IMG/VR virus record: IMGVR_UViG_3300028571_001115
Location: 1-60,313 of that record
Source: a virus
Reading direction: 5' to 3' (one strand)
DNA length: 60,313 bases
Part shown: piece after piece, positions 1 through 60,313 of the stretch
Layout: every line of letters begins with the position of its first letter
Numbering within the stretch: the stretch's first letter is position 1
Position numbers and translations under genes: made by a program
The notes under the pieces: model-generated
What the model saw: only the letters and a program-made list of their open reading frames with translations
Database searches by the model: none
Told to the model about the DNA's origin: nothing

Positions 1-44
1 CGGCATGGAGAGCGACAGTCTCTGGTCCATTTAGGCCCACCCAG

Positions 45-746
45 TTAAGCTGCAAAAGCGGCGTCGATCTGCGCCTTCGTTGTGACAGTACCGCCTGCGA
101 TGCCAGCACTTACGGTCGCCTCCAAGTTAAACGCGTTTGAGATGTGTGACCGAGCCAAGCCGATCACCGTCAGCATTTGAGCGTTGGTCAACATTACGAA
201 CTCGCCGCGCATCTTCCATCTAGACGGGTCTGTGCGAAGGCCAGCACCGATCGCCACCATCTCAGCGATCAGCTTAGATTGACTGTCGCGGTCCGTATTG
301 ATGATCTGATCATCAAAGCTCGCGCACCCGCCCGTTTCGAGCTGCCAGCGCTTTTCGGCGGCGTATTCGATCAATATTTGAGCTGGTATTGCCAAAATTC
401 CAACCGCCCCGGCATCCCAGTCCACGGCCCACCGCTTGGGTGGCACGTCAGGGAGGGTTGTTGGTGGTGAGGTCAGATAACGCGCACCTGATGGCACGAC
501 GCCTGCAATGAGCCGTGCAATGCACTCCGCTTCCGTCTCGGCTGGAGTATCGATGACCGTCTCGACGCCGGTCTGCATTTCCTGCTGGTTCGTCGTCGGA
601 TTGCCGTCCGCGTCCGGATCTCCGGGCACGTCAACCATCCCCATGACGGGCAAATCGTGTGTCACGGCTGGGCGTGGCTCAACGGCAATTCCCGCCGTCC
701 GCACCTGACCGTTGTCGTCGTAAATGATTAGCATGCTGAGGCTCAC
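45..746 (-). CDS. Tail fibre assembly-like protein, DUF4376 domain
   Basis: About the last 110 of 233 residues match the DUF4376 pattern that I recall from phage tail-fibre assembly proteins: a Lys-Arg-Trp near residue 132, an acidic DRDSQSKL stretch, and FVMLTNAQML followed by a helix. The first 120 residues are proline-rich and variable. It lies directly downstream of the tail fibre, and the GTG start overlaps the fibre stop (GTGA); an ATG four codons in is an alternative start. The role, folding or attaching the fibre, is inferred from the family and position. It is the last gene of the minus-strand late operon. Confidence 0.7.
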   Translation of the reverse strand: MSLSMLIIYDDNGQVRTAGIAVEPRPAVTHDLPVMGMVDVPGDPDADGNPTTNQQEMQTGVETVIDTPAETEAECIARLIAGVVPSGARYLTSPPTTLPDVPPKRWAVDWDAGAVGILAIPAQILIEYAAEKRWQLETGGCASFDDQIINTDRDSQSKLIAEMVAIGAGLRTDPSRWKMRGEFVMLTNAQMLTVIGLARSHISNAFNLEATVSAGIAGGTVTTKAQIDAAFAA

Positions 747-2227
747 AAAATGAAGAATGAGAAGAAGTCATCAGCCACCGCGTGTTGGTTGTTCACCACA
801 AAAATTCGTATGGTGTTGCCAGAGCGCAGCGAGGCGTCCTCAAATGCGATTTGCGCGTTATTCGCGCTGCGAGATGCTGTGGCAAATACCTCAAAATTAG
901 TCGGCAACGTGCCAGCGATCACGATGTCATAGACACCAGCCGCAACGCGGGTGCACGATATGACGTTAGCCGAGCGGAGCAGTGCACCCGTCGAACCGTT
1001 CACGCGAGCGTGTGCGAGGATCTGGTTTGGCTGCGGGTTGCCTGGGTGATAGACCGACTGCCCATTGATCCTGTAGCCACCGTGTACGTCCCATGTGCCG
1101 GTTCGGAAATTGTAGACCCCGTGGACTGTGTTGGTATGATCTGAGAACCCGATCCCATGCCACCCGCGAAGTCGATAATTGTGCGTCGCGTAAGTCACCC
1201 CGTCGCCTGTGCCAATTTCAAACCCATTGAAACCGCCCGCAGCCGTTGAAAAATATAAAGGCCCCCACAACGTATCTCCAGACTTGTTGACCGGCGTGTA
1301 ACCAAGGACCGCCTGTTTTGTGGCGGGGTCAAAATTACTAGAGTTCCAATAGCTGGCGAGATGGTTGTCGAATACAACGTTGCCCATGTTCACAACGTCG
1401 ACAGTCACTTTTAGACGTTCGCCGGACCAGCCAATTTTAATAGCGTTGGAGAATTGACCGACCCCAGTGCCCTGCTGGACTGGGGTGTATCCAAGAGAGC
1501 TGATGATCTCGGTGGACGAAACCGCGCCTTCCCAGCGTTCCCATGAGGTGCCGTTGTAGACAGCCTTGTCGCCGACATCCCACTGATTGATGTCATTGAG
1601 GCTGGTCGATCCAGCCGTCGTGACGAGGTAGTAGAAGCCTTTTGTGCCGACGCTCGATGTCAGAGCGGGACTGTTGGTTGAGGCATTCCAGCCGCTTTGG
1701 TAGCTGAGCGCGCCAGCAGACACACCAGCCGTGAGGTCAGCCTGGACATCGGCGGCAAGGGCAGACCGGGGGATCTTGGCTGATCCGTAGGCAAGTGGGT
1801 CGATGCCTAGAGTTTTACTAAAGGCTGGGGTGGTAGCGAACAACCCGCCATTGTTGCCGGTGTAGAAAAGCTGAAAGTAACCTTGGGGGATGATCAGAAT
1901 CTGCGGAAGAGTCGATTGAATCGTGACGCTAAATGCGCCAGATGTGTCGTTGAATACAAGGTATGCTTTTGCGTTATAGGGCAGGATAATCGTCGCGTTT
2001 GATGTCAGCGCACCGGTAATGCGGACGATTGGGCTGCGGCCCTCATCAGCCACAAGGTCGTTTTTGGTAAGTGTATACGTTCCCCCGGTCGTGACGATGG
2101 CAGCTGTGGCCATAATGGCTTCTTCGAGCCGATCAAAAATGCCATGCGCGACCGTGTCCCAGGTGCCGACGTTGTCGTTGCGTCCCTGGCGGGCTGTGCG
2201 CAGGAGCGTTGAGGGGGTCGTTACCAT
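743..2227 (-). CDS. Tail fibre / receptor-binding protein
   Basis: A 494-aa protein with fibre architecture. There is a short N-terminal helical part, then a beta-rich region, and two copies of the LGYTPV motif (near residues 245 and 309) that recurs in many phage tail fibres. After these come an SGDTLWGPLYF-like collar segment and a distal receptor-binding region. It precedes the DUF4376 gene in the same operon, the usual fibre/assembly pair. It probably contacts the host surface. The distal part is not recognisable, so no receptor can be named. Confidence 0.75.
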   Translation of the reverse strand: MVTTPSTLLRTARQGRNDNVGTWDTVAHGIFDRLEEAIMATAAIVTTGGTYTLTKNDLVADEGRSPIVRITGALTSNATIILPYNAKAYLVFNDTSGAFSVTIQSTLPQILIIPQGYFQLFYTGNNGGLFATTPAFSKTLGIDPLAYGSAKIPRSALAADVQADLTAGVSAGALSYQSGWNASTNSPALTSSVGTKGFYYLVTTAGSTSLNDINQWDVGDKAVYNGTSWERWEGAVSSTEIISSLGYTPVQQGTGVGQFSNAIKIGWSGERLKVTVDVVNMGNVVFDNHLASYWNSSNFDPATKQAVLGYTPVNKSGDTLWGPLYFSTAAGGFNGFEIGTGDGVTYATHNYRLRGWHGIGFSDHTNTVHGVYNFRTGTWDVHGGYRINGQSVYHPGNPQPNQILAHARVNGSTGALLRSANVISCTRVAAGVYDIVIAGTLPTNFEVFATASRSANNAQIAFEDASLRSGNTIRIFVVNNQHAVADDFFSFFIL

Positions 2228-2228
2228 A

Positions 2229-2660
2229 TCAGATCACCTTAATGAGATGAGGGTCGCCGCTGGAGTTGCTGAGAACGAGGTCGCCGTCGATCACGTTGAC
2301 GTCGACACCGCGATCCATGATCTGGATGACCTTGTTGCCCTTGCTGGCGTTGTAGATCACGATCCCCCGGAAGGTGACGGTGCAGTTTGTGATCGTGGCT
2401 GGACCGAAATCGACGACGCCATAGCCGGTTGCCGCGTCAACTTTGGGGAAGGTTGCTTTCAGCGGAAGCGTGACGCCGCCCGCCGTGTAATTGGTCCCCG
2501 CCGCCTCTCCGTTGCCGTTGGTGTAGATAGTGGCGGTCGCTGGGTCGTAGTTGGCTGCACTCGTGACGAGCGCTGCCTTTATGGTGTCTGTCGAAAAATC
2601 ATGGACCCCAAGTAGCAGGTCGCGCTTGTAGGTTGAGGTAACGCCGCTTGAGATGGTCAT
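2229..2660 (-). CDS. Small beta-rich virion protein next to the fibre
   Basis: A 143-aa protein rich in Thr, Val, Gly and Asn, with alternating hydrophobic residues and no signal peptide or catalytic motif. The pattern KAALVTSAANYDPATATIY with the later VDFGPATI resembles small proteins encoded beside fibre or neck genes of other phages. ATG overlaps the stop of the upstream adaptor gene. A structural role (fibre base or decoration) is inferred from position only. Confidence 0.5.
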   Translation of the reverse strand: MTISSGVTSTYKRDLLLGVHDFSTDTIKAALVTSAANYDPATATIYTNGNGEAAGTNYTAGGVTLPLKATFPKVDAATGYGVVDFGPATITNCTVTFRGIVIYNASKGNKVIQIMDRGVDVNVIDGDLVLSNSSGDPHLIKVI

Positions 2661-3304
2661 GCTGATGTCCCTGGATTGAGAGTGGGCCTAGCAGCAGCAC
2701 GAACGGGCGTGTATCGCGTCCGTTCAGATCCTCGCAGCTCGTTAACCGCAGACTGCAGGATCATTTGGTAGAGTGCGGTGAACTCTTGCACTCGACCGGG
2801 TCCGACGAGGTACACCTCACAACCAATCAGGCTCGCCAGGAGCAGGAGATCAGCTGCGTTGTCGGTGATCCAATTCGTTTGGCTTGACAAGTCCAGAGCT
2901 GGGAGTTTTTTCAGCACCTCAATATCGGCCACATAGGCGCGATCCGGCACCGGCGCGATCCGGATCGCGCCCTCGTCAACCTCGGCCCAATAGCGCGGTA
3001 CGCCGGTCGCAGTGCCGTAGGTGCGGACCCAGTCTAGGTGGCGCTGCTCGATCATACGGCCCTCAGATGGCACGAAGATCGAAAAGATCTGCAACGCCCC
3101 ATTTGGCCGGTTGTACGACACTACCCCAGAGGAGATGTTTAGGCTGGTGAAGCGCCGCCAGATTGCCAAGCCGAGGTCGCGCTGCACGACGTCGAGCGCG
3201 CGGTTGATGATCTTGGGCAGGTTGGCGACGAACTCCGCATTGGTGTCGTCGACAATATCCTGCAGCTCTTCAACGAGGAGCGCGTAGTTGGTTGTGTAGG
3301 CCAT
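2657..3304 (-). CDS. Head-tail adaptor-like protein
   Basis: A 215-aa protein with an alpha-helical start (LLVEELQDIVDDTNAEF, then a helix with NRALDVVQRDLGL), a mid-section ending in AEVDEGAIRIAPVPDRAY, and helical C-terminal segments. This layout matches phage adaptor proteins that sit under the portal ring. It overlaps neighbours on both sides by stop/start overlap, within the neck/tail cluster. The call rests on pattern memory and position; no catalytic residues are expected. Confidence 0.55.
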   Translation of the reverse strand: MAYTTNYALLVEELQDIVDDTNAEFVANLPKIINRALDVVQRDLGLAIWRRFTSLNISSGVVSYNRPNGALQIFSIFVPSEGRMIEQRHLDWVRTYGTATGVPRYWAEVDEGAIRIAPVPDRAYVADIEVLKKLPALDLSSQTNWITDNAADLLLLASLIGCEVYLVGPGRVQEFTALYQMILQSAVNELRGSERTRYTPVRAAARPTLNPGTSA

Positions 3305-3918
3305 CAGGCGACCTCATCAGATTGTGTCGGGCTCACACCCCAGCCGCCACTGCCCCAGCCGCCACCGCCCCAACCATAATCGACCGTTGCATAGATCGAG
3401 GCCTTAGTGGCATTCACACTCGCTGATGGCAGAACGATACAGGATCCTGCAAGAAGTGAGGATGGATTGAATGCTGCCTCGACAGTGCCGTTGATCGAAA
3501 GTCGGGTTTGAATGTTCAAGAGTGGCCCGACCTGCACTGCGGTCACAAAGATGCTCGCCGGGATGTTGACTGTCGGGTGTACGGTGATCGGAAAGCCGAT
3601 GCAGACGCAGGCGGCGAATGGACTCGGCGCACGCTGGAGCGCGAGCCGTGACGACTGATTGCCAGACCGGCCCACGGAAGCGACGCAGTATGACAAATCG
3701 ATGCGCGCGCCCATTGCGTCGCGCTGCGGCGGTCCTGGGCGGTAGTTCATGCCGTCAGGAGGCGGGACGCGAACGAACCGCTGTGGGTGGACCGGATCGG
3801 GATCGGTCGTCAGGATTCCGCGCTCGCCGTCCTGGCGCAGGCGGCGACCCTTTTCCTTGAAGCCCGTGCGTTCGTCGAACGCAACCCCATTGCGCAATGC
3901 TCTGCCGCGACCTGCCAT
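3304..3918 (-). CDS. Hypothetical virion protein with Gly/Trp-rich tail
   Basis: A 204-aa protein of unknown function. The first 60 residues are very basic (Arg/Lys rich), the middle is beta-type, and the last 25 residues are dominated by Gly and Trp (GWGGGGWGSGGWGVS). It lies between two adaptor-like genes, so a neck or tail structural role is likely. I do not recognise the family. The low-complexity Gly-Trp tail is unusual for a connector. Confidence 0.5.
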   Translation of the reverse strand: MAGRGRALRNGVAFDERTGFKEKGRRLRQDGERGILTTDPDPVHPQRFVRVPPPDGMNYRPGPPQRDAMGARIDLSYCVASVGRSGNQSSRLALQRAPSPFAACVCIGFPITVHPTVNIPASIFVTAVQVGPLLNIQTRLSINGTVEAAFNPSSLLAGSCIVLPSASVNATKASIYATVDYGWGGGGWGSGGWGVSPTQSDEVA

Positions 3919-4697
3919 TAGTGCCTCCTCGGACGTGACCAGCCAAACGCCCTGAAGCCGACCTGCACCGGCCCGTGGTTCTCGTCCTGGAAACGGCTGC
4001 GCAGCGTCCGCATGAATTTAGCCTCCAGCGGCCCAGCAGCAGGCTGGTTCCACTTCGCGGCAAGCTGGGCCGCTAAGCCCTGGCAGTACGTCTCCCACCA
4101 GTTGCGGCGAGCATCGATTGCGTCTCCCATGCCGACCGGCATGGCGATGTCGCGAAGGCGCGTAACCTGTACCGATACGCCCGATAGACCATTCTGCGGC
4201 CACAGCACCAACACCTTCTTGCCAGCCAGTGAGGTGACGTTGCCGCCAGCCGCCTGCGAGAACGCGGCTGCTCCCCAGCCAGAGACGAGGGTGGGCTCGA
4301 ACAGCGTTAGCTCGCCGGGCAGCGACTTCGACACCCAGAATAGGCTGGGGCTGCCGAGGTGGGTCGGTCTGGCAAGTGTGAAGTAATCCTCCCGCGTGGT
4401 GCGGGCCAGCGGCAGCGGCAGGCTGTTCGGGAACAGGAGCTGGCAAGCCATGACGTCGATCGTGTCGTCAGGCAATGTCACCGCGCCGCGCCCGGTCGGC
4501 AACGGGATCACAACGGTGTCTTCGCGGTACTCAGCAGTCGCCCGGCCTCCGCCTTCGTTTTCGATGATCGTGTTCAGCAGCAGGAGCGATCTGCGGGCCG
4601 AGTTGAGGTGGCGATGGCTGATCGATGCCGGGTCGAGACCGGCGCGTTCAAACGCCTCGTCCAACAGGTCACCAAAGTCAAAACCATCCATCGCCAC
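3918..4697 (-). CDS. Neck / tail accessory factor-like protein
   Basis: A 259-aa protein. It starts with a helix (DFGDLLDEAFERAGLDP) and RRSLLLLNTIIENEG, then a beta region with VTLPDDTIDVM, and a helical end with WWETYCQGLAAQLAAKW. This order resembles P22 gp4-type tail accessory or stopper proteins, in keeping with a short-tailed virion. It follows the capsid gene, and a repressor-type operator lies 10 bp upstream of its start. Function is inferred. Confidence 0.5.
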   Translation of the reverse strand: MAMDGFDFGDLLDEAFERAGLDPASISHRHLNSARRSLLLLNTIIENEGGGRATAEYREDTVVIPLPTGRGAVTLPDDTIDVMACQLLFPNSLPLPLARTTREDYFTLARPTHLGSPSLFWVSKSLPGELTLFEPTLVSGWGAAAFSQAAGGNVTSLAGKKVLVLWPQNGLSGVSVQVTRLRDIAMPVGMGDAIDARRNWWETYCQGLAAQLAAKWNQPAAGPLEAKFMRTLRSRFQDENHGPVQVGFRAFGWSRPRRH

Positions 4698-4706
4698 GCC
4701 CTCCTT

Positions 4707-4723
4707 GTCAGCTATCGGTCGAC
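4707..4723. promoter_or_regulatory. 17-bp operator-like inverted repeat
   Basis: GTCAGCTATCGGTCGAC, a two-mismatch copy of the GTCAAC-N5-GTTGAC repeat. It lies in the 30-bp gap between the capsid gene and the next gene. On the minus strand it is followed directly by the AAGGAGG ribosome-binding site, so it is not at a -35 box. Confidence 0.5.
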
Positions 4724-4727
4724 AGGC

Positions 4728-5642
4728 TCAGATCGGCGACCCAGTCGACCCAAAAAGGCAACGTGGATCTCCAAAACTGAAGCCAAATCTTTCTGATGTC
4801 TTATACAACATATTACCAGTCCGGAAGTCCGTCTCCATGCCCTTCTTGACCGCCTTCCGCTGCCAGAACATCAGGCCAAGGTCACAGTCGGTCTTGAGAA
4901 ACCATGCGTCAGGGTCGACCATGTAGTGGCTGACCATGAAGCCGTCGGGGATGTAGTCGCCGTCCTTGATCGCGTTGATGTCGTTGTTGGCCGTGCCGAC
5001 GCGCCCCGTAGTCTTCAGGATGCGCTGCGTGGTGAACGTCTGCTGGCGTGGGATGATCAGCTTCTTCGGCTTGACCACGATCGGGCGGTTGCGGTCGTTC
5101 ACGTAGCCAGAGATCTGGATGCACGCGTCCTCCAGGGCCTCTTCGGAGATGTCAGCAGGCGTCGCCAGCGTGTTGCTGTAGACGCCGCCGGAGTAGAGCG
5201 GGTGCGTGGGCGAGCAGAGCGCCTGTTGATCGCCGCCAGTGTAGTTCGAATTGAACGCGTTGTTGAACAGCCCGGCCCCACGAACTTCCTTGGCATGCTG
5301 CAGGGCCTTGCCCAGCTCCTTGCCGTAGATTTCCGAAAGATCCGCGTAGAGATTATCGTCGATAGCCTCTTCGGTGATCGCGAACGCCAAGGCGTATGTA
5401 TAAAAGTCGACACGCGAGGTGTAGCCTTCCGCGCCCTGGTCGAACGTGATCATGCCGCCTTCGGATTTCTCCTGGGCTTCGCCCAGGCCGACGCGCAACA
5501 CCATTTCTTCATACGCACGCTTGGACGTGCGCTTCTCAGTGAACTTCGTGTATTCGGGTTCCCAGGTGTCGTAGGCCATGCCGAAGTGGGCATTAATTCC
5601 ATCTTGAAGGTCTCGCGCGAATTGCGCACGGGTCATAACCAT
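4728..5642 (-). CDS. Major capsid protein, Mu gpT-like
   Basis: A 304-aa protein resembling Mu-like major head subunits (HK97 fold). The N-terminal half carries FTEKRTSKRAYEEMVL and GAEGYTSRVDFYTYALAFAI, the middle has CSPTHPLYSGGVYSN, and the end has IPDGFMVSHYMVDPDAWFL. Length fits the family. It sits next to a probable decoration protein and downstream of scaffold and portal genes. An operator-like repeat lies 16 bp upstream of the start. It forms the shell of the head; sequence similarity by eye is good. Confidence 0.8.
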   Translation of the reverse strand: MVMTRAQFARDLQDGINAHFGMAYDTWEPEYTKFTEKRTSKRAYEEMVLRVGLGEAQEKSEGGMITFDQGAEGYTSRVDFYTYALAFAITEEAIDDNLYADLSEIYGKELGKALQHAKEVRGAGLFNNAFNSNYTGGDQQALCSPTHPLYSGGVYSNTLATPADISEEALEDACIQISGYVNDRNRPIVVKPKKLIIPRQQTFTTQRILKTTGRVGTANNDINAIKDGDYIPDGFMVSHYMVDPDAWFLKTDCDLGLMFWQRKAVKKGMETDFRTGNMLYKTSERFGFSFGDPRCLFGSTGSPI

Positions 5643-5657
5643 TTGAGTGTTCCTTGT

Positions 5658-5674
5658 GTAAGCTGTTGGTTGAC
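5658..5674. promoter_or_regulatory. Operator-like inverted repeat upstream of the capsid gene
   Basis: GTAAGCTGTTGGTTGAC, with one perfect and one degenerate half-site, immediately 5' of the capsid ribosome-binding site on the minus strand. On that strand no -10 sequence fits, so it is the within-operon class. Confidence 0.5.
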
Positions 5675-5686
5675 AGGCTGGCGCGA

Positions 5687-6334
5687 TTAGACCGCGATGG
5701 CCATCGCGGCCCCGCCACGCTCATGCTTGACCATCCGCAGCTGCACCAAGGCATACCGCCCCTCACCCGAGAGCGAGTAGCCGATAGTGTCAGCGGTGTA
5801 GGCCGGGTTCACGTTGCGCATTGGTTGCTCCAGGACCTTCTCGATCCGGAACTGGCTGGCCGTGCCGCCAGGGGTGCCGACCGTCTGGTTGGAGCGGCCA
5901 AACACCGTGTCGGGGACTGCGTCGACGAGATCGACGAAGCTGCCGATGTCGGCGCGAGTGATCGTCTGCGAGCACTGGGCTTCGATCAGGATGTTGGGGT
6001 CGTCGTGCACCTGACAGCGCAGCGAGGAGCCGGGCGGGAGAAGGACCGAGCCGGGGATCCAGACCTTGAAATACGGGATCTGGCCATTGGCCGCGAAGTT
6101 CTGGCTGCCGCCGAACTGCCCGCGCGTGGTAATCCAAGCGCCAGCAAAGAAGCCGAGGAGCGCGTCACCGGCTGCGGCCTTCGTGATGCCACCGGCACCA
6201 TCTGATTTGACGGCATCGCCGACCGCGATCGAGACAGCGGTGGCGGGGTTGAGAGCGTAGTCATTCAGCTCCTGACCGAGCGCCGACATATGGCGCGCGA
6301 TCCGGAAACCAAACGGGTAAAGAGCGTTAGCCAT
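5687..6334 (-). CDS. Capsid-associated (decoration-like) protein
   Basis: A 215-aa beta-rich protein beginning with ANALYPFGFRIARHMSA, a start I associate with proteins encoded directly upstream of gpT-type capsid genes. It contains GDAVKSDGAGG and GLFAGAWITTRGQFGGS-like segments (the latter here as LLGFFAGAWITTRG). There is no enzyme motif. Position immediately 5' of the capsid gene supports a decoration or head-stabilising role. Function is inferred. Confidence 0.55.
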   Translation of the reverse strand: MANALYPFGFRIARHMSALGQELNDYALNPATAVSIAVGDAVKSDGAGGITKAAAGDALLGFFAGAWITTRGQFGGSQNFAANGQIPYFKVWIPGSVLLPPGSSLRCQVHDDPNILIEAQCSQTITRADIGSFVDLVDAVPDTVFGRSNQTVGTPGGTASQFRIEKVLEQPMRNVNPAYTADTIGYSLSGEGRYALVQLRMVKHERGGAAMAIAV

Positions 6335-6360
6335 TTGTCTGGTCCTCTGTGTTCAGATTT

Positions 6361-6936
6361 TTATTCAACCATGGTGGGGGCACGACCCCGCAGGCTCTTC
6401 ACCTTGTCGGTGACCTCAAGGTCCCCAACGCGGTTCCGCTTCCGCTCCCTCTCACGCAGCGCATCCGTGCTTTCAGGCAGGGACGCGCCGAGCCGGTCGA
6501 CCGAGTCGCCCATAGCGTGGTAGCGCTGCAGGGCGACTTGGCGTGGCATCTCGCACAGCACCAACCCGGCGACACCGATGACGCCTTGGCCGGTGCTCAG
6601 CTTGGCCGACGCGTAGGTCTGGCGAAGCTGGCTTGGAATTGTGTTGGGGTCGCGCGGGGCCCAGCCCTCGCGCAGCTTCTTGCCCCAGGTGGTTTTGGCG
6701 TTCTTGTCGGCACTCGGGTCGGTGCCGTCGACGACCCAACGCTGGACGTAGCCGGGGCGCGGCTCAGGCGCATCCAGTGAGCTGGGGTTGATCCACCTCG
6801 CCGGGTTGGTCTCGACCCGCTGATCGACGCGGGTCGCCTCCGCGTCACGCGTCTCGTGGGTGGCGTGCCGGATAATGGTTGGGCGTGCGCGCTCGAAAAC
6901 GTCGATCTCGCCAGTGCGCTCATAAACTCGTGCCAT
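6361..6936 (-). CDS. Hypothetical virion-cluster protein
   Basis: A 191-aa, highly charged protein. Notable stretches are NPARWINPSSLDAPEPRPGY and a C-terminal Arg/Glu-rich helix. It has no signal peptide, membrane segment or known motif. It lies between the scaffold candidate and the decoration-like gene in the same orientation, so a head-assembly role is plausible. I do not recognise the family. Confidence 0.5.
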   Translation of the reverse strand: MARVYERTGEIDVFERARPTIIRHATHETRDAEATRVDQRVETNPARWINPSSLDAPEPRPGYVQRWVVDGTDPSADKNAKTTWGKKLREGWAPRDPNTIPSQLRQTYASAKLSTGQGVIGVAGLVLCEMPRQVALQRYHAMGDSVDRLGASLPESTDALRERERKRNRVGDLEVTDKVKSLRGRAPTMVE

Positions 6937-6949
6937 GTGTCAGTCCCTC

Positions 6950-7996
6950 TTAGCGCTGCATGGCGCGTTTGTTGCCTTCGATGCGGGCCTTCGCGAAGGC
7001 CTTGCGGTGGATTGGGTTCTTGGGGTCCAGGTTGGCCCGCTTCATCGCGGCCTGATCAGGGACCGTGAGCGTGTAGGTTTTGGTCCCGTTCTGCGCCTGC
7101 CGCTGAGAGACGCCCCCGCCGGACGAGGAGCGGGTCGGGGCGACTGGCCCACGTGACGCCGTGCGGTTGCCCGGCGTCTTTTTGGGGGCCTGGATGGTGC
7201 CCACCTTGAGTTTGGGGAAGGCGTTCTGCACGCGGCGCGACAGCTCGCTGTAGAATCCCGGCGTGTTGGGATCCCAGCCGTCGCGGGTCAAGACGCTCGA
7301 CTGGCTGATGACGAAGTCGTTGGCTCGCTTGTTCGTCGTCATCCAGGTCTTGTTTGAGGTAGCCCACCGCTCGGCCAATGGGTGCCGCGCCTGGATGCCG
7401 TTCCCGACCCGCTTGCCCTGTGCCTCTTGCGCCAGGATGCCGCGCGCCTTAGCCTCGCCCTCCTGCATGACTTGGCCGGGATCGGGAATGTTTCTCGCCG
7501 TATGCTCAATCTGAGACCGCAGGGTCTTGATCTCGTCGATCATGTTCTGCGCGCGGATCTCAGCGTTGACGTCGCCGTTTTCGCGGGCGTAGACCAGCTG
7601 CTGCTGGGCCTCGGACAACTTAGTGCCGACCGTCTCCAGCGCTACCTTGGCGGTATCACGTTGCTGGGAGTAGACGGCTGCGCGGGCGCGGGCCTCCGTG
7701 TATACCGCGTTCGCCTCAGCGGTGCGGGCGCGGTTCTCGGCCTCCACGACCCGCTGATTGCCGTCGTAGTCAAAGTCACCGTCGTCATCGACGACTTGCT
7801 GGCGACCTTGGCGCGCGACGGGGGCCTGGGACTCCTCATTCAGACCGTCAGGAAGCTCGTCAACCTCAAGCTGGCCCTGTCGCAGGTCTTCAAGCTGTAG
7901 CGGGCCATCATCGTCGCCAAAACTCTCCTCAAGATCGTCCTCAAGATCGACGAGCAGGTCATCATCATCAGCAATAGGAGGCATCTGCTTTTCCAC
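6950..7996 (-). CDS. Probable scaffolding protein
   Basis: A 348-aa protein with a strongly acidic N-terminus (residues 8-50 rich in Asp/Glu). It has a long predicted coiled coil (about residues 85-170, heptad-like with many Ala, Glu, Gln and Arg) and a basic C-terminal part. Acidic start, central coiled coil and basic end are typical of phage scaffolds, whose basic tail binds the capsid protein. It lies between portal and capsid genes, as expected. No sequence family is recognised, so this is inference from architecture and position. Confidence 0.55.
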   Translation of the reverse strand: MEKQMPPIADDDDLLVDLEDDLEESFGDDDGPLQLEDLRQGQLEVDELPDGLNEESQAPVARQGRQQVVDDDGDFDYDGNQRVVEAENRARTAEANAVYTEARARAAVYSQQRDTAKVALETVGTKLSEAQQQLVYARENGDVNAEIRAQNMIDEIKTLRSQIEHTARNIPDPGQVMQEGEAKARGILAQEAQGKRVGNGIQARHPLAERWATSNKTWMTTNKRANDFVISQSSVLTRDGWDPNTPGFYSELSRRVQNAFPKLKVGTIQAPKKTPGNRTASRGPVAPTRSSSGGGVSQRQAQNGTKTYTLTVPDQAAMKRANLDPKNPIHRKAFAKARIEGNKRAMQR

Positions 7997-8068
7997 TCAT
8001 AGGGGCACACCGGCCCGTTGGTTTTTTGAAGCAGCAGCAGTAGTGCCCATAGAAGCCCCGTCAGGGGA

Positions 8069-8356
8069 TCAGGCGAGCGCGATAGCGAGTGCCTCGGGGC
8101 GTGCGCCCCGGGGTGCATCATCGAGCTTGAAGCGGACCTTGACGCCCTCGACCAGCTGGCGGGGGTTGACGCCGTATTTCTTGAGTACAGAGAAGTGCAG
8201 GAACACGTCGGTACCGCTCGGCGTTTTGATGAAGCCGAAGCGCTTGTCGTCGTCGAACCACTTGATGGTGCCTTGGCGGTCCATGTCACCGATATGGACG
8301 CGCGCGACGCGGGGAGGTGGTGCCCGCCGACGGTCTTGCTGGTGCGTCATGCTCAT
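8069..8356 (-). CDS. Cold-shock domain protein
   Basis: A 95-aa protein. Residues 27-93 form a cold-shock domain: GTIKWFDDDK, then RNP1 (RFGFI, residues 39-43) and RNP2 (VFLHF, residues 51-55), the aromatic patches that bind single-stranded RNA or DNA. A 25-residue basic N-terminal extension precedes it; the ATG used has a good GAGGGGG ribosome-binding site. It probably acts as an RNA chaperone or antiterminator during infection. Finding it in the middle of the head-gene operon is unusual. Confidence 0.85.
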   Translation of the reverse strand: MSMTHQQDRRRAPPPRVARVHIGDMDRQGTIKWFDDDKRFGFIKTPSGTDVFLHFSVLKKYGVNPRQLVEGVKVRFKLDDAPRGARPEALAIALA

Positions 8357-8366
8357 GTCAGCCCCC

Positions 8367-8822
8367 TCAAAGCTCGATGCCGTTGAATTTCAAATTCTCG
8401 ACGTCCGATGGGTCAACCCTGACGTTGAGACTGTCGTCAGTAATCACCACGAAGGTGTGGCCCTTGTACTGGAACCGGCGCGGCTGCTTGCTGTCGATGA
8501 TCCAGAGGTCACCGATCTGGGGCCGCTCGTCTTCGGTGATGTCGTAGCTCTCGTAGGCCTTGCCACGGAACACGTGATTGCCGACCGCGACGATCTTATA
8601 GAGCTGGTGCGTCCAGTTCTGAACGTCGATGGTCTCGTCGGGCAGCATGATGCCGCCCCGGGATGTGCGGCGGATGCCGACCGGCATGGCCATGATCTTC
8701 CACAGTGGCACCCTGAGCTTGTGCTCCGGGACCGGCGTGTCGATATCGTGGATCAAGCCCTCGGTGTTGATGGCGCTGGCGGTGGCGAGGTGCCCGGCGG
8801 CACGGATGATCTGCTGATTCAT
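8367..8822 (-). CDS. GroES-like co-chaperonin
   Basis: Residues 38-140 of 151 follow the GroES pattern. A first strand (WKIMAMPVGI) leads to the mobile-loop-like TSRGGIML (residues 53-60), then YKIVAVG, GDLWIID and a final strand with FVVITDDSL. GroES caps the host GroEL chamber, and T4 gp31 is the known phage counterpart used for capsid folding. A 37-residue N-terminal extension is extra. No GroEL gene is present, so it would work with host GroEL. It is encoded within the head operon, overlapping the next gene by 4 bp. Confidence 0.7.
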   Translation of the reverse strand: MNQQIIRAAGHLATASAINTEGLIHDIDTPVPEHKLRVPLWKIMAMPVGIRRTSRGGIMLPDETIDVQNWTHQLYKIVAVGNHVFRGKAYESYDITEDERPQIGDLWIIDSKQPRRFQYKGHTFVVITDDSLNVRVDPSDVENLKFNGIEL

Positions 8823-9088
8823 ACGCGTGCCCCCAGACGGCGGTTGCCGGGCGCGTGGATGCCGTTACGCGAGATCGGCGCACGGGCCTCGTCGTCCTCG
8901 TGGTTCTTGTTGTACTTCGTGTCGAACAGGTCCTTGACCATGATCTCGATCTGCTGTGCCGCAATGATACGGCCCCGCAGGTGCTCGTGACGTCCGTCAC
9001 CGCCCTGGCAGGCGATAAGTGCACTGATCTCGGCGTGACGGAACGCCTCGATGGATTTTTTCAGGTCGGCAACAAAGTCTTCCAACAT
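8819..9088 (-). CDS. Hypothetical protein
   Basis: An 89-aa, mostly helical and charged protein of unknown family. A GAGGGA ribosome-binding site precedes the ATG, and the stop overlaps the start of the GroES-like gene. It is the first gene after a regulatory region at 9139-9207, so it may start a transcript containing the chaperone and cold-shock genes. Confidence 0.55.
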   Translation of the reverse strand: MLEDFVADLKKSIEAFRHAEISALIACQGGDGRHEHLRGRIIAAQQIEIMVKDLFDTKYNKNHEDDEARAPISRNGIHAPGNRRLGARV

Positions 9089-9138
9089 CTCAGTCCCTCA
9101 TTTTTCGGGGACGTCTGAGCCGGATCGTGCGGGTCCAT

Positions 9139-9207
9139 TCTCGATGTTGGTATTCGTTTGGATCGTCAACCATTCAGTGCAAAATTTATTGTCCACTGAT
9201 GGTTGAC
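9139..9207 (-). promoter_or_regulatory. Regulatory region with two operators and a conserved CGAATACC box
   Basis: The gap between two late genes holds GTCCACTGATGGTTGAC (9191-9207) and the weaker GTCAACCATTCAGTGCA (9165-9181). On the minus strand the latter runs into TTGACG, 7 nt, then CGAATACCAACATC, an element found upstream of several other minus-strand genes. It is probably the promoter for 8819-9088 and the genes after it. On the plus strand, TTGACA (9203-9208), 17 nt and TATCGA also form a promoter-like pair pointing into the 3' end of the 810-aa gene. Confidence 0.5.
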
Positions 9208-9232
9208 ATCAGCTGAATGACTATGTATCGAA

Positions 9233-11665
9233 TTAGTCCTCGTCAGTGAAGCCCATCCGCCGGAGGATCTTTGCAGCCTCCCGCGTGTTGGTTTTAACCC
9301 CTTCAAACCGGTCCCCATGGCTGGCGCGCAGCTCGGCTGCCAGCCGGTGCGGGGAGACGATCTTGTTCTGGTCGACAATTCTTTGTACCGCTTCGGAGAT
9401 AACCGGATGCCCCTCAGTATCGAGTTTCTGGTGCAGTGCCGACCGAGCCTTGGCGTGCTCTGCCGAGTGTCCAGCAGCCTCGTGGCCGCGACCCCCAAAC
9501 AGGCCTGCGCGTGCCTCGCTGGTATCACTGCCGGTCGCCGCTGCCGTCGTTGCGCCAGCTGCCGCAGCTGTGATCTTGCCAAGACCGCGATCTGCGGCAA
9601 TCGCCTTTTTAGCCTCCTCGACATCGCCGCCCGATCGGTTGAGGTAGCCCTGCGTCTTCTTGGCTACTTTGCCGACGGTCTCATCGGCCATCGGGCCAGC
9701 CGGGATACCGGCGCGCCGACGCACCTCCTCGATGGCCTGGGCGCGACCTGGGCCGCCCTTGACATTCAGGGCGTGGTTCAGGGGCGACATGCCGTCGATG
9801 TGGCGCAGTTTGTCGCCAATGCTCGACAGGAGGTCGTCCTGCGCACTGTGGCGACCTGCGGCCTTGTCGAACAGGCTCTTGGACATGGTCTGGCTCGGGT
9901 CGCGCGTGAACTCCCCGGACGAGGTTTTCGGTTCAAATAAATCGCGCCCCATGGTCTGGCTCGGGTCGCGCGTGTAGGGTTGTGTTTGGTCTGCTTTTGC
10001 GAATGGAGGTTTAGATGACGACGTTACCAGATCCGATCCGGTTGCACCCCTTGGGACTGGCTGACCAAAGGCAGCCATTATCTCCTCAGGAGAACGCGCC
10101 TGTCCTTGAGGCGGAAGTGGCGGAGGTCCCCGAAGCCCGCCGTCAGGGCTTGATCGAGTGGCTTCTGCGCCAGTATCTGCCGTACGATTGGATGCCTCGC
10201 CAGTGGCAACACGAGCACGATCTCCTGGAGCATCGCCGTTTCGAGGAGTTTGTGCAAAGCCTTGACCCCCCGACTGATATTGCGAGCCGCCGCCGGGCGT
10301 ACGAGTTTCGTCACGGACAGAAAGCGCCGTTTTAGGCTGATCTGCCGCAAACGGCGGGATCTGCTTGCGCTGAATGGGCACTGGCTCGTAGGGAACGTCC
10401 TCTGCCTTGAGCTTGCGGATCGGCATGGCCGGGCGCTGCTCTGGGTCAAACCCGTCTGCACGAAGCTTGTCCTCAGCTGCGTTACGTTTGGCGTTCCTTG
10501 CCATATCCTTTGCCGATGTCGGCTGGATGGGTGCCCGCGCGGCGTTGATGAGCTTTTGTCCGCCCACGGCCATTAGCGAGCCACCAAGAAACGATGGCAG
10601 CGACTGATGTAGCGGGTCGTCAATCATGCCGGTCAAATTTTTAATGGCCTGATCGCGCGCCCGGGTGCCCGTGTCGTAGACGGCAGCATCCCACTCATCG
10701 GGCAGGGCCTTGCCTTCTAGCGCCATGCCGCCCCCAATGGCTCCGCCGGTCAGGTAGTCCTTGGTCTTGAGGGTTTGGCCTGCTGCCGTCTTTCGCACAG
10801 CGCCAATGGCAGGGATCGCAGTCCCAAGCGCGGTGAAGCCAACCATGGCTGCGGGAGCCGCCCATGGTAGCCGATCGCGAATGGGGGCCTGGGCTTGCCA
10901 TTCGTCGCCCACGCGGGTCTCTTCGTCGGCAAGTGCCTTGCGCGCAGCTTCTTTGGCTTGTGCCAGCGGCCCGCTGTTGCGGTACGTTTCGATTTGCTGA
11001 GTCAGGGTCTTGACTTGGCCACCGGCGTCTTCGCGGATTTGCTTGGCTTGCCCAGCCCTCACGCCGTTGGGCTTGTCCAGGTCCCGCAATCTCTGCTGCT
11101 GCGCATCGCGCTGCTTGATGAGGTCGTTCAGCCCCGGGTCGGTCCTATCGAGGTCCTCCAGGCTCTTGCGCATCTTTACAATTTGCGGGTTGGATGAAAC
11201 AGCATCCGACCGGCGTGTGGCTGCGCCCTGTACGCCATCGGCTGCCTCTGCCGCCGTCGTGAGGGTAGCCGAAGCCCCTGCTGCGCCAATTGCGCGTGCG
11301 CCACCAATGGCGCGCAGTATGGCTGCGGTCGGAAGCAAGCCAGCAATGGCGTTACCGGCTGAATTTGCTCCGTGCTTAGCCATGTCGCCGTATTCGCCAT
11401 TTTGATATGACGTGTACGCATCACCACCTGACTCGACGGCACGACCCAGGGACGGGATCCCCGTCAATTCAGCCCCAACGTTCCCAGCTGTCCGCGCGAA
11501 GTTGCCCGCAGTCGATTGGACAGCTGCCCACTGCTCTGGAGACAGCTCGCCGGTCATGTTGCCGCTGCCGTCGCCATAGTCCATCCCGGCAGATCCAGGG
11601 ATTGGATTGCCCATGGCGTCGTACAGCTGTTCATCGCGCACAAAGGGGGACTGGGCCGCCATCAA
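9233..11665 (-). CDS. Large probable internal virion (ejection) protein
   Basis: An 810-aa protein. Residues 1-110 are Gly/Ala-rich, residues 110-140 are an Ala-rich, possibly membrane-active stretch, and a coiled-coil-like region spans roughly 160-240. More Gly/Ala segments, a long Pro/Ser/Gly low-complexity region (about 450-590) and a charged C-terminus follow. The segment TRDPSQTM-x5-F occurs twice (about residues 565 and 587). Lying between portal and scaffold genes in a short-tailed phage, it is likely carried in the head and ejected with DNA. No enzyme motif was found. Confidence 0.5.
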   Translation of the reverse strand: MMAAQSPFVRDEQLYDAMGNPIPGSAGMDYGDGSGNMTGELSPEQWAAVQSTAGNFARTAGNVGAELTGIPSLGRAVESGGDAYTSYQNGEYGDMAKHGANSAGNAIAGLLPTAAILRAIGGARAIGAAGASATLTTAAEAADGVQGAATRRSDAVSSNPQIVKMRKSLEDLDRTDPGLNDLIKQRDAQQQRLRDLDKPNGVRAGQAKQIREDAGGQVKTLTQQIETYRNSGPLAQAKEAARKALADEETRVGDEWQAQAPIRDRLPWAAPAAMVGFTALGTAIPAIGAVRKTAAGQTLKTKDYLTGGAIGGGMALEGKALPDEWDAAVYDTGTRARDQAIKNLTGMIDDPLHQSLPSFLGGSLMAVGGQKLINAARAPIQPTSAKDMARNAKRNAAEDKLRADGFDPEQRPAMPIRKLKAEDVPYEPVPIQRKQIPPFAADQPKTALSVRDETRTPGGGSQYQSGGQGFAQTPRNGDAPGDRARVATGEASNRTADTGAEATRSSPDGGLRGPPPLPPQGQARSPEEIMAAFGQPVPRGATGSDLVTSSSKPPFAKADQTQPYTRDPSQTMGRDLFEPKTSSGEFTRDPSQTMSKSLFDKAAGRHSAQDDLLSSIGDKLRHIDGMSPLNHALNVKGGPGRAQAIEEVRRRAGIPAGPMADETVGKVAKKTQGYLNRSGGDVEEAKKAIAADRGLGKITAAAAGATTAAATGSDTSEARAGLFGGRGHEAAGHSAEHAKARSALHQKLDTEGHPVISEAVQRIVDQNKIVSPHRLAAELRASHGDRFEGVKTNTREAAKILRRMGFTDED
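9884..9974. repeat. Direct repeat within the 810-aa gene
   Basis: A 25-bp block beginning CATGGTCTGGCTCGG is repeated at 9884-9908 and 9950-9974. It encodes the duplicated TRDPSQTM motif of the internal virion protein. Confidence 0.8.
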
Positions 11666-11678
11666 ACACCTTTATCGA

Positions 11679-11948
11679 TTACTGTGGAGGCATGCCGCCA
11701 GGAGGCGGGCCACCTGGGCCTTCTATCATTGGATCCTGGGGCTGCTCATCGCCACCAAGGGCTGCCGCCAGCTCCTGGATCATCTGGGTCACCTGGGCGA
11801 GTGCCTCGGCGATAGCGGCGAGGATCTCCATGGGATCGCCGCCAGGGCCTTCAGGCATGCCGCCAGGGGCTGGACCGCCTGGGGGCATGCCTCCACCTGG
11901 AGGCATTGGTCCGCCTGGAGCGGCTGCAAACGGGCTCTGAGGAGGCAT
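11679..11948 (-). CDS. Pro/Gly-rich small protein
   Basis: An 89-aa protein. Both ends are made of Pro-Gly-Met repeats (PPGGGMPPGG type) and flank one amphipathic helix (about residues 40-68, ILAAIAEALAQVTQMIQELA). It is encoded directly after the portal gene, overlapping neither neighbour. The helix could bind the portal or a virion protein. Function is unknown and the family is not recognised. Confidence 0.55.
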   Translation of the reverse strand: MPPQSPFAAAPGGPMPPGGGMPPGGPAPGGMPEGPGGDPMEILAAIAEALAQVTQMIQELAAALGGDEQPQDPMIEGPGGPPPGGMPPQ

Positions 11949-11949
11949 C

Positions 11950-14676
11950 TTACTGTCCTTGTGATGGATCGTTGCGGAGGTGGTTGAGTTTGTTGCCGCG
12001 CGGCTGCTGCGATTGCTGCTGCTTGATCTGCATGTCCTGCTGAGCCGACTGGGCCTTCATTTGCCCCTCCTGCTCCATCTGCTGACCCTCCATGGCCATC
12101 TTCTGCTGGCCCATGGCTTGTTCCTGCTCCATTGACTGTGCGTCCATGTGCATCTGCTGTTCGGACTGCACGCGCTGCATTTGCATGTCGGTCTGCATCT
12201 GCTGCTCTTGCATCTGAGCCTGACGCTGCTGGGTCTGCATCTCCAGCTCGCTCTTCTGCTGGTCGATCTGCGCCTTCATCTGCGCCTGCATATGAGCGGT
12301 CTCGGCTTTGAGCCGCGCCATCTGCTGCTCGGCCTGTAGCTTGGCCTGCTCGCGCTGCAGCTCGAACTGGTGCTTCTCCTGCTGCATCTGCATGCCCTGC
12401 TGATGCTTCTCGCGCTCGATCTGGAGCTTTTCGCGTTCGATCTGGATCTCGTTCTGGCCCTTGCCGTCTTTGCCCTCCTCGGCTGGAACCGGTAGCCCAG
12501 CCACCTGAGCGAGCGCAGGAGCCATCTGGGCGACAGCCTCCGCGATCTGCTCTGGCGGCGTGTTGCCAGACATCTGACCGCTCTGTGGGTCCATATAACC
12601 AGCAGGCGCGCCAAGGCCACGGGCGTGGGTCGCCCAGGCGTAGGCCATATGTTGGCCGATAATCGCAATCGCTGCCGGGCCGACTTGCTTCTGGACCTCG
12701 GGATTTCCCCCATACTGCGGGTTAGACATAAATGCCCACAGCACCTGAAGGTGCGCGACATGGTTCTGCTCCGGCGTGACCATCACTGGCTTGCCCAGCA
12801 TGATCGCCTGGACCTCGCCGATCGGGTCGTAGCTGATTGGTTTGGGGTCTGCTGGCAGCAGCTCGTCGATGTCGGGTACGCGCATCGCCTGCAGCATCCG
12901 CCGGGCAGCGATCTTGATCGGCACCACGCCGGTCTCGACCGCCATCTGGAACACGCCCTGCGCCTGCGCCATGCGCTGCTGCGTCGAAAAGATGTTTGGG
13001 TCCGACACCGGAATAACCGACACGCCGGGCGCGAAGTCGTCGACGTAGACCGTGCGCTGCTGGCCCGACACCTCGTAGGGGTAGCCGCCCTCCGGCACGT
13101 ACTTTTGGCACAGCTCGTAGCGCAGGCGCAGCTCGCGCCCGAGCGACGCGTGAGCCATCCGGTGGATAGTCGACATCACCTTCCCACCCTGCTCGATCAT
13201 CTGCTGGGTTGTGCCGACCGGCGCGTTTTTGGGGCTCTCGTCGCCGGTCATCAACTCAGTGGTCGCCGTAAACCGCTGCGCGGCTCCCTCAAGGTGGGCG
13301 ACCATCTGCATCAGGACCGGAGAGGGCTCCTTGACCGGCAGCGGGAAGAAGGCGTTTTTGAGGTCCTCGGTGGTCGCGTCGACCGGGATCCACTGGCCCG
13401 GCGTCGAGATAAGCCGCTGCCCCTTGATGTTGGCGTTTTTGCTGATGAAGCCGCCCGAGAGCGACGCGGACGCCGCGCTGTCGAGGAGGACGCGGATCGC
13501 GCCGGTCGCTGCCGTCTGAAGTCCGCCGATGCAGTGAAACAGGCCGAGGCCATAGAAGCCCGGCCCGGGGATGTAATCATATTTTTCGATGTAGACCTTG
13601 CGGTTGCACATCGGGTCGTCTTCGTCCCAGGCGCGATAGATCGCCAACACCTTGCGGCTGGCGCGCTCGATCGACACGACGTAACTGCGTTCCAAGCCGG
13701 TCGGCTCGCCGTTCTCGTCGACGTGGTCGTCGCCCTCCAGGTCGATGTCGATGCAGGTCTCAAAGATCTCGTAGCGGTTCGACTTGTCGTCGCCATCGGG
13801 TGCGGCGTCGCTCATCTCGTCGTTCGCCGTCATGATCTCGTCGCGCGTCTCGTCGGTCGGCAGATCGATGTCAGCCTTGCGATAGTGCTTGACAATCTGC
13901 AGGCGGGTCAGCTCGTTTTTCGACTTGAACATGCGGTGCGTGAAGCGCTGCGCAGTCTTGAGGCTGGTGGCCTCGGCAGGCACGATCAGATCATTGGCCG
14001 ACACGTAGATGCCAACGTTGCGCTGCAGGATCGGGTCGCGGTAGGTCTTGCGGAAGCTGTTGCCGTGGAACGGGACATGCCAGAGCAGACGCGAGGTCTC
14101 CTGGATGTAGGCCTCGTCCTCGATCGTCATCTCGTAGTTCATGTACTCGGCGACGCGCTCGGCCCGGGCGTTCTTGTCCTCCGTCTGCGCCCCCATCACC
14201 TTGCCCTTGCATGGGCCTTCAGGCGGGAACAGCTCGCCCATGGCACGCGCCCAGAACTGGGTGACAGCCTCGATCAGCAGGGGGTGGACGGCATTGGACG
14301 CGCCAGGGAAGGGGCCGTCGTCGATGTCGCTTTCGATTAACCCCATCATCTCAAGGCCGCGCTCAAATCGCTCACGCCACGGACGCCGCTCCTCGATGTC
14401 GTCCTCGACCATCATGGCGATGTCCTGGCCGAGTTTGTCGAGGTGGTCCTCGTCGAGCACAAGGGCGAGGTTATCGCCGTGGGTTTCGGGGGTGTCCATC
14501 AGGCTCGGCGCATTGAAGCCAGCCTCGTCGACGTTGCCGTCGGCGTCCATCTCAAACGTCGAGTGCAGTGGGTTCTCGCCCTCGCCCAGGTCGACCATGA
14601 TGTCGTTGTCAGGCATCGGCATGCCGAGATCGGCTGCCGTATAGGATTGCTGACGTGTTTGGCCGAGGCGCGGCAT
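11950..14676 (-). CDS. Portal protein, P22-type, large
   Basis: A 908-aa protein. Residues 80-600 have portal features: ERRPWRERFERGLEMMG, then FPGASNAVHPLLIEAVTQFWARAMGELFP, YIPGPGFYGLGLFHCIGGLQTAATGAIRVLLD and the following wing/stem region. The last 180 residues are a Gln/Met/Glu-rich coiled coil, plausibly the barrel that extends into the head of short-tailed phages. It is the DNA-entry channel and terminase docking site. The scaffold, capsid and adaptor genes lie downstream on the same strand, so the assignment is firm. Confidence 0.85.
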   Translation of the reverse strand: MPRLGQTRQQSYTAADLGMPMPDNDIMVDLGEGENPLHSTFEMDADGNVDEAGFNAPSLMDTPETHGDNLALVLDEDHLDKLGQDIAMMVEDDIEERRPWRERFERGLEMMGLIESDIDDGPFPGASNAVHPLLIEAVTQFWARAMGELFPPEGPCKGKVMGAQTEDKNARAERVAEYMNYEMTIEDEAYIQETSRLLWHVPFHGNSFRKTYRDPILQRNVGIYVSANDLIVPAEATSLKTAQRFTHRMFKSKNELTRLQIVKHYRKADIDLPTDETRDEIMTANDEMSDAAPDGDDKSNRYEIFETCIDIDLEGDDHVDENGEPTGLERSYVVSIERASRKVLAIYRAWDEDDPMCNRKVYIEKYDYIPGPGFYGLGLFHCIGGLQTAATGAIRVLLDSAASASLSGGFISKNANIKGQRLISTPGQWIPVDATTEDLKNAFFPLPVKEPSPVLMQMVAHLEGAAQRFTATTELMTGDESPKNAPVGTTQQMIEQGGKVMSTIHRMAHASLGRELRLRYELCQKYVPEGGYPYEVSGQQRTVYVDDFAPGVSVIPVSDPNIFSTQQRMAQAQGVFQMAVETGVVPIKIAARRMLQAMRVPDIDELLPADPKPISYDPIGEVQAIMLGKPVMVTPEQNHVAHLQVLWAFMSNPQYGGNPEVQKQVGPAAIAIIGQHMAYAWATHARGLGAPAGYMDPQSGQMSGNTPPEQIAEAVAQMAPALAQVAGLPVPAEEGKDGKGQNEIQIEREKLQIEREKHQQGMQMQQEKHQFELQREQAKLQAEQQMARLKAETAHMQAQMKAQIDQQKSELEMQTQQRQAQMQEQQMQTDMQMQRVQSEQQMHMDAQSMEQEQAMGQQKMAMEGQQMEQEGQMKAQSAQQDMQIKQQQSQQPRGNKLNHLRNDPSQGQ

Positions 14677-14760
14677 TGCTGTCCCTCAAACTGGGTTTGG
14701 AAGCAGCAGCAGCAACGAGTTGTCAGTCCGGGAGCCGCCTTTCGGCGGACAAGGTCAATG

Positions 14761-14787
14761 GATGGTGGTATTCGTTTTGGGCGTCAA
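14761..14787 (-). promoter_or_regulatory. Conserved TTGACG-N7-CGAATACC element before the portal gene
   Basis: On the minus strand: TTGACG, then 7 nt, then CGAATACCACCATC. The same block recurs at 9139, 29505, 39195 and (box only) 42302, each time just upstream of a minus-strand gene. A small hairpin (CCGCC-GAAA-GGCGG, near 14731-14745) follows in the portal leader. It is a candidate late promoter whose -10 does not resemble the sigma-70 type. Confidence 0.4.
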
Positions 14788-14942
14788 CCCCGGCGCAGGA
14801 ACCACTCGTGCGCGTTCTTGGTCAAGATCGCGTCCTCCAGGGCGTGGTGCGGGCTCGGGTTGAGGATGTGGTCGACACGCACGTCGCCAACCAGCTGCTT
14901 CAGGTCCATAACCATCATTGGCCACCCTTTCGGCAGGTCCAT
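14784..14942 (-). CDS. Short 3'-5' exonuclease-like fragment
   Basis: A 52-aa protein with an excellent AAGGAG ribosome-binding site. It contains DHILNPSPHHALEDAI followed by KNAHEWFL. This matches the last part (Exo III motif, HxxxxD type) of DnaQ-like 3'-5' exonucleases of the Rv2179c/phage class. The catalytic DxE and middle motifs are absent, so it cannot be a nuclease alone. It is a remnant, or a small protein that kept the fold's last helices. A 4-residue MDLKQL start fits the end of a longer ancestral gene. Confidence 0.5.
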   Translation of the reverse strand: MDLPKGWPMMVMDLKQLVGDVRVDHILNPSPHHALEDAILTKNAHEWFLRRG

Positions 14943-14969
14943 CGTGATCTTCTCCTTTTTTTGATGGGG

Positions 14970-15065
14970 TCAGGCCAGCCCCAGACACACGGTCGCCCAA
15001 GTCCACACAGCAAGCACGTCCTGGGGCATGTCTTGGCCCCGTGCATGATCAGGCGGTTGCGGCAT
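14970..15065 (-). CDS. Possible 31-aa micro-protein
   Basis: A short frame starting one base after the preceding stop (TGA-G-ATG), with a hydrophobic C-terminal half (VLAVWTWATVCLGLA). It could be a small membrane peptide. Support is only the operon spacing and hydrophobicity. Confidence 0.3.
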   Translation of the reverse strand: MPQPPDHARGQDMPQDVLAVWTWATVCLGLA

Positions 15066-15066
15066 C

Positions 15067-15258
15067 TCACTTTTCGATTTCCATAATTCGGTCAGCTATC
15101 GTGCCGAGCTGCAGGTGGACGACGCCGTTCGGAGCCAGCTCCAAGACGTTGATGACGACGACGCCGTCACCTCGATCAAAGCAGCCACACTGATCACGCA
15201 ACGCGTCAGCGAGAATTGCCTCCAGCTGTCTCTTGCGTGTGATGTCCGGCCTCTTCAT
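15067..15258 (-). CDS. Hypothetical small protein
   Basis: A 63-aa protein starting at the ATG that overlaps the previous stop (ATGA); an in-frame start four codons upstream is possible. Mixed helical start (TRKRQLEAILADAL) and beta end (NGVVHLQLGTIADRI). Function unknown. Confidence 0.5.
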   Translation of the reverse strand: MKRPDITRKRQLEAILADALRDQCGCFDRGDGVVVINVLELAPNGVVHLQLGTIADRIMEIEK

Positions 15259-15413
15259 AGGCGCACCCACTTGCGCTGCTGCGCGTACAGGGCGATGGGC
15301 GAGGCCCGGCTCATCATCGGGTGCGGACGGATCCGCAGGCTCATACGCAGGACCTCAAGGGTCGCCCGTGCCATCGGCGTCAGCCCTGTGGGTGGCTTCC
15401 AGGTGCCTGTCAC
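15255..15413 (-). CDS. Hypothetical 52-aa basic protein, GTG start
   Basis: The GTG start overlaps the preceding stop (GTGA), and the stop overlaps the next ATG (ATGA), so it is flanked by coupling overlaps on both sides. The product is basic and Met/Arg-rich (MARATLEVLRMSLRIRP). No family is recognised; the overlaps are the main evidence that it is translated. Confidence 0.5.
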   Translation of the reverse strand: MTGTWKPPTGLTPMARATLEVLRMSLRIRPHPMMSRASPIALYAQQRKWVRL

Positions 15414-15583
15414 TTTTGCACTACCTCCTCACCATTCGTCACGTCAATCAACATGGCGGTGCATTTGTCCCTCAGCCGATCCAAATCCACCCGCAGAGCA
15501 ATTGGCAAACCGCTCTTGTTGGTCGCCTCAGTAAGCGCGACGGCGACGGCCTCGACGACAGCATTGATGTTAATTTTCAACAT
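15410..15583 (-). CDS. Hypothetical small protein
   Basis: A 57-aa protein. The ATG chosen has an ideal AAAAAGGAGA ribosome-binding site; a frame extension of 15 codons upstream lacks one. It starts with the amphipathic MLKININAVVEAVAVAL and is otherwise unrecognised. Its stop overlaps the next gene's GTG. Confidence 0.5.
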   Translation of the reverse strand: MLKININAVVEAVAVALTEATNKSGLPIALRVDLDRLRDKCTAMLIDVTNGEEVVQK

Positions 15584-15599
15584 ATTGTAAATCTCCTTT

Positions 15600-15752
15600 T
15601 TAGCCCAATGCCTCCTTGACCCGGTCATGGCGATCTTTTGGCAGGTAACAGATCAGGGTTTTGATCAGGAAGGCGGCGGCGCTTTCGGCCATCTTGTCCC
15701 CAAGCTCCAGCTTGATGTCGAGCAGGAACCGCGCCATCGCCTCGTCGAGCAC
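15600..15752 (-). CDS. 3' part of a frameshifted small gene
   Basis: This frame encodes LDEAMARFLLDIKLELGDKM and a helical end LIKTLICYLPKDRHDRV. It looks like the natural continuation of the upstream gene (15625-15897), joined if one C near 15753 is removed. Read alone it would start at the GTG at 15752. The residue pattern here is far more protein-like than the overlapping frame. It is either a separate overlapping gene or the second half of a frameshifted one. Confidence 0.45.
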   Translation of the reverse strand: MLDEAMARFLLDIKLELGDKMAESAAAFLIKTLICYLPKDRHDRVKEALG

Positions 15753-15897
15753 GCGGCATCGACACCAGCTTGTTGCCAGCCGCCATGGTCTCGATGCCGG
15801 TCAACATGGCGTGGACGAGATGCGTTGCGGCCTCTTCGGCTCCACGGACCTCGTCCACCGACATCTTGCGCGGCTCGGGGATGGCAGGCTGGCTCAT
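15625..15897 (-). CDS. 5' part of a frameshifted small gene
   Basis: Residues 1-46 of 90 are protein-like (EEAATHLVHAMLTGIETMAA); after that the frame turns Arg/Pro/Gly-rich like a shadow frame. The proper continuation appears one base away (15600-15752). The ATG overlaps the TAA of the micro-gene upstream (TAAATG). Function is unknown. Confidence 0.45.
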   Translation of the reverse strand: MSQPAIPEPRKMSVDEVRGAEEAATHLVHAMLTGIETMAAGNKLVSMPRARRGDGAVPARHQAGAWGQDGRKRRRLPDQNPDLLPAKRSP

Positions 15898-15960
15898 TTA
15901 TCGTCCCATCAAAATAAATAGCGCGGCCAGGATCGGCACATAGATCAGCAGGTCAAGCAC
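15898..15960 (-). CDS. Possible 20-aa membrane micropeptide
   Basis: The GTG start overlaps the end of the DUF550 gene, and the TAA abuts the next ATG. The whole product is one hydrophobic segment (LLIYVPILAALFILM). Spacing and hydrophobicity are the only support. Confidence 0.3.
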   Translation of the reverse strand: MLDLLIYVPILAALFILMGR

Positions 15961-16288
15961 TGGTGTCGCCCTCGCGGTAGTGTTCGGTAGGCTGATCGGG
16001 GATCTGGTTGATCAGGGGTGGCCAGCGGCGCGAGCGGTTCAGCGTCTGCTTGTTGACCAACGCCTGGGCGACCGCCAGCGGGGTGTGACCGGCGCGCAGT
16101 GCGCCGTCGATGCCGAGCGTGATGATGTCGACCCACTGGCCGAGCGCGGCATCTGGCGTGTGCGCCTGCCGCACCTCGTCGCTTTCGCGCTCGATGTGGC
16201 GCAGCAGGCCCTCGGTGCGGTCGCCCTCGCCGAACGTTCTCTTGGACCACGCCCAGTGGTCATGGATGAAGGTGACGAGGTTGATCAC
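15953..16288 (-). CDS. DUF550 dATP/dGTP pyrophosphohydrolase-like protein
   Basis: A 111-aa protein from a GTG that overlaps the preceding stop. It follows the DUF550 pattern: FGEGDRTEGLLRHIERESDE, then LGQWVDIITLGIDGALRAG and ALVNKQTLNRSRRWP. The EExxD-like acidic residues (ERESDE, WVD) are the expected metal-binding positions of MazG-type enzymes. It would hydrolyse dNTPs or modified nucleotides, a nucleotide-pool or anti-defence role. It is encoded next to the Acb2-like gene. Confidence 0.7.
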   Translation of the reverse strand: MINLVTFIHDHWAWSKRTFGEGDRTEGLLRHIERESDEVRQAHTPDAALGQWVDIITLGIDGALRAGHTPLAVAQALVNKQTLNRSRRWPPLINQIPDQPTEHYREGDTSA

Positions 16289-16587
16289 TGGCTGTCCTCT
16301 GGCTGGTTGATGCGGTCCTCTGGCGGGTTGATGCGGGTCGGCTGGAACACGGCGCGGTTTGCCCACATAAAAGCTTCCTGGATCTTGGTGCGCGCCAGGG
16401 CCAGCATGCGCGGGTCGATTGGAAGATTAGCTTGCCCGGGGACGTGCGTGCCGTTCAGGCTGCCCATCTTATCGAGCTGGCGCAGCACGCGCTCCTCCAG
16501 ATCCTTGTTCTCGTTCACCAGGGCGACCTTATCGGTCGACTGGGCAGTGTAGCCCTGCACCGGCAGCGGCTTAAGGTCTTCTGTCAT
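16285..16587 (-). CDS. acb2: Acb2-like anti-CBASS protein (Acb2/Tad1 hairpin)
   Basis: A 100-aa protein with the helical-hairpin pattern of the Acb2 family: QGYTAQSTDKVALVNENK, LEERVLRQLDKM, then DPRMLALARTKIQEAF followed by NRAVFQPTRI. Acb2 hexamers sequester the cyclic di- or trinucleotides made by CBASS defence, so the Cap effector is not activated. The last 15 residues are a Pro/Asp-rich extension. A 15-residue insert lies between the two helices (NGTHVPGQANLPI). It sits in an accessory row beside a nucleotide hydrolase. Assignment is by family pattern. Confidence 0.65.
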   Translation of the reverse strand: MTEDLKPLPVQGYTAQSTDKVALVNENKDLEERVLRQLDKMGSLNGTHVPGQANLPIDPRMLALARTKIQEAFMWANRAVFQPTRINPPEDRINQPEDSQ

Positions 16588-16925
16588 CAGGCTCTCCCAA
16601 GGGTTTTGGTGTCTTCTAGCGCTACGTCATCGAATGCGATGGCGAGCATGTTCATGGCGTCGTCGAGCGGGACGCGCGTCTCACACTCCCCACACAGACA
16701 CTCGCCGTGGAACGGCACGAGGAACCGCGTCGCGGCCCGCGCCGTTATGACCGCACCGACGTACATCATGCCGTCAGGCGACATTTTCTCCTGGCCCATC
16801 ATCACCCGTTCGAACTGCGCCGCCAGATCCCGCGCTTTCGTCGTCTCCTCGCGGGCCAGTTCCAGGCAGCGGGCCTCCATCGCCGCCCGGGCCATGGCTT
16901 TGGCGATCCCCTTGGTGATCTGCAT
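16587..16925 (-). CDS. Hypothetical protein with CxCxxC motif
   Basis: A 112-aa protein with an Ala-rich helical first half (KAMARAAMEARCLELAREE) and a possible metal-binding CLCGEC near residue 76. Its stop codon is adjacent to the start of the Acb2-like gene. Family not recognised. Confidence 0.5.
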   Translation of the reverse strand: MQITKGIAKAMARAAMEARCLELAREETTKARDLAAQFERVMMGQEKMSPDGMMYVGAVITARAATRFLVPFHGECLCGECETRVPLDDAMNMLAIAFDDVALEDTKTLGRA

Positions 16926-16960
16926 GTGTCGGCCTCCTGGTGATCAATGACGGAATGCGC

Positions 16961-17500
16961 TTAGCGGGGGCGCGCCCCGAGACGGCCACCCGCCGGTTTG
17001 GTGGGGGCGACCCGGCCTTGCTGGGTGCGGGTTGCGGCTGGGGCGGCGACGGGGGCGCGAAACGAGTTTGCGAGCGTACCGATGAACTGCTGTAGGCTCT
17101 GCAGGGTCGGCACGTCGCCCTTGCCCTCAGCATCCCGGATCGCGTTGGTGATCATGGTCTGCAGGTTCCAGCAGGCGCGGAACGGTGCCGCCTGCGAACT
17201 GGCGTCGAACACAAAGCACAGCCTGCCGTCGATCGCGGCGATGTCGCCATAGCCGTTGCCGACGTAGTCCATAACGGCCTGTTTGACCTGCTCGGCCCCG
17301 TAGGCGTTCATCTCGGCACTGACCTGCTCGCGCACGCTCTCCAGCGCTCGCTGGATCAGCTCATCAAGCGTTGCGGAGTTGTCGCCATTGTCGGCCCATG
17401 ACTGGGTGGCGTCGTGGGCGCGGTACTCGTCCTCGCCCAAAACAAAGTCAGGCCGCTGCCCGGCGTAATACTGGATCGCTTGTGATACGGGTGCTCGCAT
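16961..17500 (-). CDS. Hypothetical protein
   Basis: A 179-aa protein. The ATG at 17500 has a GAGGGA ribosome-binding site and is preferred over a TTG seven codons upstream. The centre is helical (ATLDELIQRALESVREQVS) and the end is a basic, Pro/Ala-rich tail that may bind nucleic acid. Function unknown. Confidence 0.5.
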   Translation of the reverse strand: MRAPVSQAIQYYAGQRPDFVLGEDEYRAHDATQSWADNGDNSATLDELIQRALESVREQVSAEMNAYGAEQVKQAVMDYVGNGYGDIAAIDGRLCFVFDASSQAAPFRACWNLQTMITNAIRDAEGKGDVPTLQSLQQFIGTLANSFRAPVAAPAATRTQQGRVAPTKPAGGRLGARPR

Positions 17501-17529
17501 TGTTCCCTCTGAGTTGATCAATTGCGGCG

Positions 17530-17570
17530 ACCGTGAGGTTATTCGCTCAAAACGTCAACTCTTGGCTGAC
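17530..17570 (-). promoter_or_regulatory. Operator with TTGACG promoter-like element
   Basis: GTCAACTCTTGGCTGAC (17554-17570). On the minus strand it reads into TTGACG-N7-CGAATAACC, a variant of the CGAATACC element, about 30 nt before the start of 16961-17500. It overlaps the stop of the upstream gene. Confidence 0.45.
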
Positions 17571-17878
17571 TTTGGTCGTGGAAAACGCACCCTCAGTTGT
17601 TTCTGCCGCATGTAGACTTGATCAATTTGCGCCCGCAACAGCTTGATGATGGGGCCGGTCCCACCGAGCGATACCATGGCTGCCGCACAGGCAAGGCGAG
17701 CGGCCAGCTTAGCCTCGGCGATGGCCTTGGCCTCGGTCGGGTGGACACGGCCAGATCTGATGAGGGCGTCACAGACGTCCTCCAGCTCGTACAGCAGCGA
17801 GTTGACGACCGTCGTTGGCGTCACCACGCGCAGGAGAGAGCGTAGCCTGTCTACCTGGGGCTGTGTTTTATTCGTCAT
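17555..17878 (-). CDS. Hypothetical helical protein
   Basis: A 107-aa, all-helical-looking protein (VVNSLLYELEDVCDAL; EAKAIAEAKLAARLACAAAM) with a basic C-terminus. Its ATG overlaps the last codons of the membrane micro-gene. Family not recognised. Confidence 0.5.
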   Translation of the reverse strand: MTNKTQPQVDRLRSLLRVVTPTTVVNSLLYELEDVCDALIRSGRVHPTEAKAIAEAKLAARLACAAAMVSLGGTGPIIKLLRAQIDQVYMRQKQLRVRFPRPKSAKS

Positions 17879-17972
17879 CTGGTGCCCTCGCGAGGCCTTG
17901 CGCCAGAAGCCAGAGGAGGGTGTGGGCGGCTGGCGCGCCTACACCGATGAGGATAAGGAGGCCTGTGATCAT
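17868..17972 (-). CDS. 34-aa membrane micro-protein
   Basis: The ATG overlaps the preceding stop (ATGA) and the 3' end overlaps the next gene's ATG. It has a single membrane-type helix (MITGLLILIGVG, then LLWLLAQGL) and an acidic end. Its tight insertion between two genes supports expression. It could be a holin-like or regulatory membrane peptide, but no family is recognised. Confidence 0.45.
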   Translation of the reverse strand: MITGLLILIGVGAPAAHTLLWLLAQGLARAPDDE

Positions 17973-18283
17973 CTGGCGTACGCGCCCCCGTAAGCCGTGA
18001 TCCCCTTGCCGATGGAGTAGTTCGTGTCGGCGATGTTGCCGCGCACGCCCTTGGCTGGCGTCGTCCAGCCGGACGCCTTCAGAATGTTGCCGGTCGACAA
18101 CTCGATGAAGCAGAACACCGAACGATGGTGCTCGCCCTCGCTTTCGACGACTCGCAGGTACTTCTTGCCGCCCTTGTCGAAGGACAGGTTGAGCGTTTTG
18201 CTGCGGTGCTGGTGAACGTGGGTCTGAACGGCCTCAAGCCATGCGTTGAGCAGGGTTTGGGCGATGGTGCAATCTACTGTCAT
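17969..18283 (-). CDS. Conserved small phage protein
   Basis: A 104-aa protein. Patterns such as KYLRVVESEG, VFCFIELSTGNILKA, KGVRGNIAD and the ending TAYGGAYAR recur in small proteins of many unrelated phages that I recall only as hypothetical. It has its own promoter with two operators (18309-18356) and an AAGGGG ribosome-binding site. It is the first gene of the accessory transcript that includes the Acb2-like gene. Confidence 0.6.
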   Translation of the reverse strand: MTVDCTIAQTLLNAWLEAVQTHVHQHRSKTLNLSFDKGGKKYLRVVESEGEHHRSVFCFIELSTGNILKASGWTTPAKGVRGNIADTNYSIGKGITAYGGAYAR

Positions 18284-18308
18284 GATCTTTTCCCCTTGAT
18301 CTTATGTG

Positions 18309-18356
18309 ATGTCAGCTCATAGCTGACTATCTGACGTGTGTCAACCATTAGTTGAC
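18309..18356 (-). promoter_or_regulatory. Strong promoter overlapped by two operators
   Basis: Minus strand: TTGACA (18339-18344), 17 nt, TATGAG (18316-18321), with transcription expected near 18309. A perfect operator GTCAACCATTAGTTGAC (18340-18356) covers the -35, and GTCAGCTCATAGCTGAC (18311-18327) covers the -10. This is the clearest operator/promoter arrangement in the window. Confidence 0.8.
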
Positions 18357-18388
18357 TAATTCAGATCGCTTTATTCCTGACGGTCACT

Positions 18389-18586
18389 TCAGCGTTGTAA
18401 AACGCTGTCTGGAGGGGTCGCCCTGAAGTCACCGGACTCTTCGTCGCCAGCCATGACGACAAGCACCGCCAAGTCCCGTCCCGTGTGTGCGCATTTCGTC
18501 TGCACAAGGCCAAGGGTGCCATCGATCGCGGCGAGGATCAGCTGCGCAAACATCCGCTTGCTTAGTTCGCTGGGTTGCTTGCTCAT
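18389..18586 (-). CDS. Hypothetical small protein
   Basis: A 65-aa protein starting at the ATG that overlaps the upstream stop (ATGA). Helical with a hydrophobic core (KRMFAQLILAAIDGTLGL; DLAVLVVM). No family recognised. Confidence 0.5.
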   Translation of the reverse strand: MSKQPSELSKRMFAQLILAAIDGTLGLVQTKCAHTGRDLAVLVVMAGDEESGDFRATPPDSVLQR

Positions 18587-18783
18587 AGTGCCCCCACAGT
18601 CAGGCCGTCGCCTTCGATGCCGTCGATGATGTTGCCGATGTAGCGAGGCTCGACGACGATGCCGTTTCGGCCCCACGTCTGCGCGTCACTGGGGATGTGC
18701 TCGTCGACCCAGTCCTCTGCGGCCTCCGTGAGCGCCTGCAGGATGCGGATCGAGCCATGGTTGGTGACAGTAAAGTCGGCCAT
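18583..18783 (-). CDS. Conserved small phage protein
   Basis: A 66-aa protein: ADFTVTNHGSIRILQALTE, AAEDWVDEHIPSDAQTW and VVEPRYIGNIIDGIEGDG. This pattern is common in small proteins of phages and integrated elements, with no known role. It is coupled by ATGA to the next gene. Confidence 0.55.
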   Translation of the reverse strand: MADFTVTNHGSIRILQALTEAAEDWVDEHIPSDAQTWGRNGIVVEPRYIGNIIDGIEGDGLTVGAL

Positions 18784-18813
18784 TTTGTCGTCTCCCAGTT
18801 TTGATGCTACCGA

Positions 18814-19215
18814 TCAGGCGGCAATCTTCAGCTCGTCGGTGCGATTGACGCCCTTGGTGAGGTCGATCACCTTTTTGGCGATCTGGTCGATCTTTCCGGC
18901 CTCGGCCTTGCCCTTGTCGGTCAGCGCGACGTCCCAGGCGCGATCGTCGGCCTTGCGACGGACGCGCTTGACGATGTCGTACTCAACCAAGCGGCGGATG
19001 ACGTTCGATACCGTCGAGCGGTCGATGCCGGTCGCCTGGATCAGCTGGCGCTGGTTGGGCTTGACGCCTGCCGCCTCATAGTCGGCGATGGCTGCCACCA
19101 CGATCGCCTGTGTGTCGGTCAAAACGCAGCGGTGGGATGCCGCCACAAGCTTCCAGGCGAGCGTCGTGACCTGGGCGCGGTTGTGGCGAGCTTGGATTTC
19201 CTTGAATGCAGTCAT
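18814..19215 (-). CDS. MarR-like winged-helix regulator
   Basis: A 133-aa protein with a MarR-type winged helix at about residues 32-105. The recognition-helix region is NQRQLIQATGIDRSTVSNVIRRLVEYDIVKR and the wing is RKADDRAWDVALTDKGKAE. It follows a strong operator-controlled promoter. It could be a second phage transcription regulator, for example of the small genes downstream. The target is unknown. Confidence 0.7.
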   Translation of the reverse strand: MTAFKEIQARHNRAQVTTLAWKLVAASHRCVLTDTQAIVVAAIADYEAAGVKPNQRQLIQATGIDRSTVSNVIRRLVEYDIVKRVRRKADDRAWDVALTDKGKAEAGKIDQIAKKVIDLTKGVNRTDELKIAA

Positions 19216-19250
19216 ATTCGTCTCCTGTGAGTTGATCTAATGCATGATCA

Positions 19251-19291
19251 TCCATACAGGACCAACTCCGGTCTGTCAACCGTCAGTGGAC
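19251..19291 (-). promoter_or_regulatory. Promoter with operator for the MarR-like gene
   Basis: TTGACA (19274-19279), 17 nt, TATGGA (19251-19256) on the minus strand. Operator GTCAACCGTCAGTGGAC (19275-19291) overlaps the -35. Start codon is about 30 nt past the predicted transcription start. Confidence 0.75.
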
Positions 19292-19299
19292 AAAAAAGA

Positions 19300-21291
19300 T
19301 CAGAAGTCGTCGCCGTCGTCGTCATCGACGTCCGAGGCATTGGTGACCGAGCGCCCATAAAGCCTGGGCACATGGCGCGTTTTCTTGTTGGTGCTGCGCC
19401 CGTACAAGCCACGGCCCTCGGTGCGGCGGTCAAATTCGCCGCGCTCAAGGTCTTCTTTTTCGTGCTTGTCCAGCTTGTCGCTGGGCCTATCGAGCAGGTT
19501 GACGTTGCGTGACCAGATCAGGGAGCTGGTGACCGTGTCGGTCCAGTCATCGTGCTTGCCGTTCGGGAATGCGGCGCATTCTTTGATCACGCCAGCCGTC
19601 ATTGGGCCGGGCAGGTACCAGACAGAGCCGGAGGCGAGCACCACGGACGCGGCGTGAGCGCGCGGCACCTTGCCGTTGGCCCCAGGCGGGAACGGCGGCA
19701 GCCACTCGACGATGGCCGGGTAGTGGAGACCCTGCTCATCGACGTACCGCGACCGCTCGCGCCGCAGCTCCTGCAGCAGCTGGATGCCGGACGCTTTCTT
19801 CTCGACGATGACCCATTCAGGTCGAAAGAACTTGACGTGTTGCTTGACGATGTCGAACAGGTCGACCGCCTTCACCTTGCCACGCCACGCCCCAAGCATG
19901 ATCACCTGCTGCTGAATCGGGTCGGTCTTATCGTCGCTGTCCTTGAGGCGGATCTGGCGCTTGCCCGGTTTCTCCTTGGTGAAGCTGACCCAGGCCGTCA
20001 TAGCTGAATAGTCGTTGTCTTGACCATCCTCAAACGCCGTATCGTAGACCAGCCAGCACTGCGCCCAATGCTCTGGGGGCTCGACGTCGCCGGGTCGGTC
20101 CTTCTGCTGTTGCGTTGGATCCGGCTTGCCGTGCGGCCAGCACTTCCAATATTTGCGCAGGAGGATGATACCCTCGCTGGCCGCTGGCTTCTGCTGGTAC
20201 AAGCTGTTCCAGGCACGCTCGCCCATGGCGCGGGCCAGCTCGACATAGCGGTCAGTGAACCACTGCGGCCACATCCGCTCGCCCAGGCGGCGATTGAGCG
20301 GGTCGTCGAGTGCGTCGCAGATCAGCGGGCAGCAGAACACCAACCACCAGCGACCGTCAGTGCCCCTCCAGAGCCCGCTCTGACCCTCCCACTTTTCGCC
20401 AAGTAGGTGACCGGCGGGATCGTCTTCGTGCCACCGCGTCTGGATCAGCAGCACCTTGCCGCCCGGCTTGAGACGGGTGAACAGGTCGTCCTTCATCGCC
20501 GCGTTGGTCTTCTCGCGGATGATCTCGCTCTCGGCCTCCTCACGGCCCGCGATCGGATCGTCGATGATCAGCAGGTCAGCACGGTTACCGGTGACGCCGC
20601 CCAGGATACCGACGGCGCGGTAGGTCGAGCCGTTCATCAGCGACCATGCGTCGACCGCTTGGTTATCGCCCGTCAACTGAGTATCCCATTGCGCGGCATA
20701 CTTGTCTGACCGGCAGATCGAACGCACCCGGCGACCGAACCGCTTGGCCAGCTCGGACCCATAGCTGGTGCCAATCACGTCGGTGCCAGGGAAGCGCCCC
20801 ATGACGTAGGTCGGCGCGATCACGCTGGCGTAAGTCGACTTGGCTGAGCCCGGGCTGAAGAAGAACATGATGCCGTCGGGGACGATGCCCTGGTGGCCAT
20901 TGGTGAGCGGCCCCTCGACCGGCATCTCCTCCATCATCCCCTGGACGGCAGACAGGATCATTGCGCCGTGCTCGGGGATGTCGAGTTGTTTGGGATAGAA
21001 CTCCCCCTCGTCGACCTCGTCCTTCTCAAAGTCGTATTCGGGGATCTCGACCTTGACCCCGCTGTTGATCTTCAGCATGTCGATCTGGGCCTTGCGGGCC
21101 AGCATCTTCTGCCGGTCATTCAAGTTCATCTTGCTGGGCGCGCCGGGCACCTCGATGTGCGCCGCGTACTCGACGATGTCGCCCTTGCGCTTGTCCTTGT
21201 GCATCACCTCCAGCGCCTGGATCAGGTCGCGACGCTCCATAGGCGTTAGCTGGCTCAGATCGGCGTTTTCGATGTCGTCGAGGTCCAGCAT
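19300..21291 (-). CDS. terL: Terminase large subunit
   Basis: A 663-aa protein. The N-terminal ATPase has a Walker A-like SPGSAKST near residue 147, Walker B LLIIDDPI near 240, and LLIQTRWHEDD as the coupling motif. The C-terminal nuclease starts with VYDTAFEDGQDNDYSAM, the first catalytic Asp region. It packages DNA into the head through the portal. The ATG at 21291 directly follows the upstream stop; a GTG seven codons earlier is possible. The terminase small-subunit candidate lies 9 kb away. Confidence 0.9.
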   Translation of the reverse strand: MLDLDDIENADLSQLTPMERRDLIQALEVMHKDKRKGDIVEYAAHIEVPGAPSKMNLNDRQKMLARKAQIDMLKINSGVKVEIPEYDFEKDEVDEGEFYPKQLDIPEHGAMILSAVQGMMEEMPVEGPLTNGHQGIVPDGIMFFFSPGSAKSTYASVIAPTYVMGRFPGTDVIGTSYGSELAKRFGRRVRSICRSDKYAAQWDTQLTGDNQAVDAWSLMNGSTYRAVGILGGVTGNRADLLIIDDPIAGREEAESEIIREKTNAAMKDDLFTRLKPGGKVLLIQTRWHEDDPAGHLLGEKWEGQSGLWRGTDGRWWLVFCCPLICDALDDPLNRRLGERMWPQWFTDRYVELARAMGERAWNSLYQQKPAASEGIILLRKYWKCWPHGKPDPTQQQKDRPGDVEPPEHWAQCWLVYDTAFEDGQDNDYSAMTAWVSFTKEKPGKRQIRLKDSDDKTDPIQQQVIMLGAWRGKVKAVDLFDIVKQHVKFFRPEWVIVEKKASGIQLLQELRRERSRYVDEQGLHYPAIVEWLPPFPPGANGKVPRAHAASVVLASGSVWYLPGPMTAGVIKECAAFPNGKHDDWTDTVTSSLIWSRNVNLLDRPSDKLDKHEKEDLERGEFDRRTEGRGLYGRSTNKKTRHVPRLYGRSVTNASDVDDDDGDDF

Positions 21292-21292
21292 C

Positions 21293-22195
21293 TCAGTCGA
21301 TCTGCTCGTCACGCGTGAATGGAAGCTGTGTCGGCATGGGGACGCCAGACATGTCTAGGTGAGCCCGTCCATTGATGACGTCGTCGAGCAGCTCCTCCGG
21401 CGACTTGTTCATCGCCAGGGCATTCTCGCGTAGGCGCTGCTCAAACAACTCGTTGAACGTGTGTGGGGTCGTCTTGACGCCGGTCTTGTCGGCGTTGCCG
21501 TACCACGCAGCCGCCTGAGCCTGCCCTGGGGCGAGCCCGAACTTGTCTGCTGCCTTGTGATAGGGCTTTGCCGCGAGGCCGTAGGCAGCGTCTGTAGGGG
21601 CCGACATCCACATCGTTGGGCGCGTCAACAGCTCCTTCATCGACGTCTCGCCATTGGCCAGTAGGTCGCGTGGGCTGTAGTTCTCGTACCCACCGTGGTC
21701 GGCTTGGTAGCGGATCGAGTTGGTCAGGTAGCGCGGATCTTTCTGGGCCATAGACAGCGTCCGCATGGCGTGTGCGTCGACGACGGCCTTAGATTGATCG
21801 CCTGCCAACGATCGCCCGAAGTGCTCGGTCTTCTGGCTGTCTTTGACGTTGTAGCCCCCCTCCTGGCCGAACTTCTTGCGGCTCAGGATGGCGCGTGTGT
21901 CGGCAGCAACGCCTGAGAAGCCTGCCTCCTTGCCGGATCGGGGTATCTCCTTGCCCTGAGCTAGCATCTTCATGATCTTGGTGGCCTCAGACACGTTATT
22001 CATGACTGTGTTCTGCGGGCTAGTCGTGCCGACAGCCTGCATGAAGCGAAGGTAGGCGTCGTCCGAGCTGCCTGGGCCTCGATAGAGGTCACCGAACCGC
22101 TCACGGAGTGGTTCGGTGTTGTACCAGTTCATCGAGGCGTTGCGGTTCTCGCCCGACAGCCCACGCTCGACCGCGCGATTGACCTCGTTCTGCAC
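21293..22195 (-). CDS. C-terminal part of a split virion-associated protein
   Basis: A 300-aa frame with well-formed segments such as VVDAHAMRTLSMAQKDPRYL and GLAPGQAQAAAWYGNADKTG. They resemble a domain found in large multidomain phage proteins thought to enter the host with DNA. The likely natural N-terminus is in the overlapping frame 22101-22799: at an A5 run near 22230, one A fewer would join them as SDTEKIGELASSRKV. The final residues, LPFTRDEQID, resemble the Pro-Phe-x-Arg-Asp-Glu start of neighbouring virion-type proteins. Read as an independent gene it would start inside the overlap. Confidence 0.5.
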   Translation of the reverse strand: MQNEVNRAVERGLSGENRNASMNWYNTEPLRERFGDLYRGPGSSDDAYLRFMQAVGTTSPQNTVMNNVSEATKIMKMLAQGKEIPRSGKEAGFSGVAADTRAILSRKKFGQEGGYNVKDSQKTEHFGRSLAGDQSKAVVDAHAMRTLSMAQKDPRYLTNSIRYQADHGGYENYSPRDLLANGETSMKELLTRPTMWMSAPTDAAYGLAAKPYHKAADKFGLAPGQAQAAAWYGNADKTGVKTTPHTFNELFEQRLRENALAMNKSPEELLDDVINGRAHLDMSGVPMPTQLPFTRDEQID

Positions 22196-22799
22196 CTTCC
22201 GGCTCGATGCCAGCTCGCCGATCTTTTTCCGTGTCGCTGTCTGGTTTCACCTTCACGCGCGACTTGAAGTAGTCGACCTCGGGCAGATTAAGCAGGTTGT
22301 CCGGCGCGACGTCTCGGTGGTGCCCGTAGTCGAAGATCTCGCCGTCCGCCCTCTTGATGGCTGGGGCTGCGACCGACTTGGGTGCCGGGATCGGGCTGTG
22401 GTTACCCATCGGCAGGTCCCAGGTGTCCCCCAGGTCGAATGTGGGCATGTCGCGCCGGGCTGCAGACATGGCGACCGAGCCAGCGGGTGCCTTGATGAAC
22501 GGACTGGCCCCACCAACCAGCTGCGAGATCGCCCCGGAAGCCCGCTCACCGTTTTCGCGCGTTGGGTTGGCATAATACTCGTCAGTGAACCGCCCGGGCT
22601 CCGTCAGGATGCCGGGGATTGCGGGCACGAACTCGCTGTTGTCGCCTCTGCCGTCTGGATTCGCGTATCTGCCGATCGGCAGGACATTCAGCGGGAACGG
22701 TGGCGTCTCGTAAATTTTACCCTCACGACCGCGCGCGCTCTTGGTCCTCTGGTTGCCCTCCAGAAGGCGATTGAAGTCGTCGTAATACGGATCGCTCAT
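22101..22799 (-). CDS. N-terminal part of a split virion-associated protein
   Basis: A 232-aa frame. The first ~195 residues are protein-like (SDPYYDDFNRLLEGNQR, then PPFPLNVLPIGRYANP), while the last 35 look like a shadow of the following frame. A 1-base difference at an A5 run near 22230 would fuse it to 21293-22195 as one protein of about 500 aa. An operator-like repeat lies 10 bp upstream of the ATG. Function is unknown, probably virion-associated. Confidence 0.5.
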   Translation of the reverse strand: MSDPYYDDFNRLLEGNQRTKSARGREGKIYETPPFPLNVLPIGRYANPDGRGDNSEFVPAIPGILTEPGRFTDEYYANPTRENGERASGAISQLVGGASPFIKAPAGSVAMSAARRDMPTFDLGDTWDLPMGNHSPIPAPKSVAAPAIKRADGEIFDYGHHRDVAPDNLLNLPEVDYFKSRVKVKPDSDTEKDRRAGIEPEGAERGQSRGRAWAVGREPQRLDELVQHRTTP

Positions 22800-22809
22800 C
22801 GCCGTCTCT

Positions 22810-22826
22810 GTCAGCTATGGGTTGAC
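22810..22826. promoter_or_regulatory. Operator-like inverted repeat
   Basis: GTCAGCTATGGGTTGAC, 10 bp upstream of the minus-strand start at 22799. It belongs to the class that sits at the ribosome-binding site rather than at a -35 box. Confidence 0.6.
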
Positions 22827-22875
22827 AAGCGCACGCAGCTGTGCAAGCTTGACGCTACTGACATTCGTTTGCTAA

Positions 22876-23085
22876 TCAACCCGAGAGATCGATGTGCACC
22901 CTGCTGCGCGCACCATACTGCTTTACACGTTCGTCCCCTATCGCCACACGCTGGAGCTTCTCAGGGTGGACAACGAAGGCAGACAGACGGTCATCAAGAC
23001 CTGGGAAAAGTGCGACATCCGCCCCCTCAACATCATCGAAAACCAGCTGCGCATAAGCGGCATAGTCACTGAGCCAGCTGTGCAT
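22876..23085 (-). CDS. Hypothetical small protein
   Basis: A 69-aa protein (LSDYAAYAQLVFDDVEGADV; RLSAFVVHPEKLQRV) located between two virion-type genes. The ribosome-binding site is weak. Unrecognised family. Confidence 0.45.
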   Translation of the reverse strand: MHSWLSDYAAYAQLVFDDVEGADVALFPGLDDRLSAFVVHPEKLQRVAIGDERVKQYGARSRVHIDLSG

Positions 23086-23100
23086 GTCAGGCAGCCTGTG

Positions 23101-24261
23101 TCAGTCCTCCCTCCACGCAGCGAACGGGTTGACGAAGGCATTCTCAAGAGCCCCAACGTAGGGATCTCCGTGTGGGCGCAGCTTGGGCGCGCCTTCAAAC
23201 TGGGCAGCAGGTGACATCCCGATCATTTTTTGGTCTGCGAAGTGCGTCTCAGCGCCTGAGGCCTTGGCGTTGGCCTCTGCGTGTGGCCCGCTGTTGACCC
23301 AACTGTTCTGTCCGCGCGTCTCGGCTGTCATGGTTGGTCTGGCCTCGGGCGAATACATCGCCGAATGGGCACCCCATGCACGCTCCTCGCCGGGCGCGCG
23401 AAAGAACGCATTGCCATGGCCGAAGTGCCCATAGGCGTCGTGCACGGCGCGGAACAGGTCGTTGTAGGTTGCTGGCTGATCGCCGAATGACCGGCCTGAT
23501 TGCTGCAGCAAGGGGTGATCGGCGAACGCGGCATCGGTGCCATAACCACCCTCGGTCGGGAAGATCTGGAGCCGCTTATTCTCAGCCAGATCCTTGTACC
23601 CCATCGCCGGGTTCTTGGCGTACGGGTCGATAATGCCGCCGTCTGGCCCCTGCTTCATGAAGTCGAACTCATAGCCCCGGCCCTTGAGCGCATCAAACTG
23701 TCCGAGCGTCTCGTCCGCGAGCGCCTTGTAAGACGCTATGGCTGCTGGGTCATACATCGGCGCAACGTCATACTCATTGGCGATCTGCTTGGCGCGGTCG
23801 CGGTCTAGCGGCTCGAACCGCTCCGGCACCATCGCCTTCTGGCCCCGGCTCTTCGCATAGTCGTCCATTGCATCGATAATGCCGGGGATCGGCTTGGCCT
23901 GGATCGTCTCGCCCGACGGCAGCGTGAACTCCTTGGGCATTCCTGGCACTCGCTCGTAGGGTGCGTGTCCAAGGATCGCCCGCTCCTTGGACAAGTGCGA
24001 GAATGGCGCGCCCAGGCCGCCCAGCATGCCCAGGCCGCCCTCGATAGCTGCCGTCTTGAAGTCGCCGCGCTCAGCTGCCCTCTGCCCGCGATTGGCCCCC
24101 ATCGCCGCGCCAACGGGCGGGATCATCTCAGCTAGGTTCCCCAGCTTGCGGCCCCACTCAGCCGTGCTGCGCGTCTCGTCGCCCCCGCCAAGCCCTTTCG
24201 AGATCAGCTCGGCGAACTTCTCACTCCAGCTTGGATCGTAGTTGCGCAGCTCGGCAGCCAT
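23101..24261 (-). CDS. Phage polyvalent-type protein with conserved HDAYGHFGHG domain
   Basis: A 386-aa protein. The ATG at 24261 has an AAAGG ribosome-binding site. The N-terminal third has Gly-rich, possibly membrane-active segments (PPVGAAMGANRGQRAAERGD). The last 200 residues contain a conserved-looking block: LFRAVHDAYGHFGHGNAFF, GEERAWGAHSAMYS, then TAETRGQNSWVNSGPH. I recall this block in large phage proteins injected with DNA, but not its activity. His and Glu clusters suggest an enzyme. It is the first gene of the minus-strand operon from the divergent promoter. Confidence 0.5.
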   Translation of the reverse strand: MAAELRNYDPSWSEKFAELISKGLGGGDETRSTAEWGRKLGNLAEMIPPVGAAMGANRGQRAAERGDFKTAAIEGGLGMLGGLGAPFSHLSKERAILGHAPYERVPGMPKEFTLPSGETIQAKPIPGIIDAMDDYAKSRGQKAMVPERFEPLDRDRAKQIANEYDVAPMYDPAAIASYKALADETLGQFDALKGRGYEFDFMKQGPDGGIIDPYAKNPAMGYKDLAENKRLQIFPTEGGYGTDAAFADHPLLQQSGRSFGDQPATYNDLFRAVHDAYGHFGHGNAFFRAPGEERAWGAHSAMYSPEARPTMTAETRGQNSWVNSGPHAEANAKASGAETHFADQKMIGMSPAAQFEGAPKLRPHGDPYVGALENAFVNPFAAWRED

Positions 24262-24271
24262 CTCAAACCTT

Positions 24272-24343
24272 TTGTCAGATAGCAGTTGACAGCGTAGTGA
24301 ATGTCCACTATGAGTTGACATACACGCTGATCAATCATGCTGA
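24272..24343. promoter_or_regulatory. Divergent promoter pair with two operators
   Basis: Minus: TGGACA (24302-24307), 17 nt, TGCTAT (24279-24284), for 23101-24261. Plus: TTGACA (24315-24320), 17 nt, TGCTGA (24338-24343), for 24362 onward. Operators GTCAGATAGCAGTTGAC (24274-24290) and GTCCACTATGAGTTGAC (24303-24319) cover both -35 boxes and the minus -10, so one repressor could silence both directions. Confidence 0.7.
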
Positions 24344-24361
24344 TATTCGAAGGAGACTGCA

Positions 24362-24571
24362 ATGCCGAAAGCGACCAGGCCTCGCGTTCTCTATCTGGAC
24401 CAATACGGCAACAAGTTTTTCGCCCGCACCGTCAAGGAGCTTCACCAGCAGATCGGCGGCAAGATCTCCAAAATGTATGTCGACAAGACAGACGGCACCA
24501 CCAAGCACGTCGGCTACGTCATCGGCCAACGTTGGTTGACAGCCTACGCCCCAATCGAACGCCCAGCCTAA
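24362..24571 (+). CDS. Conserved small phage protein
   Basis: A 69-aa protein: RVLYLDQYGNKFFARTVKEL, QIGGKISKMYVDKTDG and VGYVIGQRWLTAYAP. I recall this as a frequent hypothetical protein near early or regulatory phage genes. It has a strong GAAGGAG ribosome-binding site and is the first gene of the plus-strand operon. Confidence 0.6.
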   Translation: MPKATRPRVLYLDQYGNKFFARTVKELHQQIGGKISKMYVDKTDGTTKHVGYVIGQRWLTAYAPIERPA

Positions 24572-24581
24572 GGAGCCTGAC

Positions 24582-24881
24582 ATGAGCAACACTAAAACTA
24601 TCGAGATCACCGACTACACCCTAGGCAACCGCTTCCAGACCGCGATCGACGCCCAAGACGCCTGCAACCTGCGTGCCCTGGCCCGCCAATTCGTGTTCGT
24701 CGTCGACGCAGCCATGGAAGAGCTGAGGGACACCAAGGGCACCTGGGATGACCCGGCTGTCGTCCTGTTTGTCAACAAGCTGGAGAGCCTGTGCCGGTCA
24801 GATGACCGCTTCAGCGCCGCGTACAGCGCCTGCATCGAGCGGGCCGAGAAGGTCGCTCAAGACAAATGGGAGGCCGCGTGA
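24582..24881 (+). CDS. Hypothetical protein
   Basis: A 99-aa, mostly helical protein (DAQDACNLRALARQFVFVVD; DRFSAAYSACIERAEKVA). It is preceded by AAGGAG, and its TGA overlaps the next ATG. Function unknown. Confidence 0.55.
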   Translation: MSNTKTIEITDYTLGNRFQTAIDAQDACNLRALARQFVFVVDAAMEELRDTKGTWDDPAVVLFVNKLESLCRSDDRFSAAYSACIERAEKVAQDKWEAA

Positions 24882-25138
24882 TGACTTTCCACAGCAAGAC
24901 CAAACCGAACGTCGTTTGGAACAAGGAGCGCGGCCTACTCCATATCGAGGTGCCGGGCGGGATCGTGAACATCAACGTCGGGCTCTCACTCAGCACCGGC
25001 AACAAGGTCACGCGCGTCGAGATCCTGGCCGATGGCGACCGCTACGCAGGTGAAACCCCTTGGTGGATCGAGGGCGAGAAGTGCGTCGTTGCAGGCGCAT
25101 GGCGCATCATTCAAGAGCTGGAGAACACAGATGCTTAA
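24881..25138 (+). CDS. Hypothetical protein
   Basis: An 85-aa protein started at the ATG overlapping the preceding stop (TGATG). Beta-type pattern (GLLHIEVPGGIVNINVGLSL) and WRIIQELEN at the end. Unrecognised. Confidence 0.5.
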   Translation: MTFHSKTKPNVVWNKERGLLHIEVPGGIVNINVGLSLSTGNKVTRVEILADGDRYAGETPWWIEGEKCVVAGAWRIIQELENTDA

Positions 25139-25808
25139 AGAACGATACGCTCTGCTGGAGCCCTTCAAGGGCGTCAACGAGCTGGTCAAGGCCTGGGCAC
25201 GTGACGTCGGCGAGGATGTCGGCAGCCACGACGCTAACGGGGTCTACAACGGCTACGACTTTGAGGTCGAGGACGTCGAGAACCAGCACCGATCGGGCTT
25301 CATCCCGTTCACCAACGGCGGTGTCGAGGTCGTGCTCTGCGCCACGCTTAGCGCCTGCGATGGCCACGGCAGCGCGCCAACCATAATCCAGCCTTATCTC
25401 GACAGCGCCTACAAAGATGCTGTTGCGGACTGGGATCGACAGCACCATGAGGCGACAGTCGAGCAGATTTACGCCAGCGACCGCGACCACCCGCTGCGCG
25501 AGGACTGGCACGAGTTTCAGTCCGTGTGGCTCCAGGAGGGCGGCACGTTCTTCTTCAAGATCCGTGCGCTGTACTACCACCCTGCCAACAGCTCGAATGA
25601 GAGCGGCGAGGAGGAGGTATTTTTCATGGTCGGCATCAACACCGACTTTGGGTATGGCCGCGACACCATCCCCTGGCTGCGCTGCTATGGCACTAATCCT
25701 CAGCAGACCGAATGGGTCTGGGAGGCGACCGTTAAGGTCGCCGACCTCGACGAAGACCTGATTAAGCAACTGACCGAAGCTGCAATCTTCAACCTGAACA
25801 ACGCATAG
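25131..25808 (+). CDS. Hypothetical acidic protein
   Basis: A 225-aa protein whose ATG overlaps the end of the previous gene. Rich in Asp, Glu, Trp and Tyr, with segments DWHEFQSVWLQEGGTFFFKI and EEEVFFMVGINTDFGYGRD. The composition (acidic, aromatic) suggests a DNA-mimic or cytosolic early protein, but that is speculation. No catalytic motif. Confidence 0.5.
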   Translation: MLKERYALLEPFKGVNELVKAWARDVGEDVGSHDANGVYNGYDFEVEDVENQHRSGFIPFTNGGVEVVLCATLSACDGHGSAPTIIQPYLDSAYKDAVADWDRQHHEATVEQIYASDRDHPLREDWHEFQSVWLQEGGTFFFKIRALYYHPANSSNESGEEEVFFMVGINTDFGYGRDTIPWLRCYGTNPQQTEWVWEATVKVADLDEDLIKQLTEAAIFNLNNA

Positions 25809-25815
25809 GTGACAC

Positions 25816-26118
25816 ATGGCGAGACGATGGAAAAGCATCCAAGACGTGATCGCGGCCAATAGGCAGATCGGGCACCACTGGTTTGACGGCAGCACGATGC
25901 GCTTTTTCGAAAGCACTATCGAGACCGGCATCCTCAGGGGCTGCTACTTCATCACCAGCGAGACCGGACCAAGCCGCCAGACGCTCTACTCGATCCGTGT
26001 GGTGCGCAACAATGGCGCGATTGGAACGATCGGCAACTTCAACAGCCACGAAACCGTCGACGACGCAAAGGAAGCCTTGCGCCAACACTTACTTGAGTTA
26101 GAGTCAACTGAGGGTTGA
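25816..26118 (+). CDS. Hypothetical small early protein
   Basis: A 100-aa protein with a TMRFFESTIE segment, YSIRVVRNNGAIGTIGNF and a helical end. Its 3' end contains an operator (26103-26119). Resembles small hypothetical phage proteins; function unknown. Confidence 0.5.
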   Translation: MARRWKSIQDVIAANRQIGHHWFDGSTMRFFESTIETGILRGCYFITSETGPSRQTLYSIRVVRNNGAIGTIGNFNSHETVDDAKEALRQHLLELESTEG

Positions 26119-26143
26119 CATTATTGAAGGGGGTGACTATGAC
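26103..26143 (+). promoter_or_regulatory. Operator with promoter-like pair before the HTH gene
   Basis: GTCAACTGAGGGTTGAC (26103-26119), followed by TTGACA (26115-26120), 17 nt and TATGAC (26138-26143). The -10 overlaps the start codon of 26139-26339, so a transcript from here would not include that start. It may instead act as a roadblock site. Confidence 0.5.
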
Positions 26144-26339
26144 GATCAGGTTTTTAGACGTGCTGGAACGCATCGAGGCCCAGACCGGCCTGTCTGGCCA
26201 CGAGGTGGCGAAGGTGATCGATGTCCGGCCAAGTAGTTATCATGAGCTGAAGTCGGGGCGGATGACACCATCGGCACTCACCATTCAGAAAACGAAAGAG
26301 TTCACGGATCGACTGCTGGCGGCGAGGAGGGGTAAATGA
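26139..26339 (+). CDS. Small helix-turn-helix protein
   Basis: A 66-aa protein with an HTH-like pattern: IEAQTGLSGHEVAKVIDV followed by SSYHELKSGRMTPSALTI, as in Cro/CI-type small DNA-binding proteins. The ATG nearest the GGGGGTG ribosome-binding site is used. It may tune the plus-strand early operon. DNA target unknown. Confidence 0.55.
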   Translation: MTIRFLDVLERIEAQTGLSGHEVAKVIDVRPSSYHELKSGRMTPSALTIQKTKEFTDRLLAARRGK

Positions 26340-26506
26340 GTAAGCCACACACCATCACCAAGGATGACGTGAAGAAGTGGCGCGCCAGCTTCCAACACAT
26401 CGCCTCCTCACACGGCTGCGACGGTCGGCCCAGTAAGCGGATCGAAGGCAGCGCGCGGGGCGAGTACAAGATCACCATCGACGGGCGGATAGTGTGCCAG
26501 ACATAG
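26336..26506 (+). CDS. Hypothetical 56-aa protein
   Basis: The start overlaps the HTH gene stop (ATGA). Basic, with KKWRASFQHIASSHG and a beta end (GEYKITIDGRIVCQT). Unrecognised, but operon coupling is clear. Confidence 0.5.
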   Translation: MSKPHTITKDDVKKWRASFQHIASSHGCDGRPSKRIEGSARGEYKITIDGRIVCQT

Positions 26507-26509
26507 GAC

Positions 26510-26578
26510 ATGGATGAGGCATTGGACTTCTACAACGGGGACGGCCCGAGAAAATACGAGAGTGACGATGACGACTGA
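26510..26578 (+). CDS. Possible 22-aa acidic micropeptide
   Basis: ATG three bases after the previous stop; it encodes a short, very acidic peptide ending in YESDDDD and overlaps the next gene's start. Supported only by spacing. Confidence 0.25.
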   Translation: MDEALDFYNGDGPRKYESDDDD

Positions 26579-26975
26579 ACAAAGCGGCTACTGGCTGATC
26601 GATATCTATGCGGGCCGGATCGCGTGGCAGGGTCACTGGCTGACCTTGCCTGACGACTGGGTCGCCCTGGCATGGCAGTGGCAGCCGAATGGCTATCGCG
26701 TCTACGTGCGGCGCACACAACTCAACGACCCTAGCTTTAGTCTCGTGAGCGCTCTGACCGGAAACTCGCTCGATAGCGACCTGTCCGTCGGCAATCGTTA
26801 TGTGCGGACCATCCCCGGTGTCGTCATCGGTCCTGAATTGACCGTCGAGGAGCGCCGGGCGGCGCGCGTGGTGCGTTTTGGCCGCGTAGGCCGAGCCCAG
26901 GCCTTGCGCGTACCAGAGTGTCCTGCCAGGATCTTCGACGACTTGGATAACCTCAAGGAGCTGGCTGAGCTATGA
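26568..26975 (+). CDS. Hypothetical protein
   Basis: A 135-aa protein. Trp-rich N-terminus (GYWLIDIYAGRIAWQGHWL), then basic and helical (VEERRAARVVRFGRVGRAQ). Unknown function; overlaps the next gene by 4 bp. Confidence 0.5.
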   Translation: MTTEQSGYWLIDIYAGRIAWQGHWLTLPDDWVALAWQWQPNGYRVYVRRTQLNDPSFSLVSALTGNSLDSDLSVGNRYVRTIPGVVIGPELTVEERRAARVVRFGRVGRAQALRVPECPARIFDDLDNLKELAEL

Positions 26976-27175
26976 CCTGTGAAGTCCCGCCCATCATCAC
27001 GCCCTGCTGGTGCGGCTCTGGCTGGCCGATGAAGCACAGCGTGTACGAGGTGCCCTTCGACCCCAAAAGCCCGCAGATTTCCAAAATTGAGGTCTGCAAC
27101 GCATGTCACGATACGGTGCGGGATGCGCTGGTTAGCGTGCGTGAGCTGATCAGTCTTTCTCGAACGGCGGGATGA
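26972..27175 (+). CDS. Small zinc-ribbon-like protein
   Basis: A 67-aa protein with two Cys pairs: PCWCGSG near residue 11 and VCNACHD near residue 42, a possible zinc knuckle. It is the last gene of the plus operon and overlaps the convergent 27150 gene by 26 bp. Confidence 0.5.
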   Translation: MTCEVPPIITPCWCGSGWPMKHSVYEVPFDPKSPQISKIEVCNACHDTVRDALVSVRELISLSRTAG

Positions 27176-28499
27176 CCTTGTAGGGCCGCATATCCCACGC
27201 GAAACCATCTTGTGGATAGTGATGCCGCAAGTCGTAGGGCTCGATGTGGCTGAACTGACGCGGCGTGTCGATGCCGATCTTGGGGTTGCGCAACATCATG
27301 TCGCGCAGCTCCTGCTCACCTCGCGCAATCACCTCACCGTGGTCGTTAAAGTAGCGCTCCAGGTTTCCATGTCGATAGATATCGTCATACCGCGAGTTGA
27401 GGTCAGTGTGTTTGCCATATGACCAATCTTTCGGCATTCCGCTAGGGTGCAGCTCACCAACATCACGACCGCCTGCATCCCTCTTAAAGCGGGTCATCGC
27501 ATCGCTGGCCTCTGGCGAGTTGAATGAAAATTTGTCTTTTGGGCCATCCCGCATGAATGTACCGAACGGCAGTCCGCTTTTTGCTGCGGCTCCATGCCCA
27601 GCAACTTCATGCGTGATCAGCGACTCCAGCTGGGGGATATTGGCGGCGTGCGCGCTTAGTGACGTGATCGGCCTGTTGGCCTCATGAATGCCGATGCTCG
27701 CGTTGACTGTGGTTGTGTCTGATCCGCGACCCAGGTTGCGGTCGGTCTTGATTGCCCCAGGCGCGACTGGAATGCGGGACAGGGATGGGTACGCATCAAA
27801 AAGCTCGGGATGGTCAATGACGTCACCGGACTGCAATCGATGGATTGTTTGCGTTATGTTGGGCTTATCGGTCTCATGCAGTGCCTCAGGCTTAAGTTTG
27901 AGCTGCGTGTCGTCCAGCGCCGTGTACCACTCTGGCGTTTCTCGCCCATAGGCGTTCTTGGACCAGCCGAACTGCTTGAACGCGTCGTCGTGTGACATGC
28001 CGTTCGCCACGGCCTCCTTGGCCTTCGCTAGGCTCGCCTCGCTGCCCCAGTCAGGATGCGGCGCGCCGCGCCTGGAAGCGCCCTTCAGGCTCTCCGTGAG
28101 GTTCTGGACGCCCATCAACCCGATCAGGGCATTAACGCCGTCACCGGCAGCCCTGGCGAGGTTGCGCGACACACCGTCGGCCACCACGCCCGGCGTCATG
28201 TCCATGGCGATACCCGCGCCGACCATGGGATTGATCCCGCCGCTCGGGTTCCACTCGCTGGGCCTTGCATCCTCCATCACGCGGTTGATGCGGGTGCCGA
28301 CGTCGATGAGACCCCCACCGAAGATCGAGGGCAGCGCCGTGACCTCGCGACCGCGCTCGTCACGACCCCACGGCATAAGCGGGTTGCGCGTCCCCGGCTC
28401 GATCGGCGTCGTGGCCCAGTCGTACAGGCTATCGAAGACGCTCGACTTGTGCTCGGGCGTGGCATAGCTTTTCGTGAATGGGCTGTCCTCGTCGTCCAT
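27150..28499 (-). CDS. Large phage protein with zincin-like C-terminal domain
   Basis: A 449-aa protein; the ATG at 28499 has GGAG 5 nt upstream. The N-terminal half has Gly/Ala-rich segments (NPMVGAGIAMDMTPGVV) like ejected virion proteins. Near residue 297 is LITHEVAGHGAA, similar to the active-site helix of phage metallopeptidases, but the spacing is HExxxH rather than HExxH. Further on, YFNDHGEVIARGEQELRDM resembles the conserved GE-x-x-AR segment after such motifs. Activity is therefore uncertain. It is paired with a second putative metallopeptidase upstream. Confidence 0.5.
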   Translation of the reverse strand: MDDEDSPFTKSYATPEHKSSVFDSLYDWATTPIEPGTRNPLMPWGRDERGREVTALPSIFGGGLIDVGTRINRVMEDARPSEWNPSGGINPMVGAGIAMDMTPGVVADGVSRNLARAAGDGVNALIGLMGVQNLTESLKGASRRGAPHPDWGSEASLAKAKEAVANGMSHDDAFKQFGWSKNAYGRETPEWYTALDDTQLKLKPEALHETDKPNITQTIHRLQSGDVIDHPELFDAYPSLSRIPVAPGAIKTDRNLGRGSDTTTVNASIGIHEANRPITSLSAHAANIPQLESLITHEVAGHGAAAKSGLPFGTFMRDGPKDKFSFNSPEASDAMTRFKRDAGGRDVGELHPSGMPKDWSYGKHTDLNSRYDDIYRHGNLERYFNDHGEVIARGEQELRDMMLRNPKIGIDTPRQFSHIEPYDLRHHYPQDGFAWDMRPYKVIPPFEKD

Positions 28500-28501
28500 G
28501 G

Positions 28502-29488
28502 TCACTCCAGCAGCTTCTTGAAGCGATTGTTCGGCCCCAGGGCCTCAAGTTGGCCGCCTTCTCGCCGACCAAACAGCTCGTTGTCCGGCATGTCTGCAGA
28601 TTTCCATGGCGGCACAACCGCTCGCTCCCATGACGGCATGTTGAGGCGTGCCGCCTGGATCCTGGCCAGCCACTCGTTGTTCATGCGTGAATAGGTGGCA
28701 AACGGCAGGTTGCTGGACTCTTCTCCGGCTTGCTCCTGCTCCTGCGCGAAGTGCCCCAGCTCGTGCCCTACGACATTACGCTGATTGGCTCGAACCACGC
28801 CGGGATTGCCCCCCCATGGCGGCGTGTAATCTCCACCCCTTGCAGACTCCCCGCTATATCGGCTCGACGTGTCTGTGCTGAACAGGGTCTGGTCAAAGGC
28901 CTCTGGATATGCTGCACGAAGATCATCGTGCCTCACGAAGTCCTGTAGGTGCCCAATTGTCTTGGGCTCCGGCAATGGCGAGCTGTATGCATCATCGCCG
29001 GGCTCACGGGGCGGGATTGGCGTGCTCCAGGCCTTGTGCAGCTTGGCCGCGTCCTTAGGGAAGCGCCGCTCGAACTCGGTCAGGCCACCAGTCTTCTTGC
29101 GATCGATCCCAGCCTTGGTGAACAGCTCACGCTCCAGCGCATCGTTCTCCCGCTGGCGGCGCTTGATGGCGGTTGGCTCCCGGGCCAAAGCGTCGCGCCG
29201 GTCACGCTCGGCTTGGCGTCCAGAGCTGTCGAACTCCATCTTGTCGTCGGGGATCTCATACCAGAACTGCTGCCTCGGGTCGGCGAAGAAGCCGGTGTCA
29301 GCCCATGTCTTCTCGCGCGGCACGCCCACGAAGTGCTGATCCTGCGCCTGGGCCAGCTTCTCGCGGTCGACCGTCTGTGACTTAGGCCCGGCAAACACCA
29401 CTGGCTCGGCAACGGATGGCGTCTCGGCGAGGCGATAGACGCCGTCGTCGATCTCGTCGCGCATGAACGGTGGCCGAGGTGGCTTCAT
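28502..29488 (-). CDS. Putative zinc metallopeptidase (HExxH)
   Basis: A 328-aa protein. The zincin motif VGHELGHFAQEQ (near residues 241-252) gives the two His ligands and the catalytic Glu. A Glu in NEWLARIQAARLN downstream could be the third ligand. The N-terminal 160 residues are charged and helical. The start PPRPPFMRDE resembles the PFVRDE and PFTRDE strings at the ends of other virion-type proteins here. It may process virion or host proteins, or the cell envelope during entry or exit. Substrate unknown. Confidence 0.6.
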   Translation of the reverse strand: MKPPRPPFMRDEIDDGVYRLAETPSVAEPVVFAGPKSQTVDREKLAQAQDQHFVGVPREKTWADTGFFADPRQQFWYEIPDDKMEFDSSGRQAERDRRDALAREPTAIKRRQRENDALERELFTKAGIDRKKTGGLTEFERRFPKDAAKLHKAWSTPIPPREPGDDAYSSPLPEPKTIGHLQDFVRHDDLRAAYPEAFDQTLFSTDTSSRYSGESARGGDYTPPWGGNPGVVRANQRNVVGHELGHFAQEQEQAGEESSNLPFATYSRMNNEWLARIQAARLNMPSWERAVVPPWKSADMPDNELFGRREGGQLEALGPNNRFKKLLE

Positions 29489-29688
29489 CACCCACGGATG
29501 ATGGTATTCGATTTGGCCGTCAACAGCTCGTCCAGCCCTCGCTCCAGCTTGACCACCCGCTTCAACAGCGCACTCATATGCAGCTTATTCTCGTCCTCGA
29601 TAGACGCTGCGACTAAAGCCTGCTTGCTCATAAGGCCGCATTGGCAGCGCTCGGTGGCCAAAGAGAATCTGTGGATGTGTTGGCTCAT
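29488..29688 (-). CDS. Hypothetical small protein
   Basis: A 66-aa protein: an N-terminal His/Cys-containing part (RCQCGLMSKQALVAA) then a helical region (LLKRVVKLERGLDELL). Start and stop overlap the neighbours. Its last codons contain the CGAATACC element. Confidence 0.5.
   Translation of the reverse strand: MSQHIHRFSLATERCQCGLMSKQALVAASIEDENKLHMSALLKRVVKLERGLDELLTAKSNTIIRG
29505..29530 (-). promoter_or_regulatory. TTGACG-N7-CGAATACCATCATC element
   Basis: Minus strand, within the 3' end of 29488-29688 and just upstream of the metallopeptidase start. Same spacing as the copies at 9139 and 14761. Candidate late promoter. Confidence 0.4.
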
Positions 29689-29942
29689 CACTTGGCGACC
29701 TCAACCTGGACATCGACCAGTCCGTTCGCTGCCAGCCACGCCAGCACGTTCATCGCCTTGAAGTAGCGCACCCGCTCGCCCTGGCTGTTCTCGCATGCCA
29801 GCTTGCCGCGCGGGAAGCCGCCTTTAGATTTCCAACCCTTGGGGAATACCAGAATGATGTTGGCGTCCTCGATCGGCAGGCCCAGCTCACGCGCGCTGTC
29901 CATCGCCTTGACGCACTGCCGCGCCATTTCTGCGGGTGTCAC
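29688..29942 (-). CDS. Hypothetical protein, GTG start
   Basis: An 84-aa protein; the GTG overlaps the preceding stop (GTGA). Pattern MARQCVKAMDSARELGLP, IILVFPKGWKSKGGFPRG and FKAMNVLAWLAANG. This looks like small hypothetical proteins next to phage replication genes. Function unknown. Confidence 0.5.
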   Translation of the reverse strand: MTPAEMARQCVKAMDSARELGLPIEDANIILVFPKGWKSKGGFPRGKLACENSQGERVRYFKAMNVLAWLAANGLVDVQVEVAK

Positions 29943-30091
29943 CTGTAGCTCCTAAGAACTTCATCCTGGAGGTCCAGGACAAACTTGCGCCAGTGCTCCT
30001 TCTGCGCCTCGGTGTAGTGCGTCGCCCATACCCCGCCGTTGTTACCGAGGGCGCAGCGGATAGCGAGTGCTTCGATTTGCTCAGGCGTCAC
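29939..30091 (-). CDS. Hypothetical 50-aa protein, GTG start
   Basis: GTG preceded by GGGGAGGA and overlapping the terminase-like gene's stop. Product: TPEQIEALAIRCALGNNGG and HYTEAQKEHWRKFVLDLQ. Stop overlaps the next start. Unrecognised family; translation is well supported by both overlaps. Confidence 0.55.
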   Translation of the reverse strand: MTPEQIEALAIRCALGNNGGVWATHYTEAQKEHWRKFVLDLQDEVLRSYR

Positions 30092-30606
30092 CTGATCCTC
30101 CCCTGTTTCGGCTTCGGTAGCCCATAGGCCTGGCGCGGCTCGATCTTGATCTTGCCGGTCAGTTCCTGAATGCGCTGCTTGGCCTCCTCGACGCTGATGT
30201 TGATGTTAACGTTCGTGGCACCGGCCACGGGCGTTTCCGGCTTGTCCTCATAACCCAGGCGCAGGCGGCGCTGTTTGGCCATGAAGCGCCACGTTGATGG
30301 GTCGTGCTTGGCGTGCGTGAAGCCCAGCTTGCGGAACGTCGCCCGGCCCATCCGGCGACCGTCCTGCCATGCTTCTCGCGCCTCCGGGTGCGCCATCAGG
30401 AAGTTGGTGAACGTCGGCAGGCTGCAACCCAGAAGCGCGGCGGCCTCGGTCTGGGTGTGGTCATGGGCGGCGATGTTGGTGATCTGGTCCAGCGTGCGCT
30501 CATTCAGCTCCAGCAGCTTGCTGCGGGTCTTGTAGCGAAAGGCTGGCTTGTCCTCCTTCTTGGGAGTGGCATCAGAAGGCATCTGGTGGCTCATTTTGAC
30601 GTTCAT
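30088..30606 (-). CDS. Terminase small-subunit-like DNA-binding protein
   Basis: A 172-aa protein. Residues 38-75 form an HTH (TLDQITNIAAHDHTQTEAAA, LLGCSLPTFTNFL). After it, WQDGRRMGRATFRKLGFTHA and STWRFMAKQRRLRLGYEDKP match the end of terminase small subunits that select DNA for packaging. The basic C-terminal tail would contact DNA or TerL. It lies 9 kb from terL, which is unusual. It could instead be a regulator with a terminase-like HTH. Confidence 0.5.
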   Translation of the reverse strand: MNVKMSHQMPSDATPKKEDKPAFRYKTRSKLLELNERTLDQITNIAAHDHTQTEAAALLGCSLPTFTNFLMAHPEAREAWQDGRRMGRATFRKLGFTHAKHDPSTWRFMAKQRRLRLGYEDKPETPVAGATNVNINISVEEAKQRIQELTGKIKIEPRQAYGLPKPKQGRIR

Positions 30607-31027
30607 CGTGCTGATTGTAGAATGCGTGGCGCATCGCGTCGCGAGCCAAGCTGTTAATCAGGTCGACCTCGAACGCGCGCTCAGCCCTGGCATGGTTGAT
30701 GAAGACCTTCCCCGACAGACTGACCGAGCGCAGCGCTGCTACATCGGTCGTCAGGTAGCGCGTGCTCTCCCGCAAGGTGTCCCGCATGTCGGCCTTGACC
30801 CAGTCAGGCAATAGGCCAGCCTTAAACAGCGCCAGGAGCTTGGGATTGCTCGCGATCAGCCATCGCGCATTGCCCGGCGTTGCACCTGCCGACATGGCCG
30901 TGTCGCGCCCTACCTGTCTCATCACCTTGGCAGTCTCTACCGCCCTTGCGGTCTCCATCTTGCCCAGCGTGCCAGCCGCCAGAGGTGCAGTACTGAACAG
31001 CTTGAGGATCTTGCGTCGGTCGATCAT
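30572..31027 (-). CDS. Hypothetical protein with Tat-like N-terminus
   Basis: A 151-aa protein. DRRKILKLFSTAPLAAGTLG at the start resembles a twin-arginine signal (Arg-Arg, hydrophobic stretch, Ala-rich), suggesting export or membrane anchoring. The remainder is helical (SLARDAMRHAFYNQHDERQ). Unknown family; its 3' end overlaps the next gene by 35 bp. Confidence 0.45.
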   Translation of the reverse strand: MIDRRKILKLFSTAPLAAGTLGKMETARAVETAKVMRQVGRDTAMSAGATPGNARWLIASNPKLLALFKAGLLPDWVKADMRDTLRESTRYLTTDVAALRSVSLSGKVFINHARAERAFEVDLINSLARDAMRHAFYNQHDERQNEPPDAF

Positions 31028-31116
31028 TTGCCACTCCCTGACGGCTTACCTGGGCGGCATGGATTGGCGCACCATGTTCCGCATGCCTCACAATATCCGC
31101 CTGCGAACTTGATCAT
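31024..31116 (-). CDS. 30-aa Cys-rich micro-protein
   Basis: Overlaps by ATGA at both ends. Product MIKFAGGYCEACGTWCANPC then a basic end, with four Cys (CxxC and CxxxC) that could hold one zinc. The double overlap argues for real translation; function unknown. Confidence 0.45.
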   Translation of the reverse strand: MIKFAGGYCEACGTWCANPCRPGKPSGSGK

Positions 31117-31310
31117 TTTTTCAACTCCCGAATGGCCGAGCACTTGCGGCACAGGCAGCCTCCCTCGTGCGACACGACGCTATTGACACCCAGCGTCAGC
31201 CTGCCCGTCACAATCATGAGCAGCACCCAGCCGAGGCCGATCCAGACCATCAGGCCGGTGCCCCACAGGGCGTTGTTCAAGGCGATGTTGATGGTTTCGT
31301 GGTCAATCAT
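31113..31310 (-). CDS. Small membrane protein with C-terminal CxxC
   Basis: A 65-aa protein: one membrane helix (GLMVWIGLGWVLLMIVTG) and a cytosolic or periplasmic CLCRKCSAIREL end. Holin-like size, but only one helix. Overlaps neighbours by ATGA. Confidence 0.5.
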   Translation of the reverse strand: MIDHETINIALNNALWGTGLMVWIGLGWVLLMIVTGRLTLGVNSVVSHEGGCLCRKCSAIRELKK

Positions 31311-31480
31311 GCTGACCCCTTCCTGATGAGTGCTGAGAACTGAACGTCGACCAACATCAGGAGCGCCGCCTCCTCGATCGCATAGAAGTCGTCGTACATG
31401 AAAGTGCGCCGAATGGTCGTCTTGTGTTGGCCCATGTGCCGCATACAGGTATCGATAAACTCCAGCTCGATGCCGGTCAT
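31307..31480 (-). CDS. Hypothetical small protein
   Basis: A 57-aa protein; ATG preceded by GAGGGTGA and overlapping the previous stop. Pattern LEFIDTCMRHMGQHKTTIRR and EEAALLMLVDVQF. Unrecognised. Confidence 0.5.
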   Translation of the reverse strand: MTGIELEFIDTCMRHMGQHKTTIRRTFMYDDFYAIEEAALLMLVDVQFSALIRKGSA

Positions 31481-31656
31481 GGCTTCACCCTCTTGACTAA
31501 CTCTAGGCAGAACGCATTGGGGTACATTTGCCGGGCGCACACATACTCAGCAGACACTGGCGGCGTAGGAGGCGCAGAGTGCACGATGAAGCTCGTCAGG
31601 ACTATGCACAGGCAGACTGCACACGCGATCGTCGCGGCCATTCCATATTCCGTCAC
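31477..31656 (-). CDS. Membrane-anchored small protein, GTG start
   Basis: A 59-aa protein with a GTG overlapping the ParB-like gene's stop. An N-terminal membrane/signal segment (MAATIACAVCLCIVLTSFIV) with two Cys, then a short Pro-rich exported part with Cys residues. Possible lipoprotein or lysis-related peptide, but no family is recognised. Confidence 0.45.
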   Translation of the reverse strand: MTEYGMAATIACAVCLCIVLTSFIVHSAPPTPPVSAEYVCARQMYPNAFCLELVKRVKP

Positions 31657-32309
31657 TCTCCAGCCCCCTCCCGACGCGCTTTCATCACGGCTTTGAACTC
31701 CAGCTCCTCGCTGCCATCGAGCAGTGCTTTGCCCTTCATGAGTTTGGAGATCTTGACGATCAGCTTCTCTGCTGCCAGCAGCTGCTCCTGATCGAGCCCA
31801 CTGAAGACCCGGAATTGCACCGGCCCGATCTCCCAAACCTCACCCGGAAACAGGTACGAGCGCGGGCCATCAGTTGCGGCAGCCTCGCCTTCCTCCTCCT
31901 CGCCCTTGTCCAGGTCAAACAGCCGCTCGACGTCCTTCTCGCTGAAGCCGAGCTGATCAGGCGCAAAGCCCAGCTGCTCCAGCTCGATCACAACGTCCGC
32001 CAGCTGCGGCTTGGCCCACCGGTGGTCCTTGCCGTGCTGGTTGTTGGCGATCAAGTAGGCCAGCGCCTCCTCGTCAGTCAGGTTGAGGATCAGCACCGGC
32101 ACCAACTTGAGCCCCAGCAGCTTGGCTGCCGCAAAGCGGCGATGACCGGCCACAATGAGCTTGGTGCCGACCTGGATCTCGATCGGCGAAGTAAAACCGT
32201 GCTGCTGCATCGCGTCAGCTAGCTTGCGCACAGCCTCCTCGGTGATCTCGCTCGGGTTCTTGGGGTGTGGCCGCAAGTCGCCCAGCGGCATCAGCTCAAA
32301 CGTACTCAC
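31653..32309 (-). CDS. ParB/Srx-like N-terminal domain protein
   Basis: A 218-aa protein. ParB-like nuclease/CTPase fold: LMPLGDLRPHPKNPSEI, then LADAMQQHGFTSPIEI and IVAGHRRFAAAKLLG (GxRR-type motif, residues about 54-57). The later FPGEVWEIGPVQFRVFSG resembles the entry to a fused DNA methyltransferase in related phage proteins, but the methyltransferase motifs (DPPY, FxGxG) are missing. It is thus a truncated relative, or ParB-like only. GTG start. Probably DNA-binding; partition is not implied. Confidence 0.6.
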   Translation of the reverse strand: MSTFELMPLGDLRPHPKNPSEITEEAVRKLADAMQQHGFTSPIEIQVGTKLIVAGHRRFAAAKLLGLKLVPVLILNLTDEEALAYLIANNQHGKDHRWAKPQLADVVIELEQLGFAPDQLGFSEKDVERLFDLDKGEEEEGEAAATDGPRSYLFPGEVWEIGPVQFRVFSGLDQEQLLAAEKLIVKISKLMKGKALLDGSEELEFKAVMKARREGAGE

Positions 32310-32779
32310 GCGGCCTCCGGCTTCTCGACGGTGCCGCCTTCAGGGCCGAGGTCAGCAGGAGGCTGATCTTCAGACTCAGCCCACGACTGCGCATCCGCAA
32401 TGAGGCCATCACGCACCTCGGTGAGACCAGCCTTGCGCTCCTCAAGGATGTCCATAAGCCGCTTGACCTTCTGGAACGCCTCGGTCTCGCCCGTCGGCAG
32501 CAGCATGGCCAACTGCGGCAGAATCTTAGCGAACGTCTCAACGTCGTCGAGGTACGCCTTCACGCCGGACAGGAGCGCCTGTTCGAGGCTCTGCAGTCGC
32601 TCACTATTCGCGCCAGCTGCCATAACCATCTCATGCAGCTTCCGCCCGTTGACCGTTACCATTCCATTGTCTGGAACGTGGAACTCAGCCTCCAAGCTGT
32701 TGATCAGCCACTCTTTTTGATATGAGGAAAATTCCATGCCAACCCCTATGTTATAATGTTGCTTCTGCGCAGTTTTCAT
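32306..32779 (-). CDS. Hypothetical helical protein
   Basis: A 157-aa protein (SLEAEFHVPDNGMVTVNG; LLPTGETEAFQKVKRLMDIL), acidic at the C-terminus. An operator-controlled region lies upstream. An internal ATG at codon 15 is an alternative start. It is the first gene of the 32779-27150 transcript; unrecognised. Confidence 0.5.
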   Translation of the reverse strand: MKTAQKQHYNIGVGMEFSSYQKEWLINSLEAEFHVPDNGMVTVNGRKLHEMVMAAGANSERLQSLEQALLSGVKAYLDDVETFAKILPQLAMLLPTGETEAFQKVKRLMDILEERKAGLTEVRDGLIADAQSWAESEDQPPADLGPEGGTVEKPEAA

Positions 32780-32837
32780 CTAACGCCTACTGACGTTCGG
32801 CGTGGCTTGTCGTACACTTGCAGATGTTCAAATTAGA

Positions 32838-32855
32838 TGTCAACCCCCAATTGAC
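32838..32855 (-). promoter_or_regulatory. Operator with TTGACA box
   Basis: GTCAACCCCCAATTGAC (32839-32855); on the minus strand TTGACA (32838-32843) lies 59 bp upstream of the 32779 start. The -10 at the 17-bp spacing (CAAGTG) is weak. Confidence 0.5.
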
Positions 32856-32873
32856 ATATGCACAGCTGGGCAC

Positions 32874-32898
32874 AAAAAAAGAGGCAGCCGAAGCTGCC
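32874..32898 (-). terminator. Rho-independent terminator
   Basis: On the minus strand GGCAGC-TTCG-GCTGCC followed by TCTTTTTTT: a 6-bp stem with a stable UUCG loop and U tract. It ends transcription from the 33037-36187 genes before the next promoter. Confidence 0.85.
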
Positions 32899-33036
32899 CC
32901 TTAAGTACCCGCACAATCCAACCAGCGTCCCCTGACAGGTCATGTGTGATCGTCAGGTACGCCATGTTTTTTGGCTTTGCAAGTATTTTTTTCTTGACAA
33001 CGAACAATTCACAAGAATATCAGCTGTCAGTTGCAT

Positions 33037-33228
33037 TTATGATACAGTATAGATCGGTTTCTGATTTATGCGAAGTCTTCTCTCTACTATCCAGTTGTAA
33101 ACGAATGCTTCGTTAATGTATGGTCCCAAGCCCGCCAGCTCTTGCGCAATCTGATCTGTGCGGTATCTACCGGTCTCCCATCTGCGCCTGATCTCCAGGT
33201 CGATGAGGCGAGCCTCCCCTAGTGTCAT
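33037..33228 (-). CDS. Hypothetical small protein
   Basis: A 63-aa protein, ATG overlapping the preceding stop (ATGA). EIRRRWETGRYRTDQIAQEL and FVYNWIVERRLRI suggest a small DNA-binding helical fold. It is the last gene before the terminator. Confidence 0.5.
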   Translation of the reverse strand: MTLGEARLIDLEIRRRWETGRYRTDQIAQELAGLGPYINEAFVYNWIVERRLRINQKPIYTVS

Positions 33229-33605
33229 GGGCGCTTCTCGGGGAGTAGCCACTTGCCGTTCTTATCGATGGTGATCCCAGCCTTCGTCAGCGACCCGCTT
33301 GGCAACTTGCTGCCTGGGCGTCCCTTGCGGCGCTTTGGCTTTGCCGGTGACTTAGGCTTGGCGACAACGATCATAGGAAGGGGGCGCGGATCTCTTGGCT
33401 GGCGGTCCAAGTAATCGAAGAAGCGTTCCTTAGCTAAATGAGACACTCCCACAGTATTGAACTTGACCCTGTTAGACCTCAGCAGGGCGAACCACACATC
33501 TGCTGGCATGACCCGAATAATGTCGTTGCTGAGCCGGTCGACGATCTGAGGCACATTCATCCCCTGATCGAATAACCTTGGCGCTTTGTTGCATATGCTG
33601 CACAT
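33225..33605 (-). CDS. Hypothetical basic protein
   Basis: A 126-aa protein with CSIC at the N-terminus, a helical first half (VPQIVDRLSNDIIRVMPADV) and a Lys/Arg/Pro-rich middle (KPKSPAKPKRRKGRPGSKL) suggestive of nucleic-acid binding. An operator-like site lies 13 bp upstream. Unrecognised. Confidence 0.5.
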   Translation of the reverse strand: MCSICNKAPRLFDQGMNVPQIVDRLSNDIIRVMPADVWFALLRSNRVKFNTVGVSHLAKERFFDYLDRQPRDPRPLPMIVVAKPKSPAKPKRRKGRPGSKLPSGSLTKAGITIDKNGKWLLPEKRP

Positions 33606-33618
33606 GATTATACTCCTT

Positions 33619-33635
33619 GTACGCTATTGGTTGAC
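33619..33635. promoter_or_regulatory. Operator-like inverted repeat
   Basis: GTACGCTATTGGTTGAC, directly 5' of the AAGGAG ribosome-binding site of the minus-strand gene at 33605. Same arrangement as before the capsid gene. Confidence 0.5.
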
Positions 33636-33641
33636 GTGTGG

Positions 33642-33878
33642 TTAAGGCTCATCCTCTACCAGGGTCACGCCGAGCTTGGCGGCGTGGGCGATCAGGTTGT
33701 CCTGGCAGTTAGCAGATCGGGCACGTCTCCAGGCTGCCGACAGCTGGCGCTTGATGGTCAGCCGCTCCTCACGCGTCTTTGGCCCGGCAACCAGCAGGCG
33801 GCAGGCGTCCTCGACGAGGCGCAGCGAGGTCTGTCGCATCATCCGGTAGTCGGGCTCAATTCTGCGGATCTCGATCAT
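33642..33878 (-). CDS. Hypothetical small helical protein
   Basis: A 78-aa basic helical protein (LRLVEDACRLLVAGPKTREE; QLSAAWRRARSANCQ). ATG overlaps the preceding stop. Unrecognised. Confidence 0.5.
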   Translation of the reverse strand: MIEIRRIEPDYRMMRQTSLRLVEDACRLLVAGPKTREERLTIKRQLSAAWRRARSANCQDNLIAHAAKLGVTLVEDEP

Positions 33879-34405
33879 GACTTACTCCTCTTCTTGCGCC
33901 CCACCATCTGATGGTGCACGGCCTCGCTTTGCGTTAGCTGGGCAGGAAGGGGTGGGCTCACTGCTGCACCTGAATAATCGGCAAGGCGGCTATAGCGGCC
34001 TAAGCCCTCGCCTTTGCCACGCAGCTGGAAGTGTCCCACGTCTTCCCAGAACTCGGTGTTGGGATGCTTGACCACGTAGGCGAGGCGCGGGCCAAAGTAG
34101 ACGGCGCAGGCCTGGGAATGCTTGCACTCGACAACCACCGTGTACGCGCTCGTAAATGCCTGCCCTGCGATGCCGCCATGCCCGCACGCGGTGTTACTCC
34201 AACCCTGCTGGAACACGGTCACGTTGACCTCGTAGAACTCGGGGCGGCGCTTGGTGATGTTGTCTTGGTCACGCACCTTGCGGGCGTTGAGGGATGCGGC
34301 TGTTTCGTCAACCCAGGTGTGGGTCACGTGATCGAACTCAGGCAGCGCCACGCAGCAGGCGTGATGCAGGGCGTAGGCCAAAGTGCTGACTGGGTCGCCG
34401 CTCAT
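33875..34405 (-). CDS. Hypothetical protein
   Basis: A 176-aa protein containing several His/Cys (HHACCVALPEFDHVTHTW) and a beta-type centre (FYEVNVTVFQQGW, TVVVECKHSQACAVYFG). Ends in a Lys/Arg cluster. No family recognised; ATGA overlaps on both sides. Confidence 0.5.
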   Translation of the reverse strand: MSGDPVSTLAYALHHACCVALPEFDHVTHTWVDETAASLNARKVRDQDNITKRRPEFYEVNVTVFQQGWSNTACGHGGIAGQAFTSAYTVVVECKHSQACAVYFGPRLAYVVKHPNTEFWEDVGHFQLRGKGEGLGRYSRLADYSGAAVSPPLPAQLTQSEAVHHQMVGRKKRSKS

Positions 34406-34569
34406 GTATTCTCCTCGATCTTAGATGCGCGCTGGATCGCCACGCGGGCTGTCTTGATGCTGATGCCGAAGCGCTCGCTGATCGTGGAGGTACCCAGGCC
34501 GGAGCGGTAAAGCTTCAGCACCTTCAGGTCTCGCTCGCGGCACGCCCTTTCTTTCTCGTCTTGCGTCAC
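34402..34569 (-). CDS. Small HTH protein, GTG start
   Basis: A 55-aa protein with a CAGGAG ribosome-binding site before the GTG. It encodes a resolvase-like helix-turn-helix: RDLKVLKLYRSGLGTSTISE then RFGISIKTARVAIQRA. Its TGA overlaps the next ATG. It probably binds DNA as a small regulator; an operator lies 12 bp upstream. Confidence 0.6.
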   Translation of the reverse strand: MTQDEKERACRERDLKVLKLYRSGLGTSTISERFGISIKTARVAIQRASKIEENT

Positions 34570-34580
34570 ATGCGGCTCCT

Positions 34581-34597
34581 GTCAATTGTCAGTTGAC
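34581..34597. promoter_or_regulatory. Operator-like inverted repeat
   Basis: GTCAATTGTCAGTTGAC, with one mismatch, placed 12 bp upstream of the GTG at 34569 and covering the stop region of 34582-34800. TTGACA is present, but a 17-bp spacer would put the -10 (AAGACG) inside the gene, so it fits the within-operon class. Confidence 0.6.
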
Positions 34598-34800
34598 AAA
34601 CGGTCAAAAAGGTCGAGCGTGTCAGGATCTCGTCCTGGGCGCGGATTTGGCTGGATGTCTCGTGTCAGCTTGTTCAGCTCATGCGGGCTGATCTTGAACT
34701 TCTGGGCAATCCACCAGCGCGGCACGCGAGCCTCCCTGACGTGCAGGCGGATCTGGGCGACCTCGTCGTCGGTCAGTTTTGCGGATGGGATGCGCTTCAT
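34582..34800 (-). CDS. Small HTH-like protein
   Basis: A 72-aa protein with an HTH pattern: LTDDEVAQIRLHVREARVP then WWIAQKFKISPHELNKLTRD. C-terminus acidic. DNA target unknown. Confidence 0.5.
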   Translation of the reverse strand: MKRIPSAKLTDDEVAQIRLHVREARVPRWWIAQKFKISPHELNKLTRDIQPNPRPGRDPDTLDLFDRLSTDN

Positions 34801-35036
34801 TAGAACGGCACCTCCCCCTCAACGGTATAGCTGGTCGCGGCCACATAGCCGAAGTGATGCAGGGGGGCGTAGGTGAAAGCCCAGTCACAGCAAGTGGCAT
34901 AGGCCGCATCGGCTGGATCATCACCCTCCTCAATCCGCGCGTCGTAGTGAGCAAGAACAGCCTCGTAGCCGCCATCATGCACACCATCTATACCAACTGC
35001 GCGCTCAAGCTCGCGGCGGTAAACATCAGCCAGCAT
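34800..35036 (-). CDS. Hypothetical protein
   Basis: A 78-aa acidic protein (RRELERAVGIDGVHDGGYEA; CCDWAFTYAPLHHFGYVAA). A GTG three codons upstream is an alternative start. Unrecognised. Confidence 0.45.
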   Translation of the reverse strand: MLADVYRRELERAVGIDGVHDGGYEAVLAHYDARIEEGDDPADAAYATCCDWAFTYAPLHHFGYVAATSYTVEGEVPF

Positions 35037-35280
35037 CGATGTCACCCTTCATGGACTGCTCAAGCGCAAGCAGTTCGTCCCTCAGTCTCTGCATGCGGGT
35101 GACTCGGCGAACTTTGTCGTGACGTTTGCGGGCGGCACCGAGCAGGGCCATGAGTGCGTCGACCTCCTCGTCCACAAGCTCAAAGTGCTGATTAAGCGCG
35201 GAGTCGTAGAGCAAGATAGTGGCATGGGTGGTAGCGGTATCGCGGTTCATTTGGATGTGGATATGGGTGAAGTCAGTCAC
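35026..35280 (-). CDS. Hypothetical protein, GTG start
   Basis: An 84-aa protein whose GTG overlaps the DUF1064 stop. It begins with a beta hairpin (HIHIQMNRDTATTHATILLY) followed by helices (LMALLGAARKRHDKVRRV). Unknown. Confidence 0.5.
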   Translation of the reverse strand: MTDFTHIHIQMNRDTATTHATILLYDSALNQHFELVDEEVDALMALLGAARKRHDKVRRVTRMQRLRDELLALEQSMKGDIDAG

Positions 35281-35693
35281 AGGATCTCCGTAATGGTCAG
35301 GCCCGCATAGAGGGCTTCAAATAGCTTCTTCTTCACGCGATACGCCGGGTTCTTGCGGGTGGCCGGGCTCTTCACGTCTTCGATGATGACCTGACCCGTG
35401 TGGGTCTGATATCTGAAATCTGGCTTAATGGCAGCGACCTTGACTCCGTTGACGACGAGTTTATAGGTGACCTGCCTCTCCAGGCTCTTGATCTCGCCGG
35501 TCGCTTCCATAAGCTGCAGATCGCGCCAGCGCTTGGCCTCCCGCTTGCTGTCGATGACGATGTCGTCCCCATCGGCCTGGGGGATCACGACCTTGGTGTT
35601 CTTGTACTTGCCCGGCTTGCGGTTCGCCTTTGCCTTAAGATCGGCGATGATGCGACGGCCTTCAGGGCTTTTGACGGGTACGGTTTTGATCAT
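35277..35693 (-). CDS. DUF1064 predicted endonuclease
   Basis: A 138-aa protein matching DUF1064: KYKNTKVVIP, DSKREAKRWRDLQLMEATGE (the conserved SKxEA), FRYQTHTGQVIIEDVKS (the Asp/Glu-x-Lys of a PD-(D/E)xK fold), and KKKLFEALYAGLTITEI. The family is a predicted phage Holliday-junction-type or VRR-NUC-like nuclease. Here E and K of the catalytic segment are present. It overlaps the methyltransferase gene by ATGA, a recombination/modification pairing. Confidence 0.75.
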   Translation of the reverse strand: MIKTVPVKSPEGRRIIADLKAKANRKPGKYKNTKVVIPQADGDDIVIDSKREAKRWRDLQLMEATGEIKSLERQVTYKLVVNGVKVAAIKPDFRYQTHTGQVIIEDVKSPATRKNPAYRVKKKLFEALYAGLTITEIL

Positions 35694-36187
35694 GCTGCGA
35701 CCCTCTGGCTGCGGTCCCAGAACATTCCCAACTCTGACCGGCGCAGCGCATTAATTGATGGTTGACCCATGCCAACAAGCACAATGCCGTGGCCGGGCGA
35801 AGTGCCGACCGTTCCGTCGGGCCGGATAAACTTGGTCTTGCCGCGTGACCACAAAAGCGCCTCAGCGCGGTGCATATGATCATGCCACCATGCCGAGCTA
35901 GTGTATGAGCGGACGATTGCAATGCCGTTGCCGTGATCGAAAAATTTGGTCAGCCACGGGATGTGGCCATTGCGTCCACCAAACGGTGGGTTCATGAACA
36001 CAAGACCGCTCCAAGGCTGAGCGAGGCCATCATCGATCTTGGTGTAACAACGAACCGCAGGCACGTTGCACAAGTGAAGGCCAGGGGAGCACGGGTCGAG
36101 GTCGAAGGTCAACTTGAGACCGTCGAAGATCTCTCGCGGCGTATACCACTCGTCGCTTTCGCCAATGCTGTTTTCGTGCTCAGCCAT
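35690..36187 (-). CDS. dam: DNA N6-adenine methyltransferase, phage Dam type
   Basis: A 165-aa protein; the ATG at 36187 has a GAGGGA ribosome-binding site. Motifs: DEWYTPREIFDGL near the N-terminus, FDLDPCSP, and the catalytic NPPF (MNPPFGG, motif IV). That fits the small phage DNA N-6-adenine-methyltransferase family. It would methylate adenine in phage or host DNA, protecting from restriction or altering methylation-sensitive regulation. Adjacent to the DUF1064 nuclease. Confidence 0.85.
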   Translation of the reverse strand: MAEHENSIGESDEWYTPREIFDGLKLTFDLDPCSPGLHLCNVPAVRCYTKIDDGLAQPWSGLVFMNPPFGGRNGHIPWLTKFFDHGNGIAIVRSYTSSAWWHDHMHRAEALLWSRGKTKFIRPDGTVGTSPGHGIVLVGMGQPSINALRRSELGMFWDRSQRVAA

Positions 36188-36212
36188 GCGTCCCTCATCT
36201 GGTCTCTCGCAC

Positions 36213-36253
36213 ACCCTTGCTGATTTGCATGCTATTGTCAACTAGCGGTGGAC
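36213..36253 (-). promoter_or_regulatory. Operator-covered promoter for the methyltransferase transcript
   Basis: TTGACA (36236-36241) on the minus strand; the 17-bp-spaced -10 (AAGGGT, 36213-36218) is weak. Operator GTCAACTAGCGGTGGAC (36237-36253) overlaps the -35. Start codon lies about 20 nt past the predicted start of transcription. Confidence 0.55.
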
Positions 36254-36258
36254 ACATT

Positions 36259-37512
36259 TTATCGGCAAGCGTACACGCCCGTCACATAGGCCAGAGTGGC
36301 ATGTGCAATCTGCCGCTCGTCGGTCAGCCGGATCTGCTCTAGGTCGATCTGGGCCAGGGCCTCAACGGCATCCAGGTAGGCGCGGGCGTCACGCTTGCCT
36401 GCCTTGTAGGCTGCCTCGGTTGCGGTCAGCACCTGGGCAGCGATCGCCCGGCGCTTCCCCAGCAGGGCAACCTGACCGGTCCCAAGCTGGATGGTTGTCC
36501 ATGCAATAGATGCTTGACCGGCAACCTCGTCCTCGCTCGCGCTGGAGCGGTATGTCGCAGCAGACGCTGCCGCCCGGCGGCTCTCCAGATCGGCCTGCGG
36601 CTCGGCACCCCATGGCAGTGGCACCCGAGCCGTCACCTTGCCATAAGCCTCCTCAGCCTCGTACGTTCTGGCATATTGTACGCTATGCTTGACGCCCACC
36701 TGAAGTGCAACCTCCGGCAGCCTGGGCCTGGAGCGCTGCGCCAGCTGGATCGCTGCCGTATCTTTAGCCAGCCGTGCCTGCCTCAGCTGCGGTGCATGGG
36801 CCAAGACGGCAGCCCTGCACTCCTCCAGGCTGGCACAGGCAGGGGGCACTGGCTGGCTGATGACCTTACGGGCAGCGCTTACAGCTCCACCCCACAAAGC
36901 CAAGCGGCGATGCTCGGCCAAGGCCGCCCGCTGCTGCGTGTCGCCCTCTGCCAGCAGCCAGCGAGACAGCCGGTCCCGCACATCCAGCAGGTCGACCTCC
37001 GGCACGTCCTTGGCCTTCACCCGCTTGCTGACATCTGCCATGACCCGCTTCAGCTGGCGCTGAGTCTCTCCTGTAACCTTGAGCCGGTCATTTGTTGACT
37101 GAGCCTCGATCGCAATGGCGCGGGTTTCACGTGAAATTGATCCGCAGACATCATCCAGCGCAGCTGATCGTTGTGCAATCGTTGCGTCGGCAACCCTAAG
37201 TTCGTCGATCAGCAACTGGTCCTTGATGATGGGCTGCGTCAACCTGACCTCGGCACTCCATGGCCCTGGTGCACGGTCACGGATGGAAGGATCAGGCACC
37301 CCATTGATGGTGTCGCGTGTCCAGGCGGGTCCGATCTCGCCGGTCGCCTCCACGGTTGGCATCCAGTTCGCGATCACCCGGCGGCGTTGCGCGACCGCCT
37401 GAGCGAGGTCAGCCTTGGCTGCCATCACCCGGGGGTGATCGGAAACCTCGGGAGCCCAGCAGGGGGTTACTGTAATGCTATAACATATCATAGCGAGCAG
37501 CAGGCGTTTCAT
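36259..37512 (-). CDS. TolC-family outer membrane channel protein
   Basis: A 417-aa protein with a signal peptide (about residues 1-19). TolC architecture follows: two similar halves, each a long pair of helices with Ala/Gln/Arg periodicity (ADLAQAVAQRRRVIANWMPT; AAYKAGKRDARAYLDAVEAL) and strands between them. TolC trimers span the outer membrane and periplasm and dock on HlyD-type adaptors. The neighbour upstream is exactly such an adaptor fusion, 7 bp away. TolC genes are very rare in phages. A GTGAGGGA ribosome-binding site precedes the start. Confidence 0.75.
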   Translation of the reverse strand: MKRLLLAMICYSITVTPCWAPEVSDHPRVMAAKADLAQAVAQRRRVIANWMPTVEATGEIGPAWTRDTINGVPDPSIRDRAPGPWSAEVRLTQPIIKDQLLIDELRVADATIAQRSAALDDVCGSISRETRAIAIEAQSTNDRLKVTGETQRQLKRVMADVSKRVKAKDVPEVDLLDVRDRLSRWLLAEGDTQQRAALAEHRRLALWGGAVSAARKVISQPVPPACASLEECRAAVLAHAPQLRQARLAKDTAAIQLAQRSRPRLPEVALQVGVKHSVQYARTYEAEEAYGKVTARVPLPWGAEPQADLESRRAAASAATYRSSASEDEVAGQASIAWTTIQLGTGQVALLGKRRAIAAQVLTATEAAYKAGKRDARAYLDAVEALAQIDLEQIRLTDERQIAHATLAYVTGVYACR

Positions 37513-37519
37513 GGATCCC

Positions 37520-39154
37520 TCACCTTATTGCCCGGCGAACCGAGCTTGTTACGATTGACGACAGCCATCCCGCCGCTGTCTGCGGTTGGCCGATGATCGT
37601 CACCTCGACCTCAGTGCCGAGCGCGATGGGCTCGGATGGCGTCAGCACGACGCGGAACGCCCCGTCGTCATACCGGTCAGATGATACCGTGCGGACCTGG
37701 GCGCGTATGGCGCGCCCGAAACGCACGAAGCTGGTCTTGATGCGCACCTCGGCCTGGGTGTCAGCCGCAACTGATGCACGGTCGACAGGATCCAGCTTGG
37801 CCTCGATGATGGGGTCGCTATCTGGCACCACGGTCAGCAGTGCGTCGCCGATGGCAACCGGTGTCCCAGGTGGGCCTGCCTCGATCTGCTGCACGCGCCC
37901 ATTCCTCGGGGCCGCAATCACGGTCCCGGTCAGTACGCGGTCAACCTCTGCTAGCCGCTCCTGCAGCTTCAGGATAGTGGATCTGCGGGCGTAGCTGCGC
38001 TCCAGCCATTCGCGCTCCTCGGTCGACTGGTAGATCAAGGCTTCTGTTAGGTCTGATTGAGGGCGCAGGCCGCGCTTTACGAGGTCTTCGGTCGCGGTGA
38101 CGCGTGAAGACACAAGTTGCTGCGCCTTGGTGCGTGCTGATGTCGAGGCCTGGAGTGTAGTCTCCTCCAGTCGCGCCTGGGCGATGATACTTTCCCGCTG
38201 TTTTGTATAATCAGCCCCGTCCAGTGTCAGCAGAGTATCGCCGCGCGAGACGTGGTCCCCCTCCCGCACCAGGAGCGTGGACACGCGCGACGTTACGATC
38301 GACTTGATGGCGGCAGCGTGGCCGTCAGGGGACACCACGCCGGTCATGACGGTCGTCCCCGGCACCGGCACCGCCAGGGGCAGCACAACCAGCGCGCCGG
38401 TCGTGACGCAGCAGGCGGCGAGGCGGTTGCCATAGCGCGTGACGTCATCGGACGCAGGCACCGGCCCGGCCTTGAGCGTGTTGGCCGCCAGGATGAGCCG
38501 AAAGCTGTGTATTGCCGCCTTCGCAAGCTGAAGGTTGCGGAAAACAGCGAAAACCCGGCTACAGATGCTGGCCACCAGGAATGCAGCCGACAACAGCACA
38601 CCTGGCGACAGGATGCCCCAGATCGCCAGAAGCGCGGACAGCCCCATCGCCAGGACGGTAGCCCCGGCCACGAGCCCCTGAGAGGCGATTGACTGGCCGA
38701 GCTGTTGCGCGGCCCAGATGGCAACAACCAGCAGGGCGATGAGCAGCAGGAACGACCAGTGCGCGGCAACGAGGCCAGCGATCAATATCGGCGTCATGCA
38801 CAGACAAAGGAGGTCCCACGGCACGTTGGCCCGCACCGCAGTGTCGATGACGCGCAGAGCCTCCTGCTTGCTGTTGGGTGCTACGATGCTGCGCGCGACG
38901 GCCCAGCAGGCAGCGAGGTACTGGGTGGCACTATGGGCCAGGGCGACATTGACGCCCATCAGCAGGCACGCCAGGACGCCCAGCACGGCCACGGTCTCGA
39001 TGCTGCGGCTGGGGATGGCACGGTCGGCCAGGATCAGCGCGTAGACACTCGGCACGGCTGAGAGCACCAAAGCGCAGGCGGCAGCGAGTGCTGCAAACCA
39101 GAGTCGGGTCTTGAGATAATGATCCACCACGACGACAACCCACCCCAGTTTCAT
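37520..39154 (-). CDS. Fusion of a PrtD-like membrane domain and an HlyD-type adaptor, no ATPase
   Basis: A 544-aa protein. Residues 1-235 resemble the transmembrane domain of PrtD-type type I secretion ABC transporters: several hydrophobic helices and the string LADRAIPSRSIETVAVLGVL, close to the conserved DRVLPSRS region. The usual ATPase does not follow. Instead, residues about 245-540 are an HlyD/PrtE adaptor: one membrane anchor, a lipoyl-like strand (VREGDHVSRGDTLLTLDGAD), a coiled hairpin and a barrel (GTVIAAPRNGRVQQIEAG). No Walker A or signature motif is present. It likely pairs with the TolC-like protein; how it is energised is unknown. Confidence 0.7.
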   Translation of the reverse strand: MKLGWVVVVVDHYLKTRLWFAALAAACALVLSAVPSVYALILADRAIPSRSIETVAVLGVLACLLMGVNVALAHSATQYLAACWAVARSIVAPNSKQEALRVIDTAVRANVPWDLLCLCMTPILIAGLVAAHWSFLLLIALLVVAIWAAQQLGQSIASQGLVAGATVLAMGLSALLAIWGILSPGVLLSAAFLVASICSRVFAVFRNLQLAKAAIHSFRLILAANTLKAGPVPASDDVTRYGNRLAACCVTTGALVVLPLAVPVPGTTVMTGVVSPDGHAAAIKSIVTSRVSTLLVREGDHVSRGDTLLTLDGADYTKQRESIIAQARLEETTLQASTSARTKAQQLVSSRVTATEDLVKRGLRPQSDLTEALIYQSTEEREWLERSYARRSTILKLQERLAEVDRVLTGTVIAAPRNGRVQQIEAGPPGTPVAIGDALLTVVPDSDPIIEAKLDPVDRASVAADTQAEVRIKTSFVRFGRAIRAQVRTVSSDRYDDGAFRVVLTPSEPIALGTEVEVTIIGQPQTAAGWLSSIVTSSVRRAIR

Positions 39155-39194
39155 GAGGCAGGCTGATCAGCCCGCGTTTTCCCTGGTCTCTCGG

Positions 39195-39220
39195 TTGTGG
39201 TATTCGCGGGTGGCGTCAAG
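39195..39220 (-). promoter_or_regulatory. TTGACG-N7-CGAATACC element
   Basis: Minus strand: CTTGACG, 7 nt, CGAATACCACAACC, 40-60 bp upstream of the secretion-fusion gene. Candidate promoter for the TolC/HlyD pair. Confidence 0.4.
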
Positions 39221-39255
39221 TCGCCATCAAATCCCTTTTCAGTCTGGCGCTGATG

Positions 39256-39516
39256 TCATCGAAATCGGCTTGGGCTTTTTTTGAGTTTGTCGGTCGCATC
39301 ATCGAGCACCTTGTGTGGGTCGATAATGATCCAGCAAACGTAGGTATCGCGGTACTTCCCAACTCTAAGCTCGCGCTCCAACTCGGTCGGTAAAAAATAG
39401 ACATCCTTGTCAGCGAAGCGGCCAGCAAGCCACATGCCCTGATCTGTGGCTAGGTCGATCAGGGCCATGAACTTACGCCGGTCGGCGCTGCGGTTCCATT
39501 TGGGGTCGTCGCTCAT
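39256..39516 (-). CDS. Hypothetical protein, likely frameshifted at its 3' end
   Basis: An 86-aa frame with a strong AGGAGG ribosome-binding site. DRRKFMALIDLATDQGMWLA and VGKYRDTYVCWIIIDPHKVL are protein-like. It ends in a Ser/Arg-rich tail after an A7 run near 39281. With one A less, the frame would continue in 39216-39280 as KKAQADFDDISARLKRDLM, a natural-looking end. It is thus either a real short form or a homopolymer frameshift. Confidence 0.5.
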   Translation of the reverse strand: MSDDPKWNRSADRRKFMALIDLATDQGMWLAGRFADKDVYFLPTELERELRVGKYRDTYVCWIIIDPHKVLDDATDKLKKSPSRFR

Positions 39517-39675
39517 CACGACTTTACCTCCTTCGGCAGCTTGTAGGCTTGCAAGCCTACGTGGTTCCAGTTGGGGTCGTCTCGAAGGCCGTGCAGGATC
39601 GCGCCGTCGCTGGGCTCGCCACAGCCCCAGGGGCGAGCGTTGCACCAGTAGGTCTGGGCCAGGACCGACTTTCAT
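39516..39675 (-). pseudogene. Small gene with apparent +1 frameshift
   Basis: The ATG overlaps the preceding stop (ATGA), but only after an extra G near 39666 does the frame read sensibly: VLAQTYWCNARPWGCGE, then GAILHGLRDDPNWNHVGLQ and a stop overlapping the next gene. The two overlaps and the residue pattern suggest a gene of about 52 aa disrupted by one base. Confidence 0.35.
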
Positions 39676-39806
39676 TTGCGCCCGTGAGCCTTAGCGAACC
39701 GCGCTATGGCGGCAGCTTCGTCGTCAAATAGGGCGCGGGGCCGGTTCGCGCGTCGGCTGCCGACGACCCATCCGTCTTTCGTGCTCGGTGCTTGCTTGAT
39801 CGTCAT
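39672..39806 (-). CDS. Hypothetical 44-aa protein
   Basis: AAGGAGG ribosome-binding site before the ATG. Basic start (STKDGWVVGSRRANRPR) and a helical end (DDEAAAIARFAKAHGRK). Its stop overlaps the next ATG. Unrecognised. Confidence 0.5.
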   Translation of the reverse strand: MTIKQAPSTKDGWVVGSRRANRPRALFDDEAAAIARFAKAHGRK

Positions 39807-39854
39807 GCGGTCCTCCTTGGTGGTGGTGGCGGGGCGCTGAGCCCCGCCTGTTGG

Positions 39855-40103
39855 TCATTTCACTTCGGTGGATACTGATGTGATCTCAATCTCAAACCCA
39901 AACTTCTGAAAACGTGCAGCGCTGGTCTGAATGGTGCGCTCACTGGCGATACTCTCGCAAATCCAGTCTCGATAACGCTGGATTCTCTCGTCTGGCTTGC
40001 CCTTGACCCAGAGCGCATGGGTGTAGATCGGTTCTTTGTGCGCCTTGCTGGTGCGAGTCTTGGTGAGGCCGCTCTTGGTGGTCGTGGTGTACTTGACTGT
40101 CAT
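39855..40103 (-). CDS. Hypothetical small protein with its own promoter
   Basis: An 82-aa, Thr/Lys-rich protein: TTTTKSGLTKTRTSKAHKE then helix (ERIQRYRDWICESIASER) and FGFEIEITSVS. AGGGAG ribosome-binding site, and an operator-controlled promoter right upstream. Unknown function; probably a small DNA- or RNA-associated protein. Confidence 0.5.
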   Translation of the reverse strand: MTVKYTTTTKSGLTKTRTSKAHKEPIYTHALWVKGKPDERIQRYRDWICESIASERTIQTSAARFQKFGFEIEITSVSTEVK

Positions 40104-40130
40104 GGTATGTCTCCCTGCATTGATAATCAA

Positions 40131-40171
40131 AACATAGATCATCAATGCAGGGATGTCAACTGTCAGTTGAC
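40131..40171 (-). promoter_or_regulatory. Promoter with perfect operator
   Basis: TTGACA (40154-40159), 17 nt, TATGTT (40131-40136) on the minus strand. Operator GTCAACTGTCAGTTGAC (40155-40171) overlaps the -35. Transcription expected near 40124, start codon at 40103. Confidence 0.75.
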
Positions 40172-40180
40172 TTAAAGATC

Positions 40181-40211
40181 AAAAAAGTGGGCGGTTGCTT
40201 TCCACCGCCCG
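40181..40211 (-). terminator. Rho-independent terminator after the porin gene
   Basis: On the minus strand GGGCGGT, an 8-nt loop, ACCGCCC, then ACTTTTTT. It closes the porin transcript just before the promoter of 39855-40103. Confidence 0.85.
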
Positions 40212-40289
40212 AAGTCGCCCAAATTCCCGAACTCACAGAGCTGCCTCTATCAAGCCGGACGCCAGGGGAGGCGCTTCTCTTGCCGAGAA

Positions 40290-41435
40290 TTAGAACTTCA
40301 CGATCGCACCGACCTTCATGACGTCAACCTTTTCGTCGGCATCCATGTGCTGCCAACCGGCATAGATGTCGAGCGCTGCCGCATCAAACGACTGCACGGC
40401 ACCGAGGCCGTAGAGCATCAATTCAGCTCCGCTACCCGAGTAAAGGCCATACTCGCCCATGAGGGTGGTTTTGCCATAGCCCGTGAAATTGCGCTCGATG
40501 CCGCCCGTGACGTGATAGCCGTCCAACGTCGCTTTCCCGACGGTGGTGTCATCAAACAGCGCAGCGAGGCTCACGTTGCCCTTGCGGCCATACGCGCCGG
40601 TCACGAACAGGCCGGTGGTGGTTTCCATAACCGAAACCGAGCCGCCGAAGAAACGTGGAGCGGCGCGCCGAGTTGGGTTGACGCAGTTCGTGGCAGGAGG
40701 GACTGGGGTGCAGGCCCCGAAGTAGTCGAGGTTAGCCTCTTCACGGTAACCGACCCCTGCGGCAATCTTGAAGGTGAGTAGTTCGCCAGCGTAGCGTGCC
40801 GAGATGTCCTTCTGATCTCCACCATCAGCCCAGGCAGCCGAGAGCGTGACACCCATCAGCGCAGGCGTGTCATAGCGCACGACGTCGCGGCGTGAGCCGT
40901 CAAAACCAAGGTCGAACTCGATCGGCAGGCCCGACAGGCTGAACGACTTGGAGACGCTGGCCGTGTTGGCGACGCTGATCTCGACGATACCGTCGGTTGC
41001 CTGCGAGGTGCGGCCCAGGCTCAGGCGACCGGCGGTCGCGCTGTCAAGGTACACGAAGCCGTGGCGGATACTCGTCTGCGCGTCGGCCAGGGTATCGATG
41101 CCGACTTCCAGGACGTAGCCAGCTTTGAGGTCTGGGCTGATCCGGCCCTCGCCGATGAAGCGCACGCGGCTCTGCTCCAGGCCGTTACCAGCGACGCCCT
41201 TCTCGGTGCCGTCAGGCGTGTCGATAATGAGCAGTTGCTGGTTCACTTGACCCGAGATGGTCAGGGTCACTTTGCGATTACCCTTCTTGGCGGCAGCGGC
41301 TTCAAGTTCGGCGATACGTTCTTCAATGTCGGCGCAGCAGGCTTTGCCGCCAAGGTCGGCGGCGAAGGCTGCAATGGATGATACGAACAGGCAACTCAGC
41401 GCCAGGAGCGCTGTGGCCAGGATCTTTGATTTCAT
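40290..41435 (-). CDS. Alphaproteobacterial porin
   Basis: A 381-aa protein from the ATG at 41435 with AGGAGT ribosome-binding site. Signal peptide (SKILATALLALSCLFVSSIA, cleavage after AFA). Then the short coiled coil CCADIEERIAELEAAAAKKG and KVTLTISGQVNQQLLI, the start of the 16-strand barrel typical of Hyphomicrobiales porins, with final Phe (VGAIVKF) as required for outer-membrane insertion. Full length, no truncation. A phage porin may replace or mask host receptors, as lc of coliphage PA-2 does. A terminator follows. Confidence 0.85.
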   Translation of the reverse strand: MKSKILATALLALSCLFVSSIAAFAADLGGKACCADIEERIAELEAAAAKKGNRKVTLTISGQVNQQLLIIDTPDGTEKGVAGNGLEQSRVRFIGEGRISPDLKAGYVLEVGIDTLADAQTSIRHGFVYLDSATAGRLSLGRTSQATDGIVEISVANTASVSKSFSLSGLPIEFDLGFDGSRRDVVRYDTPALMGVTLSAAWADGGDQKDISARYAGELLTFKIAAGVGYREEANLDYFGACTPVPPATNCVNPTRRAAPRFFGGSVSVMETTTGLFVTGAYGRKGNVSLAALFDDTTVGKATLDGYHVTGGIERNFTGYGKTTLMGEYGLYSGSGAELMLYGLGAVQSFDAAALDIYAGWQHMDADEKVDVMKVGAIVKF

Positions 41436-41472
41436 GGTTGGAGGACTCCTGTTGCGGTCAGCACGATGATGT

Positions 41473-41513
41473 CGCGTAGACCCGTTCGATGTTGGCGTCA
41501 ACTCTCGGCTGAC
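41473..41513 (-). promoter_or_regulatory. Operator with promoter-like element before the porin
   Basis: TTGACG (41496-41501) and, 17 nt away, a weak -10 TACGCG (41473-41478) on the minus strand. Operator GTCAACTCTCGGCTGAC (41497-41513) overlaps the -35. The porin thus appears under the phage repressor. Confidence 0.5.
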
Positions 41514-41572
41514 TAGAAAGTTTGGAGCGAGGCAGGATTGCCTCACCCCATTCGTGATTTCGTGTCGGGGCG

Positions 41573-42028
41573 TTAGTTACTTGGGGGTACTGGTGGGGGC
41601 TTTGAAAGGAACGACGGCATCCCCGTTGCTTTCGGCACCGGCTGGGGCACCGCGTCGGGTGCCGGAGGCGGTGCGGATGATGTGGTGGTGACGGAGGGTG
41701 AGGCAGTAATTGCAGATACAGGGACGGAAGATCCTGGCCCCTTGATCACCTGGGCAAGGAAGGCCTGCAAGCTGGCGGCGCGACCTTCCAGCTGGGAGGC
41801 GATAGCGCGGTTCTGCTCGGCTACTGTCAGGCATTCGGCGGCCCTTGCGTTGAGCCACGGTACGGACCCCCCGGGTCTGAATAGGTTGGTGTAGCCCCAC
41901 CCAATGGCAGGAAGGGCAGTGCCGCCGACAATGCCCCGCTGGACGAGGAGGGCGGTGTCGACGTTGTTGAAGGTTTTGGTGAAGAAGGTGAAGAACTCTT
42001 GAGCGGAGGTAAGCTCGGCTGCGGCCAT
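41573..42028 (-). CDS. Hypothetical protein with Ser/Pro-rich tail
   Basis: A 151-aa protein: helical start (LTSAQEFFTFFTKTFNNVDT), a possibly membrane-associated Gly segment (LVQRGIVGGTALPAIGWGYT), a helix, and a Pro/Ser/Thr/Val low-complexity end. It overlaps the upstream membrane protein by about 200 bp in another frame. Function unknown; it lies in the envelope-related cluster. Confidence 0.5.
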   Translation of the reverse strand: MAAAELTSAQEFFTFFTKTFNNVDTALLVQRGIVGGTALPAIGWGYTNLFRPGGSVPWLNARAAECLTVAEQNRAIASQLEGRAASLQAFLAQVIKGPGSSVPVSAITASPSVTTTSSAPPPAPDAVPQPVPKATGMPSFLSKPPPVPPSN

Positions 42029-42273
42029 GGGACGGTGGCTCCTGCATTGATGATCATCTGCTCGTAGGCGGTGCAGTCCAGTTCGGCCCTACTGCGCCGT
42101 TTGACTGCGTCGTCACGCGCCTTGGCGGCGGCCTCGTATCCCTCCCTTGCTGCGGCAGTGTCGGCCTTTGGCTGGAACAGCGGGCCGGTGATGTAGCGCA
42201 CGAAGATCAGCGCAAAAACCACGATCAGGGCGCACTCGATCAGCTTGGTCCAGACCTCGGCGGTAATGTTCAT
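41827..42273 (-). CDS. Membrane protein with i-spanin-like topology
   Basis: A 148-aa protein. One N-terminal membrane helix (IECALIVVFALIFVRYITG), then a charged helical region (REGYEAAAKARDDAVKRRSR) and a Ser/Pro-rich tail that may be a shadow of the overlapping gene. An N-anchored periplasmic helix is the layout of Rz-type i-spanins, but no o-spanin lipoprotein is embedded. AGGATC ribosome-binding site. The call is from topology only. Confidence 0.45.
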   Translation of the reverse strand: MNITAEVWTKLIECALIVVFALIFVRYITGPLFQPKADTAAAREGYEAAAKARDDAVKRRSRAELDCTAYEQMIINAGATVPWPQPSLPPLKSSSPSSPKPSTTSTPPSSSSGALSAALPFLPLGGATPTYSDPGGPYRGSTQGPPNA

Positions 42274-42301
42274 GCGATCCTCGCGAATATCTGCTAGACG
42301 T

Positions 42302-42315
42302 GATGATGGTATTCG
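42302..42315 (-). promoter_or_regulatory. CGAATACCATCATC box between divergent genes
   Basis: The box matches those at 9139, 14761 and 29505, but without TTGACG at the same spacing. It lies between the minus gene starting at 42273 and the plus gene starting at 42329. Confidence 0.35.
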
Positions 42316-42328
42316 ATGGAGGTGGCTA

Positions 42329-43675
42329 GTGTCAGTTGAGCAACACAAAGCTGAAGATGACGATCGCAATAAGCAGTCAACTGGACGCAATCTGCTGGGG
42401 CGGGCCGGACAAGGTGCGCTATTGGCGCTGAGCCGGGCACAAAACCTCGCACAGGAGCTGGCCCAGTCTGTGGCGGTGATCGCTCAGCCGGTGCAAGCTG
42501 CAGTGCGTGCGGTTCAGATGGTGCCAACCAGCGTCCTAAAAGCGGCAGCGCGTCATCTGCGGGTGCTGCAGCAGGCGGCATCAGCAACGGAGGCTGGGGC
42601 GCGGGTGGCGGGTGTTGCGATGAACGCGGCCATGGCAACCTCGCCGCTGATGGAAGCATCGATCCTGGCCGCACTCGACCTCAACAGCGAGGGTGCCGTC
42701 AAGGAGACTGCCAAGAAGCTGACAAACGAACAGGCTGACTACGCCGCTAAGGCCATCGCGTTCGCCCAGGAGACAGCAACCCAGACCCACGACACCGGCA
42801 AGGCGTTATCCAGCCTGACGGTCGGATACGACCTCGCTCAGCAAGCAGACAATTTCGGCCGCACTGATGCGCATGCTGAACAAATGGCGCCACTCATCCT
42901 CTATGCCAAGATTGCGCCACCGGTTATTATCGGAGTTGACCTCGGCGACACGCGCGAGAACACCGGCATCCACATCATGGTCACGGTCCACGACGAGTAT
43001 GTTGGTGACGTCACCAAAATGCTCAGCCTATCGGCACAGAACTACGAGCTGGTCAAGGGGCTCGACATCCCGTTCTCGTACACCGACAGCTTCGGCCACA
43101 CCGTGTCGACCACGATCCGCGTGCCGATCCTCGACGTTAACGAGGTGCCCGAGACGCCGGTCATCATCTCGACGTTCGATGGGCAGCAGCTGGTGATCAC
43201 CGCGACCGCAGCAGACCCCGACGGCGAGATCCTGCCCTCGCAGACATGGACCTACACTGTGCAGCAGCTGGCGGCAGGAGCACCGAGCTTCACGGCGACG
43301 TTCACTGATGCTGGTGGGTTGATGTCGAGCGCGCTGATCGACCCGCCAGAGCTGGCAAAACAAGCGGCATTGGATTCGCCGGTTGCCCCGACCATGCTGG
43401 GGTATTCGCTGGCAAGTTTGCCGGAAAACCAGGGCGGTGTGTTGATGGTCACGGCCTACGACGCAGTGGATGGGGTGATCGTACGGGGCTATGCGCTCTC
43501 GGCCCAAGACCACGAGACCACCCCCCAAATTTTGCAGCACGTCGAGATCATGAACTCCGCCGGGCTCAGCACCAGCAGTGACGTGTCGATCACCATCACC
43601 GACGTGTCGATCACCATCACCGACGTCTTCGACATCAACTGGAACGAGGTAGTCGATTCGCCGCCGATTATTTAG
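42329..43675 (+). CDS. Putative surface protein with cadherin-like repeats
   Basis: A 448-aa protein on the opposite strand from its neighbours, from a GTG preceded by ATGGAGGTGG. Residues 1-190 are an Ala/Gln-rich helical domain. Two cadherin/VCBS-like repeats follow: VTVHDEYVGDVTKMLSLSAQ with TTIRVPILDVNEVPETPVI, then VTAYDAVDGVIVRGYALSAQ. It ends in a duplicated VSITITD and an acidic hydrophobic tail. No N-terminal signal peptide is seen, as for type I secretion substrates. It may be the cargo of the TolC/HlyD pair; that is inference from proximity. Confidence 0.5.
   Translation: MSVEQHKAEDDDRNKQSTGRNLLGRAGQGALLALSRAQNLAQELAQSVAVIAQPVQAAVRAVQMVPTSVLKAAARHLRVLQQAASATEAGARVAGVAMNAAMATSPLMEASILAALDLNSEGAVKETAKKLTNEQADYAAKAIAFAQETATQTHDTGKALSSLTVGYDLAQQADNFGRTDAHAEQMAPLILYAKIAPPVIIGVDLGDTRENTGIHIMVTVHDEYVGDVTKMLSLSAQNYELVKGLDIPFSYTDSFGHTVSTTIRVPILDVNEVPETPVIISTFDGQQLVITATAADPDGEILPSQTWTYTVQQLAAGAPSFTATFTDAGGLMSSALIDPPELAKQAALDSPVAPTMLGYSLASLPENQGGVLMVTAYDAVDGVIVRGYALSAQDHETTPQILQHVEIMNSAGLSTSSDVSITITDVSITITDVFDINWNEVVDSPPII
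43580..43621. repeat. 21-bp tandem duplication
   Basis: GACGTGTCGATCACCATCAC plus one C, present twice in tandem, encoding the repeated VSITITD near the C-terminus of the cadherin-like protein. Confidence 0.9.
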
Positions 43676-43700
43676 ACAGGTAGCCCGAAGGCCACTGGCG

Positions 43701-44030
43701 TTACTCCACGAAGTTGATGATGGCCCCGGCAGGGACGCCGATCAGCACGGTCTCACCGACCGGGATGGATTTGTGGTTCGTAGTTGCCAGCAGGGGCACC
43801 GAGAACAGCGGCTTAGGTCGCACTGCCACGTAGGCAACCGCTGCGCCTTTGTTCTCCAGCTCGACGAAGTGGGTCTTAGCCTCCAGCTCGACGTTGACGC
43901 CACCAGGGGCGGGGGTCGCCGTCTTGATAGGCAGCCCGGCCTCGTCGGTGACAAGGACGCCGTGCAGGATGGGCAGCTCGGTGCCGATCCTCCCACGTGC
44001 TACGTGGGGGTATTCGCGGATCACAATCAT
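43701..44030 (-). CDS. Small beta-type structural protein candidate
   Basis: A 109-aa protein: GTELPILHGVLVTDEAGLPI, then a beta pattern with FSVPLLATTNHKSIPVGETV and the final AGAIINFVE. Looks like an Ig- or jelly-roll-type virion accessory. Together with 44032-44436 it may decorate the particle. Converges with the cadherin-like gene. Confidence 0.45.
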   Translation of the reverse strand: MIVIREYPHVARGRIGTELPILHGVLVTDEAGLPIKTATPAPGGVNVELEAKTHFVELENKGAAVAYVAVRPKPLFSVPLLATTNHKSIPVGETVLIGVPAGAIINFVE

Positions 44031-44031
44031 G

Positions 44032-44436
44032 TCAGCTCCGGATCTTAGGGAGCACGAGGAGGAATCCGACTGAACAACCGGTGCCGGTGGCTAACCCGGT
44101 TGGCGTGACGCGGAAACGGGCGTCTGATGGCACAACGCCTGGGGTCGCCAGTGTGGCTCGACTCACGGTCGAGACTGGGGCGGCATTGAGGTAGGTGATC
44201 GCGTTTGTCGTGTCGGTCAGCGTGACCGTGCCAGCCGTCGCCGTGGCATCGGCGTCTGGGATGATCCAGGTCTCCAGGAGGACGGTCCCTTTGGGGAGCA
44301 CGAACTCCCTGACGGTCGTCTCGTTGTGGAGTTTAACCGTAAATAGGGATGGCTGGGGCTGGAGGTCGAAACCGCTCTCGCTGGTGCCTCCCGTGGCCAC
44401 GCCATTGACATGGTTAGTTGCTCTGCGCAAATACAT
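44032..44436 (-). CDS. Small beta-type structural protein candidate
   Basis: A 134-aa, Thr/Val-rich protein: FVLPKGTVLLETWIIPDADA, TVTLTDTTNAITYLNAAP and ATGTGCSVGFLLVLPKI, a pattern I associate with small phage virion proteins. No signal peptide. Function is inferred from composition. Confidence 0.45.
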   Translation of the reverse strand: MYLRRATNHVNGVATGGTSESGFDLQPQPSLFTVKLHNETTVREFVLPKGTVLLETWIIPDADATATAGTVTLTDTTNAITYLNAAPVSTVSRATLATPGVVPSDARFRVTPTGLATGTGCSVGFLLVLPKIRS

Positions 44437-44558
44437 TCTGCTCTCCGATTATCATGTTTTTATGGAGGTCGTGAGCAGCAGCATCAGCGAGGGAGAATGC
44501 GGGCCATCAGCCTGCAGGTTGTCGATGATGATGTTCGTTTAGGGTTGCAACAAAAAAG

Positions 44559-44804
44559 TTAGTCTGGTGGGATGTAAATGCCAGCCGCGAAGCCATGATC
44601 AAGTAGAAGCCCAATAACCTTAAGCGGGCGCTTCAAGCGAACAAACGGCACGAGAGCCTCGCCAGTCTCGATTAATGCCTTCTCGGCCTCGGCTATCTCA
44701 TCCGCAGCAAGGTCGCCGCTCACAAAAAGAATAAGACCGGCTAACTTCGCATCTACTGGCGAGTCCTCAGCCTTTCGAAAATAAACATGGCGCGTATCTG
44801 TCAT
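44559..44804 (-). CDS. Hypothetical protein
   Basis: An 81-aa protein (RHVYFRKAEDSPVDAKLAGL; IPPD end). ALVPFVRLKRPLKVIGLLLD is amphipathic. Lies between structural-type genes and the first recombinase. Unrecognised. Confidence 0.45.
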   Translation of the reverse strand: MTDTRHVYFRKAEDSPVDAKLAGLILFVSGDLAADEIAEAEKALIETGEALVPFVRLKRPLKVIGLLLDHGFAAGIYIPPD

Positions 44805-44880
44805 CGGTTACAAAAAAAACTAGCGATGTTGCCATCTCCAGCTCCCTTCCTGTTGTGCCTGTCCGGCGTCGACATCCGGA

Positions 44881-45897
44881 TCAATTTTTCAGGTCATTGC
44901 TAAGCTCGTAAACGCTGTCACTAGTCAGATTATAATCCCTCGCAATTTGCTTGGCCCTCTCATATCCAATCTGGACAGCACCAACCACAGCACCAATTTT
45001 GTCTCCGTTCTCAAAGCCAGTGACTGCAGCGCCCACGCGGAGGCTGTGGCCGCTGAACCTGTCTGCCTTGAGCCGTGCCTCGGCAGCAGTGTCGCCCTGG
45101 CGAGCGAAATACTCGGCGATGCGCTTCTTGATGATTTTCGAAACCGACTCGTCGTCCAATCGCTCGCGCCCGACGGTGCCCCACCGCGAGACGTTGCGCA
45201 GGATCGCCTGCCCTGGGCGGACCTGGGCGAATGCCAGCCACTGTTCGACAGCGTCGAGCAGTGGCTCATTCTGAGCCCTTGACATCAACAGCGCCTCTTT
45301 TTTTGTCGTGTACCGCACAACCATGCGCTGTGGATCAATCGTAAGAAATAATCCACCACCCTCCTCTGAGCAATCTAGATCCAGCGCAACCAAATCAGAG
45401 CGACGAAGCGCAAACGAGTACCCAAGCGCCAGAAGGCAGGCGTCGCGCAATTCAAGGGGTGTGCCACCCATGCCCCGCAGGACATCCAGGATCAGAGATG
45501 CCCGCATCGGGGCCGTTAAGGTTGATTTCATGATTTGAGGTTCGGCCCGCCTAGCATCCCTCAAGATCGCCACAATAGCGGGTGCTGTCGTGTCGAAGTG
45601 TTGCCCCTTTTCGGCATGCACAGACTTGATGGCGGCGACGGCGTTGCGCAACGTGCTCAGGGCGTGGCCTTTGCCGTCAAGCTTCATCCGCTTGCCGCCT
45701 CTATCGCCCTCGTTTGCACGCAGGGCGATCCAGTTAGCGACGGCCTCTGCGGTGGCTGGAAAGGGCGACACGCCGGTCGCGGCGCAATGGTCCAGCCACA
45801 GCTTCCACTGGCTGGCGTATGCCCGCCTTGTGTGAGGCATTAAGCCATGAGAAAAATTGCCACCCTGGTCGGCTTCGTCTTTGATAAAACGCTTCAT
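44881..45897 (-). CDS. Tyrosine recombinase (first integrase-type gene)
   Basis: A 338-aa protein. N-terminal SAM-like core-binding domain (residues 20-120: RRAYASQWKLWLDHCAATG). The catalytic domain has Arg in SFALRRSDLVALD (about 165), HSLRVG (His284, Arg287) and late Tyr candidates at 312 and 322. The usual G-H/R-W box is degenerate (KIGAVVGAVQIGYERAK). The start at 45897 has no ribosome-binding site; an ATG 19 codons in is an alternative. It could resolve concatemers or be a second mobile integrase, as another recombinase lies at 58739. Confidence 0.7.
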   Translation of the reverse strand: MKRFIKDEADQGGNFSHGLMPHTRRAYASQWKLWLDHCAATGVSPFPATAEAVANWIALRANEGDRGGKRMKLDGKGHALSTLRNAVAAIKSVHAEKGQHFDTTAPAIVAILRDARRAEPQIMKSTLTAPMRASLILDVLRGMGGTPLELRDACLLALGYSFALRRSDLVALDLDCSEEGGGLFLTIDPQRMVVRYTTKKEALLMSRAQNEPLLDAVEQWLAFAQVRPGQAILRNVSRWGTVGRERLDDESVSKIIKKRIAEYFARQGDTAAEARLKADRFSGHSLRVGAAVTGFENGDKIGAVVGAVQIGYERAKQIARDYNLTSDSVYELSNDLKN

Positions 45898-45900
45898 TGT

Positions 45901-45926
45901 AAAAAAAATACCCGCATTGCTGCGGG
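45901..45926 (-). terminator. Rho-independent terminator
   Basis: Minus strand: CCCGCA-GCAA-TGCGGG, then TATTTTTTTT. A GNRA loop and long U tract end the replication-side transcript after the HNH-like gene, immediately before the recombinase. Confidence 0.9.
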
Positions 45927-45954
45927 ACCTCCGCTGAGATTTCTGATCCTTGGG

Positions 45955-46458
45955 TCAGCCACCAGTTAACTGCTGGACACGCTGATGATCGCGAATGCGT
46001 ACGTGCTCTGCTGAGTGACAGGCCGGGCAGAGCCAATGGGCGTCCAGCGGCTTGTCGTAGTCGTGATGGTGAGCGTGAGCATTAGTGACGCCGCATAATT
46101 GGCAGGGCTCACGCACTAACTGCCCACAAGCGACTGCCGCTGCTACTATTTTATAGACCTTTACTTTCTTCGGGTTGCGATCCTTCCAGGCGTCGCTGTA
46201 CTCAGCCAGCTTGCCGCTCTTACGATACTCAGCCATGCGCTCCTGGTGCTTGGCCTGTCGCGCTGGAGCGCGTTGCCGAACGCGGTCGAACTCCCGGTAG
46301 TAGTCGGCATTTTTGTATCTTGACTTCTTCACATCGCGTTTCTGACATTCTTTGCACTTGCCGAGTCGGCCATCGGCCATCTGGGGGTGCTTGTAGTAGT
46401 CGGTGAGGAGCTTCTCCTCACCGCAGCTGATGCATTTTTTGGACGTAAGAACTGTCAT
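45955..46458 (-). CDS. HNH-like zinc-binding protein
   Basis: A 167-aa protein. An N-terminal zinc finger (KKCISCGEEK, GKCKECQKRD) is followed by a basic helix region (RQRAPARQAKHQERMAEYRK). The C-terminal HNH-like part has CQLCGVTNAHAHHHDYDKPL and WLCPACHSAEHVRI, i.e. two CxxC pairs plus an HHH. This arrangement occurs in phage HNH endonuclease-like proteins and recombination or restriction-related factors. Start taken at the ATG after GAAGG. A terminator follows. Confidence 0.65.
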   Translation of the reverse strand: MTVLTSKKCISCGEEKLLTDYYKHPQMADGRLGKCKECQKRDVKKSRYKNADYYREFDRVRQRAPARQAKHQERMAEYRKSGKLAEYSDAWKDRNPKKVKVYKIVAAAVACGQLVREPCQLCGVTNAHAHHHDYDKPLDAHWLCPACHSAEHVRIRDHQRVQQLTGG

Positions 46459-46466
46459 TGTGGCCT

Positions 46467-47120
46467 TCAACGAAACTCGGGGGCAAACGGAATTTCATCC
46501 TGTTTGAATTGGGCACCACCACCATAACCGCCCTGTGGCGCGCCCTGTGGGGCTCCCTGTGGCGGTCCCTGGGGCGCGCCTTGAGGTGCCCCGCCGCCAT
46601 GGTAGCCACCACCACCACCATAACCGCCCTGTGGCGCGCCCTGTGGGGCTCCCTGTGGCGGTCCTGCGTAGCCGGGTGAGGTCTGGTAGCCCTGGGCAGG
46701 CTGTGGACGCTGCTGCGGAAGTGGTGCGCCGTATCCTTGTGGCTGGCCCTGCGGAGGAGGTGCGCCGTACCCACCCGCCTGCTGTGGAGGTGGTGCGCCA
46801 TAACCGCCGCCCTGCTGAGCGCCATTCTGCGGTGGCGCGATATCGCCGACCTGGATCGAGAGATAAAGGCCCTGGTCGCGGAACAGCGCTTGGGCTGCGG
46901 CAACCTTGGCCGGGCCGTGTGGGTCGTCTTTCGCGTGATTGATCCAGATGTCGAGCCAACGACCCGTACCGTCTGGGTGCTTGAGCACACCGTTTAAATC
47001 GCGGTGCGCGGCCTGTTCTTTCTTTTTGTTCCAAGAGCTGGAGCCCTTGAGGAAGCTCGGTGGGCGCTGCTGCTGCTGACCTTGGCCGTATCCGCCGCCG
47101 TTTCCGTTGCCGTAGGACAT
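46467..47120 (-). CDS. SSB-like protein with Pro/Gln/Gly-rich tail
   Basis: A 217-aa protein. Residues 20-105 form a compact region (RPPSFLKGSSSWNKKKEQAA, GRWLDIWINHAKDD, LYLSIQVGDI) that may be an OB-like fold. Then comes a long disordered stretch of APQG/GGYG repeats. The end, QDEIPFAPEFR, resembles the acidic DDDIPF tail by which SSB proteins recruit replication partners, here followed by five extra residues. It is encoded beside the helicase and primase. It probably binds single-stranded DNA at the fork. Confidence 0.5.
   Translation of the reverse strand: MSYGNGNGGGYGQGQQQQRPPSFLKGSSSWNKKKEQAAHRDLNGVLKHPDGTGRWLDIWINHAKDDPHGPAKVAAAQALFRDQGLYLSIQVGDIAPPQNGAQQGGGYGAPPPQQAGGYGAPPPQGQPQGYGAPLPQQRPQPAQGYQTSPGYAGPPQGAPQGAPQGGYGGGGGYHGGGAPQGAPQGPPQGAPQGAPQGGYGGGAQFKQDEIPFAPEFR
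46528..46660. repeat. Imperfect direct repeats encoding APQG/GGYG tracts
   Basis: A block beginning CCGCCCTGTGGCGCGCCCTG recurs about 91 bp apart (46528 and 46619), coding for Pro/Gln/Gly repeats of the SSB-like protein. Confidence 0.75.
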
Positions 47121-47162
47121 GTTTGATCTCCGTTATGGTCCGTTAGAGGTTGATAGTATGCA

Positions 47163-47180
47163 TGTAAACCGTGAGTTGAC
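47163..47180. promoter_or_regulatory. Operator before the SSB-like gene
   Basis: GTAAACCGTGAGTTGAC (47164-47180), with TTTACA on the minus strand as a possible -35 and TAACGG at 17 nt. Lies 44 bp upstream of the ATG at 47120. Confidence 0.5.
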
Positions 47181-47186
47181 AAGGGG

Positions 47187-48968
47187 CTAAAACTCGCAGC
47201 CCACAACATTGAGCCAGCCGGTTTTATTGATCCTGGCCATGAGGCGTCGTGGCGACCGCAATTCGCCGAGGCGGCTCATGGCTTCCTGGCTGGTTGCGGG
47301 CGGACGCAGGTTGGACCGCTGACGCCACCACTGCTCGGCCTTGCGGCGTGCCCAGTGCGTCATGAAGCCCAGTTCGTCGCGGGCGTCGAAATCCACGATC
47401 TCGGACACCTGGACGACCTGACCCTTGGTGTCGTCGCAGGCGTAAACGATCTTCATGAGCGGGTTGCCGTCTTTGGTCCGGATGACCGTCACGTCGGCTC
47501 GAATGACCGCGAACTCGAATGTCTCAGATGCCTCCGTCACGATCTTGGTGACGCCGCCCTGCTTGATCAGCTTGGCCTCGCGGTCGGGGGGCTCGCCACC
47601 TGCGCCAAAAGGCTCACCGCAGTTGCTGCAGACCTTGCTGCTAAGCGCATTGATTGCATCACAACTGCCGCAGGTCTTCGTGATCGCCTCGTCTTCCTCG
47701 CCCGGCTTCTTGCGGCCCTTGCGGATGCCGGTGATCTGGTCGATGAGGCCATGCGCGGCGATGTTTTGCGCATAATCAAGCACATAACAGACCGGCTTGC
47801 CGTTGGTTGCGATGGCGTTGAGGCGACCTTCGCGGGTGTCCTCGCCGCGCAGCATGACGGCAGCGTAATCGCCGTACATCGGGCGGGTGCCGCGACCCAG
47901 CATCTGAACAAGCAGGCCAGGGCTCATGGTCGATCTGGCCAGCACGATAAGATCAATGCCGGGCGCGTCGAAGCCGGTGGTCAGAACCGCCATGTTGACG
48001 AGGCATTCCAGCACGCCCGTTTTGAAGTCGCTGATCATACGCTCGCGATCGTGCTGCGGCGTGTCGGCGTGCAGGTATGCGGCGCGGATGCCCGCGCGCT
48101 GATAAAGTGCGCACAACCTCGCGGCATGGTCGACGGTGACCCCGAAGACCAACATCGAGCGCAGGCCCTTGAGCCTAAAGAAGGCGACACTCTCGTCGAC
48201 GATCGCGCGGTTTAATGGATCGGTGTTCTGGGTCTCATCGAGGCGCTTCTGATTGTACTCTCCTGCCACCATCGCGCCGGGACCGGTCGGCGTTTCCAGT
48301 TTCGTGGCCGTGGCCATGCCAACGAGGCGCGTCAGGTAGCCCTCCGAGAACAGCCGAAGGATCGGCAACTCGTAGCTGATCGCAGTGAACATCGGGTCAA
48401 ACTCTTTGAAGCCCTCTAGGAGGCTACCCGAGTTGGTCCGGTAGGGTGTCGCGGTCAACCCAACGAGGCGCGCATCGCTGCCGTTGTCGCGCAGCTTGCG
48501 CAGCAGGTCGTGGTACTGACCCTGGTCAACGTGAGGCACGAGATGCGCCTCATCCACGAGCACGAGCCCGACGCTTCGAAACTGCTCGGCAACGCGGGCG
48601 ATCGACTGCACGCTCGCGAATGTGATGTCGCAGCGCTTGTCTTTGCGGCCCAGGCCCGCGCTGTAGATACCGGCATAGGCGTGTGGGCAGATCCGGCGAA
48701 ACGCCTTGTAATTTTGCTCGACCAGTTCGCCGACGTGGGTGACGACCAGGACCCGCTTGCGGGGATTGGCTGCCATGTAGCGGTTCGCGATCATGGCCAG
48801 GATGATCGATTTACCTCCGCCGGTCGGAATCACGACGAGCGGGGCCGCCGTCGGGTCCTCCGCCAGCACCTGCAGGGTGGCTTCGACCGCCTCGGCCTGG
48901 AATGGCCGCAGGCGTACGGACATCGCGGTTTGCGATACGCCCGTTCTCAATGCCGCCACTGCCGTCAT
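47187..48968 (-). CDS. Superfamily 2 DEAD/DEAH-type helicase
   Basis: A 593-aa protein. Residues 17-210 are the first helicase domain: QAEAVEATLQ, Walker A PTGGGKSIILA (about 47-57), LVDEAHLV (motif II, about 135) and GLTATPYR (motif III). Residues 230-400 are the second domain (LVFGVTVDHAARL, LTTGFDAPGIDLI and QMLGRGTRP as motif VI). A zinc ribbon follows (CGSCDAINALSSKVCSNCG). It unwinds DNA or RNA in replication, recombination or anti-restriction. A GGGAGG ribosome-binding site and an operator-controlled promoter precede it. Confidence 0.85.
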   Translation of the reverse strand: MTAVAALRTGVSQTAMSVRLRPFQAEAVEATLQVLAEDPTAAPLVVIPTGGGKSIILAMIANRYMAANPRKRVLVVTHVGELVEQNYKAFRRICPHAYAGIYSAGLGRKDKRCDITFASVQSIARVAEQFRSVGLVLVDEAHLVPHVDQGQYHDLLRKLRDNGSDARLVGLTATPYRTNSGSLLEGFKEFDPMFTAISYELPILRLFSEGYLTRLVGMATATKLETPTGPGAMVAGEYNQKRLDETQNTDPLNRAIVDESVAFFRLKGLRSMLVFGVTVDHAARLCALYQRAGIRAAYLHADTPQHDRERMISDFKTGVLECLVNMAVLTTGFDAPGIDLIVLARSTMSPGLLVQMLGRGTRPMYGDYAAVMLRGEDTREGRLNAIATNGKPVCYVLDYAQNIAAHGLIDQITGIRKGRKKPGEEDEAITKTCGSCDAINALSSKVCSNCGEPFGAGGEPPDREAKLIKQGGVTKIVTEASETFEFAVIRADVTVIRTKDGNPLMKIVYACDDTKGQVVQVSEIVDFDARDELGFMTHWARRKAEQWWRQRSNLRPPATSQEAMSRLGELRSPRRLMARINKTGWLNVVGCEF

Positions 48969-48996
48969 CCGTCTGCCTCCCTGCTTAGTCAGTGAT

Positions 48997-49037
48997 CATC
49001 TACAGCATCATAAGCGCAGTGTCAACCCTTAGTGGAC
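48997..49037 (-). promoter_or_regulatory. Promoter with operator for the helicase gene
   Basis: TTGACA (49020-49025), 17 nt, TAGATG (48997-49002), minus strand. Operator GTCAACCCTTAGTGGAC (49021-49037) overlaps the -35. Confidence 0.7.
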
Positions 49038-49043
49038 GGGCGA

Positions 49044-50537
49044 TCAAGCCTCATCGTGAAATTCGATGAAATTGTAGGACGACGATCCATCATGATAATC
49101 GAACTTCATGGTCGCGCACGCGCCGAAGCGCTTGACGTCCTTGGTTTTTGACTTCTTGACGTAGCACATCGACGACTTCGGTGAGGGCCGGAACACCACG
49201 AATCCCTGGTCCGCCTTGTTGTTCCAGGCCGAAGCGCCAGCCACGTCATACAGGTTCATCTTGTCGATGTCGGTCTTCTTGCCGCCCTCGGCATTTGGGT
49301 GGGCGACGATGAAGATTGTGAGGCCGTACTTGCGCGCCAGCTTTTTGATGTATTTCAGCGCTGCGTTGGTGTAGACCGCCTCGCTTTCGCCGCGTCCCCA
49401 GATGTGCTCAAGCTCGTTCCACGGGTCGAGGATCAGCCACCGGCAGCCGTGCCGGGTCGCGGCCTCCTTCACGAGGTTGGTCAGCGAGTCGATGGTGATC
49501 TCGTCATCCTCGGGAGGCGAGATCGTAACGAACATCTGGTGCACCCAACGCTCAGCAAAACCACGCAAGCGAAGCGCGTCGCCGCTCAGATCGCCCTGCG
49601 GAACACCACAGCCGAAGCGAATACCAAAACTGACGAGTGCCTCGCGGTTTTTCTGGGGTGTGTCCTCAAGCTGAATGACCGCGCCACGCAACCCATAATC
49701 GCGCGCGAGGTTGGCCCCAACATTCAACACCCACTGGCTCTTGCCCGATCCCGGCGGGCCGGTGACGATGATCAGCTCCGGCGGCGAGATCTTGATCACC
49801 GGATCCAGCTCGGGCCAGCCTGAGCAGAACACGTCACCCTCCGGCAAGTCGGGGATGTCGTAATAGCTGACCAGCTCGTTCGGCACCATCGGCTTGGAGC
49901 TGGCCAGCACCCGCTTCAGACCCTCGACACCGAGCGCCTGGGTGACGTCGTTGGCGTCCTTGCAGCCCGATGGCCACGCAACCTGCCAGCAGCGCGTGCG
50001 GTCGAGCCGGATCGCCAACTCAGCCCGCAGATTGTTCCCTGCCGCGTCGCCGTCGACAGCCAGAATAATCTTCTTGAACCGAGCCAACTCAGGCAGCAGT
50101 TTGCCGTCCTTCCACAGGTACGAGAACGCCGTGTCGCGATCGGGATCAATCTTTCCTGCGCCAGCCTTGGCCGGTGCGCCGTTCGGCACCGAAACCACGT
50201 ACACCGCCCCCGTCATCAGTACCGACAAAGCGTCGATCTCCCCCTCCGTGATCACCAGGGTCATCGACGGCGCGTCCGGCACCCGCAACGAGTCCTCGTT
50301 CCACAGGATCAGCGGCTGGCCGCTCGGCTCGATGAAGAACTTCTTCTCCGGTGCCCGGCACTTCGCGAACTTCGGTGCCCCGCGCTGCTGGAACACGAAC
50401 GCGAGAGCCGGACCCCTGCTGTGGACGCCATACGCTGCCGCCAGAGCCGGATCCACGCCACGCCCGGCCAGCCATTGAGCGTGAGCCTGAGAAAGCTGGG
50501 GTGTCTGGGGAGCGCCGTCCATTTGTGTCCTCATCAA
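49044..50537 (-). CDS. T7 gp4-like primase-helicase (TOPRIM + RecA-like)
   Basis: A 497-aa protein. TOPRIM domain: ITEGEIDALS (about residues 96-105) and LAVDGDAAGNN (Asp162, Asp164). RecA/DnaB-like helicase: Walker A GPPGSGKSQW (260-269), RWLILDPWNELE and FIVAHPN. It makes RNA primers and unwinds DNA at the phage fork. The zinc-binding primase domain is not here but in the overlapping upstream frame (50146-50739). A T6 run near 50535 separates them: with one T fewer they would be a single protein. A functional split pair is also possible, because ATG at 50537 exists. Confidence 0.8.
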   Translation of the reverse strand: MMRTQMDGAPQTPQLSQAHAQWLAGRGVDPALAAAYGVHSRGPALAFVFQQRGAPKFAKCRAPEKKFFIEPSGQPLILWNEDSLRVPDAPSMTLVITEGEIDALSVLMTGAVYVVSVPNGAPAKAGAGKIDPDRDTAFSYLWKDGKLLPELARFKKIILAVDGDAAGNNLRAELAIRLDRTRCWQVAWPSGCKDANDVTQALGVEGLKRVLASSKPMVPNELVSYYDIPDLPEGDVFCSGWPELDPVIKISPPELIIVTGPPGSGKSQWVLNVGANLARDYGLRGAVIQLEDTPQKNREALVSFGIRFGCGVPQGDLSGDALRLRGFAERWVHQMFVTISPPEDDEITIDSLTNLVKEAATRHGCRWLILDPWNELEHIWGRGESEAVYTNAALKYIKKLARKYGLTIFIVAHPNAEGGKKTDIDKMNLYDVAGASAWNNKADQGFVVFRPSPKSSMCYVKKSKTKDVKRFGACATMKFDYHDGSSSYNFIEFHDEA

Positions 50538-50739
50538 AAAACCTTGCCGCTTGCCATCCGCAGTGGTGGCAGTTGAACCGAACGCCCCGCTCGTCGATCA
50601 GAACGGACAAACATTTTTTCTTGGAGCCCTCAGCGCTCCGCAGGTCGGAACACTGAGGGCAGGTGCAATACTGGGCTCCTGAGCCGTAGTGCCGGAGCTG
50701 AACGCGCTCGGCATGACACAGGTCGAACGCGTTCAGCAT
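50146..50739 (-). CDS. CHC2-type zinc domain of the primase (split from the main gene)
   Basis: Only the first 72 codons look real: LRHYGSGAQYCTCPQCSDLR, then GVRFNCHHCGWQAARFF, which give the two Cys/His pairs of a primase zinc ribbon. After a T6 run near 50535 the frame becomes Gly/Arg-rich and antiparallel to the TOPRIM coding frame. A single-base shift joins it with 49044-50537 (reading ARFLMRTQMDG). It recognises priming sites on single-stranded DNA. Confidence 0.55.
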   Translation of the reverse strand: MLNAFDLCHAERVQLRHYGSGAQYCTCPQCSDLRSAEGSKKKCLSVLIDERGVRFNCHHCGWQAARFFDEDTNGRRSPDTPAFSGSRSMAGRAWRGSGSGGSVWRPQQGSGSRVRVPAARGTEVREVPGTGEEVLHRAERPAADPVERGLVAGAGRAVDDPGDHGGGDRRFVGTDDGGGVRGFGAERRTGQGWRRKD

Positions 50740-51173
50740 CAGAACTTGTCCTTCTCGGCTATGGCTGCCCTTGCCGCGCTGGCCCGGGCAATCACCTCGT
50801 CAGAGTTGCGCTTGTTGATCTCATCGGTCTTGGCCTTCGCAGCAGCCGACTCGATCTCGACCCGAGCTGCCGCCAGGGTGCGAAGGCTCAAGGCCACAGA
50901 TGGGAACACGCTGGGATCCTCGACCGTCGTCACGATATGGCGCGCCGATACGCTCAACTCCTCGTCGGTGTAGCCGATCAGGTGAGCGGCATAGGCGTGC
51001 TGCCACTTGGCCATCGGCTTGAAGTCGATGTCGGCACCGCTGCCGGTCGGCTTAGCGTGCTCGGGGATCGCGAAGAACTCGCGCAAGGGGGCAAGGAACG
51101 CGTCGATTACCCGCTTGCGATTATCGTGCCCGGCGCTGTCGATGGTGGGCATCCGCTTAAGTTCAAACTTCAT
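50739..51173 (-). CDS. Hypothetical protein in the replication operon
   Basis: A 144-aa protein, helical (RKRVIDAFLAPLREFFAIP; RTLAAARVEIESAAAKAKTD). MAKWQHAYAAHLIGYTDEEL in the middle. It lies between the initiator-like and primase genes and so probably acts in replication, for instance as a helicase loader; no motif confirms this. Confidence 0.5.
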   Translation of the reverse strand: MKFELKRMPTIDSAGHDNRKRVIDAFLAPLREFFAIPEHAKPTGSGADIDFKPMAKWQHAYAAHLIGYTDEELSVSARHIVTTVEDPSVFPSVALSLRTLAAARVEIESAAAKAKTDEINKRNSDEVIARASAARAAIAEKDKF

Positions 51174-51177
51174 CCGA

Positions 51178-52173
51178 TCAATCCTCGTAGATCATATTGC
51201 TGGTTGCTTCGTCTGCCCTGGTCCAGTCGATAGGTGGACCAGCCTCGGCCTTCTTTTTCGCGGCAGCGTCACGCGCCAGCTTGCGGTTGCTCGCCTCCTT
51301 CCAGAGGGCAGCGACTGGATCCTTCGGTGGGTCTTTCCGCCTGCACCATGGCCCCACCTGCTCGACCCAGGCCTCCAGCGTCACCGCCGGGCCAAACCTA
51401 CGCATGACCCCGGCAACGACAGCAGCGGCCTCGAACTCGGTGCAAGCCTTGGCACCCATCACCACAGCCAGGACCGTGCCAGTGTTGCCGTTGAAGATCT
51501 TCTTCACGAAGGTGCGCTCGTCGCGAGCCCCGCCACGTGGACGATCAGCAGGCGCATCTTCAGCCGATTGACCGTCAGTAGTCGGAGCATGAGATTTGCT
51601 CCGCTTTTGAGTGTCCCTGGTTTCAGTAACTGACGAAGGATCTAAGGCAACGGCGAAATAGTCCTGCTGATAGTCCTGGATAAAGTCCTGTATATAAGAG
51701 GATGTCCTAAAATCCGGTCGACCGCTGTCCTGATTTCCGGACACAGGTCGACCGGATTTCCGGCTGTCCGGATTTCCGGCTGTCCGCTTTTCCTGTTGTC
51801 CGGTATTTAGGACGGCCAACTCGGTTGCTGGAGCAACTGAACGCTTGAGATTGGCCAGGGGGAGTAGTTCGTTGGTGATACGTTCCATCCGCTCAGCCGT
51901 CATCGGCATGCGGTAGGATGCTGGTCGGTTTGGTGTCCGCTTGATGATGAGGTGCCCGGCCTCAACGGCCTCTTTTAGGGCTGCTGAGACACGTTGCCGG
52001 TGATTGGCATCCAGGGCCTGCACGAGCCGCTCGACATCCACGTTTTCGAGCTTGCGTGTTTCTTTGTCGACGTTAAGCCGGATCAACGCCGTCAGCACTT
52101 TCGCACGGTCTCCCATCTCAGGGTCGACCAGGATCGCGCGTAGCTCATCCAGTATCTGGATCTCGTTACTCAT
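51178..52173 (-). CDS. Replication initiator-like protein (lambda O-type layout)
   Basis: A 331-aa protein. Residues 1-100 form a helical, winged-helix-like domain (VERLVQALDANHRQRVSAAL; EAGHLIIKRTPNRPASYRM). Residues 125-175 are a low-complexity linker (GNPDSRKSGRPVSGNQDSGR, IQDFIQDYQQDYF) whose DNA is full of short repeats. The C-terminus is a helical domain (EAAAVVAGVMRRFGPAVTLE). An initiator with the origin inside its own linker is exactly the lambda O arrangement. It would bind the iterons and recruit helicase. ATGA overlap with the micro-gene upstream. Confidence 0.55.
   Translation of the reverse strand: MSNEIQILDELRAILVDPEMGDRAKVLTALIRLNVDKETRKLENVDVERLVQALDANHRQRVSAALKEAVEAGHLIIKRTPNRPASYRMPMTAERMERITNELLPLANLKRSVAPATELAVLNTGQQEKRTAGNPDSRKSGRPVSGNQDSGRPDFRTSSYIQDFIQDYQQDYFAVALDPSSVTETRDTQKRSKSHAPTTDGQSAEDAPADRPRGGARDERTFVKKIFNGNTGTVLAVVMGAKACTEFEAAAVVAGVMRRFGPAVTLEAWVEQVGPWCRRKDPPKDPVAALWKEASNRKLARDAAAKKKAEAGPPIDWTRADEATSNMIYED
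51660..51800. other. Candidate replication origin (iteron cluster inside the initiator gene)
   Basis: AGTCCTG occurs three times at exact 12-bp spacing (51660, 51672, 51684), with related GTCCT copies at 51704 and 51727. The palindrome CGGTCGACCG (51715-51724) and a second GGTCGACC (51746) follow. The 16-bp unit CCGGATTTCCGGCTGT is then repeated in tandem (51752-51767, 51768-51783). This density of direct repeats is far above the rest of the window and coincides with a linker in the initiator. Confidence 0.65.
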
Positions 52174-52289
52174 TGGCTGCCACTCTTTGTCTCTCCATAG
52201 TTGACGTCTAGGCGCAGCTTTTCCGCCCGCAAAAAAACTGTTGCGAGAGCGATCGAATTATGTTTTATGGGAGTTGCGACGCTCCCCAT
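52170..52289 (-). CDS. Possible 39-aa protein upstream of the initiator
   Basis: ATG just after GAGGGTG; product GSVATPIKHNSIALATVFLR then RLDVNYGETKSG. Its TGA overlaps the initiator ATG (ATGA), which suggests translational coupling. The frame stays open upstream to 52406 without a better start. Confidence 0.4.
   Translation of the reverse strand: MGSVATPIKHNSIALATVFLRAEKLRLDVNYGETKSGSQ
52187..52203. promoter_or_regulatory. Degenerate operator-like site
   Basis: GTCTCTCCATAGTTGAC: right half perfect, left half poor. It lies 14 bp upstream of the initiator start, in the within-operon position. Confidence 0.3.
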
Positions 52290-52349
52290 CACCCTCGGCT
52301 GGTCATCACACCGCCGGGGGTTTTTCTTGTGCGCCAGACCATATGATTT

Positions 52350-52366
52350 GTCAACCATTGACTGAC
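52350..52366. promoter_or_regulatory. Operator upstream of the initiator transcript
   Basis: GTCAACCATTGACTGAC with TTGACA (52349-52354) on the minus strand as -35; the -10 at 17 nt (CACAAG) is weak. About 30 nt of leader would precede the 39-aa frame. It lies just beyond the end of 52381-52854. Confidence 0.5.
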
Positions 52367-52380
52367 CATGCACAGGCAAC

Positions 52381-52854
52381 TCAGGCCGCTGAATGCCTTT
52401 TTGCACCGGTCGTCTCGGCGATCCGGAGGAGGATCTGCCACTGTTTGGTCGACAGCTTGACCGATGGTCCCCGCTTCATCAGGCTGTTGATAAATTCGTT
52501 TTCCCAGGCATCCATCATGAACCGGTGCTTGTCCGCCCAGCGGATCAGATCCCATGCCTTAAATCCCTGGCAGCTGGCCGTGAACTCGTTGCTGCGTTCA
52601 TACTGGCGGCCAGCCGGGCGCTGTTGCTGCTGGGTCTGTTCATAGCTCCGGCCCGGACCAAAACCGTTCGTAGTCGCGGTGGCCACCGGTTGCGATCGCG
52701 TCGTGAACGCGCGGTACACCAGATCGCTCCAGGTGATCCCGGCCTCGCGCAGGATGCGGGTGGCCATGCGCGCGGCTACCGCGATCTCGCCCTCGTGGTC
52801 TGAGGTGAGCATCCCGGCGAACTTAGCCAGCTTCTCGATTTTCGACTGTTCCAC
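52381..52854 (-). CDS. DUF2786-like protein
   Basis: A 157-aa protein, GTG start with CGGAG 5 nt upstream (another GTG lies two codons earlier). Residues 1-50 fit a DUF2786 helical domain: KIEKLAKFAGMLTSDHEGEI, AARMATRILREAGITWSDLV. The rest is Gln/Arg-rich and ends in MKRGPSVKLSTKQWQILLRI. DUF2786 proteins are frequent in phages, with no defined role. Its start lies in the operator controlling the divergent small RNA candidate. Confidence 0.55.
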   Translation of the reverse strand: MEQSKIEKLAKFAGMLTSDHEGEIAVAARMATRILREAGITWSDLVYRAFTTRSQPVATATTNGFGPGRSYEQTQQQQRPAGRQYERSNEFTASCQGFKAWDLIRWADKHRFMMDAWENEFINSLMKRGPSVKLSTKQWQILLRIAETTGAKRHSAA

Positions 52855-52895
52855 GTCCACTCCGGGTTGACGGCGGTTCTGGATTGGTGTAATTC
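52855..52895 (+). promoter_or_regulatory. Plus-strand promoter with operator for a candidate RNA
   Basis: TTGACG (52867-52872), exactly 17 nt, TAATTC (52890-52895) on the plus strand, pointing away from the surrounding minus genes. GTCCACTCCGGGTTGAC (52855-52871) is an operator overlapping the -35. Predicted transcription start near 52902. Confidence 0.65.
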
Positions 52896-52901
52896 ATTTT
52901 C

Positions 52902-52997
52902 AGACGCTGGGCTCCCCCGCACGGCGTCGTCTCCACAGGGTTCCCAGTGCCCTGGCTACCCGGCAGCGTCCAGATCGCTGCCGGGTTTCTCTTTTTT
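52902..52997 (+). ncRNA. Candidate regulatory small RNA (about 96 nt)
   Basis: Bounded by a good promoter and a strong terminator, with no coding frame of note. It can fold into a 5' helix (AGACG with CGTCT), a hairpin CAGGG-N9-CCCTG (about 52937-52955) and the terminator. It is placed between two minus-strand genes, so it is neither the leader of a gene nor antisense to one. It resembles phage-borne small RNAs in layout, such as those acting on host or repressor transcripts, but no homologue is recognised. Confidence 0.55.
52959..52997 (+). terminator. Strong plus-strand terminator
   Basis: CCCGGCAGCG (52959-52968), loop of 7, CGCTGCCGGG (52976-52985), then TTTCTCTTTTTT. A 10-bp perfect GC-rich stem. 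On the minus strand no U tract follows, so it works only for the plus strand. Confidence 0.85.
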
Positions 52998-53038
52998 AGG
53001 CCGCCTTTACTGCGACTTTAGGCCGCCTTTACTGCGAC
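52995..53038. repeat. 22-bp perfect tandem duplication at a gene end
   Basis: TTTAGGCCGCCTTTACTGCG plus AC, twice in tandem (52995-53016, 53017-53038). The inner copy holds the stop codon of the membrane protein gene (TAA at 53018-53020); the other copy duplicates its last codons outside the gene. Confidence 0.9.
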
Positions 53039-54088
53039 TGGCAGCTTGTAGCAGGGGCGGCCATAGGGGTTGGTGATCTTGACGCACCCAGCGGAGAGCA
53101 GCTGCTGGCCGAGCAGGTTTGGTTTGAGAACTGTCCACTTGGTGCGGGCGACCCAACTGGAGTACAGGCTCTGCACCGTGGTCATCGGCAGCGTGTCCGT
53201 GCCCTGGTGCTTGGCCCGCACGTAGTCCAGGAACTCCTGGGCCTGAGCTTTATGCAGGAGGCGGGTCCGCATCGCCTGGGCGTTGGGCACGTACCGCTTA
53301 CCGCCCTTGGTGGTGACTAGCCGCAGATGGGGCATGGTTGTGACCGGCGTTGGCTCATCTGGCTCGGCCTCATCGACCTCCTCCTGGGCTTGCTGGGCTG
53401 GTACCGGCGCGGGGTTTCCCATTAGGGGCGCAATCAGGATTGCGCCAAAAGTCGACAAGGTCTCCAGCACCATCAGGAACGCCAGGATCGCGATCAGGTT
53501 GACCTGTGCGTCCGAGAGATTGCTGTGCTTGACGATGAGGGCCGAAAATGGGTCTGCGTCGCCGGTACCCTTCTCGTCCTTCATCTTGCTGGCCAGGGCG
53601 GCGATCTTGGTCTCGGCCTTGACGATTTCGCCGTCCCAGTACCCGCGCTGAGCCGGTGGCCCGTACAGCTTACTGTCGGTCATCTCGGCGATGCTGGCGG
53701 TGGCGGTGGCGATCTGGGATGCCAGGGAGGCGGTGGCTGCGCCGTCCTTGTCGCGATTGGCCTTGTAGTCGGTCAGGACGCCAGCGATGTAGCCGGTTGC
53801 CGATTTGACCGAGTAGGCCATGCAGAACGGCCAGACCAGTACGCAGACGGCGACGATAGCCCAGTCGCGCTGCCGCCATGCTGCAGCCAAACTCATGGGG
53901 ATAAGTGCCTTGAATATGTCCGCCGCAAGGGCCGCGCCAATGGTGACTGGCGCATGGTGGGAGATCTCGGCGGCGTGGGTGTAGTTGGCCAGGGCGGAGA
54001 CGACCCAGGCGAGTGCCACCGCTGCGGTGATACTGCCACGAAACGCGAGCGTCCCCAGCGTCCAGAGTACGTGGTCGATTTTTGACAT
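53018..54088 (-). CDS. Membrane protein with C-terminal winged-helix-like domain
   Basis: A 356-aa protein with membrane helices near residues 18-38 (ITAAVALAWVVSALANY), 50-70, 77-95 (WAIVAVCVLVWPFCMAYSV) and 203-225 (VNLIAILAFLMVLETLSTFG). A long periplasmic or coiled region lies between. The last 130 residues are soluble and basic, with LHKAQAQEFLDYVRAKHQG and WTVLKPNLLGQQLLSAGCVK, like DNA-binding winged helices of replication proteins. It may tether phage DNA or replication to the membrane. No family is recognised. Confidence 0.5.
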   Translation of the reverse strand: MSKIDHVLWTLGTLAFRGSITAAVALAWVVSALANYTHAAEISHHAPVTIGAALAADIFKALIPMSLAAAWRQRDWAIVAVCVLVWPFCMAYSVKSATGYIAGVLTDYKANRDKDGAATASLASQIATATASIAEMTDSKLYGPPAQRGYWDGEIVKAETKIAALASKMKDEKGTGDADPFSALIVKHSNLSDAQVNLIAILAFLMVLETLSTFGAILIAPLMGNPAPVPAQQAQEEVDEAEPDEPTPVTTMPHLRLVTTKGGKRYVPNAQAMRTRLLHKAQAQEFLDYVRAKHQGTDTLPMTTVQSLYSSWVARTKWTVLKPNLLGQQLLSAGCVKITNPYGRPCYKLPVAVKAA

Positions 54089-54152
54089 GACGAGTTGCTT
54101 CCCTTGTGCTAAGAGATGATCAAATCGTCAGGTCATGTCGGCCCCCAGGCCC

Positions 54153-54386
54153 CTAAAACGGACATCTTCCCACGCCCTCACCGCTGGACACGGTGGAGGG
54201 CGTTTCGTTTTTCTGTTTGAGGAAGGCCTCCTCGAACATGGACAGGAACGTCTGCCCCACCATCGTGAACTCGTCGCGCGGGACGTGGCTCTGGCAGAAC
54301 CACGTCCTCACGTTTGTTTTCAAATCACGCAGCGCATAGTTCGCGAACGCGATCCGGCAGACTGAACACATCTCCTGCTTCGGCAC
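54153..54386 (-). CDS. Small CxxC protein overlapping gcrA
   Basis: A 77-aa protein; GTG at 54386 with GGGAGG is chosen over an ATG at 54422 or a later ATG. MCSVCRIAFANYALRDLK and WFCQSHVPRDEFTMVG give a Cys/His pattern for a small zinc site. It overlaps the 3' end of the GcrA-like gene in a different frame. Function unknown. Confidence 0.45.
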   Translation of the reverse strand: MPKQEMCSVCRIAFANYALRDLKTNVRTWFCQSHVPRDEFTMVGQTFLSMFEEAFLKQKNETPSTVSSGEGVGRCPF

Positions 54387-54837
54387 CCAAACCTCCCGAG
54401 CCACCCAGGCAGCGCCGGGCATGATCCACGCACCACGACAGACCCATCACCGATGGCTTGCCGCAGTACCGCACGTCGCCGACCGGCTCGCCCGCGATGT
54501 GACGGCACGACGGTGCCACCTCATCGAGATCGTGAATGGAGATAAGGTCATCCCTGAGGGCCTGCTCCATCTCCATTCGCGCCATCGCCGCCGCATGCTG
54601 CACATCTGCCCGCAGGGCAGCAACAGCGAGTTTGGCGACACCGTGCTTGCGGCTTTTGTAGAGCTGATTGCGCGCCTGGTGGCCCCGGCCAATGCCGAGC
54701 CGATCCACCTTTGCCGAAATCATCCCAGTCGTACACCCGTCACCCAGCCGCTCGGCGATGACCTCGTAAATCAGCCCCTCTTGCCTCACCATTCGGGTCA
54801 GTGCTGCGACCCGCTCTTCGGTCCAATATCGTGCCAT
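54325..54837 (-). CDS. gcrA: GcrA-like cell cycle regulator
   Basis: A 170-aa protein. The N-terminal HTH matches GcrA: WTEERVAALTRMVRQEGLIY then GDGCTTGMISAKVDRLGIGR. A linker of about 50 residues follows, then the C-terminal zinc-like domain CRHIAGEPVGDVRYCGKPS and WCVDHARRCL, which contacts sigma-70 in Caulobacter GcrA. GcrA activates promoters bearing methylated GANTC and is confined to alphaproteobacteria and their phages. A phage copy may redirect host cell-cycle transcription or activate phage promoters. The last 20 residues overlap another frame. Confidence 0.8.
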   Translation of the reverse strand: MARYWTEERVAALTRMVRQEGLIYEVIAERLGDGCTTGMISAKVDRLGIGRGHQARNQLYKSRKHGVAKLAVAALRADVQHAAAMARMEMEQALRDDLISIHDLDEVAPSCRHIAGEPVGDVRYCGKPSVMGLSWCVDHARRCLGGSGGLGAEAGDVFSLPDRVRELCAA

Positions 54838-54878
54838 TGCCGTCCCTCCGTTCCTGCTCGATTGAGCAGCAGCAGCAG

Positions 54879-55217
54879 TCAGGCGGCGAGCCCTTCTTTG
54901 ACGTAGTCAAACAACCGTTCGAGATCGGGACGGACTTCGTGGGGTTTGAGCCGCGTCAGCTCGCACACCTGCATAAGGTAGTCTTCAGGTACGGCCTTCC
55001 ACTTGCTGACGTTCTGGCGGGTCAATCCCAGCTGTTTGGCAAGCCACCGATCGGCAACTTCCATCTCGTCAAGCCGTGCGCGCAGCCGATCTAGCCCCTG
55101 CTGACGCAGGCGCTGTTTCAGTGGCACGACCGGCATCTCGTCCGCCTCCGACACCTCGACGGCGTCCAGAGCGGCCTCGATAGCGTCGGCATCCTGTTTT
55201 TTAAGTTTTTTGACCAT
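54879..55217 (-). CDS. Cro-like / YdaS-type HTH regulator
   Basis: A 112-aa protein. The HTH is at residues 55-85 (VADRWLAKQLGLTRQNVSKW), followed by KAVPEDYLMQVCELT and KPHEVRPDLERLFD, the YdaS/Cro family ending. An acidic-and-basic N-terminal 45 residues precede it. It is divergent from the CI-like repressor, the classical lysis-lysogeny switch layout. The predicted transcription start coincides with the A of the ATG, so its mRNA may be leaderless. Confidence 0.7.
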   Translation of the reverse strand: MVKKLKKQDADAIEAALDAVEVSEADEMPVVPLKQRLRQQGLDRLRARLDEMEVADRWLAKQLGLTRQNVSKWKAVPEDYLMQVCELTRLKPHEVRPDLERLFDYVKEGLAA

Positions 55218-55223
55218 GCATCC

Positions 55224-55282
55224 GCCATATCAGGGCGATAGGACTGTGTCAACCTGCAGCTGACTGTCCACTACTGACTGAT
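55224..55282 (-). promoter_or_regulatory. Switch-region promoter with operators
   Basis: TTGACA (55247-55252), 17 nt, TATGGC (55224-55229) for the Cro-like gene. Operator GTCAACCTGCAGCTGAC (55248-55264) overlaps the -35 and a weaker site (55266-55282) lies beside it, so tandem sites precede the repressor gene. No clear sigma-70 promoter for the repressor itself was found between 55283 and 55417. Confidence 0.7.
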
Positions 55283-55417
55283 TGTTTTCAACAAGCAGCA
55301 ACAGCGGAATGTCTGTCTTGAGTCTATATTGTCGACTGTGGCACTGTTTGATCGCTCGCAGGCTGGGGAAACAAATGCCGGTGGGCGTGATTTCTGATCA
55401 TCTTTAGAGGCCCAAAC

Positions 55418-56089
55418 ATGGCAAAACCGATCAAAGACGAGTATGTCGAGCTGGGTAAGAGGATCAAGCAGGCGCGCCTACAGGTAAACCGATCGCAGGA
55501 CGATTTGCGGGCGCTAACCGGCATCAGCAAGCAGGCCCTATCGGCCTGGGAGCGCGGTCAAGCACCACCGACTCTGGGCAATTTGGCTAAATTCGCCCTA
55601 GCTGTAGGCGTTACAGTTGAGGAGTTGCTTTCCGGCACCACTGCTGAGTTAACTGATCGATCATCAGTATCGCTTAGGCTTGATGCTGGTCAATCATTCG
55701 TGCCATTGTATAGACCTCACATGGGCGTGGAGGTTTTGATGGGGCGCGTTACGCGGGCTGAGAGTAATCCTGAAAAGTATGTCTCTACAATCACTAAGCA
55801 CTCAGACGACGCGATTGCGATCCATATTCGTGACAAAAGTATGGAGCCTAGATTTCGGGTTGGTGACATCGTCACGCTGGAGCCTTTGGTCGAGCCCGAG
55901 CCGGGTAATCTGGTCTTTGCCTTTGCCAGCGGCAGCCCGGTATTTCGCCGCTTTATGCCGGTTCGGCATGGGGATAGCAACGGCGCGCGGCTGTGCGCCA
56001 CCAACGAGGCCTACCCAGAAATCGCCATGGCTGCGGGGGATGCGGTGTTGGGGGTCATGAAGGAGCACATCTCGTTCCACCACGATTGA
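55418..56089 (+). CDS. cI: CI/LexA-type phage repressor (HTH + S24 domain)
   Basis: A 223-aa protein. Residues 8-72 are an HTH_3 domain (IKQARLQVNRSQDDLRALTG, SKQALSAWERGQ). Residues about 100-220 form an S24-like domain with DKSMEPRFRVGDIV (Ser141). The catalytic Lys position is Arg (PVFRRF, residues 175-179), and no clear Ala-Gly or Cys-Gly cleavage site is seen, so RecA-induced self-cleavage may not occur. It is the obvious candidate to bind the dispersed GTCAAC-N5-GTTGAC operators. A bidirectional terminator follows. Confidence 0.8.
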   Translation: MAKPIKDEYVELGKRIKQARLQVNRSQDDLRALTGISKQALSAWERGQAPPTLGNLAKFALAVGVTVEELLSGTTAELTDRSSVSLRLDAGQSFVPLYRPHMGVEVLMGRVTRAESNPEKYVSTITKHSDDAIAIHIRDKSMEPRFRVGDIVTLEPLVEPEPGNLVFAFASGSPVFRRFMPVRHGDSNGARLCATNEAYPEIAMAAGDAVLGVMKEHISFHHD

Positions 56090-56120
56090 TGTGTGTGTTT
56101 TGTTCCGTACAATTGATAAA

Positions 56121-56160
56121 AAAATGACGCAGATCAGTGCTGCGTCATTTTTTTTTTATC
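56121..56160. terminator. Bidirectional terminator after the repressor
   Basis: AAAAAAA, TGACGCA (56128-56134), 9-nt loop, TGCGTCA (56144-56150), then a run of ten T. U tracts on both strands. Confidence 0.85.
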
Positions 56161-56163
56161 AAG

Positions 56164-56205
56164 TGTCAACGCATAGTTGACAGAGGCGTAAATCAACTGT
56201 AAACG
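56164..56205 (+). promoter_or_regulatory. Early promoter of the recombination operon, with operator
   Basis: TTGACA (56177-56182), 17 nt, TAAACG (56200-56205), plus strand. A perfect operator GTCAACGCATAGTTGAC (56164-56180) overlaps the -35. Drives the genes up to the integrase. Confidence 0.75.
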
Positions 56206-56241
56206 TCAGTTATCGGCAGCGGGGTTTTGCATCTGCCGAAC

Positions 56242-56280
56242 GACCGCCCGGTGCCATCTCTGCTTTGCCGCCGGGCGGTC
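56242..56280 (+). promoter_or_regulatory. Leader hairpin in the early transcript
   Basis: GACCGCCCGG (56242-56251) and CCGGGCGGTC (56271-56280), a 10-bp perfect GC-rich stem with a 19-nt loop, within the predicted 5' leader and ending 27 nt before the first ATG. No U tract follows, so it is not a terminator. It may be an antitermination (nut- or put-like) or RNA-stability element. Confidence 0.5.
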
Positions 56281-56307
56281 AACTCACAGCGTACGCGGGG
56301 ATTAATC

Positions 56308-56475
56308 ATGCCTGAAATCGACGAGCAAATAGCGGAGCAGCAGCTGGTCTGTCGCCATTGGTGGCGGATCTACCGAGAGCACCCGCACGCCTACAGCGTG
56401 CCCCTGCATTTTGCAGCTGGCCTCAAACTAAAGCGCCTGCGGGCCAAGAAGGCGGAGTTGTCCAATGTCCAGTAA
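56308..56475 (+). CDS. Hypothetical 55-aa protein
   Basis: First gene of the early operon. CRHWWRIYREHPHAYSVPLH then helical (GLKLKRLRAKKAELSNV). It overlaps the next gene by 11 bp. Unrecognised. Confidence 0.5.
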   Translation: MPEIDEQIAEQQLVCRHWWRIYREHPHAYSVPLHFAAGLKLKRLRAKKAELSNVQ

Positions 56476-57166
56476 ACACACAGCATGGGCAGCAGCTGCC
56501 CAGATTAAGTTCATCTCGGCCCTGCGGTCAAAACTTGAGGCCCAGGCGCACGACGAGGAAACCATTCGCGACACCATCGAGGGCTGCGTTGACCTCGACA
56601 GCATTATGAATGCGCTCCTGCGCGACAAACTCGACAGCGAGGCGCTGGTGACATCCTATAAGGCGGTCGCCAAGGAGTGGACCGAGCGCGCCTACGCCAA
56701 GTCCGAGCGGGCCGAGAGCATCAGTGCCATCATCCTGCAGGCTCTCCAGGAGAGCGGTCAGGAGAGCTGGAAGGGCGACATGGGGTCGGTTGGCCTGCGT
56801 GACGGGGGTCTCTCGGTTGAGATCACCGACGGTTCGGTGCTGCCGCTGATCTATTCAAAATTTGCCCCCGATGTGGCCGCCGTCCGCTCGACCTTGTTGT
56901 CGATCGAAGAAAAGCGTCAGGCGATCCTGGGTGACACCGGCACCGACATCTACAGCAAGTTGGACCAACTCGCCGAGCTGCTGTTCTCCAGCCGGGACGC
57001 ATACGCGGCCTGGATGGCGGTCGAGCCTCAGAGCGAGATCACCGACGAGAACGACCTGTTGGGTGCTCTGGCCACCTACGACCCGATCCCCGGCGCGCGG
57101 CTCGTGCGCGGTGACCAGACGATCTCGTTCCGCAAACCAACCGCTAAATCAAGGAAGGCAGCCTGA
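56465..57166 (+). CDS. Gp157-like protein
   Basis: A 233-aa protein. Residues 45-125 fit the phage Gp157 family: LDSEALVTSYKAVAKEWTER, AYAKSERAESISAIILQALQ, then GSVGLRDGGLSVEITDGSVL. Family members are encoded beside single-strand annealing recombinases and their role is not well defined. The second half is helical. Overlap with neighbours supports a tight operon. Confidence 0.65.
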   Translation: MSSKHTAWAAAAQIKFISALRSKLEAQAHDEETIRDTIEGCVDLDSIMNALLRDKLDSEALVTSYKAVAKEWTERAYAKSERAESISAIILQALQESGQESWKGDMGSVGLRDGGLSVEITDGSVLPLIYSKFAPDVAAVRSTLLSIEEKRQAILGDTGTDIYSKLDQLAELLFSSRDAYAAWMAVEPQSEITDENDLLGALATYDPIPGARLVRGDQTISFRKPTAKSRKAA

Positions 57167-57306
57167 TGTCGAGGTTCGAGATCCTAGAGGCCGTCATCCT
57201 CTCGGGGCAAATGCCAGACCGTGACCTGCACGAGCTGCTGGCCAGCGACCCCGAGTTTTCCACCTGGATCAAACAGCGCGCGAAGGAGCGTCATCCCCAT
57301 GGTTAA
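57166..57306 (+). CDS. Hypothetical 46-aa protein
   Basis: ATG overlaps the Gp157-like stop (TGATG), and its end overlaps the ERF start by 8 bp. Helical: RFEILEAVILSGQMPDRDL, EFSTWIKQRAKERHP. Unrecognised. Confidence 0.5.
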   Translation: MSRFEILEAVILSGQMPDRDLHELLASDPEFSTWIKQRAKERHPHG

Positions 57307-58111
57307 GGCACGTCTTGCGACCGATCCTGCACCTGAGCCCCAGGTGCGCACCAATCCCGAGAACCGCCAGCCCGAACCGGAGGCTAAGCGTTTATCCGGG
57401 GAGGACTGGGATCCTCACGCCAACATCCGCCTGCGTCGTCTCCGCATCGGTGCCGACCTGCGTCACGCCGAGATGTTCAAACACTTCGACACGGGCCGGG
57501 CCGGGAAGTTCGATGCGCTGTCTATCCACAAAATGGCCCGCGAGTGCGAAAAGGCTGCTGCAGCCCACGGGGCCACGATTGACTTCTGCGTCACCAAGTG
57601 GACGAGGAACGGCAACGTCACGCACGTCGAGGGCCTTCTGGTGCTGACCTCAGTCGACCAACCCGAGGACACCTACGCTCTGGCCTGCCTGGGCGAGGCT
57701 GCAGACAATGGCGACAAGGGCGTCAACAAAGCGGTCTCCAGCGCCCGCAAGAACGGCTTGACCGGCATGTTCAACCTGTCGGTCGGCATCGACGTCGAGG
57801 AGGAGCACGTCGACAGCACCCCCGAGACCAAAGTGCAAGAGGGCGCACCACAGCAGCATACCATGGCAGCAGGACCACTGCCCGGCTGGTACCGCATCAA
57901 ATACCTGAACGGCAGCCATCAGGACTTCGACCCGACGCAGTTCTTCACGGTTATCAGCGGAGTGATCATCACGTTGCGTCCCCAGGACGTCGACACGTTC
58001 CTGAGGATTAACCAGGAGGCTCTGCGTGCTTTCTGGCACCAGGACAACCATCGCGGCAACGCCATTCGCCAGATGGCCGAGGCGCAGAAGCAGCTGCAGC
58101 AGGCAGCATAA
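57299..58111 (+). CDS. erf: ERF-family single-strand annealing recombinase
   Basis: A 270-aa protein. It matches the ERF core: SIHKMARECEKAAAAHGATI, then FCVTKWTRNGNVTHVEGLLV and the hallmark GEAADNGDKGVNKAVSSARK. The N-terminal 60 residues are charged and flexible; after residue 175 comes a variable acidic part. ERF anneals complementary single strands for circularisation and recombination after infection. Placed after the Gp157-like gene, as often seen. Confidence 0.75.
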   Translation: MVKARLATDPAPEPQVRTNPENRQPEPEAKRLSGEDWDPHANIRLRRLRIGADLRHAEMFKHFDTGRAGKFDALSIHKMARECEKAAAAHGATIDFCVTKWTRNGNVTHVEGLLVLTSVDQPEDTYALACLGEAADNGDKGVNKAVSSARKNGLTGMFNLSVGIDVEEEHVDSTPETKVQEGAPQQHTMAAGPLPGWYRIKYLNGSHQDFDPTQFFTVISGVIITLRPQDVDTFLRINQEALRAFWHQDNHRGNAIRQMAEAQKQLQQAA

Positions 58112-58323
58112 TGAAACCCGGTATCCTCGATCAAATCCAGGCCGTGGAGCAGCTAAAAGATTTGGCCGCTGCTCCACTGTCGAGTTTGCATGCTCAGGGC
58201 AAAATTGATGCCGATATCCCCGAGCTTCTATTGCGCGTCGAATGGGCGATTAAATCTCTGCAGTTTCTATCGCGGCGTGATGTCATTGATGTCATCAAAA
58301 AGGCAACCAGCAATGTGCCGTGA
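58111..58323 (+). CDS. Hypothetical helical protein
   Basis: A 70-aa protein (LDQIQAVEQLKDLAAAPLSS; VEWAIKSLQFLSRRDVIDVI). ATG overlaps the ERF stop (ATGA). Unrecognised. Confidence 0.5.
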   Translation: MKPGILDQIQAVEQLKDLAAAPLSSLHAQGKIDADIPELLLRVEWAIKSLQFLSRRDVIDVIKKATSNVP

Positions 58324-58582
58324 AATACGCGAGGCGATAGAGCAGGAATTGATAAGCTGGCCCCAGGTGTCGGCTCAATTTGGGATGGGCGGGAAACACC
58401 CATTTGTCCAAATCATCTATGACGGCAAAAAGAGGCGCATCACCTATGCAGGGTCGCCAAGTGAAAATCAACGATCCGCGCGAAACGTCGTCAAGTGCGT
58501 CAGGCACGCCTGTCGAGACCTGATGGTAGGAGCCAAACTGAGGAGGATGCCCGGTGACCAACGCCCTCACGCAGGTCGATGA
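58313..58582 (+). CDS. Conserved small phage protein
   Basis: An 89-aa protein with ISWPQVSAQFGMGGKHPFVQ, YDGKKRRITYAGSPSE and NQRSARNVVKCVRHACRD. I recall this pattern near excisionase/integrase genes in alphaproteobacterial prophages, without a known role. It overlaps both neighbours. Confidence 0.5.
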   Translation: MCREIREAIEQELISWPQVSAQFGMGGKHPFVQIIYDGKKRRITYAGSPSENQRSARNVVKCVRHACRDLMVGAKLRRMPGDQRPHAGR

Positions 58583-58931
58583 GACCGTCAGTGCCCTGGT
58601 CTGGCGCGAGGGCACACGACCGCGTAGTCTGCGCTGGCTCCGTGAGGACATGGCGCGCCGTGGCTTTGCCAGAAAGGTCGGCGGACGCTACGTCACGACA
58701 CTGGAGATGGTCGAGCGATACAAGGATGATTTAATCGGATGCGTGAAAAATTTGCAATCAGAGCCACCCTTAAACCTGCCAGTCGCATCAAAAACGGCGT
58801 CACGTATTGGAGCGCCAGAGGCAACGTCCCCGTCAAAAAAGAGGACGGCACGATTGCCCATCAGCGAGTCGACATTGGCCTTGGAAAAGCTGCAAACGCT
58901 GCGGAAAGAAAAGCGGAGTGTGCGCGCCTAA
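58554..58931 (+). CDS. Excisionase-like HTH protein
   Basis: A 125-aa protein from a GTG with GAGGAGG upstream. Residues 12-60 look like a small winged HTH (LVWREGTRPRSLRWLREDMA, VGGRYVTTLEMVERYKDDLI), as in excisionases or MerR-type adaptors. The tail is Ser/Pro-rich and overlaps the integrase start by 193 bp. Position directly before the integrase supports a directionality role. Confidence 0.5.
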   Translation: MTNALTQVDETVSALVWREGTRPRSLRWLREDMARRGFARKVGGRYVTTLEMVERYKDDLIGCVKNLQSEPPLNLPVASKTASRIGAPEATSPSKKRTARLPISESTLALEKLQTLRKEKRSVRA

Positions 58932-60244
58932 ATAGTGAGTACGAGGAGCGGGCGAAGGCGAGTGGCAAAAGAATGACTTTCGCCAGGGCGTGCATGAATT
59001 ATTGGGATGCTGGGCACGAGCCGTGCTTTATGTCAGATCGAATAATCGCAGCCATCGGCGACATGAATTGCGCCGATATTGACGACACGGTCATGTTGCG
59101 GGTGGCCCAGAAACTATTCCGCAGAGAAGCGTCCCCTGGCTATGTCAACCGGCACCTTTATACGCCGGTCAACGCTGTCCTGAAGATGGCCTCTAAGTCG
59201 AAGGTCTGCCCACCACCAGATCTCACGCGCCCAAAGGGCCACAAGTCGTCGCCCCAGAAGGCGATCCCAGATGACGCTTGGTACTCCAAGGTCGAACCAT
59301 TCCTAACGCCGCACCTGCGCGCCCTGGTGGCTTTCATGACCCTGCACGGTCGCCGTCTTGGGGATGCGCTCAACGCCGCCCGGGGGGACTACCTTCGAGA
59401 CCAGGGCGTGCTGATGATCGGCAAGGACAAGATGGGCAACGCCCTGCAGATCCGCCTCACCGTACACGTCATCAAGTGCATTGAGGCGATGCCGGATTTT
59501 GGCCAGCACAAGCACCTGTTTCGGTATGGTCCAGTAGCTCCGTCGAACGTCCGCCGGGACCTGCAGAGGGCGTGCCTTAAGGCTGGCGTACCTTATTTCT
59601 CCCCGCACTCCTTGGGCCGCCACGCCTTCGCGACCCGCATGCTGCGCGCCGGGTTCTCGCTCCAGTTCGTGAAGGACGCGGGTGGGTGGAAAACGATCGA
59701 AATGGTGTCGAACCGGTACGGCCACCTTGCCCACAGCGAGGTCAGCGCCGCCGTCGAGTCTGTGTCGGTCGATTTTGCCAACGGCAACGAGAGCGCCATC
59801 GCGGCAGCCTACAAGCTGGCGGACGAAGCCTTGTCTGTACCCACACTGCCGAAGGTCGACCTTGATCATCCGCTTGCTCGCCAGGAGGCGCTGATGCGCC
59901 TGCGCGGCACGAGCCCTGCCTGGGTCTATTTCTTCTACTGCTCGGGCGCGATCAAGATCGGCGTCTCGACTGACGTCCAAAAGAGGCTGAAGAACATCAA
60001 TGGAGGCAACAGCAACACCATCTACCTCGTCGGTCTGCTGCCGGGGTCGTTCCAGCTTGAAGGCGAACTGAAAGCTCGGTTTGACAAGTTCGCTACCAGT
60101 GGAGAGTGGTTCAGGGCTGAACCAGAGCTGCTTCGCTTCATCGACGTGAATGCTGACGGAAAACCCCTGATCGACGGTGGAAAATTGGTGGAAAAAGATT
60201 TTCGCCTCGCCCTGCCAAAGTTGGATGATGGTTTACCTCAATAA
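58739..60244 (+). CDS. int: Tyrosine integrase fused to a T5orf172 (GIY-YIG-like) domain
   Basis: A 501-aa protein. Residues 80-160 are the core-binding domain. Residues 175-335 are the catalytic domain: LHGRRLGDALN (Arg205/206), KDKMGN, HSLGRHAF (His290, Arg294), GGW (315-317) and Tyr327 in NRYGHL. Residues about 392-470 match T5orf172: WVYFFYCSGAIKIGVSTDVQ, RLKNINGGN and SGEWFRAEPE, with Arg416 and Glu456 as expected nuclease-type residues. Phage integrases normally end after the catalytic Tyr. The last gene before the likely att site. Confidence 0.85.
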   Translation: MREKFAIRATLKPASRIKNGVTYWSARGNVPVKKEDGTIAHQRVDIGLGKAANAAERKAECARLNSEYEERAKASGKRMTFARACMNYWDAGHEPCFMSDRIIAAIGDMNCADIDDTVMLRVAQKLFRREASPGYVNRHLYTPVNAVLKMASKSKVCPPPDLTRPKGHKSSPQKAIPDDAWYSKVEPFLTPHLRALVAFMTLHGRRLGDALNAARGDYLRDQGVLMIGKDKMGNALQIRLTVHVIKCIEAMPDFGQHKHLFRYGPVAPSNVRRDLQRACLKAGVPYFSPHSLGRHAFATRMLRAGFSLQFVKDAGGWKTIEMVSNRYGHLAHSEVSAAVESVSVDFANGNESAIAAAYKLADEALSVPTLPKVDLDHPLARQEALMRLRGTSPAWVYFFYCSGAIKIGVSTDVQKRLKNINGGNSNTIYLVGLLPGSFQLEGELKARFDKFATSGEWFRAEPELLRFIDVNADGKPLIDGGKLVEKDFRLALPKLDDGLPQ

Positions 60245-60285
60245 ACACGGTGGTCTTGGAAGGTGGAAAATCAAGGGTCAATTTT

Positions 60286-60313
60286 AGACCTCTACCCTCC
60301 GAAGGCAAAGGTC
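60286..60313 (+). other. Candidate att core resembling a tRNA-Arg(CCG) anticodon arm
   Basis: 42 bp after the integrase stop, the bases CTCCGAA-GGCAA-AGGTC fit a 7-nt anticodon loop (CCG), the 3' anticodon stem and a 5-nt variable loop. The preceding CTACC pairs only partly with GGCAA, as expected where phage sequence joins a tRNA-derived core. The window ends before the T arm, so this cannot be confirmed here. Confidence 0.4.

What the first reader, a model, noticed from the sequence alone, without database searches (positions are those of the whole stretch)
36259..39154. Phage-encoded TolC plus an ATPase-less PrtD/HlyD fusion
Two adjacent genes encode an outer-membrane TolC-type channel and a 544-aa protein joining a PrtD-like ABC transmembrane domain to a full HlyD-type adaptor. 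The ATP-binding domain expected between them is absent, and no separate ATPase is encoded nearby. I know of no described phage system of this kind. It might form a channel across the envelope for release, entry, superinfection exclusion or cargo export, perhaps borrowing a host ATPase.
Basis: partly seen in the sequence, partly recalled or inferred. Interest (0 to 1): 0.85.

Follow-up and report, generated by a model that had tools for sequence, protein, structure and literature searches.

The report
Phage secretion-channel genes lacking their ATPase
A temperate phage carries a stripped-down bacterial protein-export machine, in which the inner-membrane part has lost its ATP-burning engine and the loops that would grip it and is fused to the periplasmic tube, next to its own outer-membrane channel; it looks like a reshaped type I secretion system used for something other than ordinary ATP-driven export.

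Summary
On the minus strand of a temperate-phage contig, ORF 39154-37520 (544 aa) joins a PrtD-type ABC transmembrane domain (TMD) to a type I secretion (T1SS) HlyD/PrtE adaptor, and ORF 37512-36259 (417 aa) is a T1SS-type TolC. No ABC ATPase domain was found in the contig or in 6.7 kb more of the same phage. New here: the TMD has also lost the cytoplasmic loops that couple to an ATPase. Landmark spacings are 68 and 71 residues, against 93 and 129 in bacterial PrtD. Borrowing a host ATPase is therefore unlikely. The TMD core has no acidic residues, so an SbmA-type proton-driven transporter is also unlikely. No relative with this architecture was found in viral contigs, phages, plasmids or nearly 1,200 sampled genomes. 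However, other phages do carry T1SS genes with the ATPase: L217/L218 have PrtD plus PrtE between terminase and portal, and L216 has PrtD. Phage-borne T1SS is therefore not unique; the reduced, fused, ATPase-free form is. Best reading: a T1SS-derived, passive, multi-pass-anchored adaptor-TolC bridge, probably modifying the host envelope. The role is unproven, and a decaying T1SS remnant remains a real rival.

The parts
37520..39154 (-). Fusion CDS, 544 aa: PrtD-type TMD + T1SS HlyD/PrtE adaptor, no nucleotide-binding domain
   Evidence: GC by codon position 0.67/0.50/0.77, coding-like
38486..39154 (-). TMD part (aa 1-223): about six membrane helices, PrtD landmarks DR..S.S..T (TM1-2), PW (TM3), SPG (TM5-6) and F-R in place of W-R/K (TM6); both cytoplasmic loops shortened
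38423..38485 (-). Junction (aa 224-244) where the ~250-aa ATPase domain would be in PrtD; leads straight into the HlyD N-terminal membrane helix (about aa 245-262)
37523..38449 (-). HlyD/PrtE adaptor part (aa 236-544): TM anchor, lipoyl halves, hairpin, barrel, T1SS-type C-terminal segment
37928..38218 (-). Coiled-coil hairpin (aa 313-409), two helices of about 48 and 44 aa; the only well-predicted part (pLDDT about 81-91 for most blocks)
36259..37512 (-). TolC-type outer-membrane channel, 417 aa, Sec-type signal peptide
   Evidence: OEP PF02321 E=4.7e-29, two stretches; TIGR01844 E=7.9e-18
40131..40159 (-). Promoter-like site (TTGACA-17-TATGTT) that could start the unit containing the fusion and TolC; consensus match only
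40189..40210 (-). Terminator-like hairpin with T-run after the porin gene, separating it from the fusion/TolC unit; count of such sites not above shuffles

Best explanation
The pair derives from a bacterial prtDEF-type type I secretion operon (ABC exporter, adaptor, TolC) carried by a temperate phage. The ATPase domain between the PrtD membrane domain and the PrtE adaptor was lost in frame, which fused the two. The cytoplasmic loops that dock on the ATPase were trimmed as well. Membrane topology fits: the TMD ends in the cytoplasm, where an adaptor begins. Stoichiometry fits too: HlyB and HlyD are present 1:1 in the known complex (three dimers with six HlyD). The protein is therefore inferred to form a six-chain, inner-membrane-anchored adaptor ring that docks on the phage's own TolC, making a passive trans-envelope bridge rather than an ATP-driven exporter. 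The most likely use is remodelling of the host envelope in early infection or lysogeny, for example superinfection exclusion or interference with host TolC/T1SS/efflux assemblies, alongside a phage-encoded porin 1 kb away. Shown: domain identities, operon order, loss of NBD and loops, phage setting. Inferred: assembly, passivity, role.
For: Domain homology. D-E-F gene order, 7-nt gap. NBD absent in six frames, with positive controls. Loop loss: DR-to-PW 68 against 93, PW-to-PG 71 against 129 residues. No Asp/Glu at residues 115-235, so no SbmA-like glutamate ladder, which PMC13316013 describes for NBD-less ABC-derived transporters. 1:1 stoichiometry from PMC11026475. Intact open frames with coding-like composition. 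T1SS genes with ATPase on other phages show a plausible parent state. Position beside replication and DNA-metabolism genes rather than late genes, and the porin neighbour, suggest an early or lysogenic envelope role. TolC is a known phage receptor (PMC8277102).
Against: No experiment, and no relative with the same architecture to show conservation. Structure predictions were of low confidence, and the Foldseek hits to HlyB/PrtD were not significant (best E 0.04) on a model whose alignment rows were PrtDs. Codon adaptation of both genes is weaker than in most core phage genes (0.06-0.08 against mostly 0.09-0.32), compatible with recent acquisition or weak constraint. Nothing directly shows expression, assembly or exclusion.
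Confidence: 0.45

Rival explanations
1. A decaying T1SS cargo cassette: the phage picked up prtDEF, and the remaining frames are open only because loss is recent and happened in frame. No current function.
For: Singleton architecture; very long branch in the adaptor tree (4.47); weaker codon adaptation; other phages carry versions with the ATPase.
Against: At least four separate in-frame losses (NBD, two TMD loops, adaptor barrel/hairpin segments) without one stop or frameshift in about 960 codons; TolC kept with its signal peptide; losses cluster in parts that an ATPase-free protein would not need.
Confidence: 0.25
2. A working exporter of phage-encoded cargo, energised otherwise: by the proton motive force, by folding of cargo outside, or by mixed complexes with host PrtD dimers. 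A candidate cargo is the cadherin/Ig-like ORF 42245-43675.
For: A 476-aa coding ORF with weak Ig-like repeats and no obvious Sec signal lies 3 kb away; phage L217 has an unassigned 473-aa ORF beside its T1SS genes; 3:6 HlyB:HlyD rings could in principle mix active and inactive dimers (inference from PMC11026475).
Against: No acidic residues in the TMD core; no RTX repeat array found in the window; the two candidate cargos are not similar; a porin unit lies between the candidate and the operon; the FxT segment before TM3 is gone.
Confidence: 0.15
3. Lysis or virion-release accessory: an inner-to-outer membrane bridge acting like a spanin or gated leak.
For: It would span both membranes; a small TM/coil ORF at 41827-42390 looks spanin-like by eye.
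Against: Gene order puts the pair with replication/DNA-metabolism genes, not after the late genes; no endolysin or holin was identified beside it.
Confidence: 0.07
4. Assembly artefact: a chimera or collapsed assembly deleted the ATPase segment.
For: Metagenome-type contig; the second contig of this phage ends at window 28333 and does not cover the locus.
Against: Several independent in-frame losses inside the TMD and adaptor as well as the NBD are not what a single misjoin gives; phage genes flank it on both sides.
Confidence: 0.05

Closest known systems
PrtDEF/AprDEF-type type I secretion systems (TIGR01842/TIGR01843/TIGR01844)
   Same: Same three component types in the same order; PrtD landmarks; T1SS-type adaptor C-terminus; T1SS-type TolC
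   Different: No ATPase domain, coupling loops shortened by about 25 and 58 residues, PrtD and PrtE fused, hairpin about half length
Phage-borne T1SS genes with ATPase (L217/L218 IMGVR 3300031946_000351/3300031833_000325; L216 3300028044_001128; PHROGs phrog_2392, phrog_4949)
   Same: PrtD/PrtE-type genes carried by phages
   Different: Those PrtDs keep the ATPase domain; in L217 PrtE is a separate gene; no TolC was found in those short records
Short-hairpin PrtE adaptors of Alphaproteobacteria (L179, L183, L184, L180)
   Same: Best matches to the adaptor half (E down to 4.8e-13), with shortened hairpins
   Different: Separate genes behind PrtD with ATPase; hairpin spacing 84, not 106; tree does not join them to the phage protein
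SbmA/BacA (SLiPT) transporters
   Same: ABC-type TMD that lost both the ATPase and the coupling helices (PMC13316013)
   Different: SLiPTs use a glutamate ladder and proton gradient; here there is no Asp/Glu at residues 115-235, and an adaptor is fused
HlyB-HlyD inner-membrane complex (PDB 7SGR, 8DCK)
   Same: Exporter:adaptor ratio 1:1 (three dimers with six HlyD) is what a single-chain fusion would impose
   Different: HlyB carries CLD and NBD; separate chains

Membership tests
Type I secretion system (functional) | ABC exporter with nucleotide-binding domain (Walker A, LSGG signature) | tested here: not met
   PF00005 absent in six frames at E<=10, controls ring; no signature motif
Type I secretion system (functional) | PrtD-type TMD with cytoplasmic loops for NBD coupling | tested here: not met
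   TMD homology present but landmark spacings 68/71 against medians 93/129
Type I secretion system (functional) | HlyD/PrtE-type adaptor with T1SS-type C-terminal segment | tested here: met
   TIGR01843 E=1.9e-23, below its curated cut-off; C-terminus aligned
Type I secretion system (functional) | TolC-type outer-membrane channel | tested here: met
   PF02321 E=4.7e-29; TIGR01844 E=7.9e-18, below its curated cut-off
Type I secretion system (functional) | Cognate substrate (often RTX, C-terminal signal) | tested here: inconclusive
   No RTX array in the window; cadherin/Ig-like ORF 42245-43675 is only a candidate
SbmA/BacA (SLiPT) | ABC-type TMD without NBD or coupling helices | tested here: met
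   definition from PMC13316013
SbmA/BacA (SLiPT) | Glutamate ladder in the TMD | tested here: not met
   Acidic residues in 1-235 only at 11, 44, 53, 98, 104, 114
SbmA/BacA (SLiPT) | Sequence match to the SbmA/BacA family | tested here: not met
   No SbmA/BacA family among Pfam hits at E<=1
Temperate phage gene (moron) | Lies inside a phage genome, not host flank | tested here: met
   Phage DNA-metabolism genes on both sides; integrase, repressor, terminase, portal in the same contig
Known anti-phage defence system | Match to a PADLOC model | tested here: not met

The most novel reading that the evidence does not exclude
The phage has turned a type I secretion system into a stable, ATPase-free, single-chain inner-membrane ring plus its own TolC, a passive trans-envelope conduit or plug made for a viral purpose such as superinfection exclusion or capture of host TolC assemblies. 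It would be an adaptor-bearing parallel to the loss of NBD and coupling helices that gave rise to SbmA.
Probability: 0.4. Interest if true: 0.78.

Novelty: new variant of a known kind. Interest (0 to 1): 0.58.

Why it matters
T1SS exporters are thought to need ATP hydrolysis by an NBD coupled to the TMD. A natural protein that discards both the NBD and the coupling loops yet keeps the TMD, fused to its adaptor and paired with its own TolC, would show that the TMD-adaptor-TolC assembly has a use without the engine. It would also give a ready-made single-chain inner-membrane complex for structural work. It adds to the evidence that phages carry envelope-spanning machine parts (T1SS genes with ATPase in L217) and raises the question of what they use them for.

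Tried and rejected
Pattern searches for close relatives in viral and genome contigs and tblastn in phages found nothing of this architecture; plasmids gave adaptor-only matches. The record overlapping this phage (L002/G001) matches window 1-28333 at 99.97% but stops before the locus; a 50%-terminase relative (L003) gave no match to the fusion either. The terminase scan of genomes did not identify a host (best hits 51% or less). Open frames of 972 and 1039 aa in L181/L182 looked like natural ABC-HlyD fusions but are stop-to-stop frames around ordinary separate HlyD genes. The TolC found no close bacterial relative in 297 genomes, so its exact donor is unknown. Structure prediction was uninformative except for the hairpin. 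L215 is probably a bacterial exopolysaccharide/RTX locus, not a clear phage. SbmA-like proton drive was rejected for lack of membrane carboxylates. The short-hairpin resemblance to L179-type PrtE is not proof of shared descent.

Full report
What is there. The window is a linear virus record of 60,313 bases with a terminase, portal, head protein, integrase, repressor, primase and helicase. A second record overlaps window 1-28333 at 99.97% identity and adds 6.7 kb on the left. On the minus strand lie ORF 39154-37520 (544 aa) and, 7 nt on, ORF 37512-36259 (417 aa). Both are open throughout and have a coding-like composition, though with weaker codon adaptation than most core phage genes. Phage DNA-metabolism genes follow downstream: a Dam-type methylase and a DUF1064/resolvase-like gene. 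Replication genes lie upstream.

The TolC. The 417-aa protein matches the outer-membrane efflux family at E=4.7e-29 with two stretches. Its only NCBIfam match is the T1SS TolC subfamily, E=7.9e-18, below the curated cut-off. No close bacterial relative was found in 297 sampled genomes.

The fusion. Residues 236-544 are a T1SS HlyD/PrtE adaptor. They align to plasmid and chromosomal PrtE proteins to the last residues. The coiled-coil hairpin is shortened: 106 residues between landmarks, against about 205 in most PrtE and 84 in a short-hairpin set. Single-sequence AlphaFold predicts it confidently as two helices, 313-360 and 366-409, and little else. Residues 1-223 are a PrtD transmembrane domain. 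A 34-sequence PrtD profile matches 16-77 and 158-223 in the right order, above shuffled controls overall (17.3 bits for the whole ORF, against 3.3 for the best shuffle, although that shuffle's better single domain reached 9.5), and hhalign aligns 230 columns at E=3.4e-5. Hydropathy shows about six membrane segments before the adaptor's own.

What is missing. No ABC ATPase domain exists anywhere in the window in six frames or in the extra 6.7 kb. The TMD is also shortened where the cytoplasmic loops should be: from the DR motif after TM1 to the PW of TM3 there are 68 residues instead of 93, and from PW to the PG between TM5 and TM6 71 instead of 129 (medians over the 15 of 34 PrtDs in which all motifs could be located). 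By knowledge of type IV ABC transporters, these are the stretches that carry the coupling elements to the ATPase. The review PMC8277102 describes an extended TM2 and loop leading into TM3 in AaPrtD, and its FxT motif on TM3 falls in the missing part. Loss of both the ATPase and its docking loops makes recruitment of a host ATPase unlikely. It parallels SbmA-like transporters, proposed to derive from ABC transporters that lost NBDs and coupling helices (PMC13316013). SbmA uses a glutamate ladder, whereas the phage TMD has no Asp or Glu between residues 115 and 235, so proton coupling of that kind is not supported.

Is it unique? Scans of IMG/VR, phage records, plasmids and sampled genomes gave no protein with this architecture. 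These searches have limits: pattern pre-filters, samples of about 400 genomes per group with some overlap, and only three candidates scored per genome in the large runs. With a bacterial PrtD as confirming sequence, IMG/VR did yield phage T1SS genes. L217/L218 carry terminase, an unassigned 473-aa ORF, a cytochrome b-like gene, PrtD with ATPase, PrtE, portal and head protease in that order. L216 has PrtD with ATPase next to Erf and YqaJ recombination genes. So T1SS is a phage passenger elsewhere, and the window holds a reduced, fused derivative of that kind, though the tree does not make the L217 adaptor its sister. My literature searches found no description of a phage-encoded T1SS, within an open-access library only.

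How it might work. The known HlyB-HlyD complex has three HlyB dimers and six HlyD (PMC11026475), a 1:1 ratio that a fusion would fix, and the topology at the junction is compatible. I infer an adaptor ring anchored by up to 36 TMD helices, docking on the phage TolC. Without an engine it is most simply a passive bridge, plug or capture device. The phage also encodes a porin at 40290-41546, with a terminator-like hairpin and a promoter-like site between it and the fusion unit (consensus matches only). The location among replication-side genes points to early or lysogenic expression. Envelope remodelling such as superinfection exclusion is therefore my preferred role, at moderate confidence. Decay of a T1SS cassette is the main rival; non-ATP export, lysis help and assembly artefact are less likely.

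Limits. The host is unknown, there is no relative for a selection test, the fold is not confirmed by prediction, and no functional data exist.

Noticed in passing
L217:1-11346 and L218 (IMGVR 3300031946_000351, 3300031833_000325): A phage with a type I secretion cassette (cytochrome b-like gene, PrtD with ATPase, PrtE) and an unassigned 473-aa ORF inserted between terminase and portal: a phage-borne T1SS in a structural-gene region.
   Followed up: partly
L216:589-4352 (IMGVR 3300028044_001128): PrtD with ATPase downstream of Erf and YqaJ phage recombination genes, at the contig end.
   Followed up: partly
window 40290-41546 (-): Phage-encoded porin (Porin_4, E=1.1e-16) with a likely start near 41435 and a Sec-type signal; a possible receptor-replacement or exclusion gene.
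   Followed up: partly
window 42245-43675 (+): Coding ORF on the opposite strand from its neighbours, with weak Ig/cadherin-like repeats and no obvious Sec signal; possible secreted or surface protein.
   Followed up: partly
window 41573-42390 (-): Overlapping ORFs; one (41827-42390) has a TM segment and coil that resemble a spanin by eye, with no family hit.
   Followed up: no
window 44881-45897 (-): A second tyrosine-integrase-like gene in addition to the integrase at 58739-60244.
   Followed up: no
L179, L183, L184, L180: A subfamily of T1SS PrtE adaptors with hairpins less than half the usual length (84 against about 205 residues between landmarks), behind PrtD genes with ATPase.
   Followed up: partly
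window 58739-60244 (+): Integrase matches end near residue 370; the C-terminal ~100 aa match other phrogs, two of them named endonuclease (phrog_17889, phrog_681), suggesting an integrase-nuclease fusion.
   Followed up: no

What the first reader, a model, noticed from the sequence alone, without database searches (positions are those of the whole stretch)
52855..52997. Operator-controlled small RNA gene between minus-strand genes
A plus-strand promoter (TTGACG-N17-TAATTC) overlapped by one of the phage operators is followed about 60 nt later by a 10-bp GC stem with a U tract. There is no coding frame. The transcript would be about 96 nt with two further hairpins. Nothing protein-coding on the plus strand follows, so this appears to be a dedicated RNA gene under repressor control. 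I recognise no known RNA family.
Basis: partly seen in the sequence, partly recalled or inferred. Interest (0 to 1): 0.75.

Follow-up and report, generated by a model that had tools for sequence, protein, structure and literature searches.

The report
Repressor-controlled antisense RNA gene in phage
A temperate phage of an alphaproteobacterial type carries, between two early genes, a short promoter-to-terminator unit on the opposite strand that should make a roughly 95-base antisense RNA when the phage repressor is absent, much like the OOP RNA of phage lambda but switched by the phage's own operators.

Summary
The operator at 52854-52872 is one of 23 strong copies of a palindrome (TGTCAACT-N3-AGTTGACA) scattered through the window; none is expected by chance. 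In these sites the GTTGAC half doubles as a promoter -35. A TA at exactly 17 nt occurs on 13 of 46 operator strands, against about 1 at other spacings, and the plus strand of 52854-52872 is one of them. All ten intergenic TTGAC-N17-TA sequences in the window lie on operators. The terminator (52958-52986, -23 kcal/mol) is the most stable simple one in 60 kb. The 96-nt span has negative coding score. The two 5' hairpins are not significant (z -1.5).

Best reading: a phage-encoded antisense RNA and convergent promoter inside the early operon, upstream of the replication genes. It works like lambda pO/OOP, but under an immunity-type operator instead of LexA. It is not a sequence homologue of OOP, and no Rfam family matches.

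Transcription is unproven. No relative carrying the locus was found, so conservation is untestable here. The operator also overlaps the start of minus gene 52381-52860, and two neighbouring gaps hold plus-strand terminators without a clear promoter, so a roadblock operator plus an insulating terminator remains a serious rival.

The parts
52854..52872 (.). Operator, member of a 23-site genome-wide palindromic family (TGTCAACT-N3-AGTTGACA); overlaps the -35 of the plus promoter and the RBS/start of minus gene 52381-52860
   Evidence: PWM 17.3 bits, 0 expected per genome; strict pattern 24 observed vs 0.5 in shuffles
52867..52895 (+). Promoter: -35 TTGACG (52867-52872), 17-nt spacer, -10 TAATTC (52890-52895)
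   Evidence: One of 13 of 46 operator strands with TA at exactly 17 nt, about 1 at other spacings; all 10 intergenic TTGAC-N17-TA in the window lie on operators
52902..52997 (+). Predicted non-coding, antisense RNA of about 93-96 nt (start site inferred 7 nt after the -10)
   Evidence: Fold -47.5 kcal/mol, z -5.1; 5' part alone z -1.5; negative coding score; no Rfam match
52958..52997 (+). Intrinsic terminator: 11-bp stem, 7-nt loop, tail TTTCTCTTTTTT
   Evidence: Most stable simple terminator of the window, -23.0 kcal/mol
52381..52860 (-). Early gene downstream (on the mRNA) of the antisense region; 159 aa; N-terminal part related to small Alphaproteobacteria and phage proteins
   Evidence: Coding score; distant relatives
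53018..54088 (-). Early gene upstream (on the mRNA); 356 aa orphan
   Evidence: Coding score; no clear relatives found
55247..55265 (.). Operator of the same family on the promoter of the Cro-like gene (TTGACA-N17-TATGGC, minus), next to the CI-like repressor gene 55418-56089
51701..51803 (.). Iteron-like cluster, 7 copies of a 17-mer, inside gene 51178-52173: candidate replication origin within a putative initiator gene

Best explanation
The unit is a small antisense RNA gene embedded against the early operon. During lytic growth or after induction, RNA polymerase starts at the plus promoter (52867-52895) and stops at the terminator near 52997, giving an RNA of about 95 nt fully complementary to the gap between genes 53018-54088 and 52381-52860 of the early mRNA. 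It damps transcription of the downstream replication genes, by head-on interference between polymerases and/or by RNA duplex formation and RNase III cleavage of the mRNA in the gap, as pO/OOP does in lambda. In the lysogen the CI-like repressor covers the operator, which includes the -35, and keeps the RNA off. Shown: operator family, promoter geometry, terminator, absence of coding, antisense position. Inferred: which protein binds the operator, that the RNA is made, and what it does.
For: The operator is a member of a family with 23 strong sites and none expected. The 17-nt TA signal is sharply confined to the right spacing (13 against about 1). All ten intergenic TTGAC-N17-TA in the window sit on operators. 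The -35 TTGACGG fits the Caulobacter RpoD consensus TTGaCgS fully and the -10 TAATTC fits four of the five specified bases of TANAWC (consensus in PMC8144410). The best terminator of the window lies 62 nt downstream on the same strand, and there is no coding signal. The layout Cro-like gene, antisense unit, candidate initiator gene with internal iterons, primase/helicase parallels lambda cro-cII-oop-O(ori)-P. In lambda, pO is convergent to pR and reduces pR transcription, and OOP acts on cII mRNA through RNase III (PMC3985674).
Against: The -10 is poor by generic sigma-70 standards. About one TA at a given spacing is expected by chance, and two other plus-strand operator sides with TA at 17 (9190, 36236) also lead to no gene. 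The operator overlaps the start of minus gene 52381-52860, so it has another possible job. Two nearby gaps carry plus-strand terminators without an evident promoter, so terminators here need not belong to a small RNA. No relative with the locus was found. No expression data.
Confidence: 0.55

Rival explanations
1. Stoperator plus insulator. The operator serves the minus-strand early operon: bound repressor blocks elongation or initiation at the start of gene 52381-52860. The plus-strand hairpin is only a terminator that shields the early operon from stray opposing transcription; no dedicated RNA exists.
For: Several operators sit in operon gaps just upstream of a Shine-Dalgarno sequence (4706, 5657, 22809, 33618, 34580), and 52854-52872 overlaps the RBS/GTG of a minus gene. 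Two other gaps of the same operon have plus-strand terminators (52293-52319 and 54173-54202) without a TA at 17 nt from a TTGAC.
Against: The TA at 17 nt on the plus side belongs to a strongly enriched class, and the terminator lies at the distance expected for a small RNA gene.
Confidence: 0.3
2. Remnant of a lost cassette: an operator-controlled plus-strand gene once lay between this promoter and terminator and was deleted, leaving a transcribed but functionless stub.
For: Promoter and terminator frame a short non-coding stretch inside an operon of the other strand; the window has other operator-promoters that drive plus-strand genes (24273, 26102).
Against: The promoter, operator and terminator look intact, and no gene fragment is recognisable (coding scores negative in all three frames).
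Confidence: 0.1
3. Trans-acting small RNA acting on host or other phage mRNAs.
For: Its structure and terminator are compatible with a free small RNA.
Against: The 5' hairpins are not significant and no target was tested; perfect cis complementarity is the simpler basis for action.
Confidence: 0.05

Closest known systems
Lambda OOP RNA with promoter pO and its terminator (lambdoid phages)
   Same: Short antisense RNA on the strand opposite the early operon, in the gap upstream of the replication genes, ending at a GC hairpin with a U tract; the convergent promoter sits just before the downstream gene.
   Different: No sequence similarity (local score 14.0 against shuffled mean 13.9). The control site is the phage's own operator family, whereas lambda pO carries a LexA site (PMC5869508). 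In lambda the terminator lies inside the cII coding sequence; here the RNA ends about 20 nt short of the neighbouring stop codon.
Cluster A mycobacteriophage (L5/Bxb1) operators and stoperators
   Same: Many repressor-type sites dispersed over the phage genome, some in promoters, some not promoter-associated.
   Different: Here the sites are palindromic and often double as the -35; the mycobacteriophage sites are short, asymmetric and mostly in one orientation (PMC6550527). The putative repressor here is CI-like with an S24 domain.
Phage P1 C1 operators (from memory, not tested)
   Same: Dispersed operators at many promoters of a temperate phage.
   Different: P1 operators are asymmetric with another sequence (recalled).

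Membership tests
Lambda OOP antisense RNA | Transcribed opposite to the early mRNA between an early regulatory region and the replication genes | tested here: inconclusive
   Position and strand fit; that 51178-52173 is the initiator rests on its iteron cluster and neighbours only
Lambda OOP antisense RNA | Sequence homology to OOP | tested here: not met
   Local alignment no better than shuffles
Lambda OOP antisense RNA | LexA site in the promoter | tested here: not met
   No GTTC-N7-GTTC-type box found at 52841-52920 with the simple pattern used; a phage operator is there instead
Lambda OOP antisense RNA | RNase III-dependent action on the overlapping mRNA | not testable with these tools
   Needs RNA experiments
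Any Rfam 15 family | Score above the family's gathering cut-off | tested here: not met
   0 matches in the window
Dispersed phage operator/stoperator system | Many copies of one repressor-type site over the genome, some at promoters and some in operon gaps | tested here: met
   23 strong sites; both positions seen
Dispersed phage operator/stoperator system | Sites bound by the phage repressor, blocking initiation or elongation | not testable with these tools
   Inferred only from the site next to the cI-cro pair (55247-55265)

The most novel reading that the evidence does not exclude
The phage repressor controls, through one dispersed palindromic operator family that doubles as the -35 of its promoters, both the mRNA operons and at least one antisense RNA aimed at the replication genes, so that lysogeny, early transcription and antisense damping share one switch. 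Plus-strand terminators in two neighbouring gaps could mark further antisense units.
Probability: 0.3. Interest if true: 0.6.

Novelty: new variant of a known kind. Interest (0 to 1): 0.42.

Why it matters
If real, it would be an OOP-like antisense unit with no sequence kinship to lambda, placed under the immunity operator instead of the host SOS repressor. That would suggest that temperate phages repeatedly evolve a convergent promoter just upstream of their replication genes. The operator array also gives a directly testable map of the regulon of a phage with no close relatives in the collections searched.

Tried and rejected
DNA and protein searches of the locus and its flanks against phages, plasmids, viral contigs, GTDB contigs and a sample of 385 Alphaproteobacteria found no relative carrying the unit. 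Distant relatives of gene 52381-52860 lie in other contexts; the few antisense hairpins found upstream of them have poor tails and no shared sequence. Distant primase relatives have other early regions. The contig with an identical terminase covers only the left part of the window; the 50%-identical one shares no early genes but has two related operators. A covariance model was not built because there is only one sequence. The structure model of 51178-52173 was too poor to use (pLDDT 41.5). Rejected: a coding gene on the plus strand (coding score -33 bits); a minus-strand terminator (no T run follows the hairpin on that strand); a pairing target at 54045-54062, because it lies on the strand that is not mRNA.

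Full report
What the window is. The window is a 60,313-base virus record, 60.5% G+C. It carries a CI-like repressor with HTH and S24 domains on the plus strand (55418-56089), a divergent Cro-like gene (54879-55217), a GcrA-like gene (54325-54837), Gam- and Erf-like genes and an integrase, and a primase/helicase, a helicase, a portal and a large terminase. GcrA is a regulator known from Alphaproteobacteria (own knowledge), so the host is probably one. Most genes are on the minus strand. The finding lies in the gap between minus genes 53018-54088 and 52381-52860 of the early operon.

The observation. TTGACG (52867-52872), a 17-nt spacer and TAATTC (52890-52895) are there, followed by an 11-bp stem with a 7-nt loop and TTTCTCTTTTTT. 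The terminator is the most stable simple one in the window, -23.0 kcal/mol against -16.7 for the next; the best in each of ten shuffled genomes lay between -9.3 and -19.2. The predicted 96-nt RNA folds at -47.5 kcal/mol, z -5.1, but without the terminator the z-score is only -1.5, so the two further hairpins carry no weight. The region has no coding signal and no Rfam match.

The operator is real and belongs to a dispersed family. A strict pattern NGTC-N8-GTTGACN occurs 24 times against 0.5 in shuffles. A symmetric PWM gives 23 sites of 17.3 bits or more, none expected in 40 shuffled genomes; 52854-52872 is the weakest of these but well above chance. Consensus: TGTCAACT-N3-AGTTGACA. The PWM was refined on the window's own sites, so the bit scores of members are somewhat flattered; the strict-pattern count does not depend on it.

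The operators double as promoters. Because the half-site contains TTGAC, a -35-like hexamer alone proves nothing. The independent test is the -10. Over both strands of the 23 sites, TA occurs 13 times at a spacing of exactly 17 and about once at most other spacings. Conversely, all ten intergenic TTGAC-N17-TA sequences of the window lie on operators, 52867(+) among them. Among these are the promoter of the Cro-like gene (TTGACA-N17-TATGGC) and that of the plus-strand operon after cI (56164). The -35 TTGACGG also fits the Caulobacter RpoD consensus (PMC8144410). With about one chance case expected, a single site of this class is probably real, but two other plus sides without a gene (9190, 36236) are a reminder that chance cases exist.

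A second role for the same operator. Several operators lie in operon gaps directly before a Shine-Dalgarno sequence, like stoperators, and 52854-52872 overlaps the start of gene 52381-52860. Two neighbouring gaps contain plus-strand terminators (52293-52319 and 54173-54202) with no promoter of the class. The rival that the operator serves the minus operon while the terminator insulates it is therefore given 0.3.

Mechanism. The RNA would be perfectly complementary to the early mRNA between its two flanking genes, with its promoter head-on to the operon. Downstream on that mRNA lie 52381-52860, then 51178-52173 with seven iteron-like repeats inside it, then primase/helicase. This resembles lambda, where pO lies before O, the origin lies inside O (own knowledge), pO activity lowers pR transcription, and OOP acts on cII mRNA through RNase III (PMC3985674). 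I therefore propose an OOP-like damping unit, off in the lysogen and on in lytic growth. Shown: operator, promoter geometry, terminator, non-coding, antisense position. Inferred: CI as the binder, transcription, and effect.

Comparison. There is no sequence similarity to OOP, and the control site is a phage operator rather than the LexA site reported for pO (PMC5869508). It works like OOP but is not filed as a member. The operator array resembles cluster A mycobacteriophage sites in being dispersed, but is palindromic (PMC6550527).

Limits. Collections may withhold near records of the window. Gene calls are from a home-made coding model.

Noticed in passing
window, 23 sites from 4706 to 56182: Genome-wide palindromic operator family (TGTCAACT-N3-AGTTGACA), part at promoters with a 17-nt TA, part in operon gaps before Shine-Dalgarno sequences: a dispersed operator/stoperator-like regulon, probably more interesting than the small RNA itself.
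   Followed up: partly
52293-52319 and 54173-54202 (+): Two further plus-strand intrinsic terminators in neighbouring gaps of the minus-strand early operon, without a clear promoter; either further antisense units or insulators.
   Followed up: partly
9190-9208 (+): An operator-promoter (TTGACA-N17-TATCGA) points into the 3' end of the minus gene 9233-11662, with no plus gene and no terminator within 300 nt.
   Followed up: no
51701-51803: Seven iteron-like 17-mers and a 24-nt inverted repeat inside gene 51178-52173: candidate origin within a putative initiator gene.
   Followed up: partly
52995-53038: Perfect 22-bp tandem duplication covering the stop codon of gene 53018-54088 and touching the terminator's T tract.
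   Followed up: no
58739-60244: Integrase with a C-terminal T5orf172/MUG113 (GIY-YIG-like) domain fused to it.
   Followed up: no
L209:1-6706: A contig with identical terminase extends about 6.7 kb beyond the left end of the window, so the window is not the complete phage.
   Followed up: no

What the first reader, a model, noticed from the sequence alone, without database searches (positions are those of the whole stretch)
58739..60244. Integrase fused to a GIY-YIG-like T5orf172 domain
A catalytically complete tyrosine recombinase continues past its Tyr into a T5orf172 domain that keeps the usual KIGVS, Arg and GEWF features. Such a nuclease-type module on an integrase is not a standard architecture. 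It could nick att DNA, prevent competing integration, or act as a DNA-binding tail.
Basis: partly seen in the sequence, partly recalled or inferred. Interest (0 to 1): 0.7.

Follow-up and report, generated by a model that had tools for sequence, protein, structure and literature searches.

The report
Phage integrase joined to nuclease-like gene
In this virus the enzyme that inserts the virus into a bacterial tRNA gene runs on, in one reading frame, into a small DNA-cutting-type domain that relatives carry as a separate neighbouring gene and that here still has its own strong start signal, so the cell probably makes both a joined and a free form.

Summary
ORF 58739-60244 (501 aa) is a complete tyrosine integrase (PF00589, E 7e-17) followed in frame by a MUG113/T5orf172 domain (E 1e-7 and 4e-5). 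The frame carries coding signal through the linker, and the tail is predicted to fold as a GIY-YIG domain.

None of 80 integrase relatives from viral contigs is fused. Six viral contigs carry the same domain as a separate gene within 600 bases behind a tyrosine integrase. The two closest integrases (46-47% identity) have no such gene there; they end against a tRNA-Arg(CCG) attachment core that is also the last 19 bases of this window. Here the T5orf172 module lies between integrase and attachment core and keeps an in-frame ATG (59894) behind AGGAGG, the best Shine-Dalgarno site of 27 in-frame starts.

Best reading: a mobile GIY-YIG nuclease-type gene settled behind the integrase and became joined to it. 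A fused protein and a free 116-aa protein are both expected. Cleavage and any effect on integration are inferred, not shown. The expected catalytic Glu is E441, not E456. The fusion was seen once; the recurrent integrase-T5orf172 neighbourhood is the more interesting pattern.

The parts
58554..58931 (+). small ORF (125 aa) overlapping the start of the integrase gene; similarly placed small ORFs precede the integrase in L030, L031, L003 and L005; possibly an excisionase (guess)
   Evidence: ORF lists; no Pfam match
58739..59773 (+). tyrosine integrase part, residues 1-345 (N-terminal DNA-binding and catalytic domains; R206, K231, H290, R294, W317, Y327)
   Evidence: PF00589 E 6.6e-17; phrog_1 E 2e-30; alignments; model pLDDT about 90 over most of this part
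59774..59893 (+). linker, residues 346-385, coding in frame, low model confidence
   Evidence: codon log-odds; pLDDT mostly below 65
59883..59888 (+). AGGAGG Shine-Dalgarno sequence 5 nt before the internal ATG
59894..60244 (+). T5orf172/MUG113 gene with its own in-frame ATG (M386); predicted free product of 116 aa
   Evidence: SD -10.0 kcal/mol, best of 27 in-frame starts
59924..60154 (+). GIY-YIG-type domain: Y397, KIG 406-408, R416, E441, GEWF 455-458
   Evidence: PF13455/PF10544; alignment A4; AlphaFold2 core pLDDT about 94; top ten VIA-align matches are all GIY-YIG proteins
60295..60313 (+). prophage attachment core, CCCTCCGAAGGCAAAGGTC, part of a tRNA-Arg(CCG) gene; the record ends inside it
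   Evidence: same core directly behind the integrase in L030 and L031, followed there by the rest of the tRNA; whole tRNA-Arg(ccg) genes with this sequence in L136, L139, L144, L147

Best explanation
This is an ordinary temperate-phage integrase of a kind that inserts into a tRNA-Arg(CCG) gene, whose frame has become joined to a neighbouring T5orf172/MUG113 gene lying between the integrase and the attachment core. The T5orf172 module is a gene-sized, GIY-YIG-fold, nuclease-type unit of a kind that moves between phages independently of the integrase and sits behind integrases in several phages, as homing-type nucleases sit beside conserved phage genes. Because a ribosome-binding site and ATG survive at the domain boundary inside the joined frame, two products are expected: a 501-aa integrase with a flexibly linked GIY-YIG tail, and a free 116-aa GIY-YIG protein. 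The most likely role of the free protein is DNA cleavage that favours the spread or protection of its own locus; the tail is probably tolerated by the integrase. Shown here by computation: the continuous coding frame, the domain identities and predicted fold, the internal start signal, the separate-gene state in relatives, the attachment core, and the transfer of such a gene between two related phages. Inferred: two translation products, nuclease activity, homing-like benefit, tolerance by the integrase.
For: Continuous coding signal across the junction. Internal AGGAGG + ATG at the domain boundary, SD -10.0 kcal/mol against -3.8 for the first ATG; only 2 of 237 interior ATGs in 27 ORFs of this phage are as strong. 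Separate T5orf172 genes behind the integrase on the same strand in L003, L005, L094, L103, L004 and L131, also L007. Closest integrase relatives L030/L031 end without T5orf172 and abut the same tRNA-Arg core as the window end. L003 and L005 share the T5orf172 gene at 92% DNA identity over 529 bp, almost exactly the gene, while their integrases are only 43.5% identical in protein. GIY-YIG fold, with invariant Tyr, Arg and Glu. T5orf172 proteins are described as phage homing-type nucleases (PMC10448857), and one, Odn, cuts DNA depending on its GIY-YIG Glu (PMC8263062).
Against: No relative with the two genes separate AND a closely related integrase was found, so the joining event itself was not caught. 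The internal SD could be chance: given the peptide, 63% of synonymous recodings give an equally strong SD, so only its position at the domain boundary is informative. The window's T5orf172 has no recognised DNA-binding domain of its own, unlike typical T5orf172 homing nucleases. The tyrosine of the YIG motif is a lysine here (KIG). Structural Z-scores are modest (4.4-5.7). Transfer of the gene alone was shown for relatives, not for the window's copy.
Confidence: 0.57

Rival explanations
1. A functional single-chain integrase-nuclease: the integrase part brings the GIY-YIG tail to att sites, where it nicks or cuts (own or competing) attachment DNA, as Odn uses a copied replication-protein domain to aim a T5orf172 nuclease at a satellite's origin.
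For: The frame is coding across the linker. T5orf172 and integrase genes are neighbours in several lineages, also in Actinomycetota (3 of 30 T5orf172 loci: L184, L192, L175), which hints at a functional link. Odn precedent (PMC8263062).
Against: The fusion was found once; none of 80 integrase relatives has it. In relatives the domains are separate proteins. Cutting its own attP would be costly. The internal start suggests that the tail also acts alone.
Confidence: 0.15
2. The T5orf172 tail is a non-cutting DNA-binding or regulatory module that modulates the integrase, for example as a directionality or transcription factor.
For: Some separate T5orf172 proteins carry MerR/HTH_17 domains (L015, L120); the one behind the integrase in L004 has an HTH-like N-terminus by eye.
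Against: GIY-YIG key residues are invariant in 16 aligned members, which suggests selection on catalysis. No HTH in the window's version.
Confidence: 0.13
3. Assembly or sequencing error, or a very recent mutation, removed the integrase stop in this one viral contig.
For: Only one example. A single substitution at many linker codons could have removed a stop. The +1 frame stops exactly at the internal ATG (TGATG, 59892-59896).
Against: Linker codon usage is strongly in frame (+18.8) and strongly against the +1 frame (-12.7), so a single indel error near the junction is unlikely. A substitution error or recent stop loss cannot be excluded.
Confidence: 0.15

Closest known systems
Phage tyrosine integrases of the PF00589 / phrog_1 type (closest: L030 and L031, IMG/VR contigs with a tRNA-Arg(CCG) attachment core)
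   Same: 46-47% identity over about residues 1-355, same catalytic residues including the H-x-x-G-R variant, same attachment core right after the gene
   Different: those end 16-44 residues past the matched integrase domain and have no T5orf172 at that place
T5orf172 / MUG113 GIY-YIG genes beside integrases (L003, L005, L094, L103, L004, L131)
   Same: same domain, same strand, behind the integrase within about 600 bases
   Different: separate genes, mostly with a longer N-terminal part; here joined in frame and with only 11 residues from M386 to Y397
T5orf172 homing-type endonucleases of ICP1-like and T5-like phages (PMC10448857)
   Same: same GIY-YIG subfamily, variable presence, gene-sized mobility
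   Different: those mostly carry CapR/DUF723-type zinc-finger DNA-binding domains and sit near structural or nucleotide genes; here no such domain is recognised, and the neighbour is an integrase
Odn (ICP1 Gp88), a RepA_N-T5orf172 chimeric nuclease (PMC8263062)
   Same: a T5orf172 domain C-terminal to a specific DNA-binding protein domain
   Different: Odn joins only a DNA-binding part to the nuclease; here the whole, seemingly active integrase is kept and an internal start remains
Hpy188I (GIY-YIG restriction enzyme)
   Same: weak alignment with a KIG motif instead of YIG plus Arg, suggesting that KIG need not abolish cleavage
   Different: not a significant sequence match (E 0.35); restriction enzyme, other context

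Membership tests
Phage tyrosine integrase (PF00589) | R-K-H-R-(H/W)-Y catalytic set in the catalytic domain | tested here: met
   R206, K231, H290, R294, W317, Y327 conserved in 20 relatives; Pfam above cut-off
Phage tyrosine integrase (PF00589) | gene next to an attachment site | tested here: met
   19-base core 51 nt downstream, shared with L030/L031 and with tRNA-Arg(ccg) genes; the other att copy is not in the record
T5orf172 / MUG113 domain (PF10544, PF13455) | score above curated cut-off | tested here: met
   24.7 bits (cut-off 20) and 32.5 bits (cut-off 22.3)
GIY-YIG nuclease superfamily | GIY-YIG fold | tested here: met
   AlphaFold2 model; ten best VIA-align matches are Slx1, UPF0213 proteins and I-TevI, Z 4.4-5.7. 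Foldseek alone was not significant
GIY-YIG nuclease superfamily | conserved Tyr, Arg and Glu of the active site | tested here: met
   Y397, R416, E441 invariant in 16 members; second Tyr is Lys (KIG)
GIY-YIG nuclease superfamily | endonuclease activity | not testable with these tools
   needs biochemistry
Homing endonuclease gene | variable presence at one locus among relatives | tested here: met
   absent behind the integrase in L030/L031, present in the window and in other lineages
Homing endonuclease gene | gene-sized transfer between genomes | tested here: inconclusive
   shown for relatives L003/L005: 92% DNA identity over the gene only, integrases 43.5%; no evidence for the window's own copy
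Homing endonuclease gene | own DNA-binding domain | tested here: inconclusive
   none recognised in the 116-aa free product; the fused integrase could supply one
Homing endonuclease gene | cuts the allele that lacks it and is copied in | not testable with these tools
   needs experiments

The most novel reading that the evidence does not exclude
T5orf172/MUG113 proteins are a recurrent accessory of the tyrosine-integrase module: att-directed GIY-YIG endonucleases that act on attachment sites (own or of competitors for the same tRNA). This phage has taken the last step of fusing nuclease and integrase into one polypeptide while also making the free nuclease.
Probability: 0.12. Interest if true: 0.72.

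Novelty: new variant of a known kind. Interest (0 to 1): 0.42.

Why it matters
If the tail cuts DNA, it would be an integrase carrying its own endonuclease, and a case of nuclease genes colonising the integration module of temperate phages. The wider pattern, T5orf172 genes beside integrases in several phage lineages and in Actinomycetota, is a testable link between GIY-YIG nucleases and prophage integration or exclusion. The retained internal start also suggests how two adjacent phage genes can merge while keeping both products.

Tried and rejected
(1) Frameshift or intergenic junction: rejected by codon log-odds, although the +1 frame stops exactly at the internal ATG (TGATG). (2) Defective integrase because of H-S-L-G-R-H: rejected, the same spacing occurs in L030-L035 and in Cr30. 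(3) Other fused copies: none in 80 integrase relatives, in the T5orf172 loci from viral contigs, or in 30 loci from 396 Actinomycetota genomes. Phage and plasmid collections gave no match covering both domains. (4) The idea that the separate T5orf172 protein of L184 carries a copied integrase arm-binding domain (resemblance by eye) found no support in Pfam, BLAST or the PDB. (5) T5orf172 tree: too weakly resolved to place the window's copy; integrase-linked copies are scattered. (6) Foldseek against the PDB was not significant; the VIA-align second look was informative. (7) Papers: no report of a T5orf172-integrase fusion found; the 2006 GIY-YIG survey does not contain the word integrase in its main text (PMC1564403). 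(8) Closest-clade search of viral contigs found only L030 and L031. (9) Genomes of the likely host group could not be searched: no handle for that group was available.

Full report
OBSERVATION. The window is a 60,313-base virus record. Gene content fits a temperate tailed phage: terminase, portal, helicase, primase/helicase and a repressor, with the integrase at the right end. ORF 58739-60244 encodes 501 aa. Pfam finds Phage_integrase at 192-332, MUG113 at 406-466 and T5orf172 at 402-463, all above the curated cut-offs.

INTEGRASE PART. R206, K231, H290, R294, W317 and Y327 are invariant or nearly so among 20 relatives. The extra residue in the HxxR box (HSLGRH) is a subfamily trait, present in the nearest relatives and in Caulobacter phage Cr30. 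A search with a six-member alignment returned 80 viral integrase loci. The two closest, L030 and L031 (47% and 46% identity), end shortly after the catalytic domain. Directly behind them lies a core sequence CCCTCCGAAGGCA[A/G]AGG followed by the 3' part of a tRNA. The same sequence lies in whole tRNA-Arg(ccg) genes in other contigs. The last 19 bases of the window are this core, so the window most likely ends in the prophage attachment site.

TAIL PART. An alignment of 16 T5orf172-like proteins shows invariant Tyr (397), Lys-Ile-Gly (406-408), Arg (416), Glu (441), Glu (456) and Phe (458). The AlphaFold2 model of residues 386-501 has core pLDDT of about 94. In the VIA-align second look, the ten best structures are all GIY-YIG proteins (Slx1, UPF0213 proteins, I-TevI; Z 4.4-5.7), with unrelated folds below. 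The expected catalytic Glu is E441, in the helix after strand 3; E456 belongs to the GEWF motif. A T5orf172 nuclease, Odn, was shown to need the equivalent Glu (PMC8263062).

JUNCTION. Codon log-odds stay positive in frame from residue 331 to the end; the linker scores +18.8 in frame and -12.7/-17.5 out of frame. So the joined frame is coding. At the domain boundary lies AGGAGG, five bases before an in-frame ATG (59894, M386). Its predicted pairing with the 16S tail (-10.0 kcal/mol) is the best of 27 in-frame start codons, against -3.8 for the first ATG, and equals the best gene starts sampled in this phage. Among 237 interior ATGs of 27 ORFs, two are as strong. The caveat: given the local peptide, 63% of synonymous recodings would reach that value, so the codons themselves are not evidence of selection. 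A start there would give a 116-aa protein with 11 residues before Y397.

RELATIVES. In L003, L005, L094 and L103 a T5orf172 gene follows the integrase directly on the same strand; L004 shows the same with an overlapping gene; L007 and L131 have it about 600 bases further behind. In L051 it precedes the integrase. In L011 integrase and T5orf172 lie at opposite ends of the prophage, as if the attachment site lay between them in the circle. None of the 80 integrase loci is fused. L003 and L005 share the T5orf172 gene at 92% DNA identity over 529 bp, while their integrases are 43.5% identical in protein: the gene moves on its own. In 396 Actinomycetota genomes, 33 carry MUG113; of 30 loci fetched, three lie beside a tyrosine integrase (L175, L184, L192), one of them with a homing-endonuclease-associated repeat (L175). 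How far this neighbourhood exceeds chance was not measured with a proper background.

INTERPRETATION. The simplest account is that a mobile GIY-YIG gene lies between integrase and attachment core and has become joined to the integrase frame, while its own start is kept. Two products are therefore expected. Published work describes T5orf172 genes as homing-type nucleases that sit next to conserved phage genes and exchange between phages (PMC10448857). That the free protein cuts DNA, and that the integrase tolerates or uses the tail, is inference. The att-directed nuclease reading remains open and is the most interesting one, but nothing here tests it.

NOVELTY. No integrase-T5orf172 fusion was found in the papers searched. 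The parts are known kinds; their in-frame combination, and their recurrent neighbourhood, are a new variant. Limits: a single virus record, no close relative with separate genes, host genomes not searchable, no experiment.

Noticed in passing
L003:6981-7017, L005:4343-4380, L094:4126-4160, L103 about 4080-4115, L011 about 440-480: The 5' ends of the separate integrase-linked T5orf172 genes share a conserved DNA block (TGACAC..CTGACAC...GTTC....GTTC) that could be a recombination or binding site; it marks the left edge of the 92%-identical block between L003 and L005.
   Followed up: partly
L111:920-1978 and L112:8008-8640 (G006): In this prophage the integrase is at one end and the T5orf172 gene at the other, both reading the same way, suggesting the order int-attP-T5orf172 in the circular phage; no end repeat longer than 10 bases was found in the outer 800 bases.
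   Followed up: partly
58554-58931: A small ORF overlaps the integrase start out of frame; similar overlapping small ORFs precede the integrase in L030, L031, L003 and L005. It has no Pfam match and may be an excisionase.
   Followed up: no
L134:620-1555 (G045, the phage of L030): The phage with the closest integrase carries a T5orf172 gene elsewhere in its genome, with a long N-terminal part that resembles a serine recombinase by eye (GRPP motif); Pfam finds only MUG113/T5orf172.
   Followed up: partly
59892-59896: TGATG: the +1 frame, open for 70 codons, stops exactly on the internal ATG. Codon usage says this frame is not coding, so it is probably chance.
   Followed up: yes
window 1-300 and 60014-60313: No second copy of the attachment core anywhere else in the window, so the record is probably an incomplete prophage.
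   Followed up: partly
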